Source: an uncultured Candidatus Saccharibacteria bacterium (GTDB taxonomy: Bacteria; Patescibacteriota; Saccharimonadia; Saccharimonadales; Saccharimonadaceae). Taken from it: a stretch of DNA of 47,408 nt. Position numbers and translations under genes: made by a program. Location of the stretch: positions 1 to 47,408 of the forward strand of contig CAMYZZ010000005.1 of the NCBI GenBank assembly GCA_947304135.1. Direction: 5' to 3'. Position 1 is the first letter of the stretch. Every line of letters starts with the position of its first letter. This document shows, piece after piece, positions 1 to 47,408 of this stretch. The notes beneath the pieces are model-generated. The model had not been told where the DNA came from and searched no databases. It worked only from the letters and a program-made list of their open reading frames with translations.

Positions 1-2400
1 CTTATCGGCGGCATGGTCTTGCACGAAGGCTGCGTTGCCGAGATGAAAACCGGCGAAGGAAAGACCCTTGTTGCGCTTCTCCCAGCTTATCTAAACGCCC
101 TCTCTGGCCGCGGCGTCCACGTCGTCACCGTCAATGATTACCTAGCTCAGCGTGACGCTGGCTGGAACGGCCCAGTCTATGACTTTCTTGGCCTTTCTGT
201 GGGTGTAATTATCAACCAAGCCTCCTTCATCTACGACAAAGACTATATCAATGAAGACCACGAAGACGAGCGTTTCCGCCATCTCAAACCTTGCTCCAGA
301 AAAGAAGCCTATGCCGCCGATGTCACTTATGGCACCAACAACGAATTTGGCTTCGACTATCTCCGCGACAACATGGTTGACGAAGTCAAATTCCTCCGCC
401 AGCGCGAGCTTAACTTTGCTATCGTTGATGAGGTAGACTCCATTTTGATCGATGAAGCACGTACCCCGCTAATTATTTCCGCACCGGCCGGCGACAATCC
501 AGCATCTTATTACCAGTTTGCCAAGATTGCTTCTCAGCTCGGTTCAGAAGATTACATTCTTGATGAGAAGCATCGCTCTGTCAGTCTCACCGATGCTGGC
601 GTCGACAAAGTCCAAAAACTACTTGGTATCGACAATCTTTATTCCGTCAAAAACACTCCGCTTGTTTATCACATGGACCAAGCTCTCCGCGCTGAAGTCG
701 TCTTCAAACGCGACAAAGATTACGTCGTCACCAATTCTGGCGAAGTTATTATCGTTGACGAGCATACCGGCCGCTTGATGCAAGGTCGTCGCTATAACGA
801 AGGTCTCCACCAGGCAATCGAAGCCAAAGAGCAGGTCCAGGTCCGCGAAGAATCTATGACCCTTGCGACGATTTCTTTCCAGAACTTCTTCCGTCTCTAT
901 CGTAAGCTTTCTGGCATGACCGGCACCGCATTCACCGAGGCCGAAGAATTCCAACAAATTTATGCGCTAGACGTTATCCAGATTCCACCAAACCGTCCAA
1001 TCCAGCGCATCGACAAAGACGACCTTATCTATCGCACAGAGGCTGGTAAATTCCGCGCCATTGTCAAAGAAGTTCAAAAATATCACGAAAAAGGTCAGCC
1101 GGTCTTGATTGGCTCTGCCTCTATCGTCAAAAACGAACTTATCGCCAAATACCTAGACGAGGCCAAAATCCCATACGAGATCCTAAACGCCAAAAACAAC
1201 GAGCGCGAAGCTGCCATTATCGAAAAGGCCGGAGAAAAAGGCGCTGTCACACTTGCTACCAACATGGCTGGTCGTGGTACCGATATCAAACTTTCCGACG
1301 AAGTCAAAGAACTCGGTGGTCTTGTCGTTATCGGCTCTGAGCGTCACGATTCTCGCCGCGTAGACAACCAGCTACGTGGTCGTGGTGGTCGTCAGGGCGA
1401 TCCAGGCACCACTCAATTCTTCGTCTCCTGCGAAGACGACCTCATGCGCATCTTCCAGGGCGACCGTATCGCCGTCCTCATGTCTAGACTCGGTGTTGAC
1501 GAGGATACTCCTATCCAGACTCGTTCCGTCACCAAGACCCTAGAAGCTGCTCAAAAACGCATCGAAGGCTTCAACTTTGACTCCCGCAAAAACGTCGTCC
1601 AATATGACAACGTTATCAACCGCCACCGCCGCGTTGTTTATACTATGCGTCGCAAAATTCTAGAAGGCGAAAACATCCAAAAAGAAATCGAGCGCCTTAT
1701 GAAAGAGTCTGCGGCCGATCTAACCCTGTTTAGCTCCCGCGTCAACAAGAATTTCAAAAATGATTTCAAGTCCATCTTTAACACAATTGACGATGATGTC
1801 ATCGAAGAAATCGGCCTAAAACGTAAAGAAGCCGACCGTGCCAAACTTGCACTTACTGCCATCAAAGAAGCATACGCCAAAAAAGAAGAAGAATTTACGG
1901 AAGAAACCATGCGCAAAATTGAGCGCGAGGTCTACCTCAAAGTTCTAGACGGCCTTTGGATGCAACATCTAGAAAACATGCAGCACCTCCGCGAAGGCAT
2001 CCACTGGCGCAGTGTTGGTCAACGTGATCCACTTGTAGAATATCGTTCCGAAGCCCAAAAGCTCTTTGACGGTCTACAAAGAAACCTCCGTGAAGAAGTT
2101 CTAAAGATTATTCTTGGTCTCACTCCACAAGAAGCTATCGAAGCTGAAGTCACCGATGGCGAAGAATACGAGTCCGAGCTCACCAAGATGGCCGGAAGCT
2201 CCACCGAAAAAGGCGTCAACGAAGTTTCCGCTGGAGAAAAGAACCTTGACGACGAATTCAAAAAGGGTACCAAAAAACCAACCAAATCTAGTAGTAAAAA
2301 ATCCAGCACTAAAAAATCTGGGACCAAAAAATCAGCCACCAAAAAAGCCAGTTCCAAGAGAAAATCATCTAAAAAATCAGCCAAGAAGAAGCGCAAGTGA
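1..2400 (+). CDS. secA: Protein translocase subunit SecA (5'-truncated by window edge)
   Basis: SecA is the ATPase motor that pushes unfolded preproteins through SecYEG. The reading frame is open from base 1, and the first residues (LIGGMVLHEG) match the segment just before the SecA Walker A, so roughly the first 85 residues lie outside the window. Walker A is MKTGEGKT from base 43. The DEAD-type box (VDEVDSILIDEAR) lies near 424-462. The helicase C-terminal motif TNMAGRGTDIKL follows at about 1258. The ending is unusual: the short cysteine-rich zinc tail that binds SecB/lipids in many SecAs is absent, and about 45 Lys/Ser/Thr residues take its place. The stop TGA overlaps the GTG start of the next gene, implying coupling. 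Confidence 0.97.
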   Translation, partial: LIGGMVLHEGCVAEMKTGEGKTLVALLPAYLNALSGRGVHVVTVNDYLAQRDAGWNGPVYDFLGLSVGVIINQASFIYDKDYINEDHEDERFRHLKPCSRKEAYAADVTYGTNNEFGFDYLRDNMVDEVKFLRQRELNFAIVDEVDSILIDEARTPLIISAPAGDNPASYYQFAKIASQLGSEDYILDEKHRSVSLTDAGVDKVQKLLGIDNLYSVKNTPLVYHMDQALRAEVVFKRDKDYVVTNSGEVIIVDEHTGRLMQGRRYNEGLHQAIEAKEQVQVREESMTLATISFQNFFRLYRKLSGMTGTAFTEAEEFQQIYALDVIQIPPNRPIQRIDKDDLIYRTEAGKFRAIVKEVQKYHEKGQPVLIGSASIVKNELIAKYLDEAKIPYEILNAKNNEREAAIIEKAGEKGAVTLATNMAGRGTDIKLSDEVKELGGLVVIGSERHDSRRVDNQLRGRGGRQGDPGTTQFFVSCEDDLMRIFQGDRIAVLMSRLGVDEDTPIQTRSVTKTLEAAQKRIEGFNFDSRKNVVQYDNVINRHRRVVYTMRRKILEGENIQKEIERLMKESAADLTLFSSRVNKNFKNDFKSIFNTIDDDVIEEIGLKRKEADRAKLALTAIKEAYAKKEEEFTEETMRKIEREVYLKVLDGLWMQHLENMQHLREGIHWRSVGQRDPLVEYRSEAQKLFDGLQRNLREEVLKIILGLTPQEAIEAEVTDGEEYESELTKMAGSSTEKGVNEVSAGEKNLDDEFKKGTKKPTKSSSKKSSTKKSGTKKSATKKASSKRKSSKKSAKKKRK

Positions 2401-3674
2401 AACACGAGGTCCAAGAAGTCACGCTAAAAAACGGTGCGCGTGGGCTACTTATTGATGTTCCAAACGCCGGCGTTATCAATATGCGCATTCAATTCCGCGC
2501 CGGCATGCGCTATGCCAAAAAACCAGAGCTATATGAAATAGCTCACGTTGTTGAGCACCTTAGCTTTGGCGCTAATGCCAGATACCGCGACGAGCAAGCC
2601 TACGAAGCTGACTTCACCAAAAACGGCGCCTATCACAACGCCTGGACTTCTGATTTCTCCGTAGTTTACGAATCCGAATGTGCTGATTTTGAATGGGAAC
2701 GCATCCTTGATCTAAATAGCGTCGCAATTGCCACGCCAAAATTCAACAATGCTGAGCTAAAAAGCGAGAAGGGCACTGTCCGCGCCGAGCTAACCGGCTA
2801 TCTCAACGACTACATCCGTCTAATCTGGCCACGTCTCCAAACCGCCATCGGCGAAGATACACCAAGCCTACGCGAACGCCTCTCCACACTTTCGAACATT
2901 GAGCTCCGGGACATCCGCGAACATTACCGCAGAACTCATACTGCAAAAAATATGCGTTTTATTATTACTGGCGATGTCCGCCACAAAAAGCGCCAAATCG
3001 TTAAAATGCTAGAAGCCTGGGAGTTAGAAGAGGGGACTGAACTCGGAATCCCAAACGACGCCCTGCACACCTCGGATGCCGTTTTAATCCGCCGTAAAGA
3101 CGCCAGCAATATCACCTACGGTTTTTCTTATGTCATCCCAAGACGCCTTTCCGAGCGTGAGATGCGCATATCAGACTGTCTAAACCATATCGTAACCGGC
3201 ACCATGAACAGCCGCATCCTTGGCAAAGCCAGGAAGCTCGGCCTAGTCTATGGCGTCAGTAGCTATCTGTCAAACAGTGCGCACAACTCCTCCTGGGATT
3301 TTGATGGCGAAGTCAGCCCAGAAGATGCTCCGGCGCTTTTTGACTTAATAAGAAATGAGCTAAGCAGCGTTATTACTGGCGGTGTCACCGACGAAGAAAC
3401 CGAAGCTGCCAAAACTTACACTCTAGGCCGCTACCAAATCGGCGCCCAGACTGTTTCCCAAATCTCCGATTATTATGCAGAAAGTTATTTTGTAACCGGC
3501 GAGATAGAAGGCTATGATCATGCCAAGGAACTAATCAGCTCCATCACCAAAGAAGATATTATGAATCTCGCCCTAGAATATATCAGTAGTGGCATCTCCG
3601 CTCTCGTGGCGGTATCATCCTGTGAAAAAGCCTTAATCAACGCACTATCCGAAAAAATCAAGCTCGCCTCCTAG
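2397..3674 (+). CDS. M16 family (pitrilysin/insulinase-like) zinc peptidase
   Basis: This is a predicted metallopeptidase of the inverted-zincin M16 clan. The HxxEH motif is HVVEH at residues 50-54. A glutamate sits 77 residues after the second His (E131, in AELTGY), the spacing expected of the third zinc ligand, so the catalytic half looks intact. The 425 residues fit one M16 N-domain plus one inactive C-domain. It starts with GTG inside a GTGA overlap with the secA stop, so it is probably co-translated with secA. M16 proteins of this size commonly degrade peptides. A role in clearing signal peptides beside SecA is only a guess from position. Confidence 0.85.
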   Translation: MKHEVQEVTLKNGARGLLIDVPNAGVINMRIQFRAGMRYAKKPELYEIAHVVEHLSFGANARYRDEQAYEADFTKNGAYHNAWTSDFSVVYESECADFEWERILDLNSVAIATPKFNNAELKSEKGTVRAELTGYLNDYIRLIWPRLQTAIGEDTPSLRERLSTLSNIELRDIREHYRRTHTAKNMRFIITGDVRHKKRQIVKMLEAWELEEGTELGIPNDALHTSDAVLIRRKDASNITYGFSYVIPRRLSEREMRISDCLNHIVTGTMNSRILGKARKLGLVYGVSSYLSNSAHNSSWDFDGEVSPEDAPALFDLIRNELSSVITGGVTDEETEAAKTYTLGRYQIGAQTVSQISDYYAESYFVTGEIEGYDHAKELISSITKEDIMNLALEYISSGISALVAVSSCEKALINALSEKIKLAS

Positions 3675-3702
3675 GGCCATTCCCAAAAACCGCAAATAAG
3701 CG

Positions 3703-3720
3703 TATAATATATAATATATG
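3703..3720 (+). promoter_or_regulatory. -10 box of murD2, near-leaderless start
   Basis: TATAAT at 3703-3708 lies 9 nt before the murD2 ATG, and there is no Shine-Dalgarno sequence. The predicted transcript starts within about 3 nt of the start codon. A -35-like TTCCCA sits 17 bp upstream and is weak. Confidence 0.65.
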
Positions 3721-5085
3721 TTGAAATTAGCAATTTTAGGATACGGCGTCGAGGGGAAGAGCGTAGAAAATTATTTCAAAACCCACCCCTACGAGAACGT
3801 CGATCCAAAAGATATTGAAATCAAGATTTTTGACAAATTTGAAGACAGCGAAATTGACGGCTTTAATCTCGAAAATTTTGATGTCGTCTTTCGCACTCCT
3901 TCTGTACGCCCCCACTACGACTTTAAACAATACGAAAAAGAAGCCGCCGATTTTGGTGGCACCGAAAAACATTATCTAGAAAACAAACCTTATTGGACCT
4001 CCGCCACAAAATACTTCTTCGAACATTGTCCAGCCGAAATCATCGCCGTCACTGGCACCAAAGGCAAAGGCACTACCTGCTCAATGATTGACGCTTTAGT
4101 AGAATCCATTAACCAAAAAATCTACGATGATAAGTCTCGTCCAAAAACCTTCCTTATCGGCAATATCGGAGTTTCTCCACTTGATGTATTAGACCAAATC
4201 ACCGAGCACGACAACGTTATTTTTGAAATGAGCAGTTTCCAACTTTGGGACTTGCATACTAGCCCATGCGTAAGTGTACTCCTACGTATTGAGCCGGACC
4301 ATCTCAATGTCCACAAAGATTTTGACGACTATGCCTATGCCAAAGCCAGCATCACCCGCTATCAATCAGAAAATGATTTCCTAGTTTACTACAAAGAAAA
4401 CCCGGTCACCGCCAAAATTGCCGAAGCATCCCGTGCTCACAAAATTTCTTATCCAATCATCCCTCAGTCCAAAAAACTCAAAAACATTTTGGATAGCTTG
4501 CAAATCCCAGGCGAACACAACCGCGAAAATGCCGAAGCAGCACTTCTTGCCGTAGCCGCACGCTTCTTTGGTGGAGATCTTGACCGCATGCTAAATAGCG
4601 AGATCTTTGACGCCCTTGTTTCTGGCATACAAAATTTCAAAGGCCTGCCACACCGCATCGAATTTATCCGCGAGCTTGGCGGTGTCAAATACTATGACGA
4701 CAACTACTCCTCTGCACTCCCGGCACTTGATGTTGCTATGCAAACTTTTGAGTCTTACCCAACCGTCCTTATCGCTGGAGGCTTTGACCGCAAAATCAAA
4801 AACGGTGCCAAAGAACGAATTTTCACTGCAAAGAATCTGGAGAAAGCTATCCTGATTGGCGAAACCGCCAGCCAACTAGCCGAAGGCGAAGATAAGACTA
4901 AATACGAACTCGCAAATTCTCTAGAAGACGCCGTCTCCGCCGCTAGAGCCGCCGCCGAATCTGCCGCCAAAAAATCCGGCTCGGCCGTTGTTCTAATGTC
5001 TCCTGGTTTTCCAAGCTTTGATATGTTCAAAAATTTCACCGACCGTGGCGAGCAATTTACTAAACTAGTAAAGGAGCTAAAATAA
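3718..5085 (+). CDS. murD2: Mur ligase of MurD type, probably UDP-MurNAc-L-Ala--L-Glu ligase (MurD2)
   Basis: This ATP-dependent cytoplasmic ligase adds glutamate to UDP-MurNAc-L-alanine. The Mur-ligase P-loop is GTKGKGTT (residues 113-120). The central HNREN motif and the start of the C-terminal domain (LPHRIEFIRELGG) are both present. The usual DSKATN segment of MurD reads DDNYSSALPA here, a real departure. The next gene, overlapping by one base, looks like MurL, the epimerase that acts after L-Glu addition. I therefore infer that this enzyme adds L-Glu like Xanthomonas MurD2, rather than D-Glu. Ordinary MurD remains the alternative, and substrate choice cannot be read directly from the sequence. 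Confidence 0.85.
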   Translation: MLKLAILGYGVEGKSVENYFKTHPYENVDPKDIEIKIFDKFEDSEIDGFNLENFDVVFRTPSVRPHYDFKQYEKEAADFGGTEKHYLENKPYWTSATKYFFEHCPAEIIAVTGTKGKGTTCSMIDALVESINQKIYDDKSRPKTFLIGNIGVSPLDVLDQITEHDNVIFEMSSFQLWDLHTSPCVSVLLRIEPDHLNVHKDFDDYAYAKASITRYQSENDFLVYYKENPVTAKIAEASRAHKISYPIIPQSKKLKNILDSLQIPGEHNRENAEAALLAVAARFFGGDLDRMLNSEIFDALVSGIQNFKGLPHRIEFIRELGGVKYYDDNYSSALPALDVAMQTFESYPTVLIAGGFDRKIKNGAKERIFTAKNLEKAILIGETASQLAEGEDKTKYELANSLEDAVSAARAAAESAAKKSGSAVVLMSPGFPSFDMFKNFTDRGEQFTKLVKELK

Positions 5086-6365
5086 TGGCGAGAACTCCAG
5101 ATTTTGAATTTGTAGGATATGATTTTGATAAGGAAGAGCTCCGCGCTAGTTTCCGCTACAGAGGTGGCTCCGCTAAAAATCCTCTAGATTTCGAAGAAAA
5201 TATCACTTTTTCGCGCCGCGCTCTAGACGCGCCAGAGTTTGAAGAAATCGAGCCGCTAATTAGTCGCGCACTTTTTCTAGCTTTTATCACAATTGGCACT
5301 TCATATTACAAAGCCTACCCAACCACCGGCGTAAAACTTGAGAAGTCATTGACCGAAGCTGAGGCAAATTTCTTTAATGCAATCTACCAAGATGGACTCT
5401 CTCAATTCGCCTACGAGAATAATCTCGAAAGAAAAAATCTTGCACACTTCAAAGCCAGCGAAGACGCCAAAAAACCAGAAAAGATTGAATATACTGGCGC
5501 AGGTAAACTCGTCCTGCAATCTGGCGGCAAAGATTCTTTGCTCACTGCCACGCTTCTTTCCGAAAAATCCGAGCCATTTGCAGCGCTCTATATCTCAAGC
5601 GACGGTAATCATCCAAAAGTTCTAGACGAAATCGGCGCCAAAAATCTCCAAGTTATCACTAGAAAACTAGATCTAGATCAATTGCTCAAAGCAAAAGAGC
5701 TTGGCGGCAAAAACGGACACGTCCCAGTTACATATATCAATCTGTCACTTGCCCTAGTCCAAGCCATTTTGAACGGTCAAAACGAAATCATTACATCCAT
5801 CGGCCACGAGGGAGAAGAATTACATTCTATTATTAAATCGTCGAGCGACGAACCAGACCTCCCCGTCAACCATCAGTGGAGCAAAACCAAAGCTGCCGAA
5901 GACCTATTTTCTGACTACGTCAAAAACTACATTTCTAGAGCCTTCAAAATCCACTCCATTATTCGCGAATATAGCGAGCTAAAAATCGCCGAGCTCTTTG
6001 CCATCAAATGTTGGGATAAGTACGGACACAAATTTAGCTCCTGCAATCGCGCTAACTACGGACAAGGGAACAATAGTTCTAAGTTGTTCTGGTGCGGCGA
6101 TTGTCCAAAATGCGCCAACTCATATCTACTTTTTGCGCCGTTTATCCCGGCCATGGAGCAAAACACTCTCTTCAGAAACAATCGTTCGCTTTTTGAAAAT
6201 CCAAACCTTATGGAAACTTTCAAAGGCTTACTTGATATAGACGGAGTCCTAAAACCTTTTGAATGCATTGGTGAAATTGACGAACTTCGTACTGCTTATC
6301 ACCAAAAACTACCAGACTATCCTAACCTGCCTTTTAGCGTACCCAAAGCCAAACAAAACGAGTAA
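5085..6365 (+). CDS. murL: UDP-MurNAc-L-Ala-L-Glu epimerase (MurL)
   Basis: MurL inverts the terminal L-Glu of UDP-MurNAc-L-Ala-L-Glu to D-Glu in an ATP-dependent reaction, replacing glutamate racemase. The call rests on the family N-terminal pattern (YDFD..., GTSYYKA at 71-77), the PP-loop-like SGGKDS at 146-151, and a C-terminal cysteine cluster (WCGDCPKC). It also rests on its position: the ATG overlaps the murD2 TAA in TAATG. An AAGGAG site lies just upstream. The length of 426 residues fits the family. No glutamate racemase gene is visible in this window, but the window is too short for that to mean much. Confidence 0.8.
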   Translation: MARTPDFEFVGYDFDKEELRASFRYRGGSAKNPLDFEENITFSRRALDAPEFEEIEPLISRALFLAFITIGTSYYKAYPTTGVKLEKSLTEAEANFFNAIYQDGLSQFAYENNLERKNLAHFKASEDAKKPEKIEYTGAGKLVLQSGGKDSLLTATLLSEKSEPFAALYISSDGNHPKVLDEIGAKNLQVITRKLDLDQLLKAKELGGKNGHVPVTYINLSLALVQAILNGQNEIITSIGHEGEELHSIIKSSSDEPDLPVNHQWSKTKAAEDLFSDYVKNYISRAFKIHSIIREYSELKIAELFAIKCWDKYGHKFSSCNRANYGQGNNSSKLFWCGDCPKCANSYLLFAPFIPAMEQNTLFRNNRSLFENPNLMETFKGLLDIDGVLKPFECIGEIDELRTAYHQKLPDYPNLPFSVPKAKQNE

Positions 6366-6374
6366 TTAAAAACA

Positions 6375-6404
6375 AAAAATCGCCAGCATGTGTTGGCGAT
6401 TTTT
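6375..6404. terminator. Bidirectional intrinsic terminator between murL and a convergent small gene
   Basis: A perfect 11-bp stem (AAAAATCGCCA, 6375-6385, with its complement 6394-6404) has an 8-nt loop. It is flanked by T-rich tracts on both strands, so it can end murL and the minus-strand gene at 6419. Confidence 0.85.
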
Positions 6405-6418
6405 AGAACAAGGCTAGC

Positions 6419-6673
6419 CTAAGCTGCAGCAAGATGCCACGAAAGATCGTTTGAGTTAAAAGACAACTCAAAGCGTTTCTTTCCCGCCATTACCTCAAAG
6501 AAATGGATTGCAGCATTTCCCACAAAACTAATGCGGGTCCTAACTAGCTCAGTCACTTCGGTTTCGCCCGCCTCGCCACGTCTCTTAAAAGAAAGTGGCT
6601 GGCACGGCGTCATTTCGTAACCGAAAAGTGCCATTACTTCAACTTGTTCATTATTGTTAATATTGTTTTTCAT
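6419..6673 (-). CDS. Small conserved-looking protein, 84 aa, function unknown
   Basis: I do not recognise this protein. It has 84 residues, no signal peptide and no membrane segment. After an Asn/Glu-rich start (residues 1-12) the sequence alternates hydrophobic and polar residues, suggesting a small beta-rich fold, and it ends SNDLSWHLAAA. The case for a real gene is strong. CTAAGGAG lies 6 nt before the ATG, a TTGACG-17-TATACT promoter lies upstream, a structured leader of about 120 nt separates them, and a terminator follows the stop. It is one of the few genes here with a long 5' leader, which points to post-transcriptional control. Confidence 0.75.
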   Translation of the reverse strand: MKNNINNNEQVEVMALFGYEMTPCQPLSFKRRGEAGETEVTELVRTRISFVGNAAIHFFEVMAGKKRFELSFNSNDLSWHLAAA

Positions 6674-6797
6674 AAGTAACTCCTTAGTTTTAATAAAGAG
6701 TCATTTATGTGAGCCAAAGAGGCTCAAAGCTAAGGGTATAAATGACGATGCCCGAAGCCAAATTTTTTCATTGCCAGTGACCGAAGTATAGCAAGAT
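6674..6797 (-). promoter_or_regulatory. Structured 5' leader with possible anti-Shine-Dalgarno pairing
   Basis: On the minus strand the leader can form a hairpin whose outer stem is a perfect 9-bp match (forward 6700-6708 with 6738-6746). Its inner stem is GAGCC/GGCTC (6711-6715 with 6721-6725). The internal loop holds CCTTAG (forward 6730-6735), the exact complement of the CTAAGG in the ribosome-binding site (forward 6682-6687). Three more pairs are possible after one mismatch. A 13-codon upstream frame (ATG at forward 6770) ends at the TAG inside that same CCCTTAG, so a translating ribosome could free the site. The pairings are exact. Regulation is inferred. Confidence 0.5.
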
Positions 6798-6803
6798 ACT
6801 CTA

Positions 6804-6832
6804 AGTATACCGTTTATACTTAAAATCGTCAA
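6804..6832 (-). promoter_or_regulatory. Sigma70-type promoter of the 84-aa gene
   Basis: On the minus strand, TTGACG (forward 6827-6832), a 17-bp spacer and TATACT (forward 6804-6809). The -35 box lies within the lepB terminator hairpin. Confidence 0.75.
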
Positions 6833-6847
6833 GATTGGCGATTTTAG
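6823..6847 (-). terminator. Probable intrinsic terminator of lepB
   Basis: Just past the lepB stop the minus strand can fold AAAATCG with CGATTTT (7 bp, extended after one mismatch), running into a T-rich stretch. Confidence 0.55.
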
Positions 6848-7488
6848 AATAAGCGGATGGAGTTAAATGGGAAGATTCGCACTAACGCCGGCCCGATGAT
6901 ACGGCAAAACGGAATCGTCCCAAGCCCATTTCTAGAATCAAACGAGTGCATTTCTTCGCGATTGTCGCCAGAAACAAATATCTCACCCTCTGGCACTACC
7001 ATATCGACTTCGCCAGAAGTATATTTTTTTGGACCGTCTGTATCAGACTTGCGAGTTGACTCGTCAGGGTTAAATCCATTTGGATGTTCATCATTATAAA
7101 CCGTCAAAACGCCATCTACTACGGTCACTCTCTCGCCAGGGAAAGCAATCACACGTTTAATAATATATTGATCTGCCACACCCTTCTGGACATCGCAAGT
7201 CAAAGGACCACTAGCCTCACCGTTTGCGAAAACGATAATCTGTCCGCGCTCTGGCACGTATTCTTGACCAGCAAGATGTGCAAGAGAAACCGGCACACGG
7301 TTAACAATAATCCTATCGTTGCCATGTAAGGTGTTTTCCATAGATACGCCAACCACATTGTAAGACCTAAAAACAAAAGCATTTAGAAGCAACGTACCAA
7401 CAATCACGCATCCAATAAAAATAGCGAGCGACAAAAAATCCTTCAAAATCGGATGCTTCTGAAAAAACCTCGGACTCTTTATTTCCAT
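6844..7488 (-). CDS. lepB: Signal peptidase I
   Basis: This membrane-bound serine protease removes signal peptides from exported proteins. A single N-terminal membrane anchor spans about residues 15-39. The catalytic Ser is S49 in GVSMENTL, and the general-base Lys is K111 in YIIKRVIAFPGE. The conserved box SGDNREEMHSFDSR near the C-terminus completes the S26A signature. The length of 214 aa is typical of Gram-positive SipS-like enzymes. The gene has its own leaderless-type promoter and is divergent from the membrane-protein gene at 7557. Confidence 0.96.
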   Translation of the reverse strand: MEIKSPRFFQKHPILKDFLSLAIFIGCVIVGTLLLNAFVFRSYNVVGVSMENTLHGNDRIIVNRVPVSLAHLAGQEYVPERGQIIVFANGEASGPLTCDVQKGVADQYIIKRVIAFPGERVTVVDGVLTVYNDEHPNGFNPDESTRKSDTDGPKKYTSGEVDMVVPEGEIFVSGDNREEMHSFDSRNGLGTIPFCRIIGPALVRIFPFNSIRLF

Positions 7489-7500
7489 AGAAATATTATA
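7486..7500 (-). promoter_or_regulatory. -10 box and leaderless start of lepB
   Basis: On the minus strand TATAAT (forward 7495-7500) ends exactly 6 nt before the ATG, with no Shine-Dalgarno sequence between. The expected start point is the A of the ATG. Confidence 0.7.
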
Positions 7501-7520
7501 GCATAATTGCTTTTATTTGT

Positions 7521-7550
7521 TTGCTATTTCAACTATAAATTTGCTATAAT
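7521..7550 (+). promoter_or_regulatory. Promoter of the 7557 membrane protein, leaderless
   Basis: TTGCTA (7521-7526), an 18-bp spacer and TATAAT (7545-7550), then 6 nt to the ATG at 7557. Confidence 0.75.
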
Positions 7551-7556
7551 AAGAAC

Positions 7557-8342
7557 ATGGCAGATTATGTCCTAATTAGAAAAAGCCGCAACGTTATTTC
7601 CTCAGTTTTGCACGTCATTCTCAATATCTTGCTTGGCGTTGGTTCTATTGCAATCACGGTAGTCACAGGCAGCTGGATTATCGGCCTTGTCCTTGTCGTC
7701 CTTTCTAAGTGGCGCGTCTTTGCGGTGCGTTCTCGTTATCTCTATACAAATATCCTATCCAATCTTGTTGATTTTATCGTCGGCGCTAGCTTTGTTATTA
7801 TCGCTTATTGTTCCGGCACCACATTCCTACCAATCCATGCTGTCCTTGCCGCCGGATACACTCTCTGGCTTGTCGTTATCAAGCCAATGTCCTCTAGTTT
7901 CGCCGCCGAAGCTCAATCTCTTATTGCAGTTTTTCTTGGCTCCACTGCCGCCACCATGCTCTACGCCAGTTCAAACTCGGTTTTCTTAGTTATTGCTTGT
8001 CATATTATTGGCTTCTCCGCTTCTCGCCACATCCTTGTCCAAAGCGATTCAGACGACAATTTTGGTCTCACCGTCATCACCTGTGGTCTCCTCTCCGCCG
8101 AGATTGCCTGGATTTGCAGCAACTGGCTTATTGTCTACACCTTTGGCAGCACCGGCATCCTCGTTCCACAGCTTGCAATTATCCTCACGATCACATCTTT
8201 CGTGTCAAATCGCGTTTTCAAAAACAGTATAGAACACAAAGGCAAAATTCGCTTTTCCGAGATTGCCGCTCCAGTCATCTTTAGCGTGCTTATCGTAGCC
8301 ATTATCGTAATATGGTTTAGCAACCCAATCTTTGACGTATAA
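7557..8342 (+). CDS. Polytopic membrane protein, function unknown
   Basis: This is a 261-residue protein made almost wholly of hydrophobic stretches, with about seven or eight likely transmembrane helices starting near residue 15 and ending at the extreme C-terminus. I see no transporter, protease or transferase signature. Charged residues are confined to the first dozen positions and to short loops. It is expressed from a leaderless-type promoter. It is followed after 10 bp by a PDZ protein whose ribosome-binding site overlaps this gene's stop, so the two are likely co-expressed and may act together at the membrane. Confidence 0.8.
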   Translation: MADYVLIRKSRNVISSVLHVILNILLGVGSIAITVVTGSWIIGLVLVVLSKWRVFAVRSRYLYTNILSNLVDFIVGASFVIIAYCSGTTFLPIHAVLAAGYTLWLVVIKPMSSSFAAEAQSLIAVFLGSTAATMLYASSNSVFLVIACHIIGFSASRHILVQSDSDDNFGLTVITCGLLSAEIAWICSNWLIVYTFGSTGILVPQLAIILTITSFVSNRVFKNSIEHKGKIRFSEIAAPVIFSVLIVAIIVIWFSNPIFDV

Positions 8343-8352
8343 GGAGGTAAAA

Positions 8353-8937
8353 ATGTCAAAAGAGCGCGATATCATCGCAGAAGCAAACAAAAAACTAGTA
8401 CTGGCAACTTTAGCTGGTGCCGCTACCGTAATCGCGATCGTATCAATAATTCTTGGTTTTACTCCACTCGGCGAAAACATCCACAATGAAATCTCCAAAC
8501 TCGGAAACAAAACTTCCCAAAACGAACAGACTCAAACCGCAGCCATAAATAGTGGTGCTGGGTCTGCTGATTTTGAAAAACGTGTTACCGAACTACTAAA
8601 CGCTTTATCGGAATCCGGCAGCCTCAAACGTGCCGGACTTGGCATCCGCTATGTCACCATCAACAATGAAACTGCTGCGGCCTATAACCTCCCTGTCAAA
8701 AACGGCGCTTTCATCCCAACCGAAGATTCTCTCATGGATGGCATGCCAGCAAAAAGCGCTGGACTCCGCGCCGGGGATATCATTATCAAAATCGATAATA
8801 CTATGATTGACGCCGAAAACCCACTCAACTTCCTAGTCGCAAAACATGCTGTCGGTGATTCTGTCCTAGTGACATATCTTAGAGACGGCCAGACACGCGT
8901 TGCTAGAGTCAAACTTGCAAAGCTTTCAGCGCAATAA
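8353..8937 (+). CDS. Membrane-anchored PDZ-domain protein
   Basis: This 194-aa protein has one N-terminal membrane helix (about residues 16-38), a Gln/Asn/Thr-rich linker and a C-terminal PDZ domain (about 95-190). The PDZ domain has the typical AGLRAGDIIIKIDN stretch, as in HtrA-type proteases, but there is no protease domain. The ATG at 8353 was chosen because AAGGAGG (8341-8347) sits 5 nt upstream. An in-frame TTG at 8332 lacks a site. It may be a stand-alone peptide-binding adaptor. Its 3' end overlaps the convergent prmC by 29 bp. Confidence 0.8.
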   Translation: MSKERDIIAEANKKLVLATLAGAATVIAIVSIILGFTPLGENIHNEISKLGNKTSQNEQTQTAAINSGAGSADFEKRVTELLNALSESGSLKRAGLGIRYVTINNETAAAYNLPVKNGAFIPTEDSLMDGMPAKSAGLRAGDIIIKIDNTMIDAENPLNFLVAKHAVGDSVLVTYLRDGQTRVARVKLAKLSAQ

Positions 8938-9709
8938 TAAACCCTTCAGTCTTCACAGGCTCAAAACCTCTTTGCCTAGCAAAATTCTCAATTTTTACAT
9001 GCTGGCACGGGTCTGCTTCAAGAATCACATACTTAGCGCGACCTTTGGCCTGTTCTAGCAATTCAAAAATTAGCTGCAATCCTTCGTTCTCAGCATATAG
9101 AGCAATCTCTGGCTCAAAACCAAGCGTGGTCTTGTCTAGCCAATCCCATTTTGTGTCAACATATGGCAGATTCGCCACTATTATATCAAAATCTCCGTCC
9201 ACCGCACCTAATAGATTAGACTCGCAAAATTCTACTTCTGCGCCCAACTTTTTTGCATTCTTTTTTGCGACACTGAGCGCCTCCAAAGACTTATCAACCG
9301 CCAAAATCCCAGCGCAATTTTTCAGTTCTAATTTCAAGGTTACCGCAATACACCCCGAACCCGTCCCCACATCGATAATCCGAATTTTTCTACCTTCAAA
9401 ATCCCGCTCATAAATCTCACGGATAATATCGATAGTCGTCTCAGTCTCGGGGCGGGGAATCAAAACACTTCCATCCACATAAAACATCCGGCCATAAAAT
9501 TCTTTCTCGTTCAAAATATAAGCTACCGGCTTACCCGCTTTTCTAGCATCAACCATCTTCTTAAGCGTAGCTAGCTCGTCCTTATTCAAAATTCTATCTT
9601 CCTGCAAAATTATTTCCGTTCTAGAAATGTCTAACACTCTACACAAAAATATTTCCAGCTCGTTTCTTTTTACTCCCGGCTGAGCTTTCAAAAAATCCTT
9701 AATCTTCAC
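8909..9709 (-). CDS. prmC: Release factor glutamine methyltransferase PrmC
   Basis: PrmC N5-methylates the glutamine of the GGQ motif in RF1 and RF2 using S-adenosylmethionine. The SAM-binding loop is [10 protein letters not shown]. The catalytic NPPY motif appears as NLPY (VANLPYV), a variant known in the family. The N-terminal helical domain and the linker LIPRPETE are present, and 266 residues is normal. It overlaps the end of prfA, its substrate gene, by 11 bp, so the two form an operon. Confidence 0.93.
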
Positions 9710-10742
9710 TCTTCAAATCTTTCTCGCTCTTTTCGAGTTCGGCAATAATGTCGTCGATATCGCCATCCATCGCCGCACCAATATTGCTACGTGAATAATG
9801 AATCCTGTGGTCAGTAATCCTATCCTGCGGAAAATTATAAGTGCGAATTTTTTCCGAACGATCGCCAGTGCCAATCAAAGATTTTCGCGCATCCGACGCC
9901 GCTGCTTGGTCCTCGGCTTTTTTCTTTTCAATCAAACGCGAACGGAGAATTGTCATCGCCTTGATACGGTTCTGTTGCTGAGAACGTTCATCCTGCATTG
10001 CTACGACAATCCCAGTCGGAAGATGAGTAATACGCACCGCCGAATCTGTCGTATTGACACCCTGGCCACCATGTCCACCAGAACGATAAATATCAATCCT
10101 GAGGTCTTCTGGCTTAATTTCGATTTCGTTCTCAGACGCTTCTGGAAGCACCGCCACCGTCGCAGTCGAAGTGTGGATACGGCCTTGGCTTTCTGTCACA
10201 GGTACACGCTGCACACGATGTACTCCACCTTCAAATTTTAGCTGGCCATAGGCCCGGTCTCCAGAAATCTTGAAAATTACTTCTTTCATGCCGCCAGCCT
10301 CATTCTCATTTTGAGAAATCAACTCACTCTTCAAACCATGCTTTTCCGCGTAGTGCAAATACATACGATAAAGCTCTCCCGCAAAAAGAGAAGCTTCATC
10401 ACCACCTGCACCAGCACGAATCTCAAAAATCACTGGCTTATCGTCATCTGGATCGCGCGGAATCAAGAGTTCTTCTAACTTTGCCTCGGCTTCTGTTAGT
10501 TTTTTCTCTGCATCTTCTAGATCAGATTTTGCAAGCTCGCCAAGTTCTGGATCGGCGAGCAACGCCTTTGCTTCTTCAATATTCTTCTTGAGCTGATCAA
10601 CCTCTGCCGCCACATTCAAAATCTCATCAATCTCGGAAAGCCGTTTTGACTTTGCCGCAAAATCCGGATCCGCGTATGCGTCCGGCCGCGCCAAGAACTC
10701 TGTTATCTCCTGTTTTTCCTCTTTATATTTTTCCAAATTCAT
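9699..10742 (-). CDS. prfA: Peptide chain release factor 1
   Basis: RF1 ends translation at UAA and UAG. The GGQ catalytic motif sits in [18 protein letters not shown]. The stop-codon-reading tripeptide has the RF1 form P-x-T (RVPVTESQG), which separates it from the RF2 gene at 13960 (SPF). The domain with RAGAGGDEA is intact, and 347 residues is near normal. The minus-strand -10 (forward 10749-10754) ends 6 nt before the ATG, with no Shine-Dalgarno sequence. Its -35 region falls inside the divergent tRNA-Val gene. Confidence 0.97.
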
Positions 10743-10754
10743 GTTATCATTATA
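10740..10754 (-). promoter_or_regulatory. -10 box and leaderless start of prfA
   Basis: On the minus strand TATAAT (forward 10749-10754) is 6 nt from the ATG. Any -35 contact would fall at about 10772-10777, inside tRNA-Val. Confidence 0.65.
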
Positions 10755-10765
10755 CCATATTTTTT

Positions 10766-10842
10766 GGATCCTTAGCTCAGTTGGCTAGAGCGTACGATTC
10801 ACATTCGTAAGGTCACAGGTTCAAGCCCTGTAGGATCCACCA
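10766..10842 (+). tRNA. tRNA-Val (anticodon CAC), CCA encoded
   Basis: This is a 77-nt cloverleaf. The acceptor stem is GGATCCT/AGGATCC, the D-arm contains AGCTCAGTTGGCTAGAGC, and the anticodon loop TTCACAT lies between TACGA and TCGTA. The T-arm contains GGTTCAAGCC. It ends with discriminator A and encoded CCA. Anticodon CAC reads GUG (Val). Confidence 0.95.
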
Positions 10843-11301
10843 CACATACTTATCGTCCGACAAATCCGCCGCGCGATATTTTTTTATTAACTCGTTTGCA
10901 TCGTATTCCCGAAACCCCATGCCTAGACCTTTACCAGTCAATTTAGCAAAAGCCTCTTTTATTACAAAATTATTCAGATACTCACCGTTTACCGCTTTTT
11001 CTCCTGGAGCCAAAATCCGCCTCAAAACCTGCTCCGTCAATTTACTTCTATGTCTTCGAAGCTCGATGTCCATCCCAATATCTTCCACTTCGTCAGCATC
11101 AGCAAAAGCCACCGCCAAAATTGCGTCATCATCACGGCCAAAATCTCCAGAGTGCGAAACACTAAATTTCCGCCCAGACCCAGCAGGGAACTCAGGCTTT
11201 CCAAACTCCCCGCGCGGCAAAGTGTCATAAAAAGCTTTCTCTCCGGTCAAGTCAAAATAGCAAACATCAAAAAACTCCCCAGTAGAAACGGGGAGTTTCA
11301 T
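10813..11301 (-). CDS. 4'-phosphopantetheinyl transferase (Sfp/AcpT-like, short)
   Basis: This enzyme moves the 4'-phosphopantetheine arm from CoA onto the serine of carrier proteins. Superfamily motifs are FSVSHSGD, IGMDIE (Mg-binding Asp/Glu) and FVIKEAFAKLTGKGLGMG (the KEAxxK signature). At 162 aa it is shorter than Sfp (about 220 aa). The acyl carrier protein at 40039 is a plausible substrate. The ATG follows directly after the L31 stop, so translation is likely coupled. The last ten codons are the antisense of the 3' half of tRNA-Val (10813-10842), so residues such as WILQGLNL are tRNA-derived. Confidence 0.85.
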   Translation of the reverse strand: MKLPVSTGEFFDVCYFDLTGEKAFYDTLPRGEFGKPEFPAGSGRKFSVSHSGDFGRDDDAILAVAFADADEVEDIGMDIELRRHRSKLTEQVLRRILAPGEKAVNGEYLNNFVIKEAFAKLTGKGLGMGFREYDANELIKKYRAADLSDDKYVWWILQGLNL

Positions 11302-11631
11302 TTAAGCTTCTTTCGCAGCCTTTTTCTCGGCTTCTTTTGTAGCTTTTTTCACCTTGTTACCAAGTGTGGCCTTAAGAGCGGCAGCCTTAGCGGCACGAGC
11401 CTTAAAGCGGTCAACACGACCCTCGGTATCGATAATCTTCTCTTCGCCAGTAAAGAATGGGTGGGAAGCAGAAGAAATCTGCACCTTGACAAGAGGATAT
11501 TCCTTGCCATCGGTCCATTTGATAGTCTCTTCAGAAATAGCGGTAGACTTTGTCAAAAAAGAATAGCCAGCTGCCTCATCAGAAAACACAACAAAGCGAT
11601 AATCTTTAGGATGCAAATCTTTTTTACTCAT
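11302..11631 (-). CDS. rpmE2: Ribosomal protein L31, type B, with extended tail
   Basis: L31 lies at the 50S/30S bridge. The sequence follows the zinc-free type B form: [12 protein letters not shown], then [12 protein letters not shown]-like and [18 protein letters not shown], with none of the cysteines of zinc-binding L31. The C-terminal 30 residues are a Lys/Ala-rich extension beyond the usual length of about 80-90. The minus-strand -10 TATAAT (forward 11642-11647) is 10 nt from the ATG, so the leader is only a few nucleotides. Confidence 0.93.
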
Positions 11632-11668
11632 AATTCATTCAATTATATCAGATATAGCAGAAAAAGTA

Positions 11669-11690
11669 AACCCCCAATTTCTTGGGGGTT
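11669..11690 (-). terminator. Intrinsic terminator after the 186-aa minus-strand gene
   Basis: The stem AACCCCCAA/TTGGGGGTT (9 bp) has a 4-nt loop and is followed on the minus strand by TTTACTTTTTC. It separates the 11747 gene from the L31 promoter. Confidence 0.85.
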
Positions 11691-11746
11691 CATAAGTTGC
11701 ATTGCTAAAACTGCTCAAACTTTAGTCCGGAGCAGGTATATCCGTT

Positions 11747-12307
11747 TTACTGCAGCCATCCGCCAACTTCACTGCCAAGCTCATCGGCAGCAAACAGAGC
11801 TGCGGCTTCTGCCAAGAGTTTACTATATTTTTTTGTAATGCCTTCTACGGGATTCCAACTAACATCTCCCCTGCTAGATAAATCATACTCGTTCCAAAGG
11901 CCTTCAAAGTCAGGCATGCAGTCGTCAAGTAAAGCCAAAAGCGCTTTACCTTTCGCTTCATCTTTCATCTCAGACTCTGCAATATGTCTCGCTTTAATCA
12001 AGTCGTGTCTGCGGTCAATCAAATCAACAATCAACTGCTCCTTTTTGTGCCCACTTTCTGGCCAAGATTTGAATTCTAGCTTATATTGGTCAGGTAACTC
12101 CAGCTTATCGATCTCTATGTTGTATCCTATAACCAAATCTTCCAACAAGTTTTCTGGAATGTATGCAATTTTACGTTCTTTGGCAAGTCCCCGTAAGCGA
12201 CGGGTCATTAGCTTCCCGTCTCTCTCCCTGATCGTAATTCTTGCGTTACATCCCCCCGTAGTAGAATTCTCTTTGCAAGTACCAATAGTTTGCACTCTTG
12301 TCTGCAT
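11747..12307 (-). CDS. Hypothetical cytoplasmic protein, 186 aa
   Basis: I do not recognise a family. No signal peptide or membrane helix is visible. The N-terminal 30 residues contain two cysteines and a short basic segment (RERDGKLMTRRLRG). The middle is acidic and predicted helical (about residues 90-160). The end is Ala-rich. The ATG at 12307 is preferred because AGGAGG (forward 12316-12321) lies 8 nt away. An upstream in-frame GTG overlaps that site. It is a single-gene unit with a TTTACA-17-TAAAAT promoter and a clear terminator. Like other genes here with true leaders it carries a strong Shine-Dalgarno sequence. Confidence 0.7.
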   Translation of the reverse strand: MQTRVQTIGTCKENSTTGGCNARITIRERDGKLMTRRLRGLAKERKIAYIPENLLEDLVIGYNIEIDKLELPDQYKLEFKSWPESGHKKEQLIVDLIDRRHDLIKARHIAESEMKDEAKGKALLALLDDCMPDFEGLWNEYDLSSRGDVSWNPVEGITKKYSKLLAEAAALFAADELGSEVGGWLQ

Positions 12308-12356
12308 ATAATGCACCTCCTAATTGTAAAATGTACAGCTTTTTAGCAACTCTATC

Positions 12357-12385
12357 ATTTTAACATATTATCTAAAAATTGTAAA
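12357..12385 (-). promoter_or_regulatory. Promoter of the 186-aa gene
   Basis: On the minus strand, TTTACA (forward 12380-12385), a 17-bp spacer and TAAAAT (forward 12357-12362). It lies back to back with the rpsB promoter. Confidence 0.75.
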
Positions 12386-12395
12386 GCCTCCGGTG

Positions 12396-12424
12396 TTGAC
12401 TTTTTTACAGTCTTCTAGTATAAT
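12396..12424 (+). promoter_or_regulatory. Consensus promoter of rpsB-tsf
   Basis: TTGACT (12396-12401), a 17-bp spacer and TATAAT (12419-12424). It is followed by an 86-nt leader, unlike most genes here. Confidence 0.85.
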
Positions 12425-12430
12425 GAACCT

Positions 12431-12516
12431 ATTATTAATTTAATGAAACAACTAGGGGTAGTTTCCCTGATACGAACCGTATTTAGGCGCTCCTAGTGAA
12501 GAGAAAGGGAAATTTA
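12431..12516 (+). promoter_or_regulatory. Structured rpsB leader, candidate autoregulatory site
   Basis: The leader can fold into a three-way structure. The closing stem is ACTAGG/CCTAGT (12451-12456 with 12492-12497). Hairpin 1 is GGG/CCC (12456-12458 with 12465-12467), competing for one base of the outer stem. Hairpin 2 is ATACG/CGTAT (12470-12474 with 12478-12482). The ribosome-binding site AAAGGGA follows at 12504-12510. Control of rpsB-tsf by S2 binding to its leader is known in enterobacteria. Whether this is the same kind of element is an inference. Confidence 0.5.
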
Positions 12517-13203
12517 ATGTCACAGAAGATTGACATGAAGGAACTTCTTGAGTCCGGCGCTCATTTTGGTCACAAAACCAGCCGCTGGCACCCAAAGATG
12601 GCTCCATATATCCACAGCCGCAAAAACGGCGCTCATATTATCAACCTAGAGAAAACTGTTGCCGGCCTAGAAACAGCTCTTCCAAAAATCACCGAGATTT
12701 CTAAATCTGGCAAAAAAATCCTCTTTGTTGGCACCAAAAAGCAAATGAAAGAGGCTGTCAAAGCTGCAGCTGAAGCCGCTGAGATGCCATACGTCACCGT
12801 CCGTTGGGTTGGTGGCGCACTTACCAATGTCGAGACCGTCAATCGCCAGATCAAAAAAGTCAAAGATCTCGAGCGTCGCATGGAAAGCGGCGAGCTAGAA
12901 AACCGCTATTCCAAGCTCGAAGTTCAACGCTTCCAAGAGGAAATTGACACTTTGAACGAACGCTACGGCGGCATCAAAGATATGACCGAGCAGCCAGCTG
13001 CCATCATTGTCGTTGACGCACAAGAAGACAGAAACGCAGTCAAAGAAGCTAAGGCTCTTCACATCCCAGTCTTTGCTATCACCGACACCAACGTAGATCC
13101 AACCGATATCGACTACGTCATTCCAGCAAACGACGATTCCGTCAAAGCTACAACTCTTATTCTTGATTATTTTGTAAACGCTATTAAGGAGGGCAAAAAA
13201 TAA
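12517..13203 (+). CDS. rpsB: 30S ribosomal protein S2
   Basis: S2 binds the 30S subunit late and is needed with bS1 for mRNA binding. The opening LLESGAHFGHKTSRWHPKM is diagnostic, and the later block VRWVGGALTN is present. The length of 228 aa is normal. The ATG at 12517 was chosen because AAAGGGA sits 6 nt upstream. An in-frame GTG at 12496 falls in the leader stem. The stop overlaps the tsf ATG in TAATG. Confidence 0.97.
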   Translation: MSQKIDMKELLESGAHFGHKTSRWHPKMAPYIHSRKNGAHIINLEKTVAGLETALPKITEISKSGKKILFVGTKKQMKEAVKAAAEAAEMPYVTVRWVGGALTNVETVNRQIKKVKDLERRMESGELENRYSKLEVQRFQEEIDTLNERYGGIKDMTEQPAAIIVVDAQEDRNAVKEAKALHIPVFAITDTNVDPTDIDYVIPANDDSVKATTLILDYFVNAIKEGKK

Positions 13204-13793
13204 TGGCAAACATTTCTATTGAGGATATCAAAAAACTAAAAGAGCTTTCCGGTGTCGGCCTTACCGATGCCAAACAAGCACTTGTCGAGGCTAAAGGCGA
13301 TTTTGACAAGGCCCTAGAAGCCATGAGAAAGAAAGGCCTCACCAAGGCCGAGAAACGTGGCGATCGCGAGACTCGCGAAGGCCTTATCGAGGCTTACATC
13401 CACGATGGCCGTATCGGCGCTATCGTAGAAGTCAACTGTGAAACTAGCTTCGTCGCAAAAACTGACGAGTTCAAAGAGCTTGCCCACAAGATTGCGATGC
13501 AGGTTGCTTCTATGAACCCACTTTATGTTTCCACTGAAGACATCCCAGCCGATGTCATGGAAGCAAAAAAGAAAGAGTTTGAAGAAAACTTCAAAGGTCC
13601 AGAAAAAATGAAAGACCAAATCATCGGCGGCCAGGTCAAAAAAGCCTTCGCCGACAAAGTTCTCATGGACCAGCCATACATCTTGGACGATACCAAGACC
13701 GTTGCTGAGTTCATCAAAGACAACATCGCAAAGACCGGCGAGAATATCACTATCCGCCAGTTCAAGCGTATTGAGCTCGGCGTCACCGAATAG
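13203..13793 (+). CDS. tsf: Elongation factor Ts
   Basis: EF-Ts recycles EF-Tu by GDP/GTP exchange. The N-terminal UBA-like module carries LKELSGVGLTDAKQAL. The exchange signature region (VEVNCETSFVAKTDEF) is at about 77-92. The length of 196 aa matches the short EF-Ts type (about 200 aa) rather than the E. coli form (283 aa). It is the second gene of the rpsB operon. Confidence 0.96.
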   Translation: MANISIEDIKKLKELSGVGLTDAKQALVEAKGDFDKALEAMRKKGLTKAEKRGDRETREGLIEAYIHDGRIGAIVEVNCETSFVAKTDEFKELAHKIAMQVASMNPLYVSTEDIPADVMEAKKKEFEENFKGPEKMKDQIIGGQVKKAFADKVLMDQPYILDDTKTVAEFIKDNIAKTGENITIRQFKRIELGVTE

Positions 13794-13796
13794 GAC

Positions 13797-13934
13797 GGTT
13801 GGCGTAAACAAACTTCTGCAGTTCGTAATGAGATTTAGACCAGATTTGCGAACGTAAAAATTACAACGCTTTTACGCGTTGTAATTTTTTACAAGTTCGC
13901 AAGTCCCGAACTGCAGAAGTTTGTTTAGCCAACC
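13797..13934. repeat. 138-bp nested palindrome between tsf and prfB, containing a terminator
   Basis: The outer arms are 13797-13825 and 13907-13934. They are identical as inverted repeats apart from one extra G in the left arm, giving 28 paired bases. Inside them are TTGCGAAC/GTTCGCAA (13846-13853 with 13895-13902) and a long inner hairpin (13854-13869 with 13876-13892, loop TTTTAC). The inner hairpin ends in T6 and works as the tsf terminator. The outer arms are far longer than termination needs and reach into the prfB promoter region. A MITE-like remnant or a stable RNA are alternatives. Confidence 0.85.
13854..13892 (+). terminator. Intrinsic terminator of rpsB-tsf
   Basis: TTACAACGC/GCGTTGTAA stem with loop TTTTAC, then TTTTTT. 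It is the core of the larger palindrome. Confidence 0.85.
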
Positions 13935-13947
13935 CCTATATTCGTGT

Positions 13948-13962
13948 TATAATACTCCTATG
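13948..13962 (+). promoter_or_regulatory. -10 box and leaderless start of prfB
   Basis: TATAAT at 13948-13953 is followed by 6 nt and the ATG at 13960. No Shine-Dalgarno sequence is present. Confidence 0.7.
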
Positions 13963-15024
13963 AACGACAAGCGACTAGAACAGCTCAAAACGGACTTTTT
14001 TGATGCCTGGAGCAAACTGAAAATTGACGAAAAACTAGACGAACAGGCAAAACTTGAAGACGAAGTCGCCGATCCAGAAATCTGGAAAAACCCCGAAAAC
14101 GCTCGCGAAAAAAACGAGAGACTAGCCCGCCTCAAAGAATCAACTGGAGACTGGCAAATCCTAAAAATACAGATTAACGACATCTCCGAGCTACTCGAAC
14201 TTTCAGACGAAGGCCTAGAAAGTGAAATTGAGGCCCAGATTGACGCCATGGAACAAAATTTTAGCAAGCTCAAACAATCTCTAAGATTCACCGGGCCATA
14301 CGATCATAACGATGCTATCATCCGCATCACCGCTGGCGCTGGCGGCACAGAAGCCATGGACTGGGCTGGAATGCTAGAACGAATGTATCTTCGTTTTTTC
14401 GAAAAAGAGGGAATCAAACCTACTTTGATTGAACGTACAGAAGGTGAAGAAGCCGGCATCAAGACAGCAGTTTATGAGTTAGCCGGCACAGATGTTTACG
14501 GTAAACTAAAAAGTGAGCATGGCACTCACCGCCTCGTTCGGCTTAGTCCATTTAACGCAGATAATCTCCGTCAAACCTCTTTCTCTCTAGTAGAAATCTT
14601 GCCAGTCGTCAAGAGTGATACCGATGTCAAAATCGACGATAAGGATCTCCGCATAGATGTTTATCACTCTGGCGGTCACGGCGGCCAGTCCGTCAATACA
14701 ACTAACTCCGCCGTCCGCATTACACATTTGCCCACCAACACTGTAGTCGCCATCCAGAATGAGCGCTCTCAGCTTCAGAACAAAGAAAAAGCCATGGAAA
14801 TTTTGCGTGGCAAGCTCGCACAGATGCAGATCGAACAGCAAGCCGAATCTATCGACAAACTCCGCGCCGGCGAGTCGGCCTCCTGGGGGCAGCAAATCAG
14901 AAATTACGTCCTTCAGCCATACAAGCTCGTCAAAGACACTCGTACAAAATACGAAGAAAAAGATGCTGATGCAGTTCTAGACGGTAAAATCGGCGGCTTT
15001 ATTGACGCATTTCTTGATTCTTAA
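13960..15024 (+). CDS. prfB: Peptide chain release factor 2
   Basis: RF2 ends translation at UAA and UGA. Its presence shows that UGA is a stop in this genome. The GGQ motif is in SGGHGGQSVNTTNSAVRI. The codon-reading tripeptide is SPF (RLSPFNADN). The 354-aa frame is continuous, so the programmed +1 frameshift that controls prfB in many bacteria is absent. The ATG at 13960 fits the leaderless pattern better than the in-frame TTG at 13921, which falls in the palindrome arm. Confidence 0.96.
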   Translation: MNDKRLEQLKTDFFDAWSKLKIDEKLDEQAKLEDEVADPEIWKNPENAREKNERLARLKESTGDWQILKIQINDISELLELSDEGLESEIEAQIDAMEQNFSKLKQSLRFTGPYDHNDAIIRITAGAGGTEAMDWAGMLERMYLRFFEKEGIKPTLIERTEGEEAGIKTAVYELAGTDVYGKLKSEHGTHRLVRLSPFNADNLRQTSFSLVEILPVVKSDTDVKIDDKDLRIDVYHSGGHGGQSVNTTNSAVRITHLPTNTVVAIQNERSQLQNKEKAMEILRGKLAQMQIEQQAESIDKLRAGESASWGQQIRNYVLQPYKLVKDTRTKYEEKDADAVLDGKIGGFIDAFLDS

Positions 15025-15042
15025 TTTCGCTTATGTTATCAT
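15014..15042 (+). promoter_or_regulatory. Promoter of ftsEX inside the end of prfB
   Basis: TTGATT (15014-15019), a 17-bp spacer and TATCAT (15037-15042), then 6 nt to the ATG at 15049. The -35 box lies in the last prfB codons. Confidence 0.75.
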
Positions 15043-15048
15043 AGTTAT

Positions 15049-16035
15049 ATGATATTACTTGATCAAGTCACGAAAACTTACCGCGGCGATTTACATCCTG
15101 CGCTTGATCATGTTTCCTTACATATAGAACCAAACGAGTTTGTTTTTCTCGTTGGCAAATCCGGTGCTGGCAAATCCACCCTCATGAAAATGATCACCAA
15201 AGAAGAGGTTCCAGACGCCGGCAAAATCATCATCGGTGGAATTGACCTAGATTACGTCAAAAAGCGTTACATCCCTCACTACCGTCGTAGGCTTGGTGTG
15301 GTTTTCCAAGATTTTAAGCTTCTTCCTGGTCGTACAGTTTACGAAAACGTCGCTTTCGCCCTAGAAATTGCCGGCATGAGCAATCGCGAGATCGACAAAA
15401 CCGTTCCAAAAGTTCTAGAGCTTGTTGGGCTTTCTGACGCTGCCAAAAAATTCCCACGCGAGCTCTCTGGTGGTATGGCGCAGCGCGTCTCTATTGCCCG
15501 CTCCGTCGCTCGTCAACCAAAAATCCTCATCGCCGACGAGCCTACCGGCAATCTTGACAAGATTACCAGAAAAGAAATCATCGATTTACTTCAAAAAATC
15601 AACGATTTTGGCACCACAGTCCTCGTCACCACTCACGACGAAAACATCGTCAATAATTTACAAAAACGCGTCGTCACTCTAAAAGACGGCAAGGTCGTCT
15701 CTGATCAGAAAATCAACGGTATTTACCGCCTCGACGGCAACGCCACACCTGTTCCTATGCCTCGCGTCATCCGTACTGAGCAAGCCATGGCAGCACGCCC
15801 TATGCAGCCAGCGGCCGCTCAACCAAAACCCGTCGCAAAACCCGCTGCAAAAACACCCGTAAAACCAAGAACCGTCTCTCGAGATCCAAACGCCTACACC
15901 GTCACTACTCGTCCGGCCAAAAAAGTCCCCGTCGCAGCAGCCCCAAAAATGCCAACGCTCCGTTCTGCTCGCCCAGCCACCACGCCAGCCAATGTGCGTG
16001 ATCCACGTCGTTATCGTTCAAGGAGGGTCGTCTAA
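15049..16035 (+). CDS. ftsE: Cell-division ATP-binding protein FtsE with long C-terminal tail
   Basis: FtsE is the ATPase of the FtsEX complex, which gates septal peptidoglycan hydrolases. Walker A is GKSGAGKS (36-43), the signature is LSGGMAQR and Walker B is ILIADEPT. The catalytic core ends near residue 225. A further 100 residues of Pro/Ala/Lys/Arg-rich low-complexity sequence follow, which ordinary FtsE lacks, and they end RRYRSRRVV. The tail is basic, so it could contact membrane lipids or nucleic acid. That is a guess. The gene overlaps ftsX in TAATG. Confidence 0.95.
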   Translation: MILLDQVTKTYRGDLHPALDHVSLHIEPNEFVFLVGKSGAGKSTLMKMITKEEVPDAGKIIIGGIDLDYVKKRYIPHYRRRLGVVFQDFKLLPGRTVYENVAFALEIAGMSNREIDKTVPKVLELVGLSDAAKKFPRELSGGMAQRVSIARSVARQPKILIADEPTGNLDKITRKEIIDLLQKINDFGTTVLVTTHDENIVNNLQKRVVTLKDGKVVSDQKINGIYRLDGNATPVPMPRVIRTEQAMAARPMQPAAAQPKPVAKPAAKTPVKPRTVSRDPNAYTVTTRPAKKVPVAAAPKMPTLRSARPATTPANVRDPRRYRSRRVV

Positions 16036-17063
16036 TGGCTAACGCAAAAACCACCAAGCAAAATCTCAAAACCATGAGCAAGAACACCGGCAAACAAAAG
16101 CTGCGCTCTACTTCGCGTATATTCAAATACGGTGCAATCAGCTTTTCGCGCAACATCTGGCTCTCTGTCGCGGCAACGCTTGTCATGTCTATAACATTGT
16201 TGATTCTATTTATTACAGTTGTAGCCAGCGGTATTTTAGCCTCCACTGCCGACGCTATGCGCGAAAAGATTGACATCACCATCTATTTCAAACCAGGCAC
16301 GTCGGAAACCGCACTGAACGAAATGGCTGCTACTATGTCTACGGACGAGAACGTCAAAAGCGTCGACGTATCTACCTCGGACGACGAGTTCAACAAAATC
16401 CTTGCCGAAAACAACGACAACGAGAGCATCATGAATCTCCTCTCTGACGAAGAAATGAAAGAACTCACTCTCTCCGGCACCGATGCCACCATGCGCATCA
16501 AAGTCTTTGACGTCAATGACCTCACTAGTATCAAAGATATCGTCAGCAACGACCGCACCTTCTTATCTTCTATCGACCCAGCCAAACCACCAACATATGA
16601 CGTCAACCGCGCCGAGATCGAAACTATCACAAGCTGGGCCAATATTGCCAGAAATGGTGGTATTATCCTTTCAATCATCTTCCTCGTCATCTCTATCCTC
16701 GTCATCTTCAATACTATCCGCATGGCCATCTTCTCTCGTCGTGAAGAAATCTATATGATGAAACTTGTCGGCGCCGACAATAGCTTTATCCGTGGACCAT
16801 TCCTCATCGAAGCCCAAATCTGCGGTATTATATCTGGCGTCATCGCTACAAGTATCGGCTATGCTGGCTTCTGTGCCATCGCTCCACATCTAGAAAACTA
16901 CGGTATCAACATTACATCCATCCGCAGTGTTCTCGACTCAAATTCTCTCATCATCATCTATCTCACCACAATGTTCATCGGTATCATGATCGGCACCATC
17001 TCTTCTTCTCTAGCCATCAGAAAATACCTCCACACCACCGCAAGGCGCACCAAAAGAAAATAA
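16035..17063 (+). CDS. ftsX: Cell-division protein FtsX
   Basis: FtsX is the membrane partner of FtsE and passes ATP-driven motion to an extracellular hydrolase. One N-terminal helix (about 42-67) is followed by an extracellular domain of about 140 residues. Three C-terminal helices follow, the first with the FtsX-type VIFNTIRMAIFSRREEIYMM region. The length of 342 aa is slightly above usual because of a basic 35-residue cytoplasmic start. AAGGAGG lies upstream within ftsE. The likely partner is the coiled-coil CHAP protein next door. Confidence 0.94.
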   Translation: MANAKTTKQNLKTMSKNTGKQKLRSTSRIFKYGAISFSRNIWLSVAATLVMSITLLILFITVVASGILASTADAMREKIDITIYFKPGTSETALNEMAATMSTDENVKSVDVSTSDDEFNKILAENNDNESIMNLLSDEEMKELTLSGTDATMRIKVFDVNDLTSIKDIVSNDRTFLSSIDPAKPPTYDVNRAEIETITSWANIARNGGIILSIIFLVISILVIFNTIRMAIFSRREEIYMMKLVGADNSFIRGPFLIEAQICGIISGVIATSIGYAGFCAIAPHLENYGINITSIRSVLDSNSLIIIYLTTMFIGIMIGTISSSLAIRKYLHTTARRTKRK

Positions 17064-17095
17064 GCATAGACCAAACACATACAACCATAAGCGTC

Positions 17096-17124
17096 TTTAC
17101 AAATAAGGGCGCTTATGCTATATT
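17096..17124 (+). promoter_or_regulatory. Promoter of the CHAP hydrolase gene, leaderless
   Basis: TTTACA (17096-17101), a 17-bp spacer and TATATT (17119-17124) with a preceding TGC extended -10, then 6 nt to the ATG at 17131. Confidence 0.8.
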
Positions 17125-17130
17125 GTAGAT

Positions 17131-18318
17131 ATGAAAGCTAAAAAAGAAAAACAGCTTCCAAAACAAAAATTTGCCGGTCTTGTCGCAGTTATCGTAGCTA
17201 CAGCTTCTGTCGCCGCGCTTATCCCGAGCTATGCTTTTTCTGTTTCCTGGATTTGTCAAAAAAGCCCAGAATGTATGGCCGCAGCCGAAAAAGAAGCTGA
17301 GGCCCAGGCCAAAGCCAACGAGGCTCAGGCCACCGCCAACGAGTATCAGGCCAAAGTTAATCAGCTAGAAGCCGAAGTCGCCAACATGACCGCCCAAATT
17401 GCCGAAAGCGAAGCTCGTGCCGAAGAGCTACAACGCCAAATCGAAGAAACCGAAGCCAAACTCAAAGAGCAGCAAGGGATCTTAGCCGATCTTCTCATTC
17501 AGATTCATTTTGAAAACAAAACAGACTCATTGTCCATCTTGGCAAGCTCCAAAACTCTTTCCGACTACGCCGAGCGTCAAAATCGCGTAGAAACGTTAAA
17601 GAGCCAAATCAACCTTTCTGCTGGCTATATCAAAGAAGCCAAAGAAAAACTAGAAGAAGATAAAAAGAGTGTCGAAGAAATTATCGAAAGTCAAAAAGCT
17701 ATGCGTAGCGTCCTTGCCACTAAGCAAGCCGAGCAACAAGATCTAGTCGCCAAATACGCTGCCGATGCCTCTGCCTTCTCGGCCGACGCCGAAGCTGCGC
17801 GTGCTGCCGAAACCGCCGCTATCGAAGCTTACCAAAGGGAACATCCAGAACTCTTTGGTGGTAATGGCGCCAGAGTTTACAACGGCTACAATACCTATCC
17901 ATGGCAAGCCGACTGTCCTGGCCGCGCCGATACATACGGTACTTCTATCAACGGGCACTATATCGGTGGCTATGTCTGCGAATGCGTTAGTTATGTCGGC
18001 TGGAAAGCCTACGAAGCTTACGGCGTTTATCTCTCTTGGGGTAACGCTAACACCTGGGACGACGTTGGACGTTCTAAGGGAATCGTCGATCACACCCCAG
18101 CACCAAAGTCCATCGCCCAAACCGATGCTGGTTGGGCCGGCCACGTCTTCTGGGTAGAATCGGTCAACGCCGATGGCTCTCTCAATGTTACCGAATACAA
18201 CAACTGGTATGCTACCGGTCTTTATACTGGCAATTATCATATGCACGATTTCGGCGGTCGCGTCGTCCCAGCTTACGAAGTTGGCCAATATAATTACATT
18301 CACGTTGATAGACTTTAA
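17131..18318 (+). CDS. PcsB-like secreted murein hydrolase (coiled coil plus CHAP)
   Basis: This is a secreted peptidoglycan amidase/endopeptidase and the probable effector of FtsEX. The signal peptide covers about residues 13-37. A long Ala/Glu/Lys-rich coiled coil runs from about 48 to 235, the region that binds FtsX in PcsB. The C-terminal CHAP domain has the catalytic pair C285 (ECVSYV) and H338 (GHVFWV), followed by the VTEYN segment that usually supplies the third residue. The length of 395 aa matches PcsB (about 390). Its place directly after ftsEX supports the assignment. Confidence 0.92.
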   Translation: MKAKKEKQLPKQKFAGLVAVIVATASVAALIPSYAFSVSWICQKSPECMAAAEKEAEAQAKANEAQATANEYQAKVNQLEAEVANMTAQIAESEARAEELQRQIEETEAKLKEQQGILADLLIQIHFENKTDSLSILASSKTLSDYAERQNRVETLKSQINLSAGYIKEAKEKLEEDKKSVEEIIESQKAMRSVLATKQAEQQDLVAKYAADASAFSADAEAARAAETAAIEAYQREHPELFGGNGARVYNGYNTYPWQADCPGRADTYGTSINGHYIGGYVCECVSYVGWKAYEAYGVYLSWGNANTWDDVGRSKGIVDHTPAPKSIAQTDAGWAGHVFWVESVNADGSLNVTEYNNWYATGLYTGNYHMHDFGGRVVPAYEVGQYNYIHVDRL

Positions 18319-18341
18319 GCGATTATTTAGCCTTTTTATGC

Positions 18342-18356
18342 TAAAATAGAGTAATG
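18342..18356 (+). promoter_or_regulatory. -10 box and leaderless start of ctpA
   Basis: TAAAAT at 18342-18347 is 6 nt before the ATG at 18354. No convincing -35. Confidence 0.55.
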
Positions 18357-19535
18357 GAAGAAAAACCAAAAACCAGAAAAATTACTCTTGCAAATGCCAT
18401 TATTATTAGCTTCGCTGTCTTTGTAGTCGGCATTGGTATTGGCTTTGGCTGGAACAACGTTGCCAACCAGTATTTACCATACCTTGGTATCCGCACCTCT
18501 TCTAATGACTGGTCTTCTCTAAACGAAGTTTACGACACCCTGTCTTCCAAATATGACGGTGAGGTAGATTTTAATACCGCCCTAGAGGGCGCCAAAAAGG
18601 GCATTGCCGCCTCGCTTGGTGATGTCTACACTGTTTACATGCCCGCCACGGAGGCTACTGATTTTAACAAATCACTCCATGGCGATGTTGGCTCTGGTAT
18701 TGGCGTAGTCCTAGCCAAACGCGACGGCTATATTCGTATCGTCCGCACACTTCCAGATAATCCTGCCAGCAAAGCCGGCGTCCTCGCAGGAGACATCATC
18801 TACAAGATTGACGACGAAAACGTCCTAAACCTAGATTCTGACGAAATCGCTACCAGGCTTCGCGGCGCCGACAATACCAAAGTCAAACTCACTATTGTGC
18901 GCGACGGTGAAGAAAAAAGTTTTGAACTCACCCGCGAGCCTATCAACAACGTATCAGCCTATATAGATTACAAAGACAAAACTGCCATTATCCACGTCAC
19001 AAGATTCGACACCGACACTGGTACGCTTGTTCGCGGATTTACCAAAGACTTTAGCAAAAAGGGAATTAACAAAGTCATCTTGGATCTTCGCGACAATGGC
19101 GGCGGCTATGTCTCTGCAGCCAAAGACCTCATTAGTCTCTGGGTAGACAGCAAAGCTGTCCTTGTCCAAAAATCCACCAAACTCGCCGACGAGACAACCT
19201 ATTCCGCTCATGGTCAAGCCGACCTAGCCGACATGAAAACTATCGTCCTCGTAAACGGTAGCACTGCTTCTGCCTCCGAGATAGTCGCTGGCGCACTCCA
19301 AGATTACAAAAAAGCCACCATCGTAGGCGAACAAACCTACGGCAAAGGCGTTGTCCAGTCTCTAGTCAACCTATCTCACGGCTCTCTACTCAAAGTTACC
19401 ACCGCCCACTGGTATACCCCAAATGGTACATCTATCAACAAGACCGGTATCACTCCAGACAAAGTCGTTGAGCGCACCTACGAAGATATCAACAAAAACA
19501 AAGATCCGCAACTAGATGCGGCACTAGGGATGTAG
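18354..19535 (+). CDS. ctpA: C-terminal processing peptidase (S41, CtpA/CtpB-like)
   Basis: This membrane-anchored serine protease cleaves C-terminal tails of extracytoplasmic proteins. One N-terminal helix spans about 10-32. A PDZ domain (about 95-190) contains KAGVLAGDIIYKIDD. The S41 catalytic Ser306 (GSTASASE), Lys331 (TYGKGVVQ) and Gln335 have the 25- and 4-residue spacing of CtpB. CTPs control murein hydrolases in several bacteria, so its place behind the CHAP hydrolase is suggestive. The glutaredoxin-like gene begins 1 nt after its stop. Confidence 0.95.
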   Translation: MEEKPKTRKITLANAIIISFAVFVVGIGIGFGWNNVANQYLPYLGIRTSSNDWSSLNEVYDTLSSKYDGEVDFNTALEGAKKGIAASLGDVYTVYMPATEATDFNKSLHGDVGSGIGVVLAKRDGYIRIVRTLPDNPASKAGVLAGDIIYKIDDENVLNLDSDEIATRLRGADNTKVKLTIVRDGEEKSFELTREPINNVSAYIDYKDKTAIIHVTRFDTDTGTLVRGFTKDFSKKGINKVILDLRDNGGGYVSAAKDLISLWVDSKAVLVQKSTKLADETTYSAHGQADLADMKTIVLVNGSTASASEIVAGALQDYKKATIVGEQTYGKGVVQSLVNLSHGSLLKVTTAHWYTPNGTSINKTGITPDKVVERTYEDINKNKDPQLDAALGM

Positions 19536-19536
19536 T

Positions 19537-19758
19537 ATGAAAGTTAAAGTCTATTCCACGTCGTGGTGTCCTTACTGCCACGCTATCATGGCCTGGTTTG
19601 ACGACATGGGTATAGAGTATCAAGAAATTGACGCAGAAAAGCTCATAGATAGCAAAAAAATCAAATCGGTTCCTGCTACCGAGATAAACGGCAATATTAT
19701 CTATGGTTTTGACCGTCCCGCCATCCTCAAGGCACTAAAAGAAGGTAAAAATGGCTAA
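19537..19758 (+). CDS. Glutaredoxin-like protein
   Basis: This 73-aa thioredoxin-fold protein has the CPYC active site at residues 11-14 (SWCPYCHA) and the cis-proline segment KSVPATEING. It matches the size of mini-glutaredoxins such as NrdH or YruB-type proteins. It probably reduces disulfides or nucleotide-reductase-like partners. No reductase gene is visible nearby. It sits 1 nt after ctpA and overlaps the next gene by 8 bp, so the three are co-transcribed. Confidence 0.88.
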   Translation: MKVKVYSTSWCPYCHAIMAWFDDMGIEYQEIDAEKLIDSKKIKSVPATEINGNIIYGFDRPAILKALKEGKNG

Positions 19759-20470
19759 GAAAAACCTTGTCTTTGTCCATGGCTTTCGCGGCAACCATCT
19801 CGGCCTAGAAGAGCTAGCAAGCCTTTTTTCTCACGATATATATAATATATATGTCCCAGATCTGCCGCCAGCCGGCAAAAACTCTCTAGCGCGCTACGAC
19901 AAAGATAGCTACGCAGACTTTTTAGCAAACTATATTACTTCAAACCAAATAGAAAAGCCGATCCTAATTGGACACTCTCTAGGGTCAATCATTGCTGCTG
20001 TCACCGCCGAAAAATTTCCCAACCTAGTCTCTTCAAAAATAATCTTTATGTCACCAATTTCAGAAAAGCCCGCTAAGTTTTTTGCTATGCTCACCCCACT
20101 CACAGCTGTTCTGCCAAACAAACTAATCGGCTACATTACCACCAAATATCTCTTTGTCCCGCACGATAAAAAGCTCTTCAAGAAAACCCTAAAAACAACT
20201 TATCTTTGCGGTGCAGATTACACTACCAAGTCTGACGTTTTTAAAGCTGCCAAATTTTCCGTCTCGCATTCTATCTCGGATTTTGACTTCAAAAAGCAAG
20301 CCCTGTTTCTTTCTGGCGAAACCGACCGGCTCATACCCCGTAGAAAAACTGAAGCTGCCATCAAAAAATACCAAGCAAAGTCAGAATATGTTCAAAACAC
20401 CGGCCATCTCATCAATTACGAGAATCCAAAAGCTGCCGCAGAAATAATCCAAAAATACTTAGAAAATTAA
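19751..20470 (+). CDS. Alpha/beta-hydrolase (esterase/lipase-like)
   Basis: The alpha/beta-hydrolase triad is visible: nucleophile S76 in GHSLG, an acid in SGETDRLIP and the histidine in NTGHLINYE. An oxyanion-type start VHGFRG lies at 9-14. There is no signal peptide, so it is cytoplasmic. The substrate is unknown, and esterase, thioesterase or lysophospholipase are all possible. The start overlaps the glutaredoxin-like gene. The end overlaps the convergent glycosyltransferase by 4 bp. Confidence 0.85.
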   Translation: MAKKNLVFVHGFRGNHLGLEELASLFSHDIYNIYVPDLPPAGKNSLARYDKDSYADFLANYITSNQIEKPILIGHSLGSIIAAVTAEKFPNLVSSKIIFMSPISEKPAKFFAMLTPLTAVLPNKLIGYITTKYLFVPHDKKLFKKTLKTTYLCGADYTTKSDVFKAAKFSVSHSISDFDFKKQALFLSGETDRLIPRRKTEAAIKKYQAKSEYVQNTGHLINYENPKAAAEIIQKYLEN

Positions 20471-21723
20471 TTCTTTTCTAGCTCTATTGCCGCCTGATAG
20501 ATTTCTTCAAAACGTGCCAAGGTGTGGTTGATATCGTGTATCTTAGCAATTTCTAGGCTTGCTTTGCCGTATTTTTCTCTCAACCTACTATCCGTAAGTA
20601 GCTTTTTCATCGCTTCTGCCATCTCCTCGATATTCCCAGACTGGCACAAAATGCCGTTTTTATTATTTTGGCAAACCTCAGAAACCGCCCCGGCGTCTAC
20701 TGCAATAAGCGGTAGGCCCATCGCCGCCGCCTCAATCAAAACGATACCTTGCGTCTCCGTCTCGCTTGCCGTCGCAAAAACATCACCAACTTTATAAACA
20801 TCTATTAGATCAGGGGGCAAGATCCGTCCCGTAAATTTTACGTTTTCAGCAATACCTAACTCTCTCACCTGTTTTTCTAGATTAATTTTGTCTATACCAT
20901 CGCCCACAATCAAAAGTTCAGCCTTGAGGACCTCTGGAAGCGCCTTAGAGAATGCCTCCACAACCCTAGAAATGCTCTTTTCTGGATCAACTCTACCTAC
21001 ATACAAGACACGCGGGATGCCAGTCTTGATTCCATATTTTTTTAGCACCGTGGCATTTGGTTTACCTGGCCTAAATTGCGAAAGGTCTACTCCGTTAGAA
21101 AGCGCCTCCACCGGCACCTTAAACCTCTTCCGATTCTCAGGCAAAAGCCCAGAAATCGCCATTTCTGTCGGCACAGTAGCATATTCGCTATGTTTCAGAA
21201 AGCTCGCCATATAGGCCTTGAGCAACGCATCCACCGGCTTCTTAACCGGTTTCAAGAAGCCAAACTGACTTGTAACGTTATCTGGATATGCGTGGCCCGT
21301 AGAAACAAGCGGAACATTATTTTTTCTGACATAGCGGATAGTGGCAATTGCAATTGTCTCCGCCGTTTGCAGATGTACTACATCCGGCTTAAAATCGTCT
21401 AGCAGCCGAGAAATCTCACGATACGGCTTCACCGACCACCAGATACCGTGTTCATATCTAGTTCTTGGTAATTTTATCCCAAGTAACTCTCTTTTTTCTG
21501 GAACCTCATTAATCTGATCTGGGTAAAAAGGGAACCGTCTAGAAGTTAGATGGACCGTCCGAACGCCATTATCATCTGTCTCATGGTATTTGCCATCAAA
21601 ACTTGGACAAATCACCATCACCTCGTGGCCCTTTTTAGCAAGCCCCAGCGCCAAATTGTGCGCAAAAACCGCCACTCCATTCGTCATCGGATAATAGATG
21701 TCAGAAGCAATCGCAATCTTCAT
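20467..21723 (-). CDS. GT4-family glycosyltransferase
   Basis: This is a GT-B retaining glycosyltransferase of 418 aa. The N-terminal domain begins IASDIYYPMTNGVAVFAHNLA, as in lipid- and mannosyl-transferring GT4 enzymes. The C-terminal domain has VLYVGRVDPEKSI and the E-x7-E donor motif ETQGIVLIE. It likely adds a sugar to a lipid or glycan precursor at the inner face of the membrane. Diacylglycerol glucosyltransferases have this layout, but the acceptor cannot be read here. It shares a perfectly symmetric divergent promoter with smpB. Confidence 0.88.
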   Translation of the reverse strand: MKIAIASDIYYPMTNGVAVFAHNLALGLAKKGHEVMVICPSFDGKYHETDDNGVRTVHLTSRRFPFYPDQINEVPEKRELLGIKLPRTRYEHGIWWSVKPYREISRLLDDFKPDVVHLQTAETIAIATIRYVRKNNVPLVSTGHAYPDNVTSQFGFLKPVKKPVDALLKAYMASFLKHSEYATVPTEMAISGLLPENRKRFKVPVEALSNGVDLSQFRPGKPNATVLKKYGIKTGIPRVLYVGRVDPEKSISRVVEAFSKALPEVLKAELLIVGDGIDKINLEKQVRELGIAENVKFTGRILPPDLIDVYKVGDVFATASETETQGIVLIEAAAMGLPLIAVDAGAVSEVCQNNKNGILCQSGNIEEMAEAMKKLLTDSRLREKYGKASLEIAKIHDINHTLARFEEIYQAAIELEKN

Positions 21724-21750
21724 AATATGCTATAATTATACCATATTATG
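21721..21750. promoter_or_regulatory. Symmetric bidirectional promoter of smpB and the GT4 gene
   Basis: The 30 bp from one start codon to the other are palindromic except at one base pair on each side. Two TATAAT boxes overlap by two bases (forward 21731-21736, reverse 21735-21740). Each lies 11 nt from its own ATG, and both start codons belong to the palindrome. Polymerase cannot occupy both boxes at once. Confidence 0.8.
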
Positions 21751-22161
21751 AAAGCCAAGAAACCGTCAGAAAACATTACCGTTAATCGCCGTGCAAGATA
21801 CGACTACGCACTCGGTGATGAACTTGTTTGTGGCATGAGTCTGTCCGGTCCAGAAGTCCGCCTTATCCGCGATCATCACGTCCAACTCAAAGGCTCTTTT
21901 GTTACTATCAAAAATAGTGAACTCTGGCTAAACAACCTCACTCTTGGCGCCGACACCGCCAGAAACATCAAACTCCTTGTCACAAAAAAGCAATTAATGA
22001 GCCTGGCTCGTGCTCGTCAAGATGGCTACACGATTGTCCCAGTACGTCTAAACGGTGGCTCTCGCCATATCAAGCTCACTATTGCCACTGCACGTGGCAA
22101 AAAGAAATACGACAAGCGCCAAACCATTAAAAACCGCGACATAGACAGAGGGAGATTCTAA
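21748..22161 (+). CDS. smpB: SsrA-binding protein SmpB
   Basis: SmpB carries tmRNA to stalled ribosomes. The 137-aa sequence has the beta-barrel core (SLSGPEVRLIRDHHVQLKGSF, ELWLNNLTL). It ends with the basic tail GKKKYDKRQTIKNRDIDR that reads the empty mRNA channel. The start follows the shared symmetric promoter with no Shine-Dalgarno sequence. The stop overlaps the exonuclease III ATG in TAATG. A tmRNA gene is not in this window. Confidence 0.95.
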   Translation: MKAKKPSENITVNRRARYDYALGDELVCGMSLSGPEVRLIRDHHVQLKGSFVTIKNSELWLNNLTLGADTARNIKLLVTKKQLMSLARARQDGYTIVPVRLNGGSRHIKLTIATARGKKKYDKRQTIKNRDIDRGRF

Positions 22162-22964
22162 TGCGCTATCGAATTTTTTCCTGGAACGTCAATGGCCTCC
22201 GTGCCAACCTCAGAAAAGGTACTTTTTCTGATTTTATTTCCGCAGAAAATCCAGACATCCTTTGCATCCAAGAAACCAAAGCCAAACAAGGCCAAGCTGA
22301 GGTAGACCTGCCAGATTACGAAGAAATCTGGAACTCGGCCGAGCGCGCTGGCTATTCTGGCACTGCAATTTTTACCAAAATCAAACCAGTCAGCACCTCT
22401 ATTAATTTCCTAGACGACACTAATATCCCTCGCGATTTTTGCGCTGATACTTACGGAGACCCAATTTCAGAGGGCCGCGTCCTTACTGTCGAATTCAAAG
22501 AATTCTACCTTGTTACTGTCTACACTCCAAATAGCAAACCAGACCTTTCTCGTTTACGTCTGCGTTTTGAAAAATGGGATCCAACCTTCCTAGACTATCT
22601 CAAGTTCCTAGAAAAAACCAAACCTGTCGTCGTTTGCGGGGATTTTAATGCCGCGCATACCGAGATTGACCTTGCTCGTCCAGCAGAGAATGAACATAAC
22701 GCCGGCTACACAGTAGAAGAGCGTCAGGGGATCACAAACATCATAAACACTGGCTTTGTTGACACCTTCCGCGAGCTCCATCCCACAGAGAAAAAATATA
22801 CTTGGTGGACATTCCGAGCCGGCGCGCGCATTCGCAACATCGGTTGGCGCATCGATTATTTCTTTATCAGTAAATCACTAAAAGATAATCTCGTCTCCGC
22901 AGAAATCTACAATGAATACGAAGGCTCCGACCACTGCCCAATTGGAATAGAACTAAAATTTTAA
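22161..22964 (+). CDS. xth: Exodeoxyribonuclease III / AP endonuclease
   Basis: This Mg-dependent AP endonuclease and 3' exonuclease acts in base-excision repair. Family motifs in order are SWNVNGLRA (6-14), CIQETKA with the metal-binding Glu, the VVVCGDFNAAH catalytic block, IGWRIDYFF, and SDHCPI with the terminal catalytic His. The length of 267 aa is standard. It is coupled to smpB by a one-base overlap. Confidence 0.95.
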   Translation: MRYRIFSWNVNGLRANLRKGTFSDFISAENPDILCIQETKAKQGQAEVDLPDYEEIWNSAERAGYSGTAIFTKIKPVSTSINFLDDTNIPRDFCADTYGDPISEGRVLTVEFKEFYLVTVYTPNSKPDLSRLRLRFEKWDPTFLDYLKFLEKTKPVVVCGDFNAAHTEIDLARPAENEHNAGYTVEERQGITNIINTGFVDTFRELHPTEKKYTWWTFRAGARIRNIGWRIDYFFISKSLKDNLVSAEIYNEYEGSDHCPIGIELKF

Positions 22965-22973
22965 AGGTCAGAA

Positions 22974-23765
22974 ATGCAAAAACTTGATTACTGGAACAAA
23001 ATTACCGATAAAAAACCTTTTTCAGATTTAGAATGGAATATTCCGGAACAAAAGTCTGGTCGAGTTAGCCTCATCGGCGGCAACTCTGGCAGCTTTGCGA
23101 CAGTAGCCAAAACTGCCGGCTTTATCACGGATATGTTCCCAGTCAAAGACCTAAACATTTTGTTGCCGGATTCTCTCCGTGGCAAGATTCCGCCTATCCC
23201 CGGCGTCAATCTTCTCCCTAGTACCGATTCTGGTTCTTTTGCAAAATCACCCCTTCTAAACGAATACATCGCCTCTTCCGACTTTTCAATTTTCATCGGC
23301 GATCTTTCCAAAAACTCCGCCACTTCCATCGCAATTTCCGACGCCATCAAAAATAGCGACAAGCCAGTCCTGCTCACGCGTGACTCCATTGATCTAATCG
23401 GCCCAGAGATGGTCAACATCATAGAGCGAGACAATCTCTTTGTTGTTGGCTCCATGGCGCAGCTCCAAAAGCTCTTCCGCTCCGTTTATTATCCCAAAAT
23501 GATTCTTTTGTCTCAGCCACTTCTCCCAGTCGTAGAAACTCTTCACAAATTTACTTTGAGCTATCCTGTCACGATTCTAACTTTTCATCAAGACCAAATC
23601 ATCGTTGCGAGCGGTGGCAAAATCATTACCATGCCAATAGAAAGCACTACCTATAATCCACTCTCGCTCTGGAACGGGGAACTAGCCGCCAAAATAGCGT
23701 TGAACAATCTCTATACTCCTGGCAAGCCTCTAGAGGCTACTACTTTTGCAATCGGCCAAATCTAG
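22974..23765 (+). CDS. Ribokinase-fold protein, possibly a degenerate NAD(P)HX dehydratase
   Basis: The 263-aa sequence resembles the YjeF C-terminal / NnrD group. RVSLIGGNSGSFATVAKTAG near residue 31 matches the substrate-loop region. SDFSIFIGDL and KPVLLTRDSI match the middle strands. The place where active enzymes carry GSGDVLAG reads LWNGELAAKIA here, so the catalytic Asp is missing or displaced. NnrD enzymes repair hydrated NAD(P)H. Loss of the Asp suggests an altered role. AAAGGTC lies just upstream. The end overlaps the convergent gene by 4 bp. Confidence 0.5.
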   Translation: MQKLDYWNKITDKKPFSDLEWNIPEQKSGRVSLIGGNSGSFATVAKTAGFITDMFPVKDLNILLPDSLRGKIPPIPGVNLLPSTDSGSFAKSPLLNEYIASSDFSIFIGDLSKNSATSIAISDAIKNSDKPVLLTRDSIDLIGPEMVNIIERDNLFVVGSMAQLQKLFRSVYYPKMILLSQPLLPVVETLHKFTLSYPVTILTFHQDQIIVASGGKIITMPIESTTYNPLSLWNGELAAKIALNNLYTPGKPLEATTFAIGQI

Positions 23766-25033
23766 CTGGTAGCTATCTTGTATACGTCGAGCAACTTCTT
23801 AATCTGGGTAGACTGTAAAACATCTTTACGATGGCTCAACATCACCTCTGACATTTTCTCAATTTCTTTAGGATTTCTAGCAACCATATCTAGCGCATGT
23901 GCCATTTGTGCCGGACTGCATCCATCCGCCATCACAAAACCACCTTTTGGTACATTTTCTTTCATGTCTGGATCGCAAAAGAACACCGGAAGCCCTGTTG
24001 CCTCTGCCTCGAGCAACGTTAGCCCCTGCGTATCAAAACCATAAGACACCGTTACAGATAAGTGTTGCTTTATCATTTTATCGAGCACTTCTTCGTGCGG
24101 TACACGCCCACAAAAGACAACCTGCTGATTCTTGCCATGCATCAAATTATGTTTTTCTGCAAAACACCGAGCAGATTTTAGACCATTCCCATCACCAACA
24201 AAAGTGCAGCAAAATGGCTCACGCATCAAGCTCAAAGCCTCCATAAACGGCATAATCCTTTTTTCTCTAGATAGCCTACTGTTCCAAAAAATCCGCAGCC
24301 TATCACCCTCTTCGACTTTGCGAATAAGGCTACCATCCATCCGTTTTACGCGCGCATCAAGCTCGGCCACCATGTCATCGTCCACCCCATTAGAGACAAC
24401 AAATACTGGCTTTTCTACGCCCATCTCGACAATCTTAGTTTTGAAATGTTCCGACGGAGTGATAACCTTGTCTGCATAGTTTGCGTGGTTTACCATGATA
24501 TTCCACATCTTCCTGCGCGCCAACGTCGGCGCCAGAGAAGCATCTGCCGTAGCCTGCTTAAAATGCGGAATATATCGTGAATGCAAAAAACAAAGCACTG
24601 TCGCAACAAATGTCTTTAGTCCCTTTGGGATATTAATCTGTACTGCCATATCTTCTCGGCCGTGCATTGTCTGGACTAGCGGTTTATTAAACCTACGCGC
24701 AAGCTTCATGCCGGCAATCGAACAACTTGCCTCGTAGTGAACATGCACAATATCAAAATCAAATTCCGGGAACCTAGACAAGACAAACCTTTCAACTTTT
24801 CCAGGTCTCTTAGATAGCGGCGCACCGTTTGGCCGGAATACATGATGAGTCGGCACCGTAATAATATTTTTGCGCTCTTTTGCTGGCATGTTTTTTAGCG
24901 AAGCAGCAAACCCAGGTGCAAAAACAACAATCTCATGGCCTAATTCCTCTAAGCTACGTTTTTGCGCCATAATAGAAGAGGGAATCCCACCCGGCACATC
25001 CAAAAGCACGTCTGTAAAAACCGCAAGTCTCAT
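23762..25033 (-). CDS. GT4-family glycosyltransferase
   Basis: This 423-aa GT-B glycosyltransferase starts MRLAVFTDVLLDVPGGIPSS. The acceptor domain has IVHVHYEASCSIAG, and the donor domain has RIFWNSRLSREKRIMPF and a D/E-x7-E motif (DTQGLTLLE). The ATG at 25033 was chosen because it begins one base after the stop of the upstream SDR gene and matches the family start. A longer in-frame version would run into that gene. It is related in layout, but not closely, to the GT4 enzyme at 20467. Confidence 0.87.
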   Translation of the reverse strand: MRLAVFTDVLLDVPGGIPSSIMAQKRSLEELGHEIVVFAPGFAASLKNMPAKERKNIITVPTHHVFRPNGAPLSKRPGKVERFVLSRFPEFDFDIVHVHYEASCSIAGMKLARRFNKPLVQTMHGREDMAVQINIPKGLKTFVATVLCFLHSRYIPHFKQATADASLAPTLARRKMWNIMVNHANYADKVITPSEHFKTKIVEMGVEKPVFVVSNGVDDDMVAELDARVKRMDGSLIRKVEEGDRLRIFWNSRLSREKRIMPFMEALSLMREPFCCTFVGDGNGLKSARCFAEKHNLMHGKNQQVVFCGRVPHEEVLDKMIKQHLSVTVSYGFDTQGLTLLEAEATGLPVFFCDPDMKENVPKGGFVMADGCSPAQMAHALDMVARNPKEIEKMSEVMLSHRKDVLQSTQIKKLLDVYKIATS

Positions 25034-25034
25034 A

Positions 25035-25796
25035 TTATACTGCCGTATACCCACCATCTACCGGGAGAATCGCGCCCGTCACATAAGAAGCCTCTTTGCT
25101 CGCCAAGAAAATTGCTGCTGCGTTTAGCTCACCCTCTGCACCATAGCGTTGCATTGGCACATGCTCTTTAGCGAATTCCTGGAACCGCTCCGTGTCAAGC
25201 ACCGGTTGCGTAAGCTCCGTATAAAAATAGCCTGGGCAAATCGCGTTACAAGTGATCCCATCCGTCGCAAGTTCTGCCGCTACGGCGCGCGTAAAGTTTA
25301 CTACGGCACCTTTGGAAGCATGGTAAGCAATTGTTGGAATCTCTGTATTGCCAACCAAGCCATACATCGAAGCGATATTGATGATACGGCCGTATTTATT
25401 TTTCTTCATGATGTTACCAAACGCGCGAGTCATCTTAAACACACTAGTCTCGTCTGTCGCGATTGTAAAATCCCACTCATCGTCTGCCATATCTAGAACG
25501 CCCTTGTCTTTGGACGAGCCGGCACAGTTGACTAAAATATCAACCTTACCAAACTTTTTCTCAACTTCTTTGGCTGCAGCATCAATGCTCTCTGTCAAAG
25601 TAACATCACATTTCACCGGCAAAACTTCTATTCCATATTCCTTTTTGAGCTCCTCAGCAAATTTCTCAAGTCTCTCTACGCGACGTGCCAAAATCGCAAG
25701 ATTAGCACCCGCCTCGGCAAACCCCTTGGCCATCTGCTTGCCAAGTCCTGAACTCGCCCCCGATATAACTGCAACATTGTCTTTTAGACTGAACAT
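25035..25796 (-). CDS. Short-chain dehydrogenase/reductase, gluconate-5-dehydrogenase-like
   Basis: This is a classical SDR of 253 aa. The NAD(P) loop is SGASSGLGKQMA (11-22), NCAG is at about 89, the catalytic Ser is in NIASMYG and the YHASK Tyr/Lys pair is present. The closing LPVDGGYTA is also present. The overall look is of the FabG/IdnO group. Reduction of a sugar acid or a 3-oxoacyl group are the main options. GGAGG lies 10 nt before the ATG. It leads a two-gene operon with the glycosyltransferase. A short upstream transcript ends in a terminator just before its promoter. Confidence 0.88.
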   Translation of the reverse strand: MFSLKDNVAVISGASSGLGKQMAKGFAEAGANLAILARRVERLEKFAEELKKEYGIEVLPVKCDVTLTESIDAAAKEVEKKFGKVDILVNCAGSSKDKGVLDMADDEWDFTIATDETSVFKMTRAFGNIMKKNKYGRIINIASMYGLVGNTEIPTIAYHASKGAVVNFTRAVAAELATDGITCNAICPGYFYTELTQPVLDTERFQEFAKEHVPMQRYGAEGELNAAAIFLASKEASYVTGAILPVDGGYTAV

Positions 25797-25817
25797 TTCT
25801 ACTTTTCCTCCAAAATA

Positions 25818-25832
25818 ATTATATATATTATA
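25818..25832 (-). promoter_or_regulatory. Candidate -10 boxes of the SDR gene
   Basis: Two minus-strand TATAAT boxes (forward 25827-25832 and 25818-25823) lie between the upstream terminator and the GGAGG site. No good -35 at normal spacing. Confidence 0.45.
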
Positions 25833-25855
25833 TCACGTAAAGCCCTGCTTCAATC

Positions 25856-25880
25856 AAAAACCCCCGAACATGACGGGGGC
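25856..25880 (-). terminator. Minus-strand terminator upstream of the SDR operon
   Basis: GCCCCCG...CGGGGG hairpin followed on the minus strand by TTTTTG. No minus-strand protein gene lies upstream of it. Only a promoter does. Confidence 0.85.
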
Positions 25881-25895
25881 GAAACTCTCTACTCT
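25856..25895 (-). ncRNA. Candidate ~40-nt RNA or attenuated leader of the SDR operon
   Basis: A good minus-strand promoter (25902-25930) would start near 25895 and meet the terminator (25856-25880) about 40 nt later. The product is either a very small RNA or a leader whose read-through feeds the SDR gene. No anti-terminator partner is obvious. Confidence 0.45.
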
Positions 25896-25901
25896 GATTT
25901 C

Positions 25902-25930
25902 AATATAGCATAAGCGTCAAAATCCGTCAA
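25902..25930 (-). promoter_or_regulatory. Extended -10 promoter reading towards the SDR gene
   Basis: On the minus strand, TTGACG (forward 25925-25930), a 17-bp spacer and TATATT (forward 25902-25907) with TGC before it. The 15-mer CGCTTATGCTATATT here is identical to that of the CHAP promoter. Confidence 0.75.
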
Positions 25931-25945
25931 GCACTTTTTATCAGC

Positions 25946-25974
25946 TTGCTATCAAGAGGGAAATGCGCTATAAT
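25946..25974 (+). promoter_or_regulatory. Promoter of tRNA-Leu
   Basis: TTGCTA (25946-25951), a 17-bp spacer and TATAAT (25969-25974), ten bases before the mature tRNA end. Confidence 0.8.
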
Positions 25975-25983
25975 ATATCTATT

Positions 25984-26070
25984 GGGCGACTGGCGGAACT
26001 GGTAGACGCGCTAGACTCAAAATCTGGTTCCAGCAATGGAGTGAGGGTTCAAGTCCCTCGTTGCCCACCA
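25984..26070 (+). tRNA. tRNA-Leu (anticodon CAA), CCA encoded
   Basis: This is an 87-nt class II tRNA with a long variable arm (GTTCCAGCAATGGAGT region). The acceptor pair is GGGCGAC/GTTGCCC, and the anticodon loop CTCAAAA lies between CTAGA and TCTGG. The T-loop has GGTTCAAGTCC. It ends with A and encoded CCA. It reads UUG. Confidence 0.95.
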
Positions 26071-26074
26071 AATC

Positions 26075-26103
26075 TTGACTTAGACTAAAAAATATACTAC
26101 AAT
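26075..26103 (+). promoter_or_regulatory. Candidate promoter of the kinase-like/VWA/PurA-like operon
   Basis: TTGACT (26075-26080), a 17-bp spacer and TACAAT (26098-26103), starting 5 bp after tRNA-Leu. The predicted start point falls at the foot of the following terminator hairpin. Confidence 0.6.
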
Positions 26104-26110
26104 AAATCAC

Positions 26111-26141
26111 GGTGCGCCACTTCGGTGGTGCATAGTTTTTT
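26111..26141 (+). terminator. Terminator after tRNA-Leu, possible attenuator of the accessory operon
   Basis: The stem TGCGCCAC/GTGGTGCA has a TTCG tetraloop, with T6 at 26136-26141. It can end the tRNA transcript. Because it also lies downstream of the 26075 promoter, it would attenuate that transcript unless bypassed. Confidence 0.8.
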
Positions 26142-26178
26142 AAGATCTTGATTATACTACGGAAAGGAGGTGACTGGC

Positions 26179-26979
26179 TTGAAAGTCAGGAACATTGAAG
26201 TGGGCCCTCTCATTGGAGTAGCTCCAAGTTTTCGCGTCTATCCTGGCAAAACAGACGACGGCAAATCCGTCATCCTAAAAGTCGCCAAAACCTTTGAAGA
26301 TGGCGACGTGCTTATGAAAGATGCTAGCAGGTTCACAAGGCTAAATACCTTTGAAAAAGAGCTGGCCAAATTCGAGATGGAGCAAAACGGAAGCAACTCC
26401 CATTATGATTGGTTGTTTGCACATCTTGAGTCGTCTTTTTTGGAACCGACTCAAAACGACCGGCGCATCAATGTCTACACCACGCCAGAAATCGAAATTG
26501 ACAAGCTAATCCCTTTGTCAAAGCTGCGCCTCGATACAGAAATCGACGCGCGCACCAGTATCTGGATCTTGGGACGTCTTTTCAAATTCTATAGTTTGTT
26601 CGAACTCCGAGCAGTCAGCGAAGAGGCGGTCTATCCTAAGTATCCATTTTTTTGGATTGATGATTTTCTCATCGCACCAAAAGAGCATCGCTTAGTTTAT
26701 TACAACTATTCCGATGAGTACACCAGTTTCTATGCAAACGAAGAAGTTAAGGCAGTTTCACATTACATCAAAGAGTGGGCAGTCTGCGGAAACGATCCAG
26801 CAGAACAAGAATACTCAAATCTGCTTGACGATTTTGTAAAAACTGGACGCGAATCATTCGCCAAAGCTCACCGTGAGCTCTACGAACTTGTCGAGGAGCA
26901 CTGGGGATTCAAGTACCATCCTTTTACGCATCGCGACCAAGGAACAATTATTTGGAATACCATTGAAAAGGGGGAATAA
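26179..26979 (+). CDS. Protein-kinase-like fold protein, probably inactive, accessory operon gene 1
   Basis: This 266-aa protein has a kinase-like N-lobe: a loose Gly-rich turn (GPLIGVAPSFRVYPGKT, 9-25) and a beta3-type lysine, K34 in VILKVA. In the C-lobe, where kinases have HRD and DFG, this protein reads HRLVYYNYSDE, so the catalytic and metal-binding residues appear lost. I infer a pseudokinase or a distant kinase-like fold, and homology should be tested by structure. TTG at 26179 is the likely start because AAGGAGG (26164-26170) lies 8 nt upstream. An in-frame GTG at 26170 overlaps the site. It is followed after 2 nt by a VWA gene, a pairing seen in several bacterial stress and conflict systems. 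Confidence 0.55.
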   Translation: MKVRNIEVGPLIGVAPSFRVYPGKTDDGKSVILKVAKTFEDGDVLMKDASRFTRLNTFEKELAKFEMEQNGSNSHYDWLFAHLESSFLEPTQNDRRINVYTTPEIEIDKLIPLSKLRLDTEIDARTSIWILGRLFKFYSLFELRAVSEEAVYPKYPFFWIDDFLIAPKEHRLVYYNYSDEYTSFYANEEVKAVSHYIKEWAVCGNDPAEQEYSNLLDDFVKTGRESFAKAHRELYELVEEHWGFKYHPFTHRDQGTIIWNTIEKGE

Positions 26980-26981
26980 TA

Positions 26982-28079
26982 ATGGGACATCAAACATTTT
27001 CAGTAGACGACTACCGCAAAGCACGCCAAACATACGGCGTGACTGGGGACACTGGAGTCACAAGAAACGCTGAAATACGCGCCAGAGACACTGGCAAACT
27101 CAGCGATATTGTTGACCCGGCCATCAATCCGACTCGCTTTTCCAAAATCCGTTTGAACCCTCACAAGAAAAAGTGGGTCGCAACACTCGGCTGTCCAATG
27201 GACATCGAAGTTAGTTGCGATACTACTGGCTCTATGGGTGGAGAAGTCGACACAGAAATGGCAGTTCTGCCAGAGCTCTACGATGCCGTGTCAAAAGTTT
27301 TACCGGGTTACGATCCGCAGCTTTGCCTCGGTATTTTTGGTGATTGTGGCGACAAATTCGTAATGTGTCGTCCACAGTTCGAGATGGAAGCGCCAAAAAT
27401 CGTTAACTATCTCAAAGAGATGGCACCCCAAAGGTGCGGATGTGGTAACCATGGCGAAGATCCTCAGTATGCAATGTTCGCCCGCGCTTATTTGACCGAC
27501 GCATATACTAATCGTATCGGTCTCAAGGGCTATCATTTTATCATTACTGACGAGCCTTATCACAATCACCTAAAAAGAGATCAGATTGAACGCATTTTTG
27601 GAGAGGACGTTTTTAAAAACGACCTCAAAGAAATGAGCGAGATCCCTTCTGTCCAGAAAATGACAGCCGAGCTAAAGCAAAAGACACACCAGTTTATACT
27701 AGTTCTAGCTAAACAGTACTATACTGATACGCTCGACATGTGGATTAATCTTTGTGGTAGAAACTCTGTTATTGTCATAGAGCATACTAGACAACTACCA
27801 AAGATTATCTCCGCCATCATTGGCCTAACCGAAGGCACGCTCGATATCGCAGAGCTAGAAGAGTATCTTGGCGATGCACCAAACAAGTCATACTTGATCA
27901 GTCAGCTTTCAAACATCGATATTGGTGCACAGGCCAAACTAAGACATGCGCTGTCTCACCCGGTTCCAAAAGCTGGTGATATTTTCAGAAACAAAAGTGA
28001 CACTTGGCCAATCCAGCCAGGAGAAACCTCAGAAGAAGACGAACCAGAAGAAACTCCGGGTCATATTGAGTATCTATAA
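26982..28079 (+). CDS. VWA-domain protein with MIDAS motif, accessory operon gene 2
   Basis: This 365-aa protein is built round a von Willebrand A domain (about residues 70-270). The metal-ion site begins D80-T-T-G-S84-M, the DxTxS form. A later acidic residue comes from FIITDEPYHN. Between them is a Cys-rich loop (QRCGCGNHGEDP) that could bind a metal. The C-terminal 25 residues are acidic and disordered. VWA/MIDAS domains bind partner proteins through Mg. Here the likely partners are the kinase-like protein before it and the enzyme after it. GGGGG lies 7 nt before the ATG. Confidence 0.8.
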   Translation: MGHQTFSVDDYRKARQTYGVTGDTGVTRNAEIRARDTGKLSDIVDPAINPTRFSKIRLNPHKKKWVATLGCPMDIEVSCDTTGSMGGEVDTEMAVLPELYDAVSKVLPGYDPQLCLGIFGDCGDKFVMCRPQFEMEAPKIVNYLKEMAPQRCGCGNHGEDPQYAMFARAYLTDAYTNRIGLKGYHFIITDEPYHNHLKRDQIERIFGEDVFKNDLKEMSEIPSVQKMTAELKQKTHQFILVLAKQYYTDTLDMWINLCGRNSVIVIEHTRQLPKIISAIIGLTEGTLDIAELEEYLGDAPNKSYLISQLSNIDIGAQAKLRHALSHPVPKAGDIFRNKSDTWPIQPGETSEEDEPEETPGHIEYL

Positions 28080-28127
28080 TCAAGATGTTTAACAATTTGG
28101 TTTTACAAGGCTAGGAGGTGCAAATCT

Positions 28128-29450
28128 ATGGAAGAAATCTATGTCGTGACCGATCTCGGTCCAGGCGACGGAGGAAAGGGTGGTATAGTCCATGCGCTCT
28201 CGCAAAAATATGATGCAGATATCATCATCAAACGCGGTGGTGCACAAGGTTCCCATGGTGTCCGCACCTCCTCTGGAGAAAGCTTCAATTTTTCTCAATG
28301 GGGTTGCGGGACGCTCGAGGGAATACCGACCTTCTTATCGGAAGAAATGATTATTTCGCCGGTTGGACTAAGAAACGAATCGGAAGCGCTTAAAAGACTC
28401 GGGATCTATAATCCATTTGAACTTTTAACTTGCGACCCTTGGTGCATCGTTGCTACGCCTTTTCACCAAATTGCTTCTCAGCTCGAGGAGCTTCTGCGCG
28501 GAGACAATCCGCGTGGTACGGTTGGAACGGGCGTTGGACAAGCTTATCGCCTATCCAAAACCCTAGGAAAGGAAGCGACGATTCGAGCGACCGAACTATC
28601 CTATAAAAAAGTAGTCCGCGCCAAGCTAAAAAATCAACTCGAATTTTATCGAGAAAAATACGCTAACATTACAAAAGATTCTGGTATGCCCTGCGATGCA
28701 AAACTCATCGCCGAAAACCTCTGTCTGCTCCATGATGATGGCTACATAGATTACTGCGCTGATTTATTTGAAAATATTAGCACCAAGCTATACCTAAAAC
28801 AGCTCGGTGACATTATCAAAAATAATCGCACAGCAGTTGTCGAATGTTCACACGGAGTTTTGACAGATTCGGTCACAGGATTGTATCCTCACGTTAGTGC
28901 TATCAGGACTCTACCGAGATTTGCCGAAAAAATGTTGAGGATAGCTGGGTACGACGGCCCAATTGTCAACTACGCCGTCCACCGCGCATACGAAATCAGA
29001 CACGGAGCTGGCCCAATGCCAACTTACGATGCCGATTTTACCGCACGGATGTTGCCCGGCAGCCACAAAGAAGAGAATCGTTGGCAGGGAATTGTTCGTG
29101 CCGGAGCACTAGATTTAAATCTGCTAAGCTACGCACTAGCTGCTAGCAGCGAGACAAAATTCGATAGTTTGTGCCTGACTTGGTTCGATCAAATTTTAGC
29201 AAACGATCGTATTTGGCCAATTTGTACTAGTTACAAAAACGCCAAAGAAAACTACGAAACCTACACAGATTTTTTCGACCGTGCCGAACCAAACATAATA
29301 AAGCACTCTGTCAAAATGAAGTTATCGCCAACCAGTTACTCGCTTTTTGAGTACGTAGAAAATATTCTTGGAGCATATATAGACGTTCCGCTAGAAATTC
29401 TTTCAACTGGGCCAACAGAGTTAGACAAAATCTACTCTAGCAAAATATAA
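28128..29450 (+). CDS. Divergent adenylosuccinate synthetase (PurA-like), accessory operon gene 3
   Basis: PurA joins IMP and aspartate using GTP. This 440-aa protein keeps the PurA layout but is distant. The start loop reads GPGDGGKG (11-18), with the catalytic Asp (D14) kept and the canonical GDEGKGK changed. GGAQGSHG replaces GGHNAGHT, keeping the last His. GTVGTGVGQAY replaces GTTGRGIGPAY. VECSHGVLTDSVTGLYPHV and GAGPMPT match later blocks. It is therefore probably an active ligase on a different nucleotide or amino acid, as with phage PurZ, rather than the housekeeping enzyme. AGGAGG lies upstream. It sits between a VWA and a SAM-like protein. Confidence 0.75.
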   Translation: MEEIYVVTDLGPGDGGKGGIVHALSQKYDADIIIKRGGAQGSHGVRTSSGESFNFSQWGCGTLEGIPTFLSEEMIISPVGLRNESEALKRLGIYNPFELLTCDPWCIVATPFHQIASQLEELLRGDNPRGTVGTGVGQAYRLSKTLGKEATIRATELSYKKVVRAKLKNQLEFYREKYANITKDSGMPCDAKLIAENLCLLHDDGYIDYCADLFENISTKLYLKQLGDIIKNNRTAVVECSHGVLTDSVTGLYPHVSAIRTLPRFAEKMLRIAGYDGPIVNYAVHRAYEIRHGAGPMPTYDADFTARMLPGSHKEENRWQGIVRAGALDLNLLSYALAASSETKFDSLCLTWFDQILANDRIWPICTSYKNAKENYETYTDFFDRAEPNIIKHSVKMKLSPTSYSLFEYVENILGAYIDVPLEILSTGPTELDKIYSSKI

Positions 29451-29465
29451 AGGAGGGGGACACCC

Positions 29466-30656
29466 ATGAGTGAAGAAATGAATATTACAACCGAAACAAC
29501 CGAGGCTGCAGAAGCAACAAAAGCTCCAGCAACGAACGAGGTAAGCACAAAACTTGCCGAATACGGCGCCGACGATGCTACTATCAAAAAAGTAATCGAC
29601 GAGCTCGGAGTAGAAGAACTCGACGATCTTGCTTCGCTTGAAGTTACCGATTTGACTGGCGCAGGCATGAAACTTGCAAAAGCGCGCAAACTTGTTGCAG
29701 ACTTAAAAAACATTGCCAAGCCTGTTGCAAACGTTGCCGCCGCAGAAACGCGCGCCATCGGAGCACAGTTCGAAGCTTTGCTACCATCGATTCCATCAGA
29801 CGAATCTTGGCTCAACGCCCTCAAGACTGGTGGTGTTCTCAAGGTTGATGAATCATCATACATTGCAGCCATCCGCGCAGCCCTAGCAGACCGCGCTGGA
29901 TTATACGATGTACCAAAAGCACTTTCCGAAGCGATGGAAAAATACGCCGACGAAACCGAAGAGCAAGTTGATCCAACTTTCTATGCTTTGCGCAAGTCTT
30001 TGACTCGCCGTACATATGGCGACATCTTTGCCGCTATTGACGGTCTAGACGGAAGCTTTATCACGGAAAATCGTCGCAAGGAATTCTTGAGTCGCATCCG
30101 CAGTGTTTTGTGGCCAGCAATCTACGAGAGTTATCTTGATCTAGATGGCTGGTATCAAACCTGGAAAGCAAGCTTTACCGACCCTTCGATGCTAATCGCT
30201 GCCATTGGCGGCGGATTTAACGGCGGAGCAGCCGGCATGAGCATGGTTGCACCACCAGACACCGCCGCTTTGCACGACGCTGGTGACGCCTTAGTGGATT
30301 CTATCAACCGCGTTTTCCGCGGCACCGGAGTTCAAGTTGCAGCCGCCATGGCATACGACGCAAACACCATCAGAAACACTTTAGAAGACCCTCGTCTTCC
30401 ATCAATGATCGGTGTCAAAAACCGCGAAATGATGCTTAAGAAAATCGGAGCAAACGTCTCTAGCAACTACATTCGTCTCGAGCAAAATCTCGTCAAATAC
30501 GTTTTAGCCTTTGCTAAGCACGACACAATTACATCCGACGTAGAAACAAACTACTTCGTTGCGTTGTGGCAACTAGGTACACAAATCAACTGGACCGAAC
30601 TTGGCGGAGAAAGAGCCACTAGTAAAACTGGCTTGACCGGCGAACGCGTCTTGTAA
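29466..30656 (+). CDS. SAM-like-domain protein of unknown function, accessory operon gene 4
   Basis: I do not recognise the main domain of this 396-aa protein. After a Thr/Glu/Ala-rich start (1-25), residues about 27-80 resemble a sterile-alpha-motif or helix-hairpin-helix module (ELGVEELDDLASLEVTDL, then GAGMKLAKARKLVADL). The rest is mainly helical, with a Gly-rich patch (IAAIGGGFNGGAAGMS) near 240 that could be a membrane-inserting or nucleotide-facing loop. No catalytic motif stands out. AAGGAGGGGG lies before the ATG. A strong terminator follows. SAM-like modules often hold multi-protein complexes together, which would suit an operon of this kind. Confidence 0.6.
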   Translation: MSEEMNITTETTEAAEATKAPATNEVSTKLAEYGADDATIKKVIDELGVEELDDLASLEVTDLTGAGMKLAKARKLVADLKNIAKPVANVAAAETRAIGAQFEALLPSIPSDESWLNALKTGGVLKVDESSYIAAIRAALADRAGLYDVPKALSEAMEKYADETEEQVDPTFYALRKSLTRRTYGDIFAAIDGLDGSFITENRRKEFLSRIRSVLWPAIYESYLDLDGWYQTWKASFTDPSMLIAAIGGGFNGGAAGMSMVAPPDTAALHDAGDALVDSINRVFRGTGVQVAAAMAYDANTIRNTLEDPRLPSMIGVKNREMMLKKIGANVSSNYIRLEQNLVKYVLAFAKHDTITSDVETNYFVALWQLGTQINWTELGGERATSKTGLTGERVL

Positions 30657-30668
30657 ATCACGCACATT

Positions 30669-30700
30669 AAAAAGGCCCCCACGGGGGCCTTTTCTTTTTG
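30669..30700. terminator. Terminator between the accessory operon and the convergent NTase gene
   Basis: AAAAGGCCCCC/GGGGGCCTTTT stem (11 bp) with T-rich flanks on both strands. It serves both convergent units. Confidence 0.9.
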
Positions 30701-30706
30701 ATTGGT

Positions 30707-31891
30707 TTATAGCCAGACATATTTTACAAAAAGCATCGTTGCAATTTTGCGATACTCATCGTCATAAAATGGGCAGTCGCCATCCATTTCCTCAGGAACA
30801 GGGAATTGATTTCTCCCCGTAAACCTCACAAATCCTTTGTGGAGTAGACGATATTGCAAAAGATCGCTTTCTAGCCGCTCAAGTGCTTGACGTCTTAATC
30901 CGTATTGCAAAGCATAGTCTGGTGAACTTACATACAAGTCCGCAATCCTATCCGCAATTTGCTCTAAAGAGTCAGCCACTTCGGTACCGCCAAGCCATAT
31001 TGAGTTTAAATATATATGTGCCGCGTGCGGGCTTCCCGGTCTAAAATCTGGATCCATCTCTAGATCTTTTAGATTCCAAACATCTAGATCCGATCTTTTT
31101 GTGCCATAGCCTTTCAGCTGAGAACCACCCACTAGTACAATTTCTTTTGGGTCTAACCTCGCCAATATTTCCTCAAGCTGTGGCATCAACGTTTCGATAT
31201 TTTTAGAAAACGGACCCATGAGTTTTGCATTTGGAGTTAATAACTCCACCGGATGATTCCGCTCATTCAGCCATTCCTGCCTCTTTTTAGAAACATAAAG
31301 TGGCCTGCTTCTTTTTCTCTCCGGCAGACGTGCGGTCTTAGCTTCCAACAAATACAGCTCATCATAGCCTGGAATCCCTTTCTCGCGAATAAATCCCCAA
31401 GTGTCTTTAAAGCTCTGCAGCAGGACCAAATCATCGCGATTACACTCAAGGATATCAAAAATATTCTCTACGCTAATAAAACCGTCCCTCAGGAGCCATG
31501 GCGTTAAATGTGCACATTTTACAACGCGCTCCAAACCGCCACGCGGCCTAGCATCAAGCTCAAAGCAGTCCCCCAGGTGAAAATTCTCACGCACGTCATA
31601 AACATGAAGCAGTCTATACCAAGCATCCATATACGCCCTACAGAAAGGCTCTGGCGCAGAGTTCAAGATACTTAGCGGTAAATAAAGCAACAACCTCTCA
31701 GAATCTCTATTAGAAAGCAAATCTGCGCAAACCTTATAGAACTGCTTCTTGATCGTCTTGTCTTCGTTATTCTTTTTGTTATTTTCAAAATATCGGCCAA
31801 AGATTTCAATCTGCTCCGAATGTACCCCATGACGCAAAAGCCTGCGTTCAATAACAGGCTCCAAAATTCCTGGCTTTAATATGTTGGTCAT
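30707..31891 (-). CDS. Nucleotidyltransferase-fold protein
   Basis: This 394-aa protein has a polymerase-beta-type nucleotidyltransferase motif in its C-terminal half: VGGSQLKGYGTKRSDLDVW. The GS pair is at 256-257 and the DxD metal ligands are at D268 and D270. The first 220 residues are helical with no recognised motif. NTases of this minimal type add AMP or other nucleotides to proteins, RNAs or small molecules and are common in toxin-antitoxin and defence loci. AGGAGGGGG lies 5 nt before the ATG. It uses the same strong Shine-Dalgarno style as the convergent four-gene operon, so it may belong to the same accessory cassette. Confidence 0.75.
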   Translation of the reverse strand: MTNILKPGILEPVIERRLLRHGVHSEQIEIFGRYFENNKKNNEDKTIKKQFYKVCADLLSNRDSERLLLYLPLSILNSAPEPFCRAYMDAWYRLLHVYDVRENFHLGDCFELDARPRGGLERVVKCAHLTPWLLRDGFISVENIFDILECNRDDLVLLQSFKDTWGFIREKGIPGYDELYLLEAKTARLPERKRSRPLYVSKKRQEWLNERNHPVELLTPNAKLMGPFSKNIETLMPQLEEILARLDPKEIVLVGGSQLKGYGTKRSDLDVWNLKDLEMDPDFRPGSPHAAHIYLNSIWLGGTEVADSLEQIADRIADLYVSSPDYALQYGLRRQALERLESDLLQYRLLHKGFVRFTGRNQFPVPEEMDGDCPFYDDEYRKIATMLFVKYVWL

Positions 31892-31991
31892 TTTATCCCC
31901 CTCCTAACCTTTCTAAATGTACAATACAATATATAATATATACCAACATATACTATAACACATTTCCTCCACCCCGTCCACAGTGCAAATC

Positions 31992-32020
31992 TTGACCAAA
32001 AATCATAAGCGTGTTATCAT
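31992..32020 (+). promoter_or_regulatory. Promoter of a candidate structured RNA
   Basis: TTGACC (31992-31997), a 17-bp spacer and TATCAT (32015-32020). Predicted start near 32027. No protein gene follows on this strand for 280 bp. Confidence 0.7.
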
Positions 32021-32026
32021 CAATTC

Positions 32027-32211
32027 AAGGAGATGATATTCCCTAGGAAAATATCATCTCGTTTATGGGATTAAGCTCGCCGGCTTCTCTTACGAGAGCG
32101 GCGGGCTATTTTGATAGATAAGGTTATTCTGAAGACAAGAATACGTATCGTTGCTTTCATGCCACACCCTCCTTTCTGTCAAAAATAGCCTAAAAGTTCC
32201 TAGGCCTTTTT
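32027..32211 (+). ncRNA. Candidate structured noncoding RNA, antisense to a small peptide gene
   Basis: The predicted transcript starts with an 11-bp perfect hairpin (32030-32040 with 32050-32060, 9-nt loop). A second compound hairpin follows: a 9-bp stem 32074-32082 with 32099-32107 (one G-U), then a 4-bp tip with loop TTAC. A weak terminator (GCCTA/TAGGC at 32188-32205, then T5) would end it near 32211. It runs opposite to the whole 29-codon gene at 32071-32160 and its ribosome-binding site. The fold is exact in the sequence. Expression is inferred. It does not match 4.5S, tmRNA or RNase P signatures I know. Confidence 0.5.
32071..32160 (-). CDS. Small basic peptide, 29 aa, possible type I toxin-like product
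   Basis: ATG at forward 32160 is preceded by AAAGGAGGG, about 6 nt away, one of the strongest ribosome-binding sites in the window. The first 19 residues are largely aliphatic (RILVFRITLSIKIA). The last ten are nearly all Arg/Lys/Ser. A short amphipathic, strongly cationic peptide opposite a structured antisense RNA resembles a type I toxin-antitoxin pair. A small ribosomal or nucleic-acid-binding peptide is the alternative. I recognise no homologue. Confidence 0.5.
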   Translation of the reverse strand: MKATIRILVFRITLSIKIARRSRKRSRRA

Positions 32212-32304
32212 CCGCAGTAGACTATTTGTTTACTACACTATAGCCAAAACCCCACAATTCCAGCCTAGCAAAAACCTAGAAAATTGAAAGCTTGAGCATA
32301 ATAA

Positions 32305-32991
32305 AACAGCCGGCTGACACCCGGTTTTTCCTATGTCGCACAATCTACATTGCGCGACATTAGGGACAATAATAATTATACCGTGAGAAAGTTGGCGGAT
32401 GGGAATTGCTGGATGGTAAACAACCTAAAATATAGCCTTTCTGCCAACTCTACCCGCATTGGCGTAAACCATAGTACTAATGAGACGTTTGAGTTTAATA
32501 CGGGGACAGCGTGCGAGACTGATGGTGCATGTATTATGAATGGAAATACTGTCATGACAGAACAAGTTACGAATGGCGGCTACTACTATAGCTGGTATGC
32601 GGCTACGGCTGGCACTGGAACACCTTCTATGGCTTCTAGTGATGCTGCTGGATCTATCTGTCCAAGAGGCTGGAGATTGCCAGCTAACTACACTATAGAT
32701 CCCACTAAATCTTATGGGAGCATAACAGATGCCTACGTAAACGGCCACGGCTACATCTCGGGCAATTACGTAACTACGCTAGAATCTGTCCCGCTATCTT
32801 TTATGCGTGCCGGACAATTTCAAAGCGGGTCATTTAATAATGGTAACGTATTTAGTCTTAATTGGTCTAGTACCGCCGATGCCTCAACTGCGGGAAGGAA
32901 CCTTGCATATACTTCGACCTATTTATACTCGCAGCAATCCGACGTTAAGTATGTAGGCCGCTCTGTTCGCTGCGTGAATACTGATCTTTAG
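32305..32991 (+). pseudogene. Silent 5'-truncated copy of a FISUMP-type surface domain (alternative C-terminal cassette)
   Basis: The open frame begins after a stop at 32302 and has no promoter, Shine-Dalgarno sequence or signal peptide. From 32335 it is homologous to the C-terminal domain of the surface protein at 33027 (VAQSTLRDIRD, VRKLADGNCWMVNNLK, SICPRGWRLP, WSST, SVRCVN) but differs strongly between these blocks. The domain keeps all conserved positions, has no internal stop and ends in TAG. It looks like an intact spare cassette rather than decay. It lies tail-to-tail with the expressed gene. Its first 29 bases (32335-32363) are an exact inverted repeat of the matching bases there, in the same reading frame. 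Confidence 0.8.
32335..32363 (+). repeat. 29-bp perfect inverted repeat, copy A (silent cassette)
   Basis: Identical in reverse complement to 33622-33650. Both copies encode VAQSTLRDI in the same frame. A lower-similarity match extends about 70 bp further into each domain. Confidence 0.95.
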
Positions 32992-33026
32992 TTGTTTCTT
33001 TTGGCTAGGTTGATATAAATGAGGGG

Positions 33027-34709
33027 TTAATCATTTACACATCTCACAGAAAAACCGGCTTGTTTTCCATTGCCACAAGAGATACCCTCGCAAACAATAT
33101 TATTGCCTGAACCAATGCGCATATAGTATGCGCCTATATCGGATTGCGCAGTACTGCTCCAGTAATAGCCTCTCTCGGTTTCCCCCATGCTGCCTATATA
33201 ATACCCACGCTGAAAAAGATTAGTAGGGTTACCGGTTACATCCGCGCTGTAACCATATGCATCAGCTAAGCCCTGAAAACTCCCTGTATTGTTTCTCGTT
33301 GGCAACTTCCAGTTCTTTGGACAGATTGACGAACCTACATCGCCCGAAGTGGTAGAATAGGTACCTTGCCCCGCAGTTGCAACAATCCAACTATATAGCG
33401 TACCGAGAGTTGCATCTCCACTAGCATATAATTGCTGAGTATTTATACAAGTTTCGTCATAATCAGCACACCACCCACTAGCTGTTGACGCTGGAAGTGA
33501 ATAGCTAAGTGTAGTATCTGAGTCTGCTGAGGTAAGTGTCTTTGGCCCGGTTAGCTTCAAGTTGTTTACCATCCAACAATTCCCATCCGCCAGCTTCCTC
33601 ACCACATAAGTATTATCGTCTCTAATGTCGCGCAATGTAGATTGTGCGACGTATGGCTGGTTGTCGGCGGTGACGGTGGATTCGTAAGTTACCCTGTCGG
33701 TGATGACAGTGACGGCGCTACCAGTAGCATTGGATGGGGTGTACACTGTGTTGCAAATTGCTGTCGTCATTTGTTGCATTGTGGTGATAGTCCAGAAGTT
33801 CTGTTCCCACTGCGCGGTTAGAGTGGCTGTGCCGGTGTAGTCAATATCTCCCACAATAGTAATAGTATCGCCTGGCTGATATGTGGTAGAACCATCGCTA
33901 TAGCCGGTGAAGCCGTAGCCATCTCTGGTTGGTGCGGTAGATGGAATTGTAAAAGTATAGGAAGAAGCTACGCCAGAGTAAGTCATGGTTTCTGGGAGAC
34001 CGGAGACGCCTGTGCCACCAGGTTCAAAGTACAGCGAGTAGTCAGTTGGGACGGGGTTACCTACGGCAGAGAAAGTGAGCTGGTTTTTGTAGACACCAGA
34101 TGGTTTCTCTACGTTGACGTTCATACCAATGTAGACTGGGGTCTTAGTTCCGGCAGTTGGGGTGTCATGGGAACCTATCTGGGTTTGGACAGAGTTTGCT
34201 GGGACTGGACTGTAGGTAGCGTCATCCAAGCTGTAGGCCCATTTGTTGGCATTGGTAGTGCCTGGGGCGGCGGTAGAGAGATCAGTCTTGGAGACTGCGG
34301 CTGCTACGGTTGGGATAGTGTAGCTAGTATTGGTTTGGTTTACTAAGTCTGTGGTATAGGTACTAGTAGAAGGGTTTTGGTAGCTAGAGTTCATGTAGAG
34401 TTTGTAGCCAGTTTTGTTGGCTGTACTTACCTCTACTTTGAAGTTGTCTGTGACAAAAGTGCCGGTTGGGGCGGCGGTGGTGGAGAGGTCGAGTTCGGTA
34501 ATTTCTGCTGTGGCAGCGCTGTTCAGGATACGGATGGCGACGCCGTTGACGAGGTTGACGTTAATATCTGTATGGGACTCAGAAATGGAGAAAGCATTAG
34601 GACTGCTAGATAGGGAGCCACAAAATGACAATCCTAGACAGGAGGCACCCACAAGAATCATCGTGGCGACTAGTGTCCTATGCTTTCTCGCATTTCTGAT
34701 TATACCCAT
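33027..34709 (-). CDS. Phase-variable secreted surface protein with B-repeat and FISUMP-like C-terminal domain
   Basis: This 560-aa protein has a basic start and a signal/anchor helix (about 12-33). A Thr/Ser-rich extracellular region (about 45-250) follows. Next is one InlB/Listeria-Bacteroides-type B-repeat (TRDGYGFTGYSDGSTTYQPGD ... LTAQW). The C-terminal domain runs from residue 354, with the FISUMP-like pattern YVVRKLADGNCWMVNNL and the ending GFSVRCVND. It is probably surface-exposed and adhesive. The ATG at 34709 is preferred: it follows the -10 by 10 nt and gives a proper signal peptide. Longer in-frame starts cross the promoter and the G tract. Two variation signals, the G10 promoter tract and the invertible domain, flank it. 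Confidence 0.85.
   Translation of the reverse strand: MGIIRNARKHRTLVATMILVGASCLGLSFCGSLSSSPNAFSISESHTDINVNLVNGVAIRILNSAATAEITELDLSTTAAPTGTFVTDNFKVEVSTANKTGYKLYMNSSYQNPSTSTYTTDLVNQTNTSYTIPTVAAAVSKTDLSTAAPGTTNANKWAYSLDDATYSPVPANSVQTQIGSHDTPTAGTKTPVYIGMNVNVEKPSGVYKNQLTFSAVGNPVPTDYSLYFEPGGTGVSGLPETMTYSGVASSYTFTIPSTAPTRDGYGFTGYSDGSTTYQPGDTITIVGDIDYTGTATLTAQWEQNFWTITTMQQMTTAICNTVYTPSNATGSAVTVITDRVTYESTVTADNQPYVAQSTLRDIRDDNTYVVRKLADGNCWMVNNLKLTGPKTLTSADSDTTLSYSLPASTASGWCADYDETCINTQQLYASGDATLGTLYSWIVATAGQGTYSTTSGDVGSSICPKNWKLPTRNNTGSFQGLADAYGYSADVTGNPTNLFQRGYYIGSMGETERGYYWSSTAQSDIGAYYMRIGSGNNIVCEGISCGNGKQAGFSVRCVND
33622..33650 (-). repeat. 29-bp perfect inverted repeat, copy B (expressed gene)
   Basis: Begins at codon 354 of the surface protein. 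It is the reverse complement of 32335-32363. 1258 bp lie between the two copies. Confidence 0.95.
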
Positions 34710-34719
34710 TATGCTTTTA

Positions 34720-34750
34720 ATTGTACCCCCCCCCCGGCACGAATTGTCAA
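34720..34750 (-). promoter_or_regulatory. Phase-variable promoter: G10 tract between -35 and -10
   Basis: On the minus strand, TTGACA (forward 34745-34750), a 19-bp spacer of nine mixed bases plus ten G, and TACAAT (forward 34720-34725). Loss of two G would give the ideal 17-bp spacer. The present length predicts weak activity. Confidence 0.85.
34726..34735. repeat. Homopolymeric C/G tract of 10
   Basis: Ten C on the plus strand, lying wholly inside the surface-protein promoter spacer. I saw no comparable G/C run elsewhere in the window. Confidence 0.95.
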
Positions 34751-34771
34751 TAGGCGGTTTTGTGCTAAAAT
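34744..34771 (+). promoter_or_regulatory. Promoter of the 34778 acyltransferase, sharing its -35 with the phase-variable promoter
   Basis: TTGTCA (34744-34749), a 16-bp spacer and TAAAAT (34766-34771), then 6 nt to the GTG. The -35 boxes of the two divergent promoters overlap by five bases. Confidence 0.7.
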
Positions 34772-34777
34772 ATAAGC

Positions 34778-35533
34778 GTGAAGACATATTATTATCATGA
34801 CTTTTCCGACAACCTGGTAGAGACTAAAAATCAGTCCAAAAAAGTCCCAGAAAACTACAAATGGGTCAAGAAAAACCCCTTGTATATTGGGCTAGGCTGG
34901 ATTCTTTTTCAGATTCTAAAACTAGTTGCCCTGGTTTATGGCAAATTTGCGCTAGGTCTCAAAATTATAGGGAAAAGAAAACTCAAAATCGACTCCGGCT
35001 ATTATATTTTTGCCAACCATACTCAGCCGCTCGGCGATGTTTTTAACCCGGCGCTATATTCTGTCAAAAAGCCATATTATATTTGCGACAGTTCCAACCT
35101 TGGCATTCCAATTCTTGGGCCTATTCTGCCACTCGTTGGTGCCTTGCCGATTCCAGAATCCATCCGCGGCAAAAAGAAATTGTTTGACGCAATATCGTAT
35201 CGTGCTAAATCTGGCAACGCAATTATTATTTATCCAGAGGCCCATGTCTGGCCATATTGCACTTTTATCCGCCCGTTTGAGACAACGGCTTTTAATTTTC
35301 CAATCCGTGATAATCTTCCATCTTTCACTGCCACTACGATTTATAAAAAACGCAAATTCCGCAAAAAACCACGCACAGTTATAAAAATTGACGGCCCATT
35401 TTATCCAAATTACGACTTAGAGAAAAAGGAGCGTATAAGAGCACTACACATGGAAATTACCAACCAGCTTGTCAAGCGTACCCAAGAATCCAACATGGAA
35501 TATATTAGATACGAGAAAAAAGATTGTAATTAG
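34778..35533 (+). CDS. PlsC-like acyltransferase
   Basis: This is a membrane-associated glycerolipid acyltransferase-like protein of 251 aa. A hydrophobic helix spans about 37-60. The motif NHTQPLGD has five residues between His and Asp, one more than the classic HX4D. The later block YPEAHVWPY occupies the place of FPEG. GTG at 34778 is taken as start because a -10 box lies 6 nt upstream, the local leaderless pattern. It probably moves an acyl chain onto a lysolipid or glycolipid. The altered spacing leaves activity uncertain. Confidence 0.75.
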   Translation: MKTYYYHDFSDNLVETKNQSKKVPENYKWVKKNPLYIGLGWILFQILKLVALVYGKFALGLKIIGKRKLKIDSGYYIFANHTQPLGDVFNPALYSVKKPYYICDSSNLGIPILGPILPLVGALPIPESIRGKKKLFDAISYRAKSGNAIIIYPEAHVWPYCTFIRPFETTAFNFPIRDNLPSFTATTIYKKRKFRKKPRTVIKIDGPFYPNYDLEKKERIRALHMEITNQLVKRTQESNMEYIRYEKKDCN

Positions 35534-35620
35534 GTTTTAGAGCGTGTAGAGCCTTCAGCACCGTCAAACGTGCCGGTGGCACGTTTGTGGCCACGCTCAC
35601 AAAACCTAATTAATCTTTTT
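35521..35620. terminator. Nested palindrome ending two convergent acyltransferase genes
   Basis: The outer arms AATTAGGTTTT and AAAACCTAATT contain both stop codons. A middle match GAGCGTG/CACGCTC and an inner perfect hairpin AAACGTGCC-GGT-GGCACGTTT (35566-35586) follow. T-rich ends on both strands suit a bidirectional terminator, though the structure is much larger than needed. Confidence 0.75.
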
Positions 35621-36472
35621 TCGATAATTAGCTATATCAGAATCTTCAAAGACATAATTAAGCTTCTTGCCGTAGGCTTTTTCGTATGCCGCTTTTTTGA
35701 GCTCGTAATCTTTCGCCGCCATTTCTATACTATTTGCCCGCACCGATTTAGCCGGATCTGGATATATCGGCTCCAAAATATGGATGATGTATTCTGACTC
35801 AAAAAACTCATCGTTGTCTGGGCGGTCTGTATCTAAAATTTCTACAAAGCAGGGAAGAACCGGAACATTTAGCTCGGCCGCAAAATAAAATGCGCCACGT
35901 TTGTTCGTGCGGGGTTTACGGTAGTTAAACCACATTTCTTCTTCTGGGTAGATAAGGATTGGGTAACCCGCATCCAAAGTCTCGCGCATATGGTCTATAA
36001 ACTCTCCACGGATATAATGTGTGCTTTTGGAAACAGGAATATGGTTGAGATAATTAAATAGTTCACCAATCACGCCACCCGCCGCCAGGTTGCTCGCCTG
36101 AATAACAATGTATGGCTCTTTTCCATAGGCCTTTTTGGTCATTTTTTTGACGCACAAATTGTCTAGCGGATTAAAATGATTTGAAGTGATGATGAAACGC
36201 GGCTCTTTTAGCCCTTTCAAGTTTTCTAACCCTTCTACTCGAATTAGCTTATCATAAGCTTTGGCCTGAGCATCATTCATTTTTTGCATCGCTCGATGCT
36301 TCATTTTGTAGCCAATCTTCTTACGTGCTGCAAAAAAGCGTGAGACCAGTTTTGCTTCTTGCTCTGCAGAAAGTGCCGCGTCACCCTCTTCGACTTTACG
36401 ATTCAAATCACCATCAAAAAGCGCCTGCTTGATATTTGATATGACGCGTTCCTTGCTGCCGCCGATTATCAT
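35606..36472 (-). CDS. PlsC-like (LPLAT) acyltransferase
   Basis: This 288-aa protein has a standard LPLAT HX4D motif (NHFNPLD) and the partner block LIYPEEEMWFNYR, matching the acceptor-binding FPEG region. A middle segment, PYIVIQASNLAAGGVIG, may sit at the membrane. The start at 36472 overlaps the stop of the GT8 gene as ATGA. Longer in-frame starts lie within that gene. It is the third gene of the GT8-GT8-LPLAT operon, which suggests a lipid carrying a sugar head group and an extra acyl chain. Confidence 0.82.
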   Translation of the reverse strand: MIIGGSKERVISNIKQALFDGDLNRKVEEGDAALSAEQEAKLVSRFFAARKKIGYKMKHRAMQKMNDAQAKAYDKLIRVEGLENLKGLKEPRFIITSNHFNPLDNLCVKKMTKKAYGKEPYIVIQASNLAAGGVIGELFNYLNHIPVSKSTHYIRGEFIDHMRETLDAGYPILIYPEEEMWFNYRKPRTNKRGAFYFAAELNVPVLPCFVEILDTDRPDNDEFFESEYIIHILEPIYPDPAKSVRANSIEMAAKDYELKKAAYEKAYGKKLNYVFEDSDIANYRKKIN

Positions 36473-37611
36473 TTTTCGTCTTTCTTGGAGCCAATCTTTG
36501 CGCTTGCATCTTTCAAAATTTCTGCGCCTTTTTTGATAGTCATCAGCGGCAAAGTAATCGGAAGTGCAGAAATTTTTAGCGTAGTGCGAACAACCGTCCT
36601 CCAACCCCAGCTGGTCTCGACAATAGCATATTCTTCTTTGACTGGGCGCCCTGCGCGAACCTCATCACCAGACTCAAACACCTTTTTGAAGGTGGTTTTT
36701 TCTTTGTGTGCGCGCACCGCATGCGCCACCATCTCGCCAAGATATTTCATGTCATCTTCATAGCTGTGCGGCATTGCCTTGATTGCATTGATCTCTTTTA
36801 GAAGTGGCGACTCGCCCGCATAGCGCCAAAAGTATGCGTCATAATCGATATTGTCGTAGTGCCATGGCTTGAAATATAAATTGTAGTGAACAATCCCTGG
36901 GTTTTCCATCGGCGGGACGTCTTTAGCTGGCATCGCATCCCATTTCGAATCGAGTAGTTTTACGCGTTTGTAACACATCGCATTGAGATAATCTTGGTCT
37001 GGTGCCACCGTGTCAAAATCATAACGCACCATCAGATAGAGGAAGTGCTCATCAAATTTGAGATGACGCATTTCCGCAAGGTTTAAAAGTAGTACTCCAG
37101 AGTTGAAATACTCATCGCGTGGGATACCAACCACCTTCTCGATATAGCTCATGAATTCTTTGTTTTTCTTAATCGAAAAATCATTCACCGCACCGAGCAA
37201 GTATTTTTTGCCAAGATTGACATTATAAAGTTCAGAAATATCACCCGTCACCACCGTGTCAGAATCAAGATAAATACCTTTGTCAAACTGCGGGAACATC
37301 TGTGCGATAAAAATACGATAATAGATCGTAAGCGTAAACATACTTGCATTAAGCCTCGTGTTTGGACGCTCTGTCATAAAATCAAGCACCTCGCGCATCG
37401 GCTTTAGATGTAGCTTGGCGTCTTTTTCGCGCAGCACGCGCATGGTTTTGAGCTTGGTAATAGTCTTGAGGCTCATTTTGTCGTAAACTACAAAAATCTC
37501 ATAAGCATAGTCTGGGCTAGCGTTTTTGAGTAGGGAAATAATAGACACGGAAAGAAACGGCGCATAGTTCTCGTCCGCCGTATAGAAAATTGGAATTACT
37601 GGTTTTTTCAC
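36469..37611 (-). CDS. GT8-family glycosyltransferase
   Basis: This GT-A retaining glycosyltransferase (380 aa) resembles LPS galactosyl/glucosyltransferases. The start is PIFYTADENYAPFLSVSIISLL, and the DxD metal motif is YLDSDTVV. The acceptor blocks are YFNSGVLLLNL and DQDYLNAM, with HYNLYFKPW near the end. The C-terminal 90 residues are basic with a hydrophobic helix (SALPITLPLMTI), a likely membrane tether. GTG at 37611 is chosen because AAGGAGG lies 4 nt upstream and the GTGA overlaps the previous stop. Confidence 0.88.
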   Translation of the reverse strand: MKKPVIPIFYTADENYAPFLSVSIISLLKNASPDYAYEIFVVYDKMSLKTITKLKTMRVLREKDAKLHLKPMREVLDFMTERPNTRLNASMFTLTIYYRIFIAQMFPQFDKGIYLDSDTVVTGDISELYNVNLGKKYLLGAVNDFSIKKNKEFMSYIEKVVGIPRDEYFNSGVLLLNLAEMRHLKFDEHFLYLMVRYDFDTVAPDQDYLNAMCYKRVKLLDSKWDAMPAKDVPPMENPGIVHYNLYFKPWHYDNIDYDAYFWRYAGESPLLKEINAIKAMPHSYEDDMKYLGEMVAHAVRAHKEKTTFKKVFESGDEVRAGRPVKEEYAIVETSWGWRTVVRTTLKISALPITLPLMTIKKGAEILKDASAKIGSKKDEK

Positions 37612-38438
37612 GCTACCTCCTTGTGCGCCTTTAATTTTTGCCATTCTTCTAGTACGTCATCGAACTGATGATATCCCAGAATATCATGGACTTTTTCTAC
37701 GTCCCAAGGCTTAATTTTTATCACCTTAAAATATGGGAAAAATTTAAATGTATTTGAAAAATGCCTAAATACTGTTTCTGGCAAAATTTCTTTTTGATCA
37801 TTAAATTTCTTGTCTACTATTTTCTTATATTTTACCGAAAAATTCAAGGCTGATTGGTCTGGCATAATCATCCAACGCTTGCGGCACATCTCGCGTGCTT
37901 TATAAAAAAGCCCGGTTTTTCTAATCAATGGCAAATTAAGGAGCAATACTCCAGAATTAATATATTTTTGACGTGTAAAAGGAAACCGAATAATCTTGCC
38001 GCCGTAGCGGTCTAACACGCCCACCATCTCGTATTTAGAATTATCAATCTCATAAAATTCCATTGGATCGTTCAAACAAACAATATCCGTATCCAGATAC
38101 AAAATCTTATCCGGCACCTCTGGAATCTGATCTGCATAGAGCCGCAGCATGCAATACGGCGTAAAATACGATCTGCGATTTGCCGTGGCAGGCTCTTTTT
38201 TATATAGCTCCGTTACATCAATTACCTTAATAAAACTATCGCGGTTTTTGGCTTTTAATTTTTTATCCAAAAAAGAAACGTCGCTCTGCAATATCGGTTG
38301 GTATTTTTTGCCCGGAAGCGAAAAGACCATCGTGAGGACATATACCCGAATCGGCTCGCTTGTATGCTTCAGTAAAGACAAAACCGAAATCGTCAGACCA
38401 TCCAAAATATTCTTGTCGCCGCAATACATTACGTCCAT
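37608..38438 (-). CDS. GT8-family glycosyltransferase
   Basis: This 276-aa GT8 enzyme opens MDVMYCGDKNILDGLTISVLSLL. It has the DxD motif YLDTDIV, YINSGVLLLNL, and DQSALNF. The C-terminus lacks the membrane tail of its neighbour. It is the first gene of the operon and is expressed from a -10 box (forward 38445-38450) exactly 6 nt before the ATG. Donor and acceptor are not evident. The pairing with a second GT8 and an acyltransferase points to envelope glycolipid or polysaccharide assembly. Confidence 0.88.
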   Translation of the reverse strand: MDVMYCGDKNILDGLTISVLSLLKHTSEPIRVYVLTMVFSLPGKKYQPILQSDVSFLDKKLKAKNRDSFIKVIDVTELYKKEPATANRRSYFTPYCMLRLYADQIPEVPDKILYLDTDIVCLNDPMEFYEIDNSKYEMVGVLDRYGGKIIRFPFTRQKYINSGVLLLNLPLIRKTGLFYKAREMCRKRWMIMPDQSALNFSVKYKKIVDKKFNDQKEILPETVFRHFSNTFKFFPYFKVIKIKPWDVEKVHDILGYHQFDDVLEEWQKLKAHKEVA

Positions 38439-38450
38439 GTTCTAATTATA
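38436..38450 (-). promoter_or_regulatory. -10 box and leaderless start of the GT8 operon
   Basis: On the minus strand TATAAT (forward 38445-38450) is 6 nt from the ATG. The divergent acyl-activating gene has its own -10 at 38462. Confidence 0.7.
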
Positions 38451-38461
38451 GCAAACTATGT

Positions 38462-38467
38462 TAAAAT
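38462..38467 (+). promoter_or_regulatory. -10 box of the acyl-activating enzyme gene
   Basis: TAAAAT, 9 nt before the ATG. AAGG in the gap is too weak and close to be a firm Shine-Dalgarno sequence. Confidence 0.5.
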
Positions 38468-38476
38468 ATTAAGGTA

Positions 38477-40042
38477 ATGTTTCAAAAGAATTATCCTTAC
38501 TACGAGCACCCAAAACTCAAAAATTTGAGCGAATACATGGATTATATTTCTACCAAATACAATACCAAAGTTGCCTTTTCTTATCACAAAGACGAGGAAT
38601 TAATCCGCAAATCTTTTCTTGATTTTACTGCCGACGTCAAAAACCTCAGCAATTTTTTCTACAAAAAATACCGCGGCAAACATATCGGCATTGCCGGCGA
38701 AAACTCATACAACTGGCTTGTCACGTTTATGGCTCTTATTTTATCTGGCAACATTGCCGTACTAATCGACAAAGACGCCGACGAAGATCTGTTGAAGCGC
38801 CTTATAAAAACTGGCGATGTTGACATACTCTATTACAGCGAAAATTACCTTCCTTTTGTCAAAAAAATGCACGTCAAATCTGAGGCCCTAGAAACTATCC
38901 CAGAAAAAGTTGAGGAGGGTAAAAACTATAATAATGAGCACACTCCAAAAGACAACGCCCCCGCTGCAATCTTCTTTACCTCTGGCACAACTGGCGCCAA
39001 CAAAGGCGTCGTGCTCTCCGAAAAAAACATGACTGCCGACATTTATGGCGCTTCATCGCTTTATATGCCATATGGTGCGACTGTTAGTATTCTGCCGTTT
39101 CACCATAGTTTCGGTCTGGTCACCGCAATCCTGATGCCAGCCTACTATGGAGTAGAAACCTACATTTGCAGCAGTCTCAAACGTTTCATTGAAGCTACTC
39201 AACTCATCCATCCGGACACACTATTCCTCGTACCAGCCTTTGTCGAGGGTTTTTATCGCCAGATTTGGCGTACTGCCAGAAAGAGCCACAAAGAAACATT
39301 GCTAAAAGCCATGCTCGGTATTTCTGGCAATCTCAATCGCGTCGGCCTTGATTTTCGCCGTACTTTTGCCCGTTCTATTCTTCGCGAGTTTGGCGGCGAT
39401 CTAAAACACATTATCTGCGGCGGCGCCTATCTCGACCCAACCTACGTCAAATGGTTTAGAAAACTCGGTATTGACGTTCTCAATGGCTACGGCATCACCG
39501 AATGTTCTCCTGTGCTTTCCGTCAACCGCAACAAATATTACCGCGACGGTTCCATCGGCCAACCTTGCCGCGACGTAGAAATCAAAATCATCGACGGTGA
39601 AATCTGTGCCCGTGGTGATGTCGTCATGCTTGGCTACTACGAAAAAGGGAAGATCACTCCTCCGGGCAAGTATTTCCATACTGGCGACCTCGGCAGAATT
39701 GACAAAGACGGCTTCATTTTTATCACTGGCCGCATCAAAAACACTATTATTTTAAGCAACGGCGAAAACGTCAGTCCAGAGGTTATCGAAGCCGACCTCC
39801 TCAAAAACAAGGGCGTCCGTGAAGTTGTCGTCTATGCCGATGGCAATATGATCAAAGCTATGGTCTATCCAGAAGAAAACCGCATCGGTGATAAAACCTA
39901 TTTCGAAACCATCCGTAGGCGTTATAATTATAACAAGCCAGATAGCCGCAAGCTCGCGGAAATCAATCTGCGCACCACAGAGTTTATCAAGAATAACACT
40001 AAAAAAATCATTCGTTCTAAAATAATGGAGGAAAATTCATGA
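38477..40042 (+). CDS. AMP-forming acyl-activating enzyme, probably acyl-ACP synthetase
   Basis: This ANL-superfamily enzyme (521 aa) activates a carboxylate with ATP and passes it to a thiol. The AMP-binding loop is FFTSGTTGANKG, the second motif is NGYGITECSP, and the HTGDLGRIDKDGF hinge and GRIKNTIILSNGENVSP follow. A C-terminal lysine region (KKIIRSK) holds the usual catalytic Lys. The stop overlaps the acyl carrier protein start as ATGA, so ACP is the likely acceptor, as in Aas-type enzymes. Fatty acids taken from the host would be a natural substrate. That part is inference. Confidence 0.88.
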   Translation: MFQKNYPYYEHPKLKNLSEYMDYISTKYNTKVAFSYHKDEELIRKSFLDFTADVKNLSNFFYKKYRGKHIGIAGENSYNWLVTFMALILSGNIAVLIDKDADEDLLKRLIKTGDVDILYYSENYLPFVKKMHVKSEALETIPEKVEEGKNYNNEHTPKDNAPAAIFFTSGTTGANKGVVLSEKNMTADIYGASSLYMPYGATVSILPFHHSFGLVTAILMPAYYGVETYICSSLKRFIEATQLIHPDTLFLVPAFVEGFYRQIWRTARKSHKETLLKAMLGISGNLNRVGLDFRRTFARSILREFGGDLKHIICGGAYLDPTYVKWFRKLGIDVLNGYGITECSPVLSVNRNKYYRDGSIGQPCRDVEIKIIDGEICARGDVVMLGYYEKGKITPPGKYFHTGDLGRIDKDGFIFITGRIKNTIILSNGENVSPEVIEADLLKNKGVREVVVYADGNMIKAMVYPEENRIGDKTYFETIRRRYNYNKPDSRKLAEINLRTTEFIKNNTKKIIRSKIMEENS

Positions 40043-40263
40043 AAGACGATGTTATTAAACTAATTTCAAAAACTCTAGAAATAGACCCAGCCGACCTAAA
40101 CGACGATACCGACCTCATGCAAGACCTCGGCGTAGAGTCTATCGACCTCGTTGACCTTGTCACGGCTTTTGAAGACAAATACCATCTAGAGATTCCAGAC
40201 AACGAACTCAAAAATTTGCGGACTGTCGGCGATATTGTAAAATATGCCGAAAGTCACAAATAA
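40039..40263 (+). CDS. Acyl carrier protein
   Basis: This 74-aa four-helix carrier has the phosphopantetheine site in DLGVESIDLVDLV. The usual DSL reads ESI, and the serine is kept. The acidic composition is typical. It overlaps the acyl-activating gene by 4 bp, with GGAGG upstream. The transferase at 10813 could charge it. No fatty-acid synthase genes are visible in the window. Confidence 0.92.
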   Translation: MKDDVIKLISKTLEIDPADLNDDTDLMQDLGVESIDLVDLVTAFEDKYHLEIPDNELKNLRTVGDIVKYAESHK

Positions 40264-40266
40264 TGA

Positions 40267-40282
40267 TATAATATATTATATG
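40267..40282 (+). promoter_or_regulatory. -10 box and leaderless start of the sortase gene
   Basis: TATAAT at 40267-40272, 7 nt before the ATG at 40280. Confidence 0.65.
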
Positions 40283-41470
40283 GATAATAGTGCCGGTGGG
40301 AAGCTTGGAGATAAGAGCCGTCAAACTGCCGCGGAAATAGCGCGGAAGAAAGTTTTGGCTGCCTATGACAAAAGACGCGAAAAAACCTACCGCGAAATGG
40401 GCAAAACCGCCGAGAACATTGTCGGCGGCACTTATAAACAAGTTCCCATCAATGCCAACGTTACTAGGGACAGAGAAAACAGAGGCGAGTGGCAAAAATA
40501 TCATTCTGCCTGGCAAAACTATTATCAAAAATACTACAATGATTATTATTCCAAAGCGGCCAAATCTTATCTAGAAAACGAGAAACTAAAACAAGCCCGC
40601 TCGTTTGAAGACCACAAAAGAAATTCTGGTGGCGTCATTTTAGAAAACCCCCAAGCCCCAGTCAATCCAACAGTCAGCGAAGAGGCCACTATTATTTCCG
40701 ACCTCAAACAGACCATCAAAAAGCACGCCAAAAAGCAAGCAGGGAAAAGCCACAAAAAACTTATCCCAATTTTTGCCGCTATCATCGCAGTCCTCATTGT
40801 TATTTTCTTGCAATACAACCGTCTGCTTTTTGCTCCAATCATGGCCTATGTCTCGCCAGGGAACTCATCAGACGACGGCATCACCGCACTCGACCCAACT
40901 ATCACTACCGCAGTTTCTGCCGACAATCGCCTGATGATTCCAAAACTCAACGTCGACGTGCCGGTCAGCTTTGGTATTAGCAATGATACCGCCACAGTCA
41001 ATGCCGCCATGGAAACCGGCGTAGCCCACTTTATGATTCCTGGCGCCAGCGCCCTCCCAGGCGAAATCGGCAACCTCGTCATCACAGGCCACTCTGCCGG
41101 CGATATTTATAGCAACATTCAATACAAATTTATCTTCTCTGGCCTAGAACGTCTCGTAGACGGCGACCTCATTTACATTGATTACCAAGGCACGCGCTAT
41201 ACTTATTCTGTCGTCGGCAAAGAAACCGTCGAACCATCAGAGGTCTCCAAGCTAGTTTACGACACCGACAAGCCAATGCTAACCCTAGTAACCTGCACCC
41301 CGCTTGGCACCTCTCGTTATCGCCTGCTTGTCTCCGCCGAACAAATCAACCCAACCCCGTCTGGCGCCACCCAGCAGGAGCAGGCCGACGAAGGCTCGAG
41401 CGAAGTCATGCCACAAAACGAACCAACCTTCTTTGAAAGAATCTGGAATTTCTTAACCGGACGCAGCTAA
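40280..41470 (+). CDS. Sortase with long cytoplasmic N-terminal region
   Basis: This membrane transpeptidase anchors surface proteins to the cell wall or pilin subunits to each other. A charged region of about 155 residues precedes the single membrane helix (about 160-185). The sortase barrel then shows the catalytic His in VITGHSAGD, Cys in LTLVTCTPLG and Arg in TSRYRLLV. A Pro/Glu/Gln tail follows. The N-terminal extension, with many Lys, Tyr and Arg, is unusual for sortases. No LPxTG-type signal is evident in the proteins of this window. The in-frame ATG at 40244 lies within the ACP gene and was rejected. Confidence 0.9.
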   Translation: MDNSAGGKLGDKSRQTAAEIARKKVLAAYDKRREKTYREMGKTAENIVGGTYKQVPINANVTRDRENRGEWQKYHSAWQNYYQKYYNDYYSKAAKSYLENEKLKQARSFEDHKRNSGGVILENPQAPVNPTVSEEATIISDLKQTIKKHAKKQAGKSHKKLIPIFAAIIAVLIVIFLQYNRLLFAPIMAYVSPGNSSDDGITALDPTITTAVSADNRLMIPKLNVDVPVSFGISNDTATVNAAMETGVAHFMIPGASALPGEIGNLVITGHSAGDIYSNIQYKFIFSGLERLVDGDLIYIDYQGTRYTYSVVGKETVEPSEVSKLVYDTDKPMLTLVTCTPLGTSRYRLLVSAEQINPTPSGATQQEQADEGSSEVMPQNEPTFFERIWNFLTGRS

Positions 41471-41480
41471 TCTAAATTAG

Positions 41481-42869
41481 TTAGTCTATAATTTGTTCAC
41501 GATTAATAATCGTTTTGCCATTGCCAGAAAAAAGATAATACATCCATTTGTTATTCTTTGTGATGAATGCAGTGCCAGTTGCAGAAGTCAAAGTCCTGAC
41601 ATTAGTACCATCAAAATCTGAAACAATTAGCTTACCGTCGGCAATTGCGCCAATCATATAGCTATCAACAAAGAAAATCTGGTCAGAAGCCACCTCAAAA
41701 GTCGAGAACTTATCCGGCTCTGCATCAAAAACTGCAATCTTCCTACCAGCCCTAGCCATAATTAGCTCGTCAAAACCCTCCACGCTTAACGTGTCCGGCA
41801 CAAAACCGATAGACTTTTCAAGTATTAGCTTCATATCGTCAAGTTTGTGATTGCTATCCGGATAATCGCCCAGATAGATATACATTTTATCATCTACGGT
41901 AATCGTTAGATAATTACTATCGACATAACCAGATGCCAAAATATTAATTTTCTGCCCCTCGTCAAAAGTAGAAACAATAATATCATCGCTGTTTTCTTGA
42001 AGTATTCTTACTTCATTCTTATTATTCAGGTAAAGAACCTTATCATTATAATGTGTTGCCATTACAACATCTTTTGCTAAAACACCAGAAATAGTTTTAT
42101 TAGAAAGATCAATCGTCCGGAGGTTTGCCCCATTCTGAAGCACCATCAGCTTCTCGCCATTATCACTTATGAACCAGGCCGCCGAGAAATCCATATCAAA
42201 TTCTTTATTCAGGCTGATTATGCTTTCTGGATCAGAGATATTTACAAGTAGCCACTCTGGTGAGTCACCACGCATAGCCTTGACCAAAACCTTGTCGCTG
42301 TCTTCATCCCAAACCACGTCCGCCACCGCTAACCCCTCTAGCTGCTCGGAAAGGTCTATTTCTTTTTCTATAGCATCGTCACCTCTAACGTCCAGCAAAA
42401 CCCAACGATTACTATTATCCACGGAATATAAAACCGCATCGCGATTTGTTGCCGGTGCAAAAAAGCTAATTGGATACTCGTATTCGCGCATTGTCTCTGG
42501 CGTACGGTCTTGCAAGAAGAGACGAGGATAGACAATTTTTATCAAACGCCCAAGCTCGCTTGTAAACGTCTTGGTCCAACTATCATAGCCGTCTTTAGTC
42601 AAAGTAATAGTATGCTCGCCTGCGGAAAGCAGCTTCGTAGTATTTGTGTGTGCGAGCAAGTCCTCGCCATCAATCGTCACCACGGCACCAGTTGGGTGGC
42701 TCTGAATTTGAAACAGCCCCTGCTGACCCAACTCGCCATCTTTATCAACTCTATATCCCATCGCAAAGAACGTCAAAAGGACTACGGTCGCAATCACCGC
42801 AACTACCATAATTATTTCCGTAATAACCAGTTTAATAGTACGCCATTTCTTTTTGCGTTCTCTGTACAT
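41481..42869 (-). CDS. Membrane-anchored PEGA-domain protein, beta-propeller-like
   Basis: This 462-aa protein has one N-terminal membrane helix (about 13-37), then a PEGA domain (about 52-110, with SHPTGAVVTIDGE and LSAGEHTITLTKDGY). A series of short beta-rich repeats (about 130-460) suggests a propeller exposed outside the cell. PEGA domains are common in wall-associated proteins. The minus-strand -10 (forward 42877-42882) is 7 nt from the ATG. The GGAGG in that gap abuts the start and is probably not used as a classical site. It is convergent with the sortase gene 10 bp away. Confidence 0.82.
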   Translation of the reverse strand: MYRERKKKWRTIKLVITEIIMVVAVIATVVLLTFFAMGYRVDKDGELGQQGLFQIQSHPTGAVVTIDGEDLLAHTNTTKLLSAGEHTITLTKDGYDSWTKTFTSELGRLIKIVYPRLFLQDRTPETMREYEYPISFFAPATNRDAVLYSVDNSNRWVLLDVRGDDAIEKEIDLSEQLEGLAVADVVWDEDSDKVLVKAMRGDSPEWLLVNISDPESIISLNKEFDMDFSAAWFISDNGEKLMVLQNGANLRTIDLSNKTISGVLAKDVVMATHYNDKVLYLNNKNEVRILQENSDDIIVSTFDEGQKINILASGYVDSNYLTITVDDKMYIYLGDYPDSNHKLDDMKLILEKSIGFVPDTLSVEGFDELIMARAGRKIAVFDAEPDKFSTFEVASDQIFFVDSYMIGAIADGKLIVSDFDGTNVRTLTSATGTAFITKNNKWMYYLFSGNGKTIINREQIID

Positions 42870-42882
42870 ACCTCCAATTATA
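42867..42882 (-). promoter_or_regulatory. -10 box and leaderless start of the PEGA gene
   Basis: On the minus strand TATAAT (forward 42877-42882), 7 nt from the ATG. Confidence 0.6.
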
Positions 42883-42957
42883 CTATATTTTTAAGGTTAG
42901 TAAAGCATATTTCGCTTATGTTTATCTCTTAAAAGTTTATGTTTTTGAAAAAAGATA

Positions 42958-42987
42958 TTGCTTTTTTATGCCGCTTCCGTTTATAAT
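42958..42987 (+). promoter_or_regulatory. Candidate promoter of the Pro/Ala-repeat gene
   Basis: TTGCTT (42958-42963), an 18-bp spacer and TATAAT (42982-42987), giving a leader of about 30 nt with GGAG at 43009. A TATATA at 43015-43020 close to the ATG is the leaderless alternative. Confidence 0.5.
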
Positions 42988-43025
42988 AAAGATAACCTTA
43001 TTGATTGTGGAGTGTATATATATTT

Positions 43026-44258
43026 ATGACTAAAATTAATGTCGATGACGGCAAGACCAGAAAGATTGTCGTGACCAAGAAAACGGTCGCGAAAACTCCT
43101 GTTGTCAAAAAGTCTACCGCCAAAAAGATCGTAGTTAAATCCGCACCAAAGAAAATCGCCATCAACAAAGTCGAGACCAAAAAAGTAGCCGCCAAACCTG
43201 TCGCAAGACCTGTCACCAAGAAAAAGATTGTGGTTAATGCTACCCAAACTCACCAGAGCGTCCAAAAATCTACCACTCTTGCTCGTTCATTTGTTAAAAA
43301 GCCTACACCAATATCTGTATCTGAAACCAAAACTGTTCCAGTCGCCAAAACAACCCCAGTTGCTAAGGCTGCTGCAGCACCAGAGCCAATCCCGGCTCCA
43401 GCCCCAGCTCCTGCACCAGCCCCTACACCTGCACCAGCTCCAACCCCTGCACCAGCTCCAGTCCCTGCACCAGCTCCGGCTCCTATGCCAGAGCCTACGC
43501 CTGCACCAACACCGGCTCCAGTCCCTGAACCAACCCCAGCTCCAGCTCCAACACCAGCACCAGAGCCTGTTCCTGCGCCAACCCCAGCTCCGCTTGCAAA
43601 AACTATCACCGCGCCTCAATCCAAAACAGAGGCAAAACCAGCTCGCAAACTTCCAAAATTTGGCCGTATTGGCACAAAATCCGACCGCGCCACAAAGTCT
43701 GACCGCGCCTTGCGCTCCGCTTCCCGCGCCGTCAAACGCGCCGAAAAGCTCGAAAAACGCACTATGCCAGACATCGAGCATCGTTTCAAGAGAAAAAACC
43801 GTGGCCGCCGCATTTTCTTTGCAATGGTTTGTTCCGCTGCCACCGTCGGCGCATTAGTTGCCTTTGTCAATATCAACATGCCAGATATCTCCGTCCGTGT
43901 TGCCGCCATGCAAACCGGCATCGAAGCCACCTATCCAACCTTCATCCCTCGCTACTACAGCCTTGCCAACGTCGAGTCCGACAAAGACGGTATTGTCACC
44001 ATGAAATTCAATGGTCCAGACGGCGCATCGTTCACCCTCTCAGAAGAAAAGTCCACCTGGGATAGCAACGCCCTTCTCAATAATTACGTCAAAAAGAATT
44101 ACCCATCCGATTATGTCACCCTCCGCGAGCAGGGCATCACTATCTACACTCGCGGCGAAAGCTCCTCTTGGGTCAACGGTGGTTTGCTCTATAAGATTGA
44201 GTCCACCGGCAAATATCTCACCAAAGAGCAAATCAGAAACATTGCCACCTCTCTCTAA
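43026..44258 (+). CDS. Pro/Ala-repeat single-pass membrane protein with DUF4367-like C-terminal domain
   Basis: This 410-aa protein has a Lys/Val/Thr-rich basic region (1-110), then about 70 residues of PAPAP/PTPAP/PEP repeats (about 119-190). A basic linker (KSDRATKSDRALRSASRA) and a membrane helix (about 265-287) follow. The extracellular domain ends WVNGGLLYKIESTGKYLT then IATSL, the DUF4367-type pattern. The orientation puts the repeats inside the cell, which is unusual. The ATG at 43026 is preferred over the in-frame TTG at 43005 because the protein then starts with a normal Met. Confidence 0.75.
   Translation: MTKINVDDGKTRKIVVTKKTVAKTPVVKKSTAKKIVVKSAPKKIAINKVETKKVAAKPVARPVTKKKIVVNATQTHQSVQKSTTLARSFVKKPTPISVSETKTVPVAKTTPVAKAAAAPEPIPAPAPAPAPAPTPAPAPTPAPAPVPAPAPAPMPEPTPAPTPAPVPEPTPAPAPTPAPEPVPAPTPAPLAKTITAPQSKTEAKPARKLPKFGRIGTKSDRATKSDRALRSASRAVKRAEKLEKRTMPDIEHRFKRKNRGRRIFFAMVCSAATVGALVAFVNINMPDISVRVAAMQTGIEATYPTFIPRYYSLANVESDKDGIVTMKFNGPDGASFTLSEEKSTWDSNALLNNYVKKNYPSDYVTLREQGITIYTRGESSSWVNGGLLYKIESTGKYLTKEQIRNIATSL
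43378..43593 (+). repeat. Imperfect tandem repeats coding Pro-Ala
   Basis: Six- and twelve-base units around GCTCCAGCCCCT, with Thr, Val, Met or Glu codons varying by single changes. Such arrays change length by slippage without shifting frame when whole units are lost. Confidence 0.85.
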
Positions 44259-44270
44259 AAGTGGTATAAT
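44242..44270 (+). promoter_or_regulatory. Promoter of gltX, leaderless
   Basis: TTGCCA (44242-44247), a 17-bp spacer and TATAAT (44265-44270), then 7 nt to the ATG. It lies within the end of the preceding gene. Confidence 0.75.
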
Positions 44271-44277
44271 TTAATTC

Positions 44278-45786
44278 ATGAATATTACTCGTTTTGCTCC
44301 TAGTCCTACTGGCTATATCCACCTTGGGAATGTCCGTAGTGCCATTTATCCATACCTTATCGCCAAACAGGGCGACGGTCGTTTTATTTTGCGCATAGAA
44401 GATACCGATAGAAACCGCTATGTCGCCGGAGCAACCGAGCTTATTATGGAAACTTTGAAATGGCTCGGCCTAGATTGGGACGAGGGTGTAGAAAAAGGTG
44501 GCCCACACGGCCCATACTACCAATCCGAGCGCCGCGATATTTACCATGCTTATGCCAGAAAACTGATTGAATCCGGTCGCGCCTATGCCGATCCAACTCC
44601 AGCAGAGGTCATTGACGAGTACCGCAAAGCCGACAATGCCGCCAAAATTCCGTTTCTTTATCGCAACCACCGCCCAACTGAAGAAGTTGCCTGGGAACCT
44701 GGCATTCCACTTCGCTTCAAGTCCGAGCCAAAAGCCGTCAAATGGCACGACGAAGTCATGGGTGATCTCGAAACCGGCCCAGAAGTCATGGATGATATTA
44801 TCCTTATCAAAAAAGACGGTCTCCCAACTTACAATTTTGCCCACATTGTCGACGATTACGAAATGGAAGTCACTCATATCGTCCGCGGCGTAGAATATCT
44901 TTCTAGTATGCCAAACTATCTCGCCATCTACGAGGCTCTTGGCATCGACCATCCAAAATTCGTGTCACTTCCACACGTTCTCGCTCCACAAGGGAACAAG
45001 AAACTCAGCAAACGTGACGGCGCTAAATCCGTTATAGATTACAAAGATTCTGGCGTCCTTCCAGAGGCTATGCTAAACTACCTTGCCTGCCTTGGTTGGA
45101 ATGATGGTACCGAGCAAGAAATCTATTCTATGAGCGATTTGCTCAAGTCTTTCTCTATCGACCGCATCCAAAGTTCTGGTGCCCGCTTCGACGAAGTCAA
45201 GCTCCTTTGGCAAAATGGCCAGTGGATTCGCAAAATCTTTGACGAAAAAGGTTGCGACGCGCTTTATGATTACACCGTTTCTCGCGACCACGCCGCTGTC
45301 TCTGCCAATGCCGCCAACCCATCTCGCGATTCACTAATTATTTTTTGGCCAGAGTCAGCCATGAACTACGACGAGGCTTATCGCAAAAAAGTCCTCAGTA
45401 TCATCTACGACCGCCTCAAAGTTCTATCCGACCTCCGCGAATATACTAGCTATTTCTTTGAGGACCCCCGCGTTGATCTAGAATATCTACAGTCTAACAA
45501 GTTTATGAAAAAACTCTCCGAAACCGAGCAGCGTGATCTGCTTACTGCGGCCATCGAAAAACTTACCGCCATAGACGAATGGACTGCAGACAATCTACAG
45601 TCTGCTTTCAACGAGCTCCTAGAAGAAACCGGCAAAAAACCTGCCGAGCTATTTAGCCTTATCCGTATCGCAATCTCTTACGCCACCTTCTCTCCGGCCT
45701 TGCATCTCACCTGCGAGGTTCTAGGGAAAGACCGTACTCTTGCCCGTCTAAACGCTACTCGTTCCGCCATCGTTAACGATTTATAA
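44278..45786 (+). CDS. gltX: Glutamyl-tRNA synthetase
   Basis: This class I aminoacyl-tRNA synthetase charges tRNA-Glu, and in organisms without GlnRS also tRNA-Gln. The HIGH motif is RFAPSPTGYIHLGN, and LRIEDTDRNRY follows. KMSKS appears as KLSKRDG (242-248). The C-terminal helical anticodon-binding half is complete, giving 502 aa. tRNA-Glu lies 1.4 kb downstream on the other strand. Confidence 0.96.
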   Translation: MNITRFAPSPTGYIHLGNVRSAIYPYLIAKQGDGRFILRIEDTDRNRYVAGATELIMETLKWLGLDWDEGVEKGGPHGPYYQSERRDIYHAYARKLIESGRAYADPTPAEVIDEYRKADNAAKIPFLYRNHRPTEEVAWEPGIPLRFKSEPKAVKWHDEVMGDLETGPEVMDDIILIKKDGLPTYNFAHIVDDYEMEVTHIVRGVEYLSSMPNYLAIYEALGIDHPKFVSLPHVLAPQGNKKLSKRDGAKSVIDYKDSGVLPEAMLNYLACLGWNDGTEQEIYSMSDLLKSFSIDRIQSSGARFDEVKLLWQNGQWIRKIFDEKGCDALYDYTVSRDHAAVSANAANPSRDSLIIFWPESAMNYDEAYRKKVLSIIYDRLKVLSDLREYTSYFFEDPRVDLEYLQSNKFMKKLSETEQRDLLTAAIEKLTAIDEWTADNLQSAFNELLEETGKKPAELFSLIRIAISYATFSPALHLTCEVLGKDRTLARLNATRSAIVNDL

Positions 45787-45810
45787 GTTTTATTTAAGTC
45801 TCGCTCGTGT

Positions 45811-45825
45811 TATAATTTAAGCATG
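45811..45825 (+). promoter_or_regulatory. -10 box and leaderless start of the DUF3048 gene
   Basis: TATAAT at 45811-45816, 6 nt before the ATG at 45823. Confidence 0.65.
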
Positions 45826-47169
45826 AGCGATAAAGATCAAGAGGCAAAACAGCCCGAGACAAAACAACCTGAGGCAAAACAGCCCAAGGAGAAACAGCCC
45901 GAGACAAAAAAGTCCGAGGCAAAGGCCCCTGCTACAAAAGACGCAGGAAACAATGCCGACCCAAACTTCAAAAAAATCAAGCACCCACTCACAGGGGAAT
46001 TAGCCAAGAAAAAATCTCGCAAAAAACGCATTATCATTCTTGTTGTTATTTTGTTACTTGTAGTGGCCGCATGTAGCGGCGTTGCAGTTTATTTCTTGGT
46101 TTTCAAAAAGCCGGTTGAGCACGCCGCAACTCCAGAGCCAGAAAAACAGCCAGAAGCGCCAAAAATCTACAGCAAACTATCTGGTCTAGAAATCGCCGAT
46201 GAGTCAGAAAACAAAGCTCCAATCTACTGTATCCAAACACCAAACGGCGCCGACGGAGCCCGCCCACAGGTCGGCCTAAACGAAGCTCCTGTCGTATTTG
46301 AAGCCATTGCCGAAGCCGGCATTACTCGTTTTGCTGCAATCTATCAGAATCCAAAATCCAAAGCTATCGGTCCAATCCGCTCGCTCCGCTCATATTACTT
46401 TGACTGGGACTATCCATTTGACTGTATCGTAGTTCATGCTGGTGGTGCGCCTTCCGCTATTGCCGCCTTGAACCAAAGTGGCTACCGTCATCTCAACGAA
46501 TCAGCCGTCTATATGTGGCGTGATTACTCTTCTTACTACGCGCCAAACAACCTCTTTACTTCTGCAGAAAAACTAGACGCTTTTGATAAGTCAATGGGTT
46601 ATACCTCTTCAGATGCCAAAACCCTTCCTCGCCTCACTCCAGAAGAAGCTAAAAAAATTGCTAGCGACAATGTCGACGCCAGCAAAGAAACCAATGACGA
46701 AGGCGAAGAATCCAAAGTTGTCCCTCTAGTTTCCAATATCCGAGTCAACTTTGGTGGTGTCTCTACCTTCAATACAGTTTACACTTATAACGAAGAAACC
46801 AACACCTATGCTCGCGCCTACGCCAGCGGGGAACAACACCTAGTTTATAACTGTGCCGATACCGACAAATCTGAGCCAGCTCCAAAGTCCGACTGTGGCA
46901 CCGCCATCCAGATCACCCCTTCCGCTATCGCCGTTATGATGGTTGACGAGAGAAGGGATACAGACGGTTATCACGAAGTCATCCAGACCATTGGTAACGG
47001 CAACGCCTATATCTTCCAAAACGGTACCGCCATCAAAGGTCTCTGGAAAAAGACTAGCCAATCTGCCCAGATTGAGTTCACCGACACAGAAGGTAATACG
47101 ATCTCCTTCACTCCTGGCCAACTCTGGATTGCAGCCATTTCTAACTCTGTCGGAAACGTTCAATATTAA
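45823..47169 (+). CDS. DUF3048 (YerB-like) membrane-anchored protein
   Basis: This 448-aa protein begins with about 40 residues of Lys-Gln-Pro-Glu repeats. A basic stretch and a membrane helix (about 68-92) follow. The large extracellular DUF3048 domain carries RPQVGLNEAPVVFEAIAEAG, then ITRFAAIYQ and IGPIRSLRSYYFDW. In YerB-type proteins this domain is of unknown or poorly known function at the cell surface. The cytoplasmic KQPE repeats resemble the low-complexity tails on SecA, FtsE and the 43026 protein. A terminator follows 8 bp after the stop. Confidence 0.88.
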   Translation: MSDKDQEAKQPETKQPEAKQPKEKQPETKKSEAKAPATKDAGNNADPNFKKIKHPLTGELAKKKSRKKRIIILVVILLLVVAACSGVAVYFLVFKKPVEHAATPEPEKQPEAPKIYSKLSGLEIADESENKAPIYCIQTPNGADGARPQVGLNEAPVVFEAIAEAGITRFAAIYQNPKSKAIGPIRSLRSYYFDWDYPFDCIVVHAGGAPSAIAALNQSGYRHLNESAVYMWRDYSSYYAPNNLFTSAEKLDAFDKSMGYTSSDAKTLPRLTPEEAKKIASDNVDASKETNDEGEESKVVPLVSNIRVNFGGVSTFNTVYTYNEETNTYARAYASGEQHLVYNCADTDKSEPAPKSDCGTAIQITPSAIAVMMVDERRDTDGYHEVIQTIGNGNAYIFQNGTAIKGLWKKTSQSAQIEFTDTEGNTISFTPGQLWIAAISNSVGNVQY

Positions 47170-47177
47170 TATCCAAT

Positions 47178-47212
47178 AAAAATAAGTTAGGCACATGTCC
47201 TAACTTATTTTT
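47178..47212. terminator. Terminator between the DUF3048 gene and tRNA-Glu
   Basis: A perfect 14-bp stem (AAAAATAAGTTAGG and its complement, 47178-47191 with 47199-47212) with loop CACATGT. Its T-rich flanks serve both strands. Confidence 0.9.
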
Positions 47213-47234
47213 ATTGTTTCAATTCTAAATCCTG

Positions 47235-47311
47235 TGGTGATTCCGGCGGGAGTCGAACCCGCGATTTTCTGGATGAGAACCAGACGTCCTAGACCACTAG
47301 ACGACGGAACC
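47235..47311 (-). tRNA. tRNA-Glu (anticodon CUC), CCA encoded
   Basis: This is a 77-nt cloverleaf on the minus strand. The acceptor stem is GGTTCCG/CGGAATC with one G-U, and the anticodon loop TTCTCAT lies between TCTGG and CCAGA. The T-arm contains GGGTTCGACTCCC, and CCA is encoded. It reads GAG. Confidence 0.95.
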
Positions 47312-47320
47312 ACTCCTCAT

Positions 47321-47349
47321 ATTTTATCAGAAAAGTCTATATTTTTCAA
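47321..47349 (-). promoter_or_regulatory. Promoter of tRNA-Glu
   Basis: On the minus strand, TTGAAA (forward 47344-47349), a 17-bp spacer and TAAAAT (forward 47321-47326). Confidence 0.75.
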
Positions 47350-47375
47350 CCCCAAAAAATATACGAAAAAAGGTA

Positions 47376-47404
47376 TTGACATTTGCCGCCACGCATGCTA
47401 TAAT
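47376..47404 (+). promoter_or_regulatory. Near-consensus extended -10 promoter reading out of the window
   Basis: TTGACA (47376-47381), a 17-bp spacer and TATAAT (47399-47404) preceded by TGC. It is the strongest promoter match in the window. The gene it drives lies beyond the end, and the strength would suit a stable RNA. Confidence 0.85.
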
Positions 47405-47408
47405 AGAC

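Follow-up and report, generated by a model that had tools for sequence, protein, structure and literature searches.

Related systems in bacteria and phages

The adenylosuccinate synthetase PurA is among the most conserved enzymes of life, in which Asp13 acts on the purine N1. To our knowledge, the only change of job of PurA so far is that of PurZ, which serves phages with 2-aminoadenine DNA. As for VWA proteins beside kinase-fold proteins, a described case is the TerY-P triad, composed of a VWA protein, a PP2C phosphatase and a kinase (YegL-PphC-YegI in E. coli). Moreover, the mycobacteriophages of Bixzunavirus carry a kinase, a hypothetical and a PurA-like gene, which are annotated singly in the genome records and were not found as a system in searchable papers; nor was a description of this triad as a system found in the open literature. 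Herein we analyse a window of 47,408 nucleotides from an uncultured Candidatus Saccharibacteria bacterium, where a cassette carries the Bixzunavirus triad in unchanged order (gp267, 268 and 270 in Gizmo, with a small gene in between), together with two genes, S and N, which the phage triad does not have. In common with TerY-P, the cassette has a VWA protein beside a kinase-fold protein; the differences are that PP2C is absent, the kinase is degenerate and a PurA-like ligase is present instead.

Organization of the cassette

Four co-directional open reading frames, K, V, P and S, occupy positions 26179-30656 of the plus strand, with gaps of 2, 48 and 15 nt for K/V, V/P and P/S respectively, and each is preceded by a Shine-Dalgarno site. 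They encode a protein-kinase-fold protein of 266 aa (K, 26179-26979), a VWA/MIDAS protein of 365 aa starting with Met-Gly (V, 26982-28079), a PurA-fold ligase of 440 aa (P, 28128-29450) and a protein of 396 aa with an N-terminal SAM/HhH-like domain and an all-alpha domain (S, 29466-30656). Between S and the convergent gene N lies a strong terminator hairpin (30670-30693). The tight spacing, the Shine-Dalgarno sites and the closing terminator noted in the initial annotation are thus all present at 26179-30693, but the unit extends past 30700, where its end was placed there. In fact N (30707-31891, minus strand, 394 aa), a polymerase-beta-superfamily nucleotidyltransferase by its motif (GGSQLKGYGTKRSDLDV), should be taken as the fifth gene of the cassette, because in 20 of 21 Patescibacterial loci it adjoins S, with differing genes farther out. 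The four-gene unit holds as far as the linkage of its genes is concerned; the fifth gene, an RNA leader and the frequent occurrence of the triad in large phages and on plasmids had been overlooked.

Upstream of K, a sigma-70-type promoter (TTGACT-17-TACAAT, 26075-26103, plus strand) can be recognized, and an equivalent arrangement is seen 5' of K in the other Saccharibacterial loci. Adjoining this promoter is a leader hairpin (26112-26133, plus strand), followed by a T-rich stretch and the conserved single-stranded motif AGTTATTTAATGTCTTGATT. Across 12 sequences, 6 of its 8 pairs show changes on both sides and 94.7% of the cells are paired, with slid controls at 25-58% and none of 500 shuffles reaching an equally high pairing score. 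This covariation suggests that the hairpin is likely a cis-regulatory RNA, namely an attenuator or a leader; an Rfam scan gave it no match, the tRNA being the sole Rfam result.

Regarding the genes that the Patescibacterial cassette has in addition, the SAM-like claim for S agrees with its AlphaFold model (pLDDT 70.8), where residues 22-88 form the SAM/HhH-like domain with a VIA Z of 7.4 to the SAM domain of ASK3 across 69 residues. S is conserved in Patescibacteria and in one phage contig of 408 kb. For N, the motif GS...KGY...D.D is invariant in 15 sequences, and a homologue in another locus (L028) scores 28.9 bits against the Pfam Polbeta cut-off of 26.9, the copy in the window falling below it. 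Searches of PDB profiles with the alignments of V, S and N gave no significant relative.

Distribution and mobility

In a set of 295 genomes from the family, each of V, P, S and N is found in 36-38 and all four together in 31, which is far above chance for every pair (p<1e-29; Fisher p=1e-37 for V and P) and substantiates the earlier claim that the genes form one unit. The cassette is present in 12% of the genomes of the family, at unrelated sites and with unrelated flanks, as is expected for a mobile cassette and in support of the acquisition formerly proposed. The argument from tRNA adjacency is not supported, since the tRNA-Leu neighbour is specific to the present genome, and a tRNA-adjacent island was rejected as the cassette edges carry no tRNA in the relatives scanned.

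The kinase-like/VWA/PurA-like triad is also carried by plasmids of Rhodococcus, Tsukamurella and Allorhizobium and by large phages. V alone matches 372 viral contigs, and P was present in 61 of the 62 new phage loci with V in a follow-up scan. With K and S as queries, tblastn gave no phage matches; profiles recovered K there. Many records of Bixzunavirus carry the triad, which is a stable part of lytic phage genomes such as these. Bacteria, plasmids and large phages appear to exchange the module.

The kinase-fold and VWA proteins

The start of K is assigned to the TTG at 26179, and relatives start at the equivalent position; a GTG at 26170 was rejected because it lies inside the Shine-Dalgarno site. 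The AlphaFold model of K (pLDDT 94.4, pTM 0.90) matches protein kinases in both Foldseek and VIA, with a best VIA Z of 17.5 to PknB, so the kinase-like assignment is borne out as a predicted fold; the PDB profile search gave weak kinase scores only, and the fold was settled by the structure model. The Asp of the catalytic loop (HRD) is missing in the aligned members of K, and that of DFG is missing too in the present one. Judging from these residues, K is probably pseudokinase-like, having lost phosphotransfer.

In V, the MIDAS motif (D80-x-T-x-S84, D121 and D190) is invariant, and the profile aligns by hhalign with two VWA proteins of E. coli, YegL (E=2e-4) and YfbK (E=0.004), compared with E values of at least 0.25 for all of seven non-VWA control proteins. 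V also matches phrog_2971 (E=3e-10), and none of the Pfam VWA models matches it. Motif and profile together point to a VWA fold, in agreement with the VWA/MIDAS claim. Moreover, V begins with Met-Gly nearly everywhere, this Gly being kept with few exceptions between Saccharibacteria and phages, whose V proteins share about 25% identity.

A VWA protein, a kinase fold and a nucleotidyltransferase combined in a patchy and mobile cassette, with NrtR-type NUDIX regulators adjoining K-V-P on plasmids, call to mind TerY-P-like anti-phage or stress signalling, where kinase and VWA protein would constitute a switch and P would make the signal. We regard this as an improbable explanation, considering that K has no catalytic-loop Asp and that lytic phages, for example in many Bixzunavirus records, keep the triad stably. 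No PP2C phosphatase is among the conserved K, V, P, S and N, and Ter genes are likewise absent from this set, which speaks against the Ter-type assignment. Nor is a defence island supported, the flanks being mainly housekeeping genes: PADLOC 2.0.0 matched none of K, V, P and S at E<=1, and for 117 flanking proteins it gave MADS genes and a few ATPases without an enrichment pattern.

P as a probable third branch of the PurA family

P is matched by PF00709 with E=1.3e-37 (130 bits against a gathering cut-off of 27), which places its PurA-like character beyond doubt, but it remains far below the purA equivalog cut-offs (85.9 against 395.55 bits for TIGR00184; 95.6 against 402 for NF002223). Residues were surveyed in 61 P proteins of Patescibacterial, phage and plasmid origin, to which a later scan added 61. 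With PurA, P shares the fold, the P-loop-like GDxGKG and the catalytic residues Asp13 (60/61), Lys16 (61/61) and His41 (61/61), all three being kept in each of the later 61, so that position 13 is Asp in 121 of 122; in the first 61, the guanine-binding Asp333 is kept in 60 and Arg305 in 59. The amine side is different. Val273 and Thr301, aspartate-contacting positions in the E. coli PurA structures, are replaced by His (61/61, then 60/61) and Gln (60/61, then 56/61), and Thr300 becomes aromatic (Trp, Phe or Tyr), although the identity between P and PurA is so low (about 25%) that the loop near residue 300 could be off by one residue. Arg303, which contacts aspartate in PurA (PMC8342488), is not conserved. 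Further differences from PurA are Gln in place of Asn38 and the loss of Thr129. In the tree, P forms a supported clade without PurA and PurZ (96/97), the single PurZ row being a very long branch, and P proteins of CPR and phages intermingle within it. From residue pattern and tree, P probably makes up a third branch of this enzyme family after PurA and PurZ, with the catalytic core intact and the amine pocket rebuilt, which occurs in phages, plasmids and reduced parasitic bacteria.

The PF00709 match and the retained catalytic Asp and His would also suit a divergent adenylosuccinate synthetase for AMP supply, whose neighbours are incidental. This appears quite improbable, because both purB and a second purA are missing from the present genome: TIGR00928 matched 14 of 14 control genomes, but neither the present genome nor, above its cut-off, any of 40 relatives. 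Furthermore, the equivalog scores are low, the aspartate-binding positions are swapped for other, invariant residues, and a PurA of canonical type is present in other members of the order (X_L008 and X_L009). P is also strictly coupled to V. Four P copies that have no V neighbour show loss of D13, of the P-loop or of the loop at 300.

Like PurZ, P is a phage-borne PurA paralogue, and the two share their PHROG-style annotation, the closest PHROG of P being phrog_1211 ('2-aminooxy adenylosuccinate synthetase'). In phages, the triad is surrounded by genes for replication and nucleotides, for example ThyX and RNR. Together with the mixing of CPR and phage P, this may suggest that P supplies phage DNA with a modified deoxynucleotide and that bacteria captured their cassettes from phages, which we consider unlikely. 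DatZ (PF12917), used by only some PurZ phages, was found in none of 13 P-bearing phage records, several of which are possibly fragments, and was detected in the phiVC8 control; this, and the Asp instead of Ser at position 13, argue that P is not PurZ. In PurZ that Ser is present in 147 of 147 phage members (PMC12884076), and the aspartate-contacting loop is retained (PMC8342488), unlike in P. Asp333, kept in P, is Asn in the PurZ of phiVC8, P clusters apart from the single, very long PurZ branch, and the Saccharibacterial cassettes contain no dNMP kinase or polymerase. A Pfam scan of 97 phage neighbour proteins gave mixed nucleotide and replication genes without a single recurring partner. Many phage genes labelled 'PurA-like' or '2-aminooxy adenylosuccinate synthetase' are probably neither PurA nor PurZ.

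A possible reaction of the module

Gene content, co-occurrence, mobility, the residue pattern and the motif losses of P without V are observed. As for the reaction, the roles of the partners and the biological purpose of the module, we infer the following scheme, which we favour tentatively: P would be a GTP-dependent purine ligase for a non-aspartate amine that needs V, and the whole would be a mobile module for an N6-modified purine. P would use GTP to phosphorylate a purine nucleotide at its 6-oxygen, which an amine other than free L-aspartate would then displace. Since Arg305 is kept, an amine bearing a carboxylate is possible, even aspartate in another binding mode. P would work only with V, encoded just upstream, which may be the carrier of the amine substrate or this substrate itself; K would assist V as a regulator or scaffold, and S and N, as Patescibacterial additions, would probably sense or use the product, either a small molecule or one attached to protein. 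To put a non-aspartate amine on a purine nucleotide would be a chemistry so far undescribed for the PurA family.

More specifically, though rather unlikely, the amine could be the N-terminal Gly of V after removal of Met, which P would join to the purine C6 in place of aspartate. This idea fits with the closure of the aspartate side-chain pocket by the changes of Thr300 and Thr301, and with the near-obligate pairing of V and P and the decay of P without V. It fits too with the replacement of Gly by Ala or Ser in three of the four V proteins without P (Fisher p about 0.005 for Gly2 versus presence of P, small numbers that rest on these four proteins). If true, the charging of V would be a new protein modification, a nucleotide on a MIDAS protein.

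The purine ligase scheme has also to be weighed against a service in NAD or pyridine-nucleotide metabolism, towards which several neighbours point: NrtR-like regulators beside K-V-P, upstream genes for NAD salvage in Rhizobium phage RHph_TM39, a single NAPRTase and a single NrtR among the phage flanks, and an isochorismatase-family gene 3' of P in L090, a family which includes nicotinamidases. Such links are scarce and do not occur in Saccharibacteria, and Asp13, the residue acting on purine N1 in PurA, is invariant in P apart from the single exception, so that this service seems very improbable. The NUDIX neighbours were considered as nucleotide hydrolases and rejected as such, for they carry the NrtR winged helix and are more likely regulators.

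A conserved five-gene cassette

In the Saccharibacterial genome that holds the window (G000; 0.71 Mb, 97% complete), four forward-strand ORFs follow one another closely, namely K for a kinase-fold protein (26179-26979), V for a VWA/MIDAS protein (26982-28079, 2 nt past K), P for a PurA-fold ligase (28128-29450, 48 nt past V) and S for a SAM/HhH-headed protein (29466-30656, 15 nt past P), and a hairpin terminator separates S from the convergent gene N (30707-31891, reverse strand), a polymerase-beta-type nucleotidyltransferase. The K-V-P-S order is conserved on contigs of other Saccharibacteria and of one Paceibacterota and one Falkowbacteria genome, and in a further locus, L033, K-V-P goes with another, different SAM-headed gene. 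Moreover, N is the next gene, again convergent, in 20 of 21 K-V-P-S loci and lies a few kb upstream in the remaining one, while beyond K to N any flanking gene family is common to at most 4 of 25 loci. Since N stays adjacent while the neighbours outside differ, we regard the cassette as K-V-P-S-N.

Among 295 genomes of the family, V is present in 36, P in 38 (at E<1e-40), S in 37 and N in 38, with all four in 31, and every pair co-occurs with Fisher p<1e-29; across the phylum V was found in 11 of 379 sampled genomes. The initial annotation had proposed a four-gene operon: by conserved order and co-occurrence the unit is real, but its extent was drawn too small, as N belongs to it too. The adjacent tRNA gene that it stressed, a tRNA-Leu, is not general among the relatives. 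As for the surroundings, ORFs on opposite strands of the window at 32350-32991 and 33027-34787 share a related domain (they clustered together in the flank comparison), which is also related to a 1935-aa protein adjoining the cassette in locus L015; and in locus L031 a second, solitary K paralogue (14836-15678) lies 8.8 kb from the first.

The core triad in phages and plasmids

The core triad K-V-P extends beyond Saccharibacteria and other Patescibacteria, and it is carried by mobile elements. The finding is both larger and more interesting than first described. The best PHROG match of P is phrog_1211, with V matching phrog_2971 and K phrog_3043. For example, in the mycobacteriophages Gizmo and Tonenili the genes annotated as kinase, hypothetical protein and PurA-like stand in K-V-P order, as profiles confirmed; a 408-kb phage contig (L037/L071) has all five genes on a single strand. 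In IMG/VR nearly all loci with V or P hold the partner gene, and most also K. The V-P pairing was tested by a new scan with the phage V profile, its search patterns confined to V: 372 viral contigs matched, and the 62 retained, previously unseen V loci include P in 61 and K in 49. In phages of Vibrio and Rhizobium the V-P pair comes with no recognisable K, and upstream of the pair lies a methionine-rich protein (L072 4123-4842; L073 3693-4484).

K-V-P, confirmed by profiles, also lies beside a NUDIX gene on Tsukamurella, Rhodococcus opacus and Allorhizobium plasmids. NrtR-type NUDIX regulators adjoin plasmid K-V-P or K-V (L096 10407-11036, L098 6118-6840, L099 6002-7129); their winged helix is clear in the Allorhizobium and Rhodovulum copies and scores weakly in that of Tsukamurella. 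This suggests that ADP-ribose, or else a nucleotide related to it, controls these genes. In other Patescibacteria a pyruvate-kinase-like barrel protein accompanies K-V pairs: at L093 (5109-6422) P is absent, at L090 (6824-7774) the barrel gene sits between V and P, and at L089 (11150-12253) a K-less V-P is followed by a second K-V pair. Possibly K-V acts for more than a single enzyme.

P, a third PurA-family branch

The fold of P is that of PurA (PF00709, 130 bits; PDB profile 3e-37), with scores far under the purA equivalog cut-offs. When 61 P proteins were aligned with E. coli PurA and with phiVC8 PurZ, the phage PurA paralogue of 2-aminoadenine DNA, Asp13 (60), Lys16 (61), His41 (61), Arg305 (59) and Asp333 (60) proved to be kept, while Val273 is replaced by His (61/61), Thr301 by Gln (60/61) and Asn38 by Gln (59/61); the Thr300 position is mostly Trp or another aromatic, and Arg303, which in PurA touches aspartate and the ribose O2' (PMC8342488), is not conserved. 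The pattern recurs in the 61 new phage P proteins. P shares Asp13, Lys16 and His41 with PurA but departs from it at 273, 301 and 303, and it differs from PurZ as well, which retains the aspartate-contacting loop (PMC8342488) and whose phage members all carry Ser instead of Asp13 (PMC12884076).

In the tree P forms its own clade (support 96/97) in which bacterial, plasmid and phage sequences intermix. No DatZ, the phosphohydrolase partner of PurZ in some phages, was found in the P-bearing phages examined, and neither purB nor a second purA in G000. Because the catalytic residues are kept and the aspartate positions replaced, and in view of this clade and these absences, P is expected to retain GTP-dependent activation of a 6-oxopurine nucleotide and to take an amine partner other than free aspartate. 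Gene content, shared inheritance, mobility, the replaced residues and the decay of P without V are established by the data, while we infer this reaction, what K, S and N each do and what the module is for. The likeliest mechanism is that P, with V as its partner, acts as a purine ligase that uses GTP and an amine other than aspartate, although we place it slightly short of probable. P represents a third branch within the PurA family and sits in a module for which no description was found in the open-access literature; we do not regard it as a wholly new category, since the proposed chemistry would be PurA's own.

V as the partner of P

The VWA/MIDAS identity first assigned to V is supported by MIDAS-compatible invariant residues (D80, T82, S84, D121, D190) and by a profile alignment at that motif with the E. 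coli VWA proteins YegL (E=2e-4) and with YfbK (E=0.004), against at least 0.25 for the controls. P has decayed where V is missing. Essential motifs are gone from four P genes that have no V in the surrounding 12-15 kb: that of L007/L095 has Asn at 13 and neither Gln301 nor Arg305, that of L128 shares the Asn at 13 and shows a gap across the 300 loop, and those of L126 and L127 are without GDxGKG. The V-adjacent P genes have these motifs intact; judged from the sequences, P depends on V. The V-less genes of L126, L127, L128 and L095 have broken catalytic motifs yet long open reading frames, and are possibly repurposed paralogues.

Residue 2 of V is Gly in 39 of 46 representatives (<60% identity), or 40 if a better-placed start is taken for L046, and is often followed by an aromatic residue at position 6 and by Tyr at 11; the later phage set begins with Met-Gly in 59/61. 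Among V proteins without P, three have Ser or Ala there (L089, L085, L130) and the Rhodovulum plasmid V has Gly; two or three with P lack Gly2 (L079, L083, L129). Because Gly2 is near-constant and is Ser or Ala in three P-less copies, a bold and still weak proposal is that the N-terminal amine of V might be the substrate of P. At the other end, Patescibacterial V proteins, that of the window (26982-28079) included, terminate in aromatic-Leu (YL, WL), a conserved tail after a region that is not conserved.

K, S and the leader

K is confidently predicted to have a kinase fold, as first annotated, but the catalytic-loop Asp is absent throughout; phage K keeps the Asn and Asp that bind metal (HGAITPDN, DW), and Saccharibacterial K has lost them. 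S joins a SAM/HhH-like head of the kind present in NusA and Rad51 to a helical body for which no clear relative was found.

K starts at TTG 26179, and relatives have the equivalent start, ATG in two of them; a GTG at 26170 was rejected, as it falls within the Shine-Dalgarno site and relatives begin at the equivalent of 26179. The leader (26104-26178) follows a promoter, TTGACT-17-TACAAT (26075-26103), and its hairpin begins 9 nt beyond. In Saccharibacteria the hairpin varies in sequence while its pairing is maintained: 6 of its 8 pairs have changes on both sides, and 94.7% of cells are paired versus 25-58% in slid controls, with 0 of 500 shuffles equally high. An Rfam scan of the leader gave no match. 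On the 3' side of the hairpin follow a T-rich stretch, the conserved AGTTATTTAATGTCTTGATT and the Shine-Dalgarno site, and the hairpin could be an attenuator.

Follow-up and report, generated by a model that had tools for sequence, protein, structure and literature searches.

A probable poly-G promoter-spacer switch upstream of a putative surface-protein gene in a Saccharibacterium

A run of ten G residues was found between the −35 and −10 hexamers of a gene encoding a FISUMP-domain protein in the window, by which we mean the whole 47,408-nt stretch of DNA that was analysed. The window is contig 5 (C5) of a source genome of 711,455 bases in 22 contigs that is 96.7% complete. Comparison within this genome and across its genus makes it very probable that the tract is a promoter-spacer contingency (phase-variation) element, a transcriptional switch resembling those of porA and tp0126. 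The mechanism is of a known kind, and its occurrence in this phylum is apparently unreported, as no report of Saccharibacteria, Patescibacteria or CPR with phase variation by this mechanism was found in the open-access literature that was searched.

The promoter and the gene behind it

The original prediction had placed TTGACA and TACAAT 19 bp apart, with a spacer ending in ten G, and its coordinates hold exactly. The promoter and the two genes that diverge from it are laid out as follows, with positions given in the window.

34745–34750, minus strand: −35 hexamer TTGACA, 6/6 to consensus; an exact copy precedes the paralogue on contig C3
34726–34744, minus strand: promoter spacer of 19 bp, composed of ATTCGTGCC and GGGGGGGGGG (G10)
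34726–34735, minus strand: G10 homopolymer (C10 on the plus strand) abutting the −10; the proposed slippage site
34720–34725, minus strand: −10 hexamer TACAAT, 5/6 to consensus; conserved in the C3 copy
34744–34771, plus strand: promoter TTGTCA-16-TAAAAT of the divergent neighbour, with −35 bases in common
33027–34709, minus strand: putatively controlled gene, encoding a 560-aa predicted secreted surface protein with a FISUMP C-terminal domain (PF09603, E = 4e-09; TIGR02145, E = 3.6e-14)
34778–35533, plus strand: acyltransferase-like divergent gene with a GTG start (PF01553, E = 3.4e-04, below the curated cut-off), outside the control of the tract

On the plus strand, positions 34726–34735 are exactly ten C, with A and G as flanks. 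The arrangement TTGACA-9nt-G10-TACAAT places a homopolymer of more than the eight residues that we took as a minimum between a recognisable −35 and −10, and a change in its length would carry the spacing across the optimum of ~17 bp, as G10 gives 19 bp and G8 gives 17 bp. The spacer count also bears out the earlier claim that changes of one or two G would take the spacing through 17–18 bp. This 19-bp promoter was missing from the promoter scan because only spacers of 16–18 bp were allowed there. A second −10-like sequence on the minus strand, TATAAT, starts 4 bases inside the ORF. It was rejected as the main promoter, being without a −35 and reading TATAAC in the C3 copy.

Ten nucleotides, TAAAAGCATA, separate TACAAT from the ATG (34709–34707, minus strand), and a transcript from this −10 (34720–34725) would, at that distance, be nearly leaderless. 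From ATG 34709 the protein begins with a signal-peptide-like N-terminus, MGIIRNARKHRTLVATMILVGASCLGLSF, and its FISUMP domain passes the curated cut-offs (53.8 versus 41.65 bits for TIGR02145 and 37.4 versus 33.9 bits for PF09603). These two features point to a secreted product that is presumably located at the surface. Four distant relatives of the protein came from named genomes: one from a Nomurabacteria MAG and three from ruminant-gut MAGs of Candidatus Saccharibacteria, which makes Saccharibacteria the probable placement of the source genome. On the other side, the divergent TTGTCA-16-TAAAAT is followed by 6 nt and then the GTG. Since TTGTCA (34744–34749, plus strand) overlaps TTGACA (minus strand), a single −35 serves both promoters, which face away from each other, and the shared bases (34744–34750) would leave room for one polymerase at a time.

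Tracts in the paralogue family and across the genus

In the whole 711-kb genome, G/C runs with a length of at least 8 numbered only four (10 on C5, 10 on C3, 9 on C10 and 10 on C4). There were 2 runs of exactly 7 G/C where base composition predicts about 29, a shortfall that indicates a general avoidance of long G runs in this genome. The N-terminal part of the C5 protein had 13 matches in the genome, which make up one surface-protein family, and all four long runs were located at the 5′ ends of its members. In the C5, C3 and C10a members the run was in the promoter, directly before the −10, and in the C4 member it was in the signal-peptide codons. The 13 members of the N-terminal-domain family are distributed over contigs C1, C3, C4, C5, C8, C9, C10, C11 and C13, which is a marked expansion given that the genome is reduced to 711 kb; genome G032 had 19 matches.

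The 17-mer TTGACAATTCGTGCCGG followed by G10-TACAAT had a second, identical occurrence before the paralogue on contig C3. The C3 and C5 copies are recent, to judge from a homology that starts with the initial T of the −35 and reaches 97% over 773 bp. The C4 member (L114:235–2031, minus strand) had C10 in its signal-peptide codons (G000 C4:1916–1925) and a tract-free promoter upstream, TTGACA-17-TACAAT-10nt-ATG. Its −10 and −10-to-start distance were identical to those of C5, but its spacing was the textbook 17 bp, which would make it a natural counterpart of the predicted ON geometry. The C4 paralogue is itself likely to be translationally phase-variable via C10. A tract-free member on C10 (C10b) had TTGACT-18-TAAAAT-10nt-ATG. 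As far as layout can tell, one family shows the arrangements of both transcriptional and translational homopolymer switching.

Across 174 genomes of the genus, the pattern GGGGGGGGTANAAT, in which G8 or more directly abuts TANAAT, gave 59 matches in 34 genomes. A reversed control pattern gave 2 matches in these 174 genomes, and the poly-C version abutting the −10, CCCCCCCCTANAAT, gave 0 matches in the genus genomes. The strand bias was strict genus-wide, with poly-G and not poly-C abutting the −10 on the coding strand. All 59 sites were read, and 56 had usable upstream sequence; at 37 of these 56 the upstream DNA matched TTGACA in at least 5/6 positions at a suitable distance, as did 5.5% of shuffled upstream sequences. 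Run lengths were 8 to 20, mostly 9 and 10. The spacers of the 37 tract promoters were 14 bp (1), 15 bp (9), 16 bp (6), 17 bp (5), 18 bp (5), 19 bp (10) and 20 bp (1), with 15 and 19 bp each more frequent than 17 bp. Tract-free promoters of similar definition in the same DNA (n = 30, range 14–20 bp) had spacers of 15 bp (2), 16 bp (3), 17 bp (24) and 19 bp (1). The comparison of 17 bp versus any other spacer between tract and tract-free promoters gave a Fisher p = 5e-8, a value that is indicative as neither set is phylogenetically independent. The excess at 15 and 19 fits OFF states, but it could also reflect another optimum for G-tract DNA.

Downstream of the tract promoters, 45 ORFs were scanned and 8 had FISUMP domains. 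Other domains were TM2, Listeria-Bacteroides repeats, DUF285, SpaA, papain-like protease and GNAT acetyltransferases, and many of the ORFs began with a signal-peptide-like segment as judged by crude hydropathy only. Two further observations were counted against a switch, namely that some genus matches had a poor −35 or were without a clear downstream gene, and that the exact match occurred in only 34 of the 174 species genomes. Beyond the genus, the arrangement was present in 16 of the 220 remaining genomes that were covered in the family; among about 110 genomes belonging to other families of the class, only two had it. The C5 promoter core had five matches outside its own genome among 99 genus genomes, all with 2 mismatches; only the one in G072 was a G-tract promoter, and the other four, in unrelated contexts, were discarded. 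Not every G run is of the promoter kind, since among 30 exact-G9 runs read in the genus, 7 were promoter-spacer tracts by a loose test and 5 by a strict test, and the rest were coding or intergenic. Exact G9 runs in L117, L122 and L139 fell inside roughly the first 30 codons of ORFs, which suggests further coding-tract switches. Many tract promoters (L018, L042, L044, L046, L047, L057 and others) had in common a motif like GCATAAAGGTTATACATAAA 10–25 nt after the −10, where the C5 and C3 copies had GCATAATGGGTATAA.

Slippage of the tract and alternative readings

Both tract promoters on C5 and C3 had G10 in the one assembly, with no length difference between them. Copies elsewhere in the genus did differ. 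Within one genome, L023 had G10 and L052 had G9, with upstream flanks identical at 24/24 positions and downstream flanks at 97%, and the near-identical promoter copies L028 and L056, also in one genome, had G15 and G10 with 100% upstream and 95% downstream identity, lengths that are all subject to the possible misreporting of homopolymers in a MAG consensus. The putative orthologues L064 (G8) and L065 (G9) from two species had flank identities of 79% and 75%. An apparent paralogue pair, L046 and L047 (G16 and G13), was dropped as its upstream sequence was masked N. The assemblies break at some tracts, and contig ends or N runs adjoined several of the genus matches. A profile search of the 96.7% complete source genome found no MutS_V or MutL-type domain, while the same searches were positive in 11 of 14 control genomes. 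MutS and MutL are likely absent from this genome.

In the switch that we propose, replication slippage would add or remove G residues in G10, and these changes would stay uncorrected in a cell without MutS and MutL. The number of G would shift the distance between the −35 and the −10 and in that way alter the use of the promoter by RNA polymerase, with the 19-bp spacing of G10 predicted to be weak and the 18- or 17-bp spacing after the loss of one or two G predicted to be strong. The outcome would be a mixed population in which cells differ in their level of the secreted FISUMP protein. An identical switch would be present in the C3 copy and a related one in C10a, while C4 would have a translational version with C10 in the signal peptide. 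By the 17-bp rule of the published cases, the assembled G10 state is predicted to be weak rather than ON, and G8 strong. We infer that the promoter is used, that expression changes in this direction, that switching takes place within strains and that it has a role in surface variation. The claim of a slipped-strand on/off switch is supported as far as the switch is concerned, given the recurrence in the genus, the scatter of spacers, the length differences between paralogues, the probable loss of MutS/MutL and the restriction to one family, while the response may be on/off or graded.

A DNA-shape effect is less likely than a switch. The G run would then be a fixed structural spacer, A-form-like or bound by a regulator, that tunes the promoter. 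The strict strand bias leaves room for such an effect, as does the scarcity of 17-bp spacers, which peak at 15 and 19 instead, and poly-G length effects at T. pallidum tprL are unexplained by spacing (PMC7864442). However, the run length varies from 8 to 20 and differs between near-identical paralogues, and the G run can hardly be stable in a genome that avoids long runs elsewhere and in which a search for mismatch repair genes found none. We consider the fixed spacer improbable. A translational switch at C5, in which the real start is ATG 34787, the tract encodes Gly-Gly-Gly and slippage puts the gene out of frame, is very unlikely. No stop codon interrupts the frame between 34787 and the end of the tract, the ORF finder extends the 33027–34709 gene to 34787, and a tract inside the translated region is what the C4 paralogue has. 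At C5 the tract is outside it: homology with C3 starts only where the −35 does, the signal peptide fits ATG 34709, and the −35 and −10 are correctly placed. The C3 copy has no ATG, GTG or TTG upstream in its open frame and so cannot be translated through the tract, which contradicts a translational switch. Equally hard to credit is a random G run between promoter-like boxes, by chance or as an assembly artefact. In its favour, sigma-70-like matches are frequent in the region (16 found versus 10.5 expected) and MAG assemblies fail at G runs. Against it, all four runs are in one gene family, an exact paralogous copy lies on another contig and the pattern recurs in the genus at 59 sites, where the two controls gave 2 and 0; G10 is not due to chance.

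Pathogens offer many well-studied cases of phase variation, and cultivated Saccharibacteria live on other bacteria. With transcriptional switching as the preferred reading, these Saccharibacteria probably vary their surface at random, much like Neisseria and the syphilis spirochaetes, which may bear on how Saccharibacteria recognise and change hosts. The list of G-tract promoters marks genes that are likely to be varied and can be checked by read counts in existing metagenomes. It also carries a warning, as a MAG consensus freezes one state of a mixed population.

The alternative C-terminus and known systems

The same gene had been said to carry a C-terminal domain that looks invertible, and a structural basis for this was found in a pair of inverted arms.

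33556–33653: right arm of the inverted repeat, 98 nt, 88%; located within the gene where the FISUMP domain begins
32332–32429: left arm of the inverted repeat; begins the opposite-facing cassette
32350–32991, plus strand: alternative FISUMP C-terminal cassette, opposite-facing and without its own signal peptide (PF09603, E = 9.8e-13)

If the arms recombined, one C-terminal domain would be exchanged for the other. The C3 paralogue had the same inverted layout (L069 5306–5391 and 6481–6566), with arms that were 98.8% alike, and in both C5 and C3 the inverted repeats flank an alternative 3′ coding end. Each assembly had one orientation of the cassette. A serine recombinase domain was found elsewhere in the genome (C3:22070–22342). 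It is plausible from this layout that expression level and domain type vary independently. We give an even chance to the broadest reading, namely that these ultrasmall episymbiotic Saccharibacteria have a poly-G contingency system that spans the genus, with dozens of promoters, many of them of surface-protein genes, with coding-tract versions in the same family and, in this genome, with two loci coupled to an invertible C-terminus. Cells lacking mismatch repair would then vary a putative host-contact protein in level and in type, each independently of the other.

The Bordetella fim2/fim3 promoters have poly-C tracts and show transcriptional phase variation. Bordetella had been offered as a model, but the genus studied here has no poly-C version, and the closest systems are Neisseria porA and Treponema pallidum tp0126. 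The fim2/fim3 promoters and Neisseria fetA resemble C5 in having a homopolymer in the core promoter and differ from it in their poly-C, which in this genus never abuts the −10; fetA is the poly-C core-promoter equivalent with transcriptional phase variation (PMC13293289). As summarised in PMC7864442, porA of Neisseria meningitidis has poly-G in the spacer before a surface-protein gene, its spacing moves around 17 bp, and transcription is lost below 17. Unlike porA, C5 belongs to another phylum, encodes an unrelated protein, has its start codon only 10 nt after the −10 and also has an invertible-looking 3′ end. The same source describes tp0126, an OmpW homologue, with poly-G between the −35 and −10 and best transcription at a spacing of 17 nt (PMC7864442); this gene encodes a signal peptide, and its annotated frame wrongly ran through the promoter, the same error that the ORF finder makes at C5. 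In the host-associated spirochaete only one outer-membrane protein, tp0126, is concerned, whereas the tracts described here form a multi-locus, genus-wide set, seen in an ultrasmall Saccharibacterium. The Ureaplasma MBA locus (PMC3047005) likewise concerns a surface protein with an alternative part swapped at inverted repeats; at C5 inversion is a prediction from the layout, and the repeats are joined to a promoter poly-G on the same gene. Within the CPR, what comes closest is a published Gracilibacterium gene with a hypervariable 9-mer repeat (PMC6851277), a device of another sort.

The window that holds the surface-protein locus also encodes a sortase-domain protein at 40244–41470 (PF04203, E = 9.7e-23). 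Adjoining the locus, two GT8 glycosyltransferases and a second acyltransferase are found at 35606–38438, and these genes are perhaps a surface glycolipid cluster.
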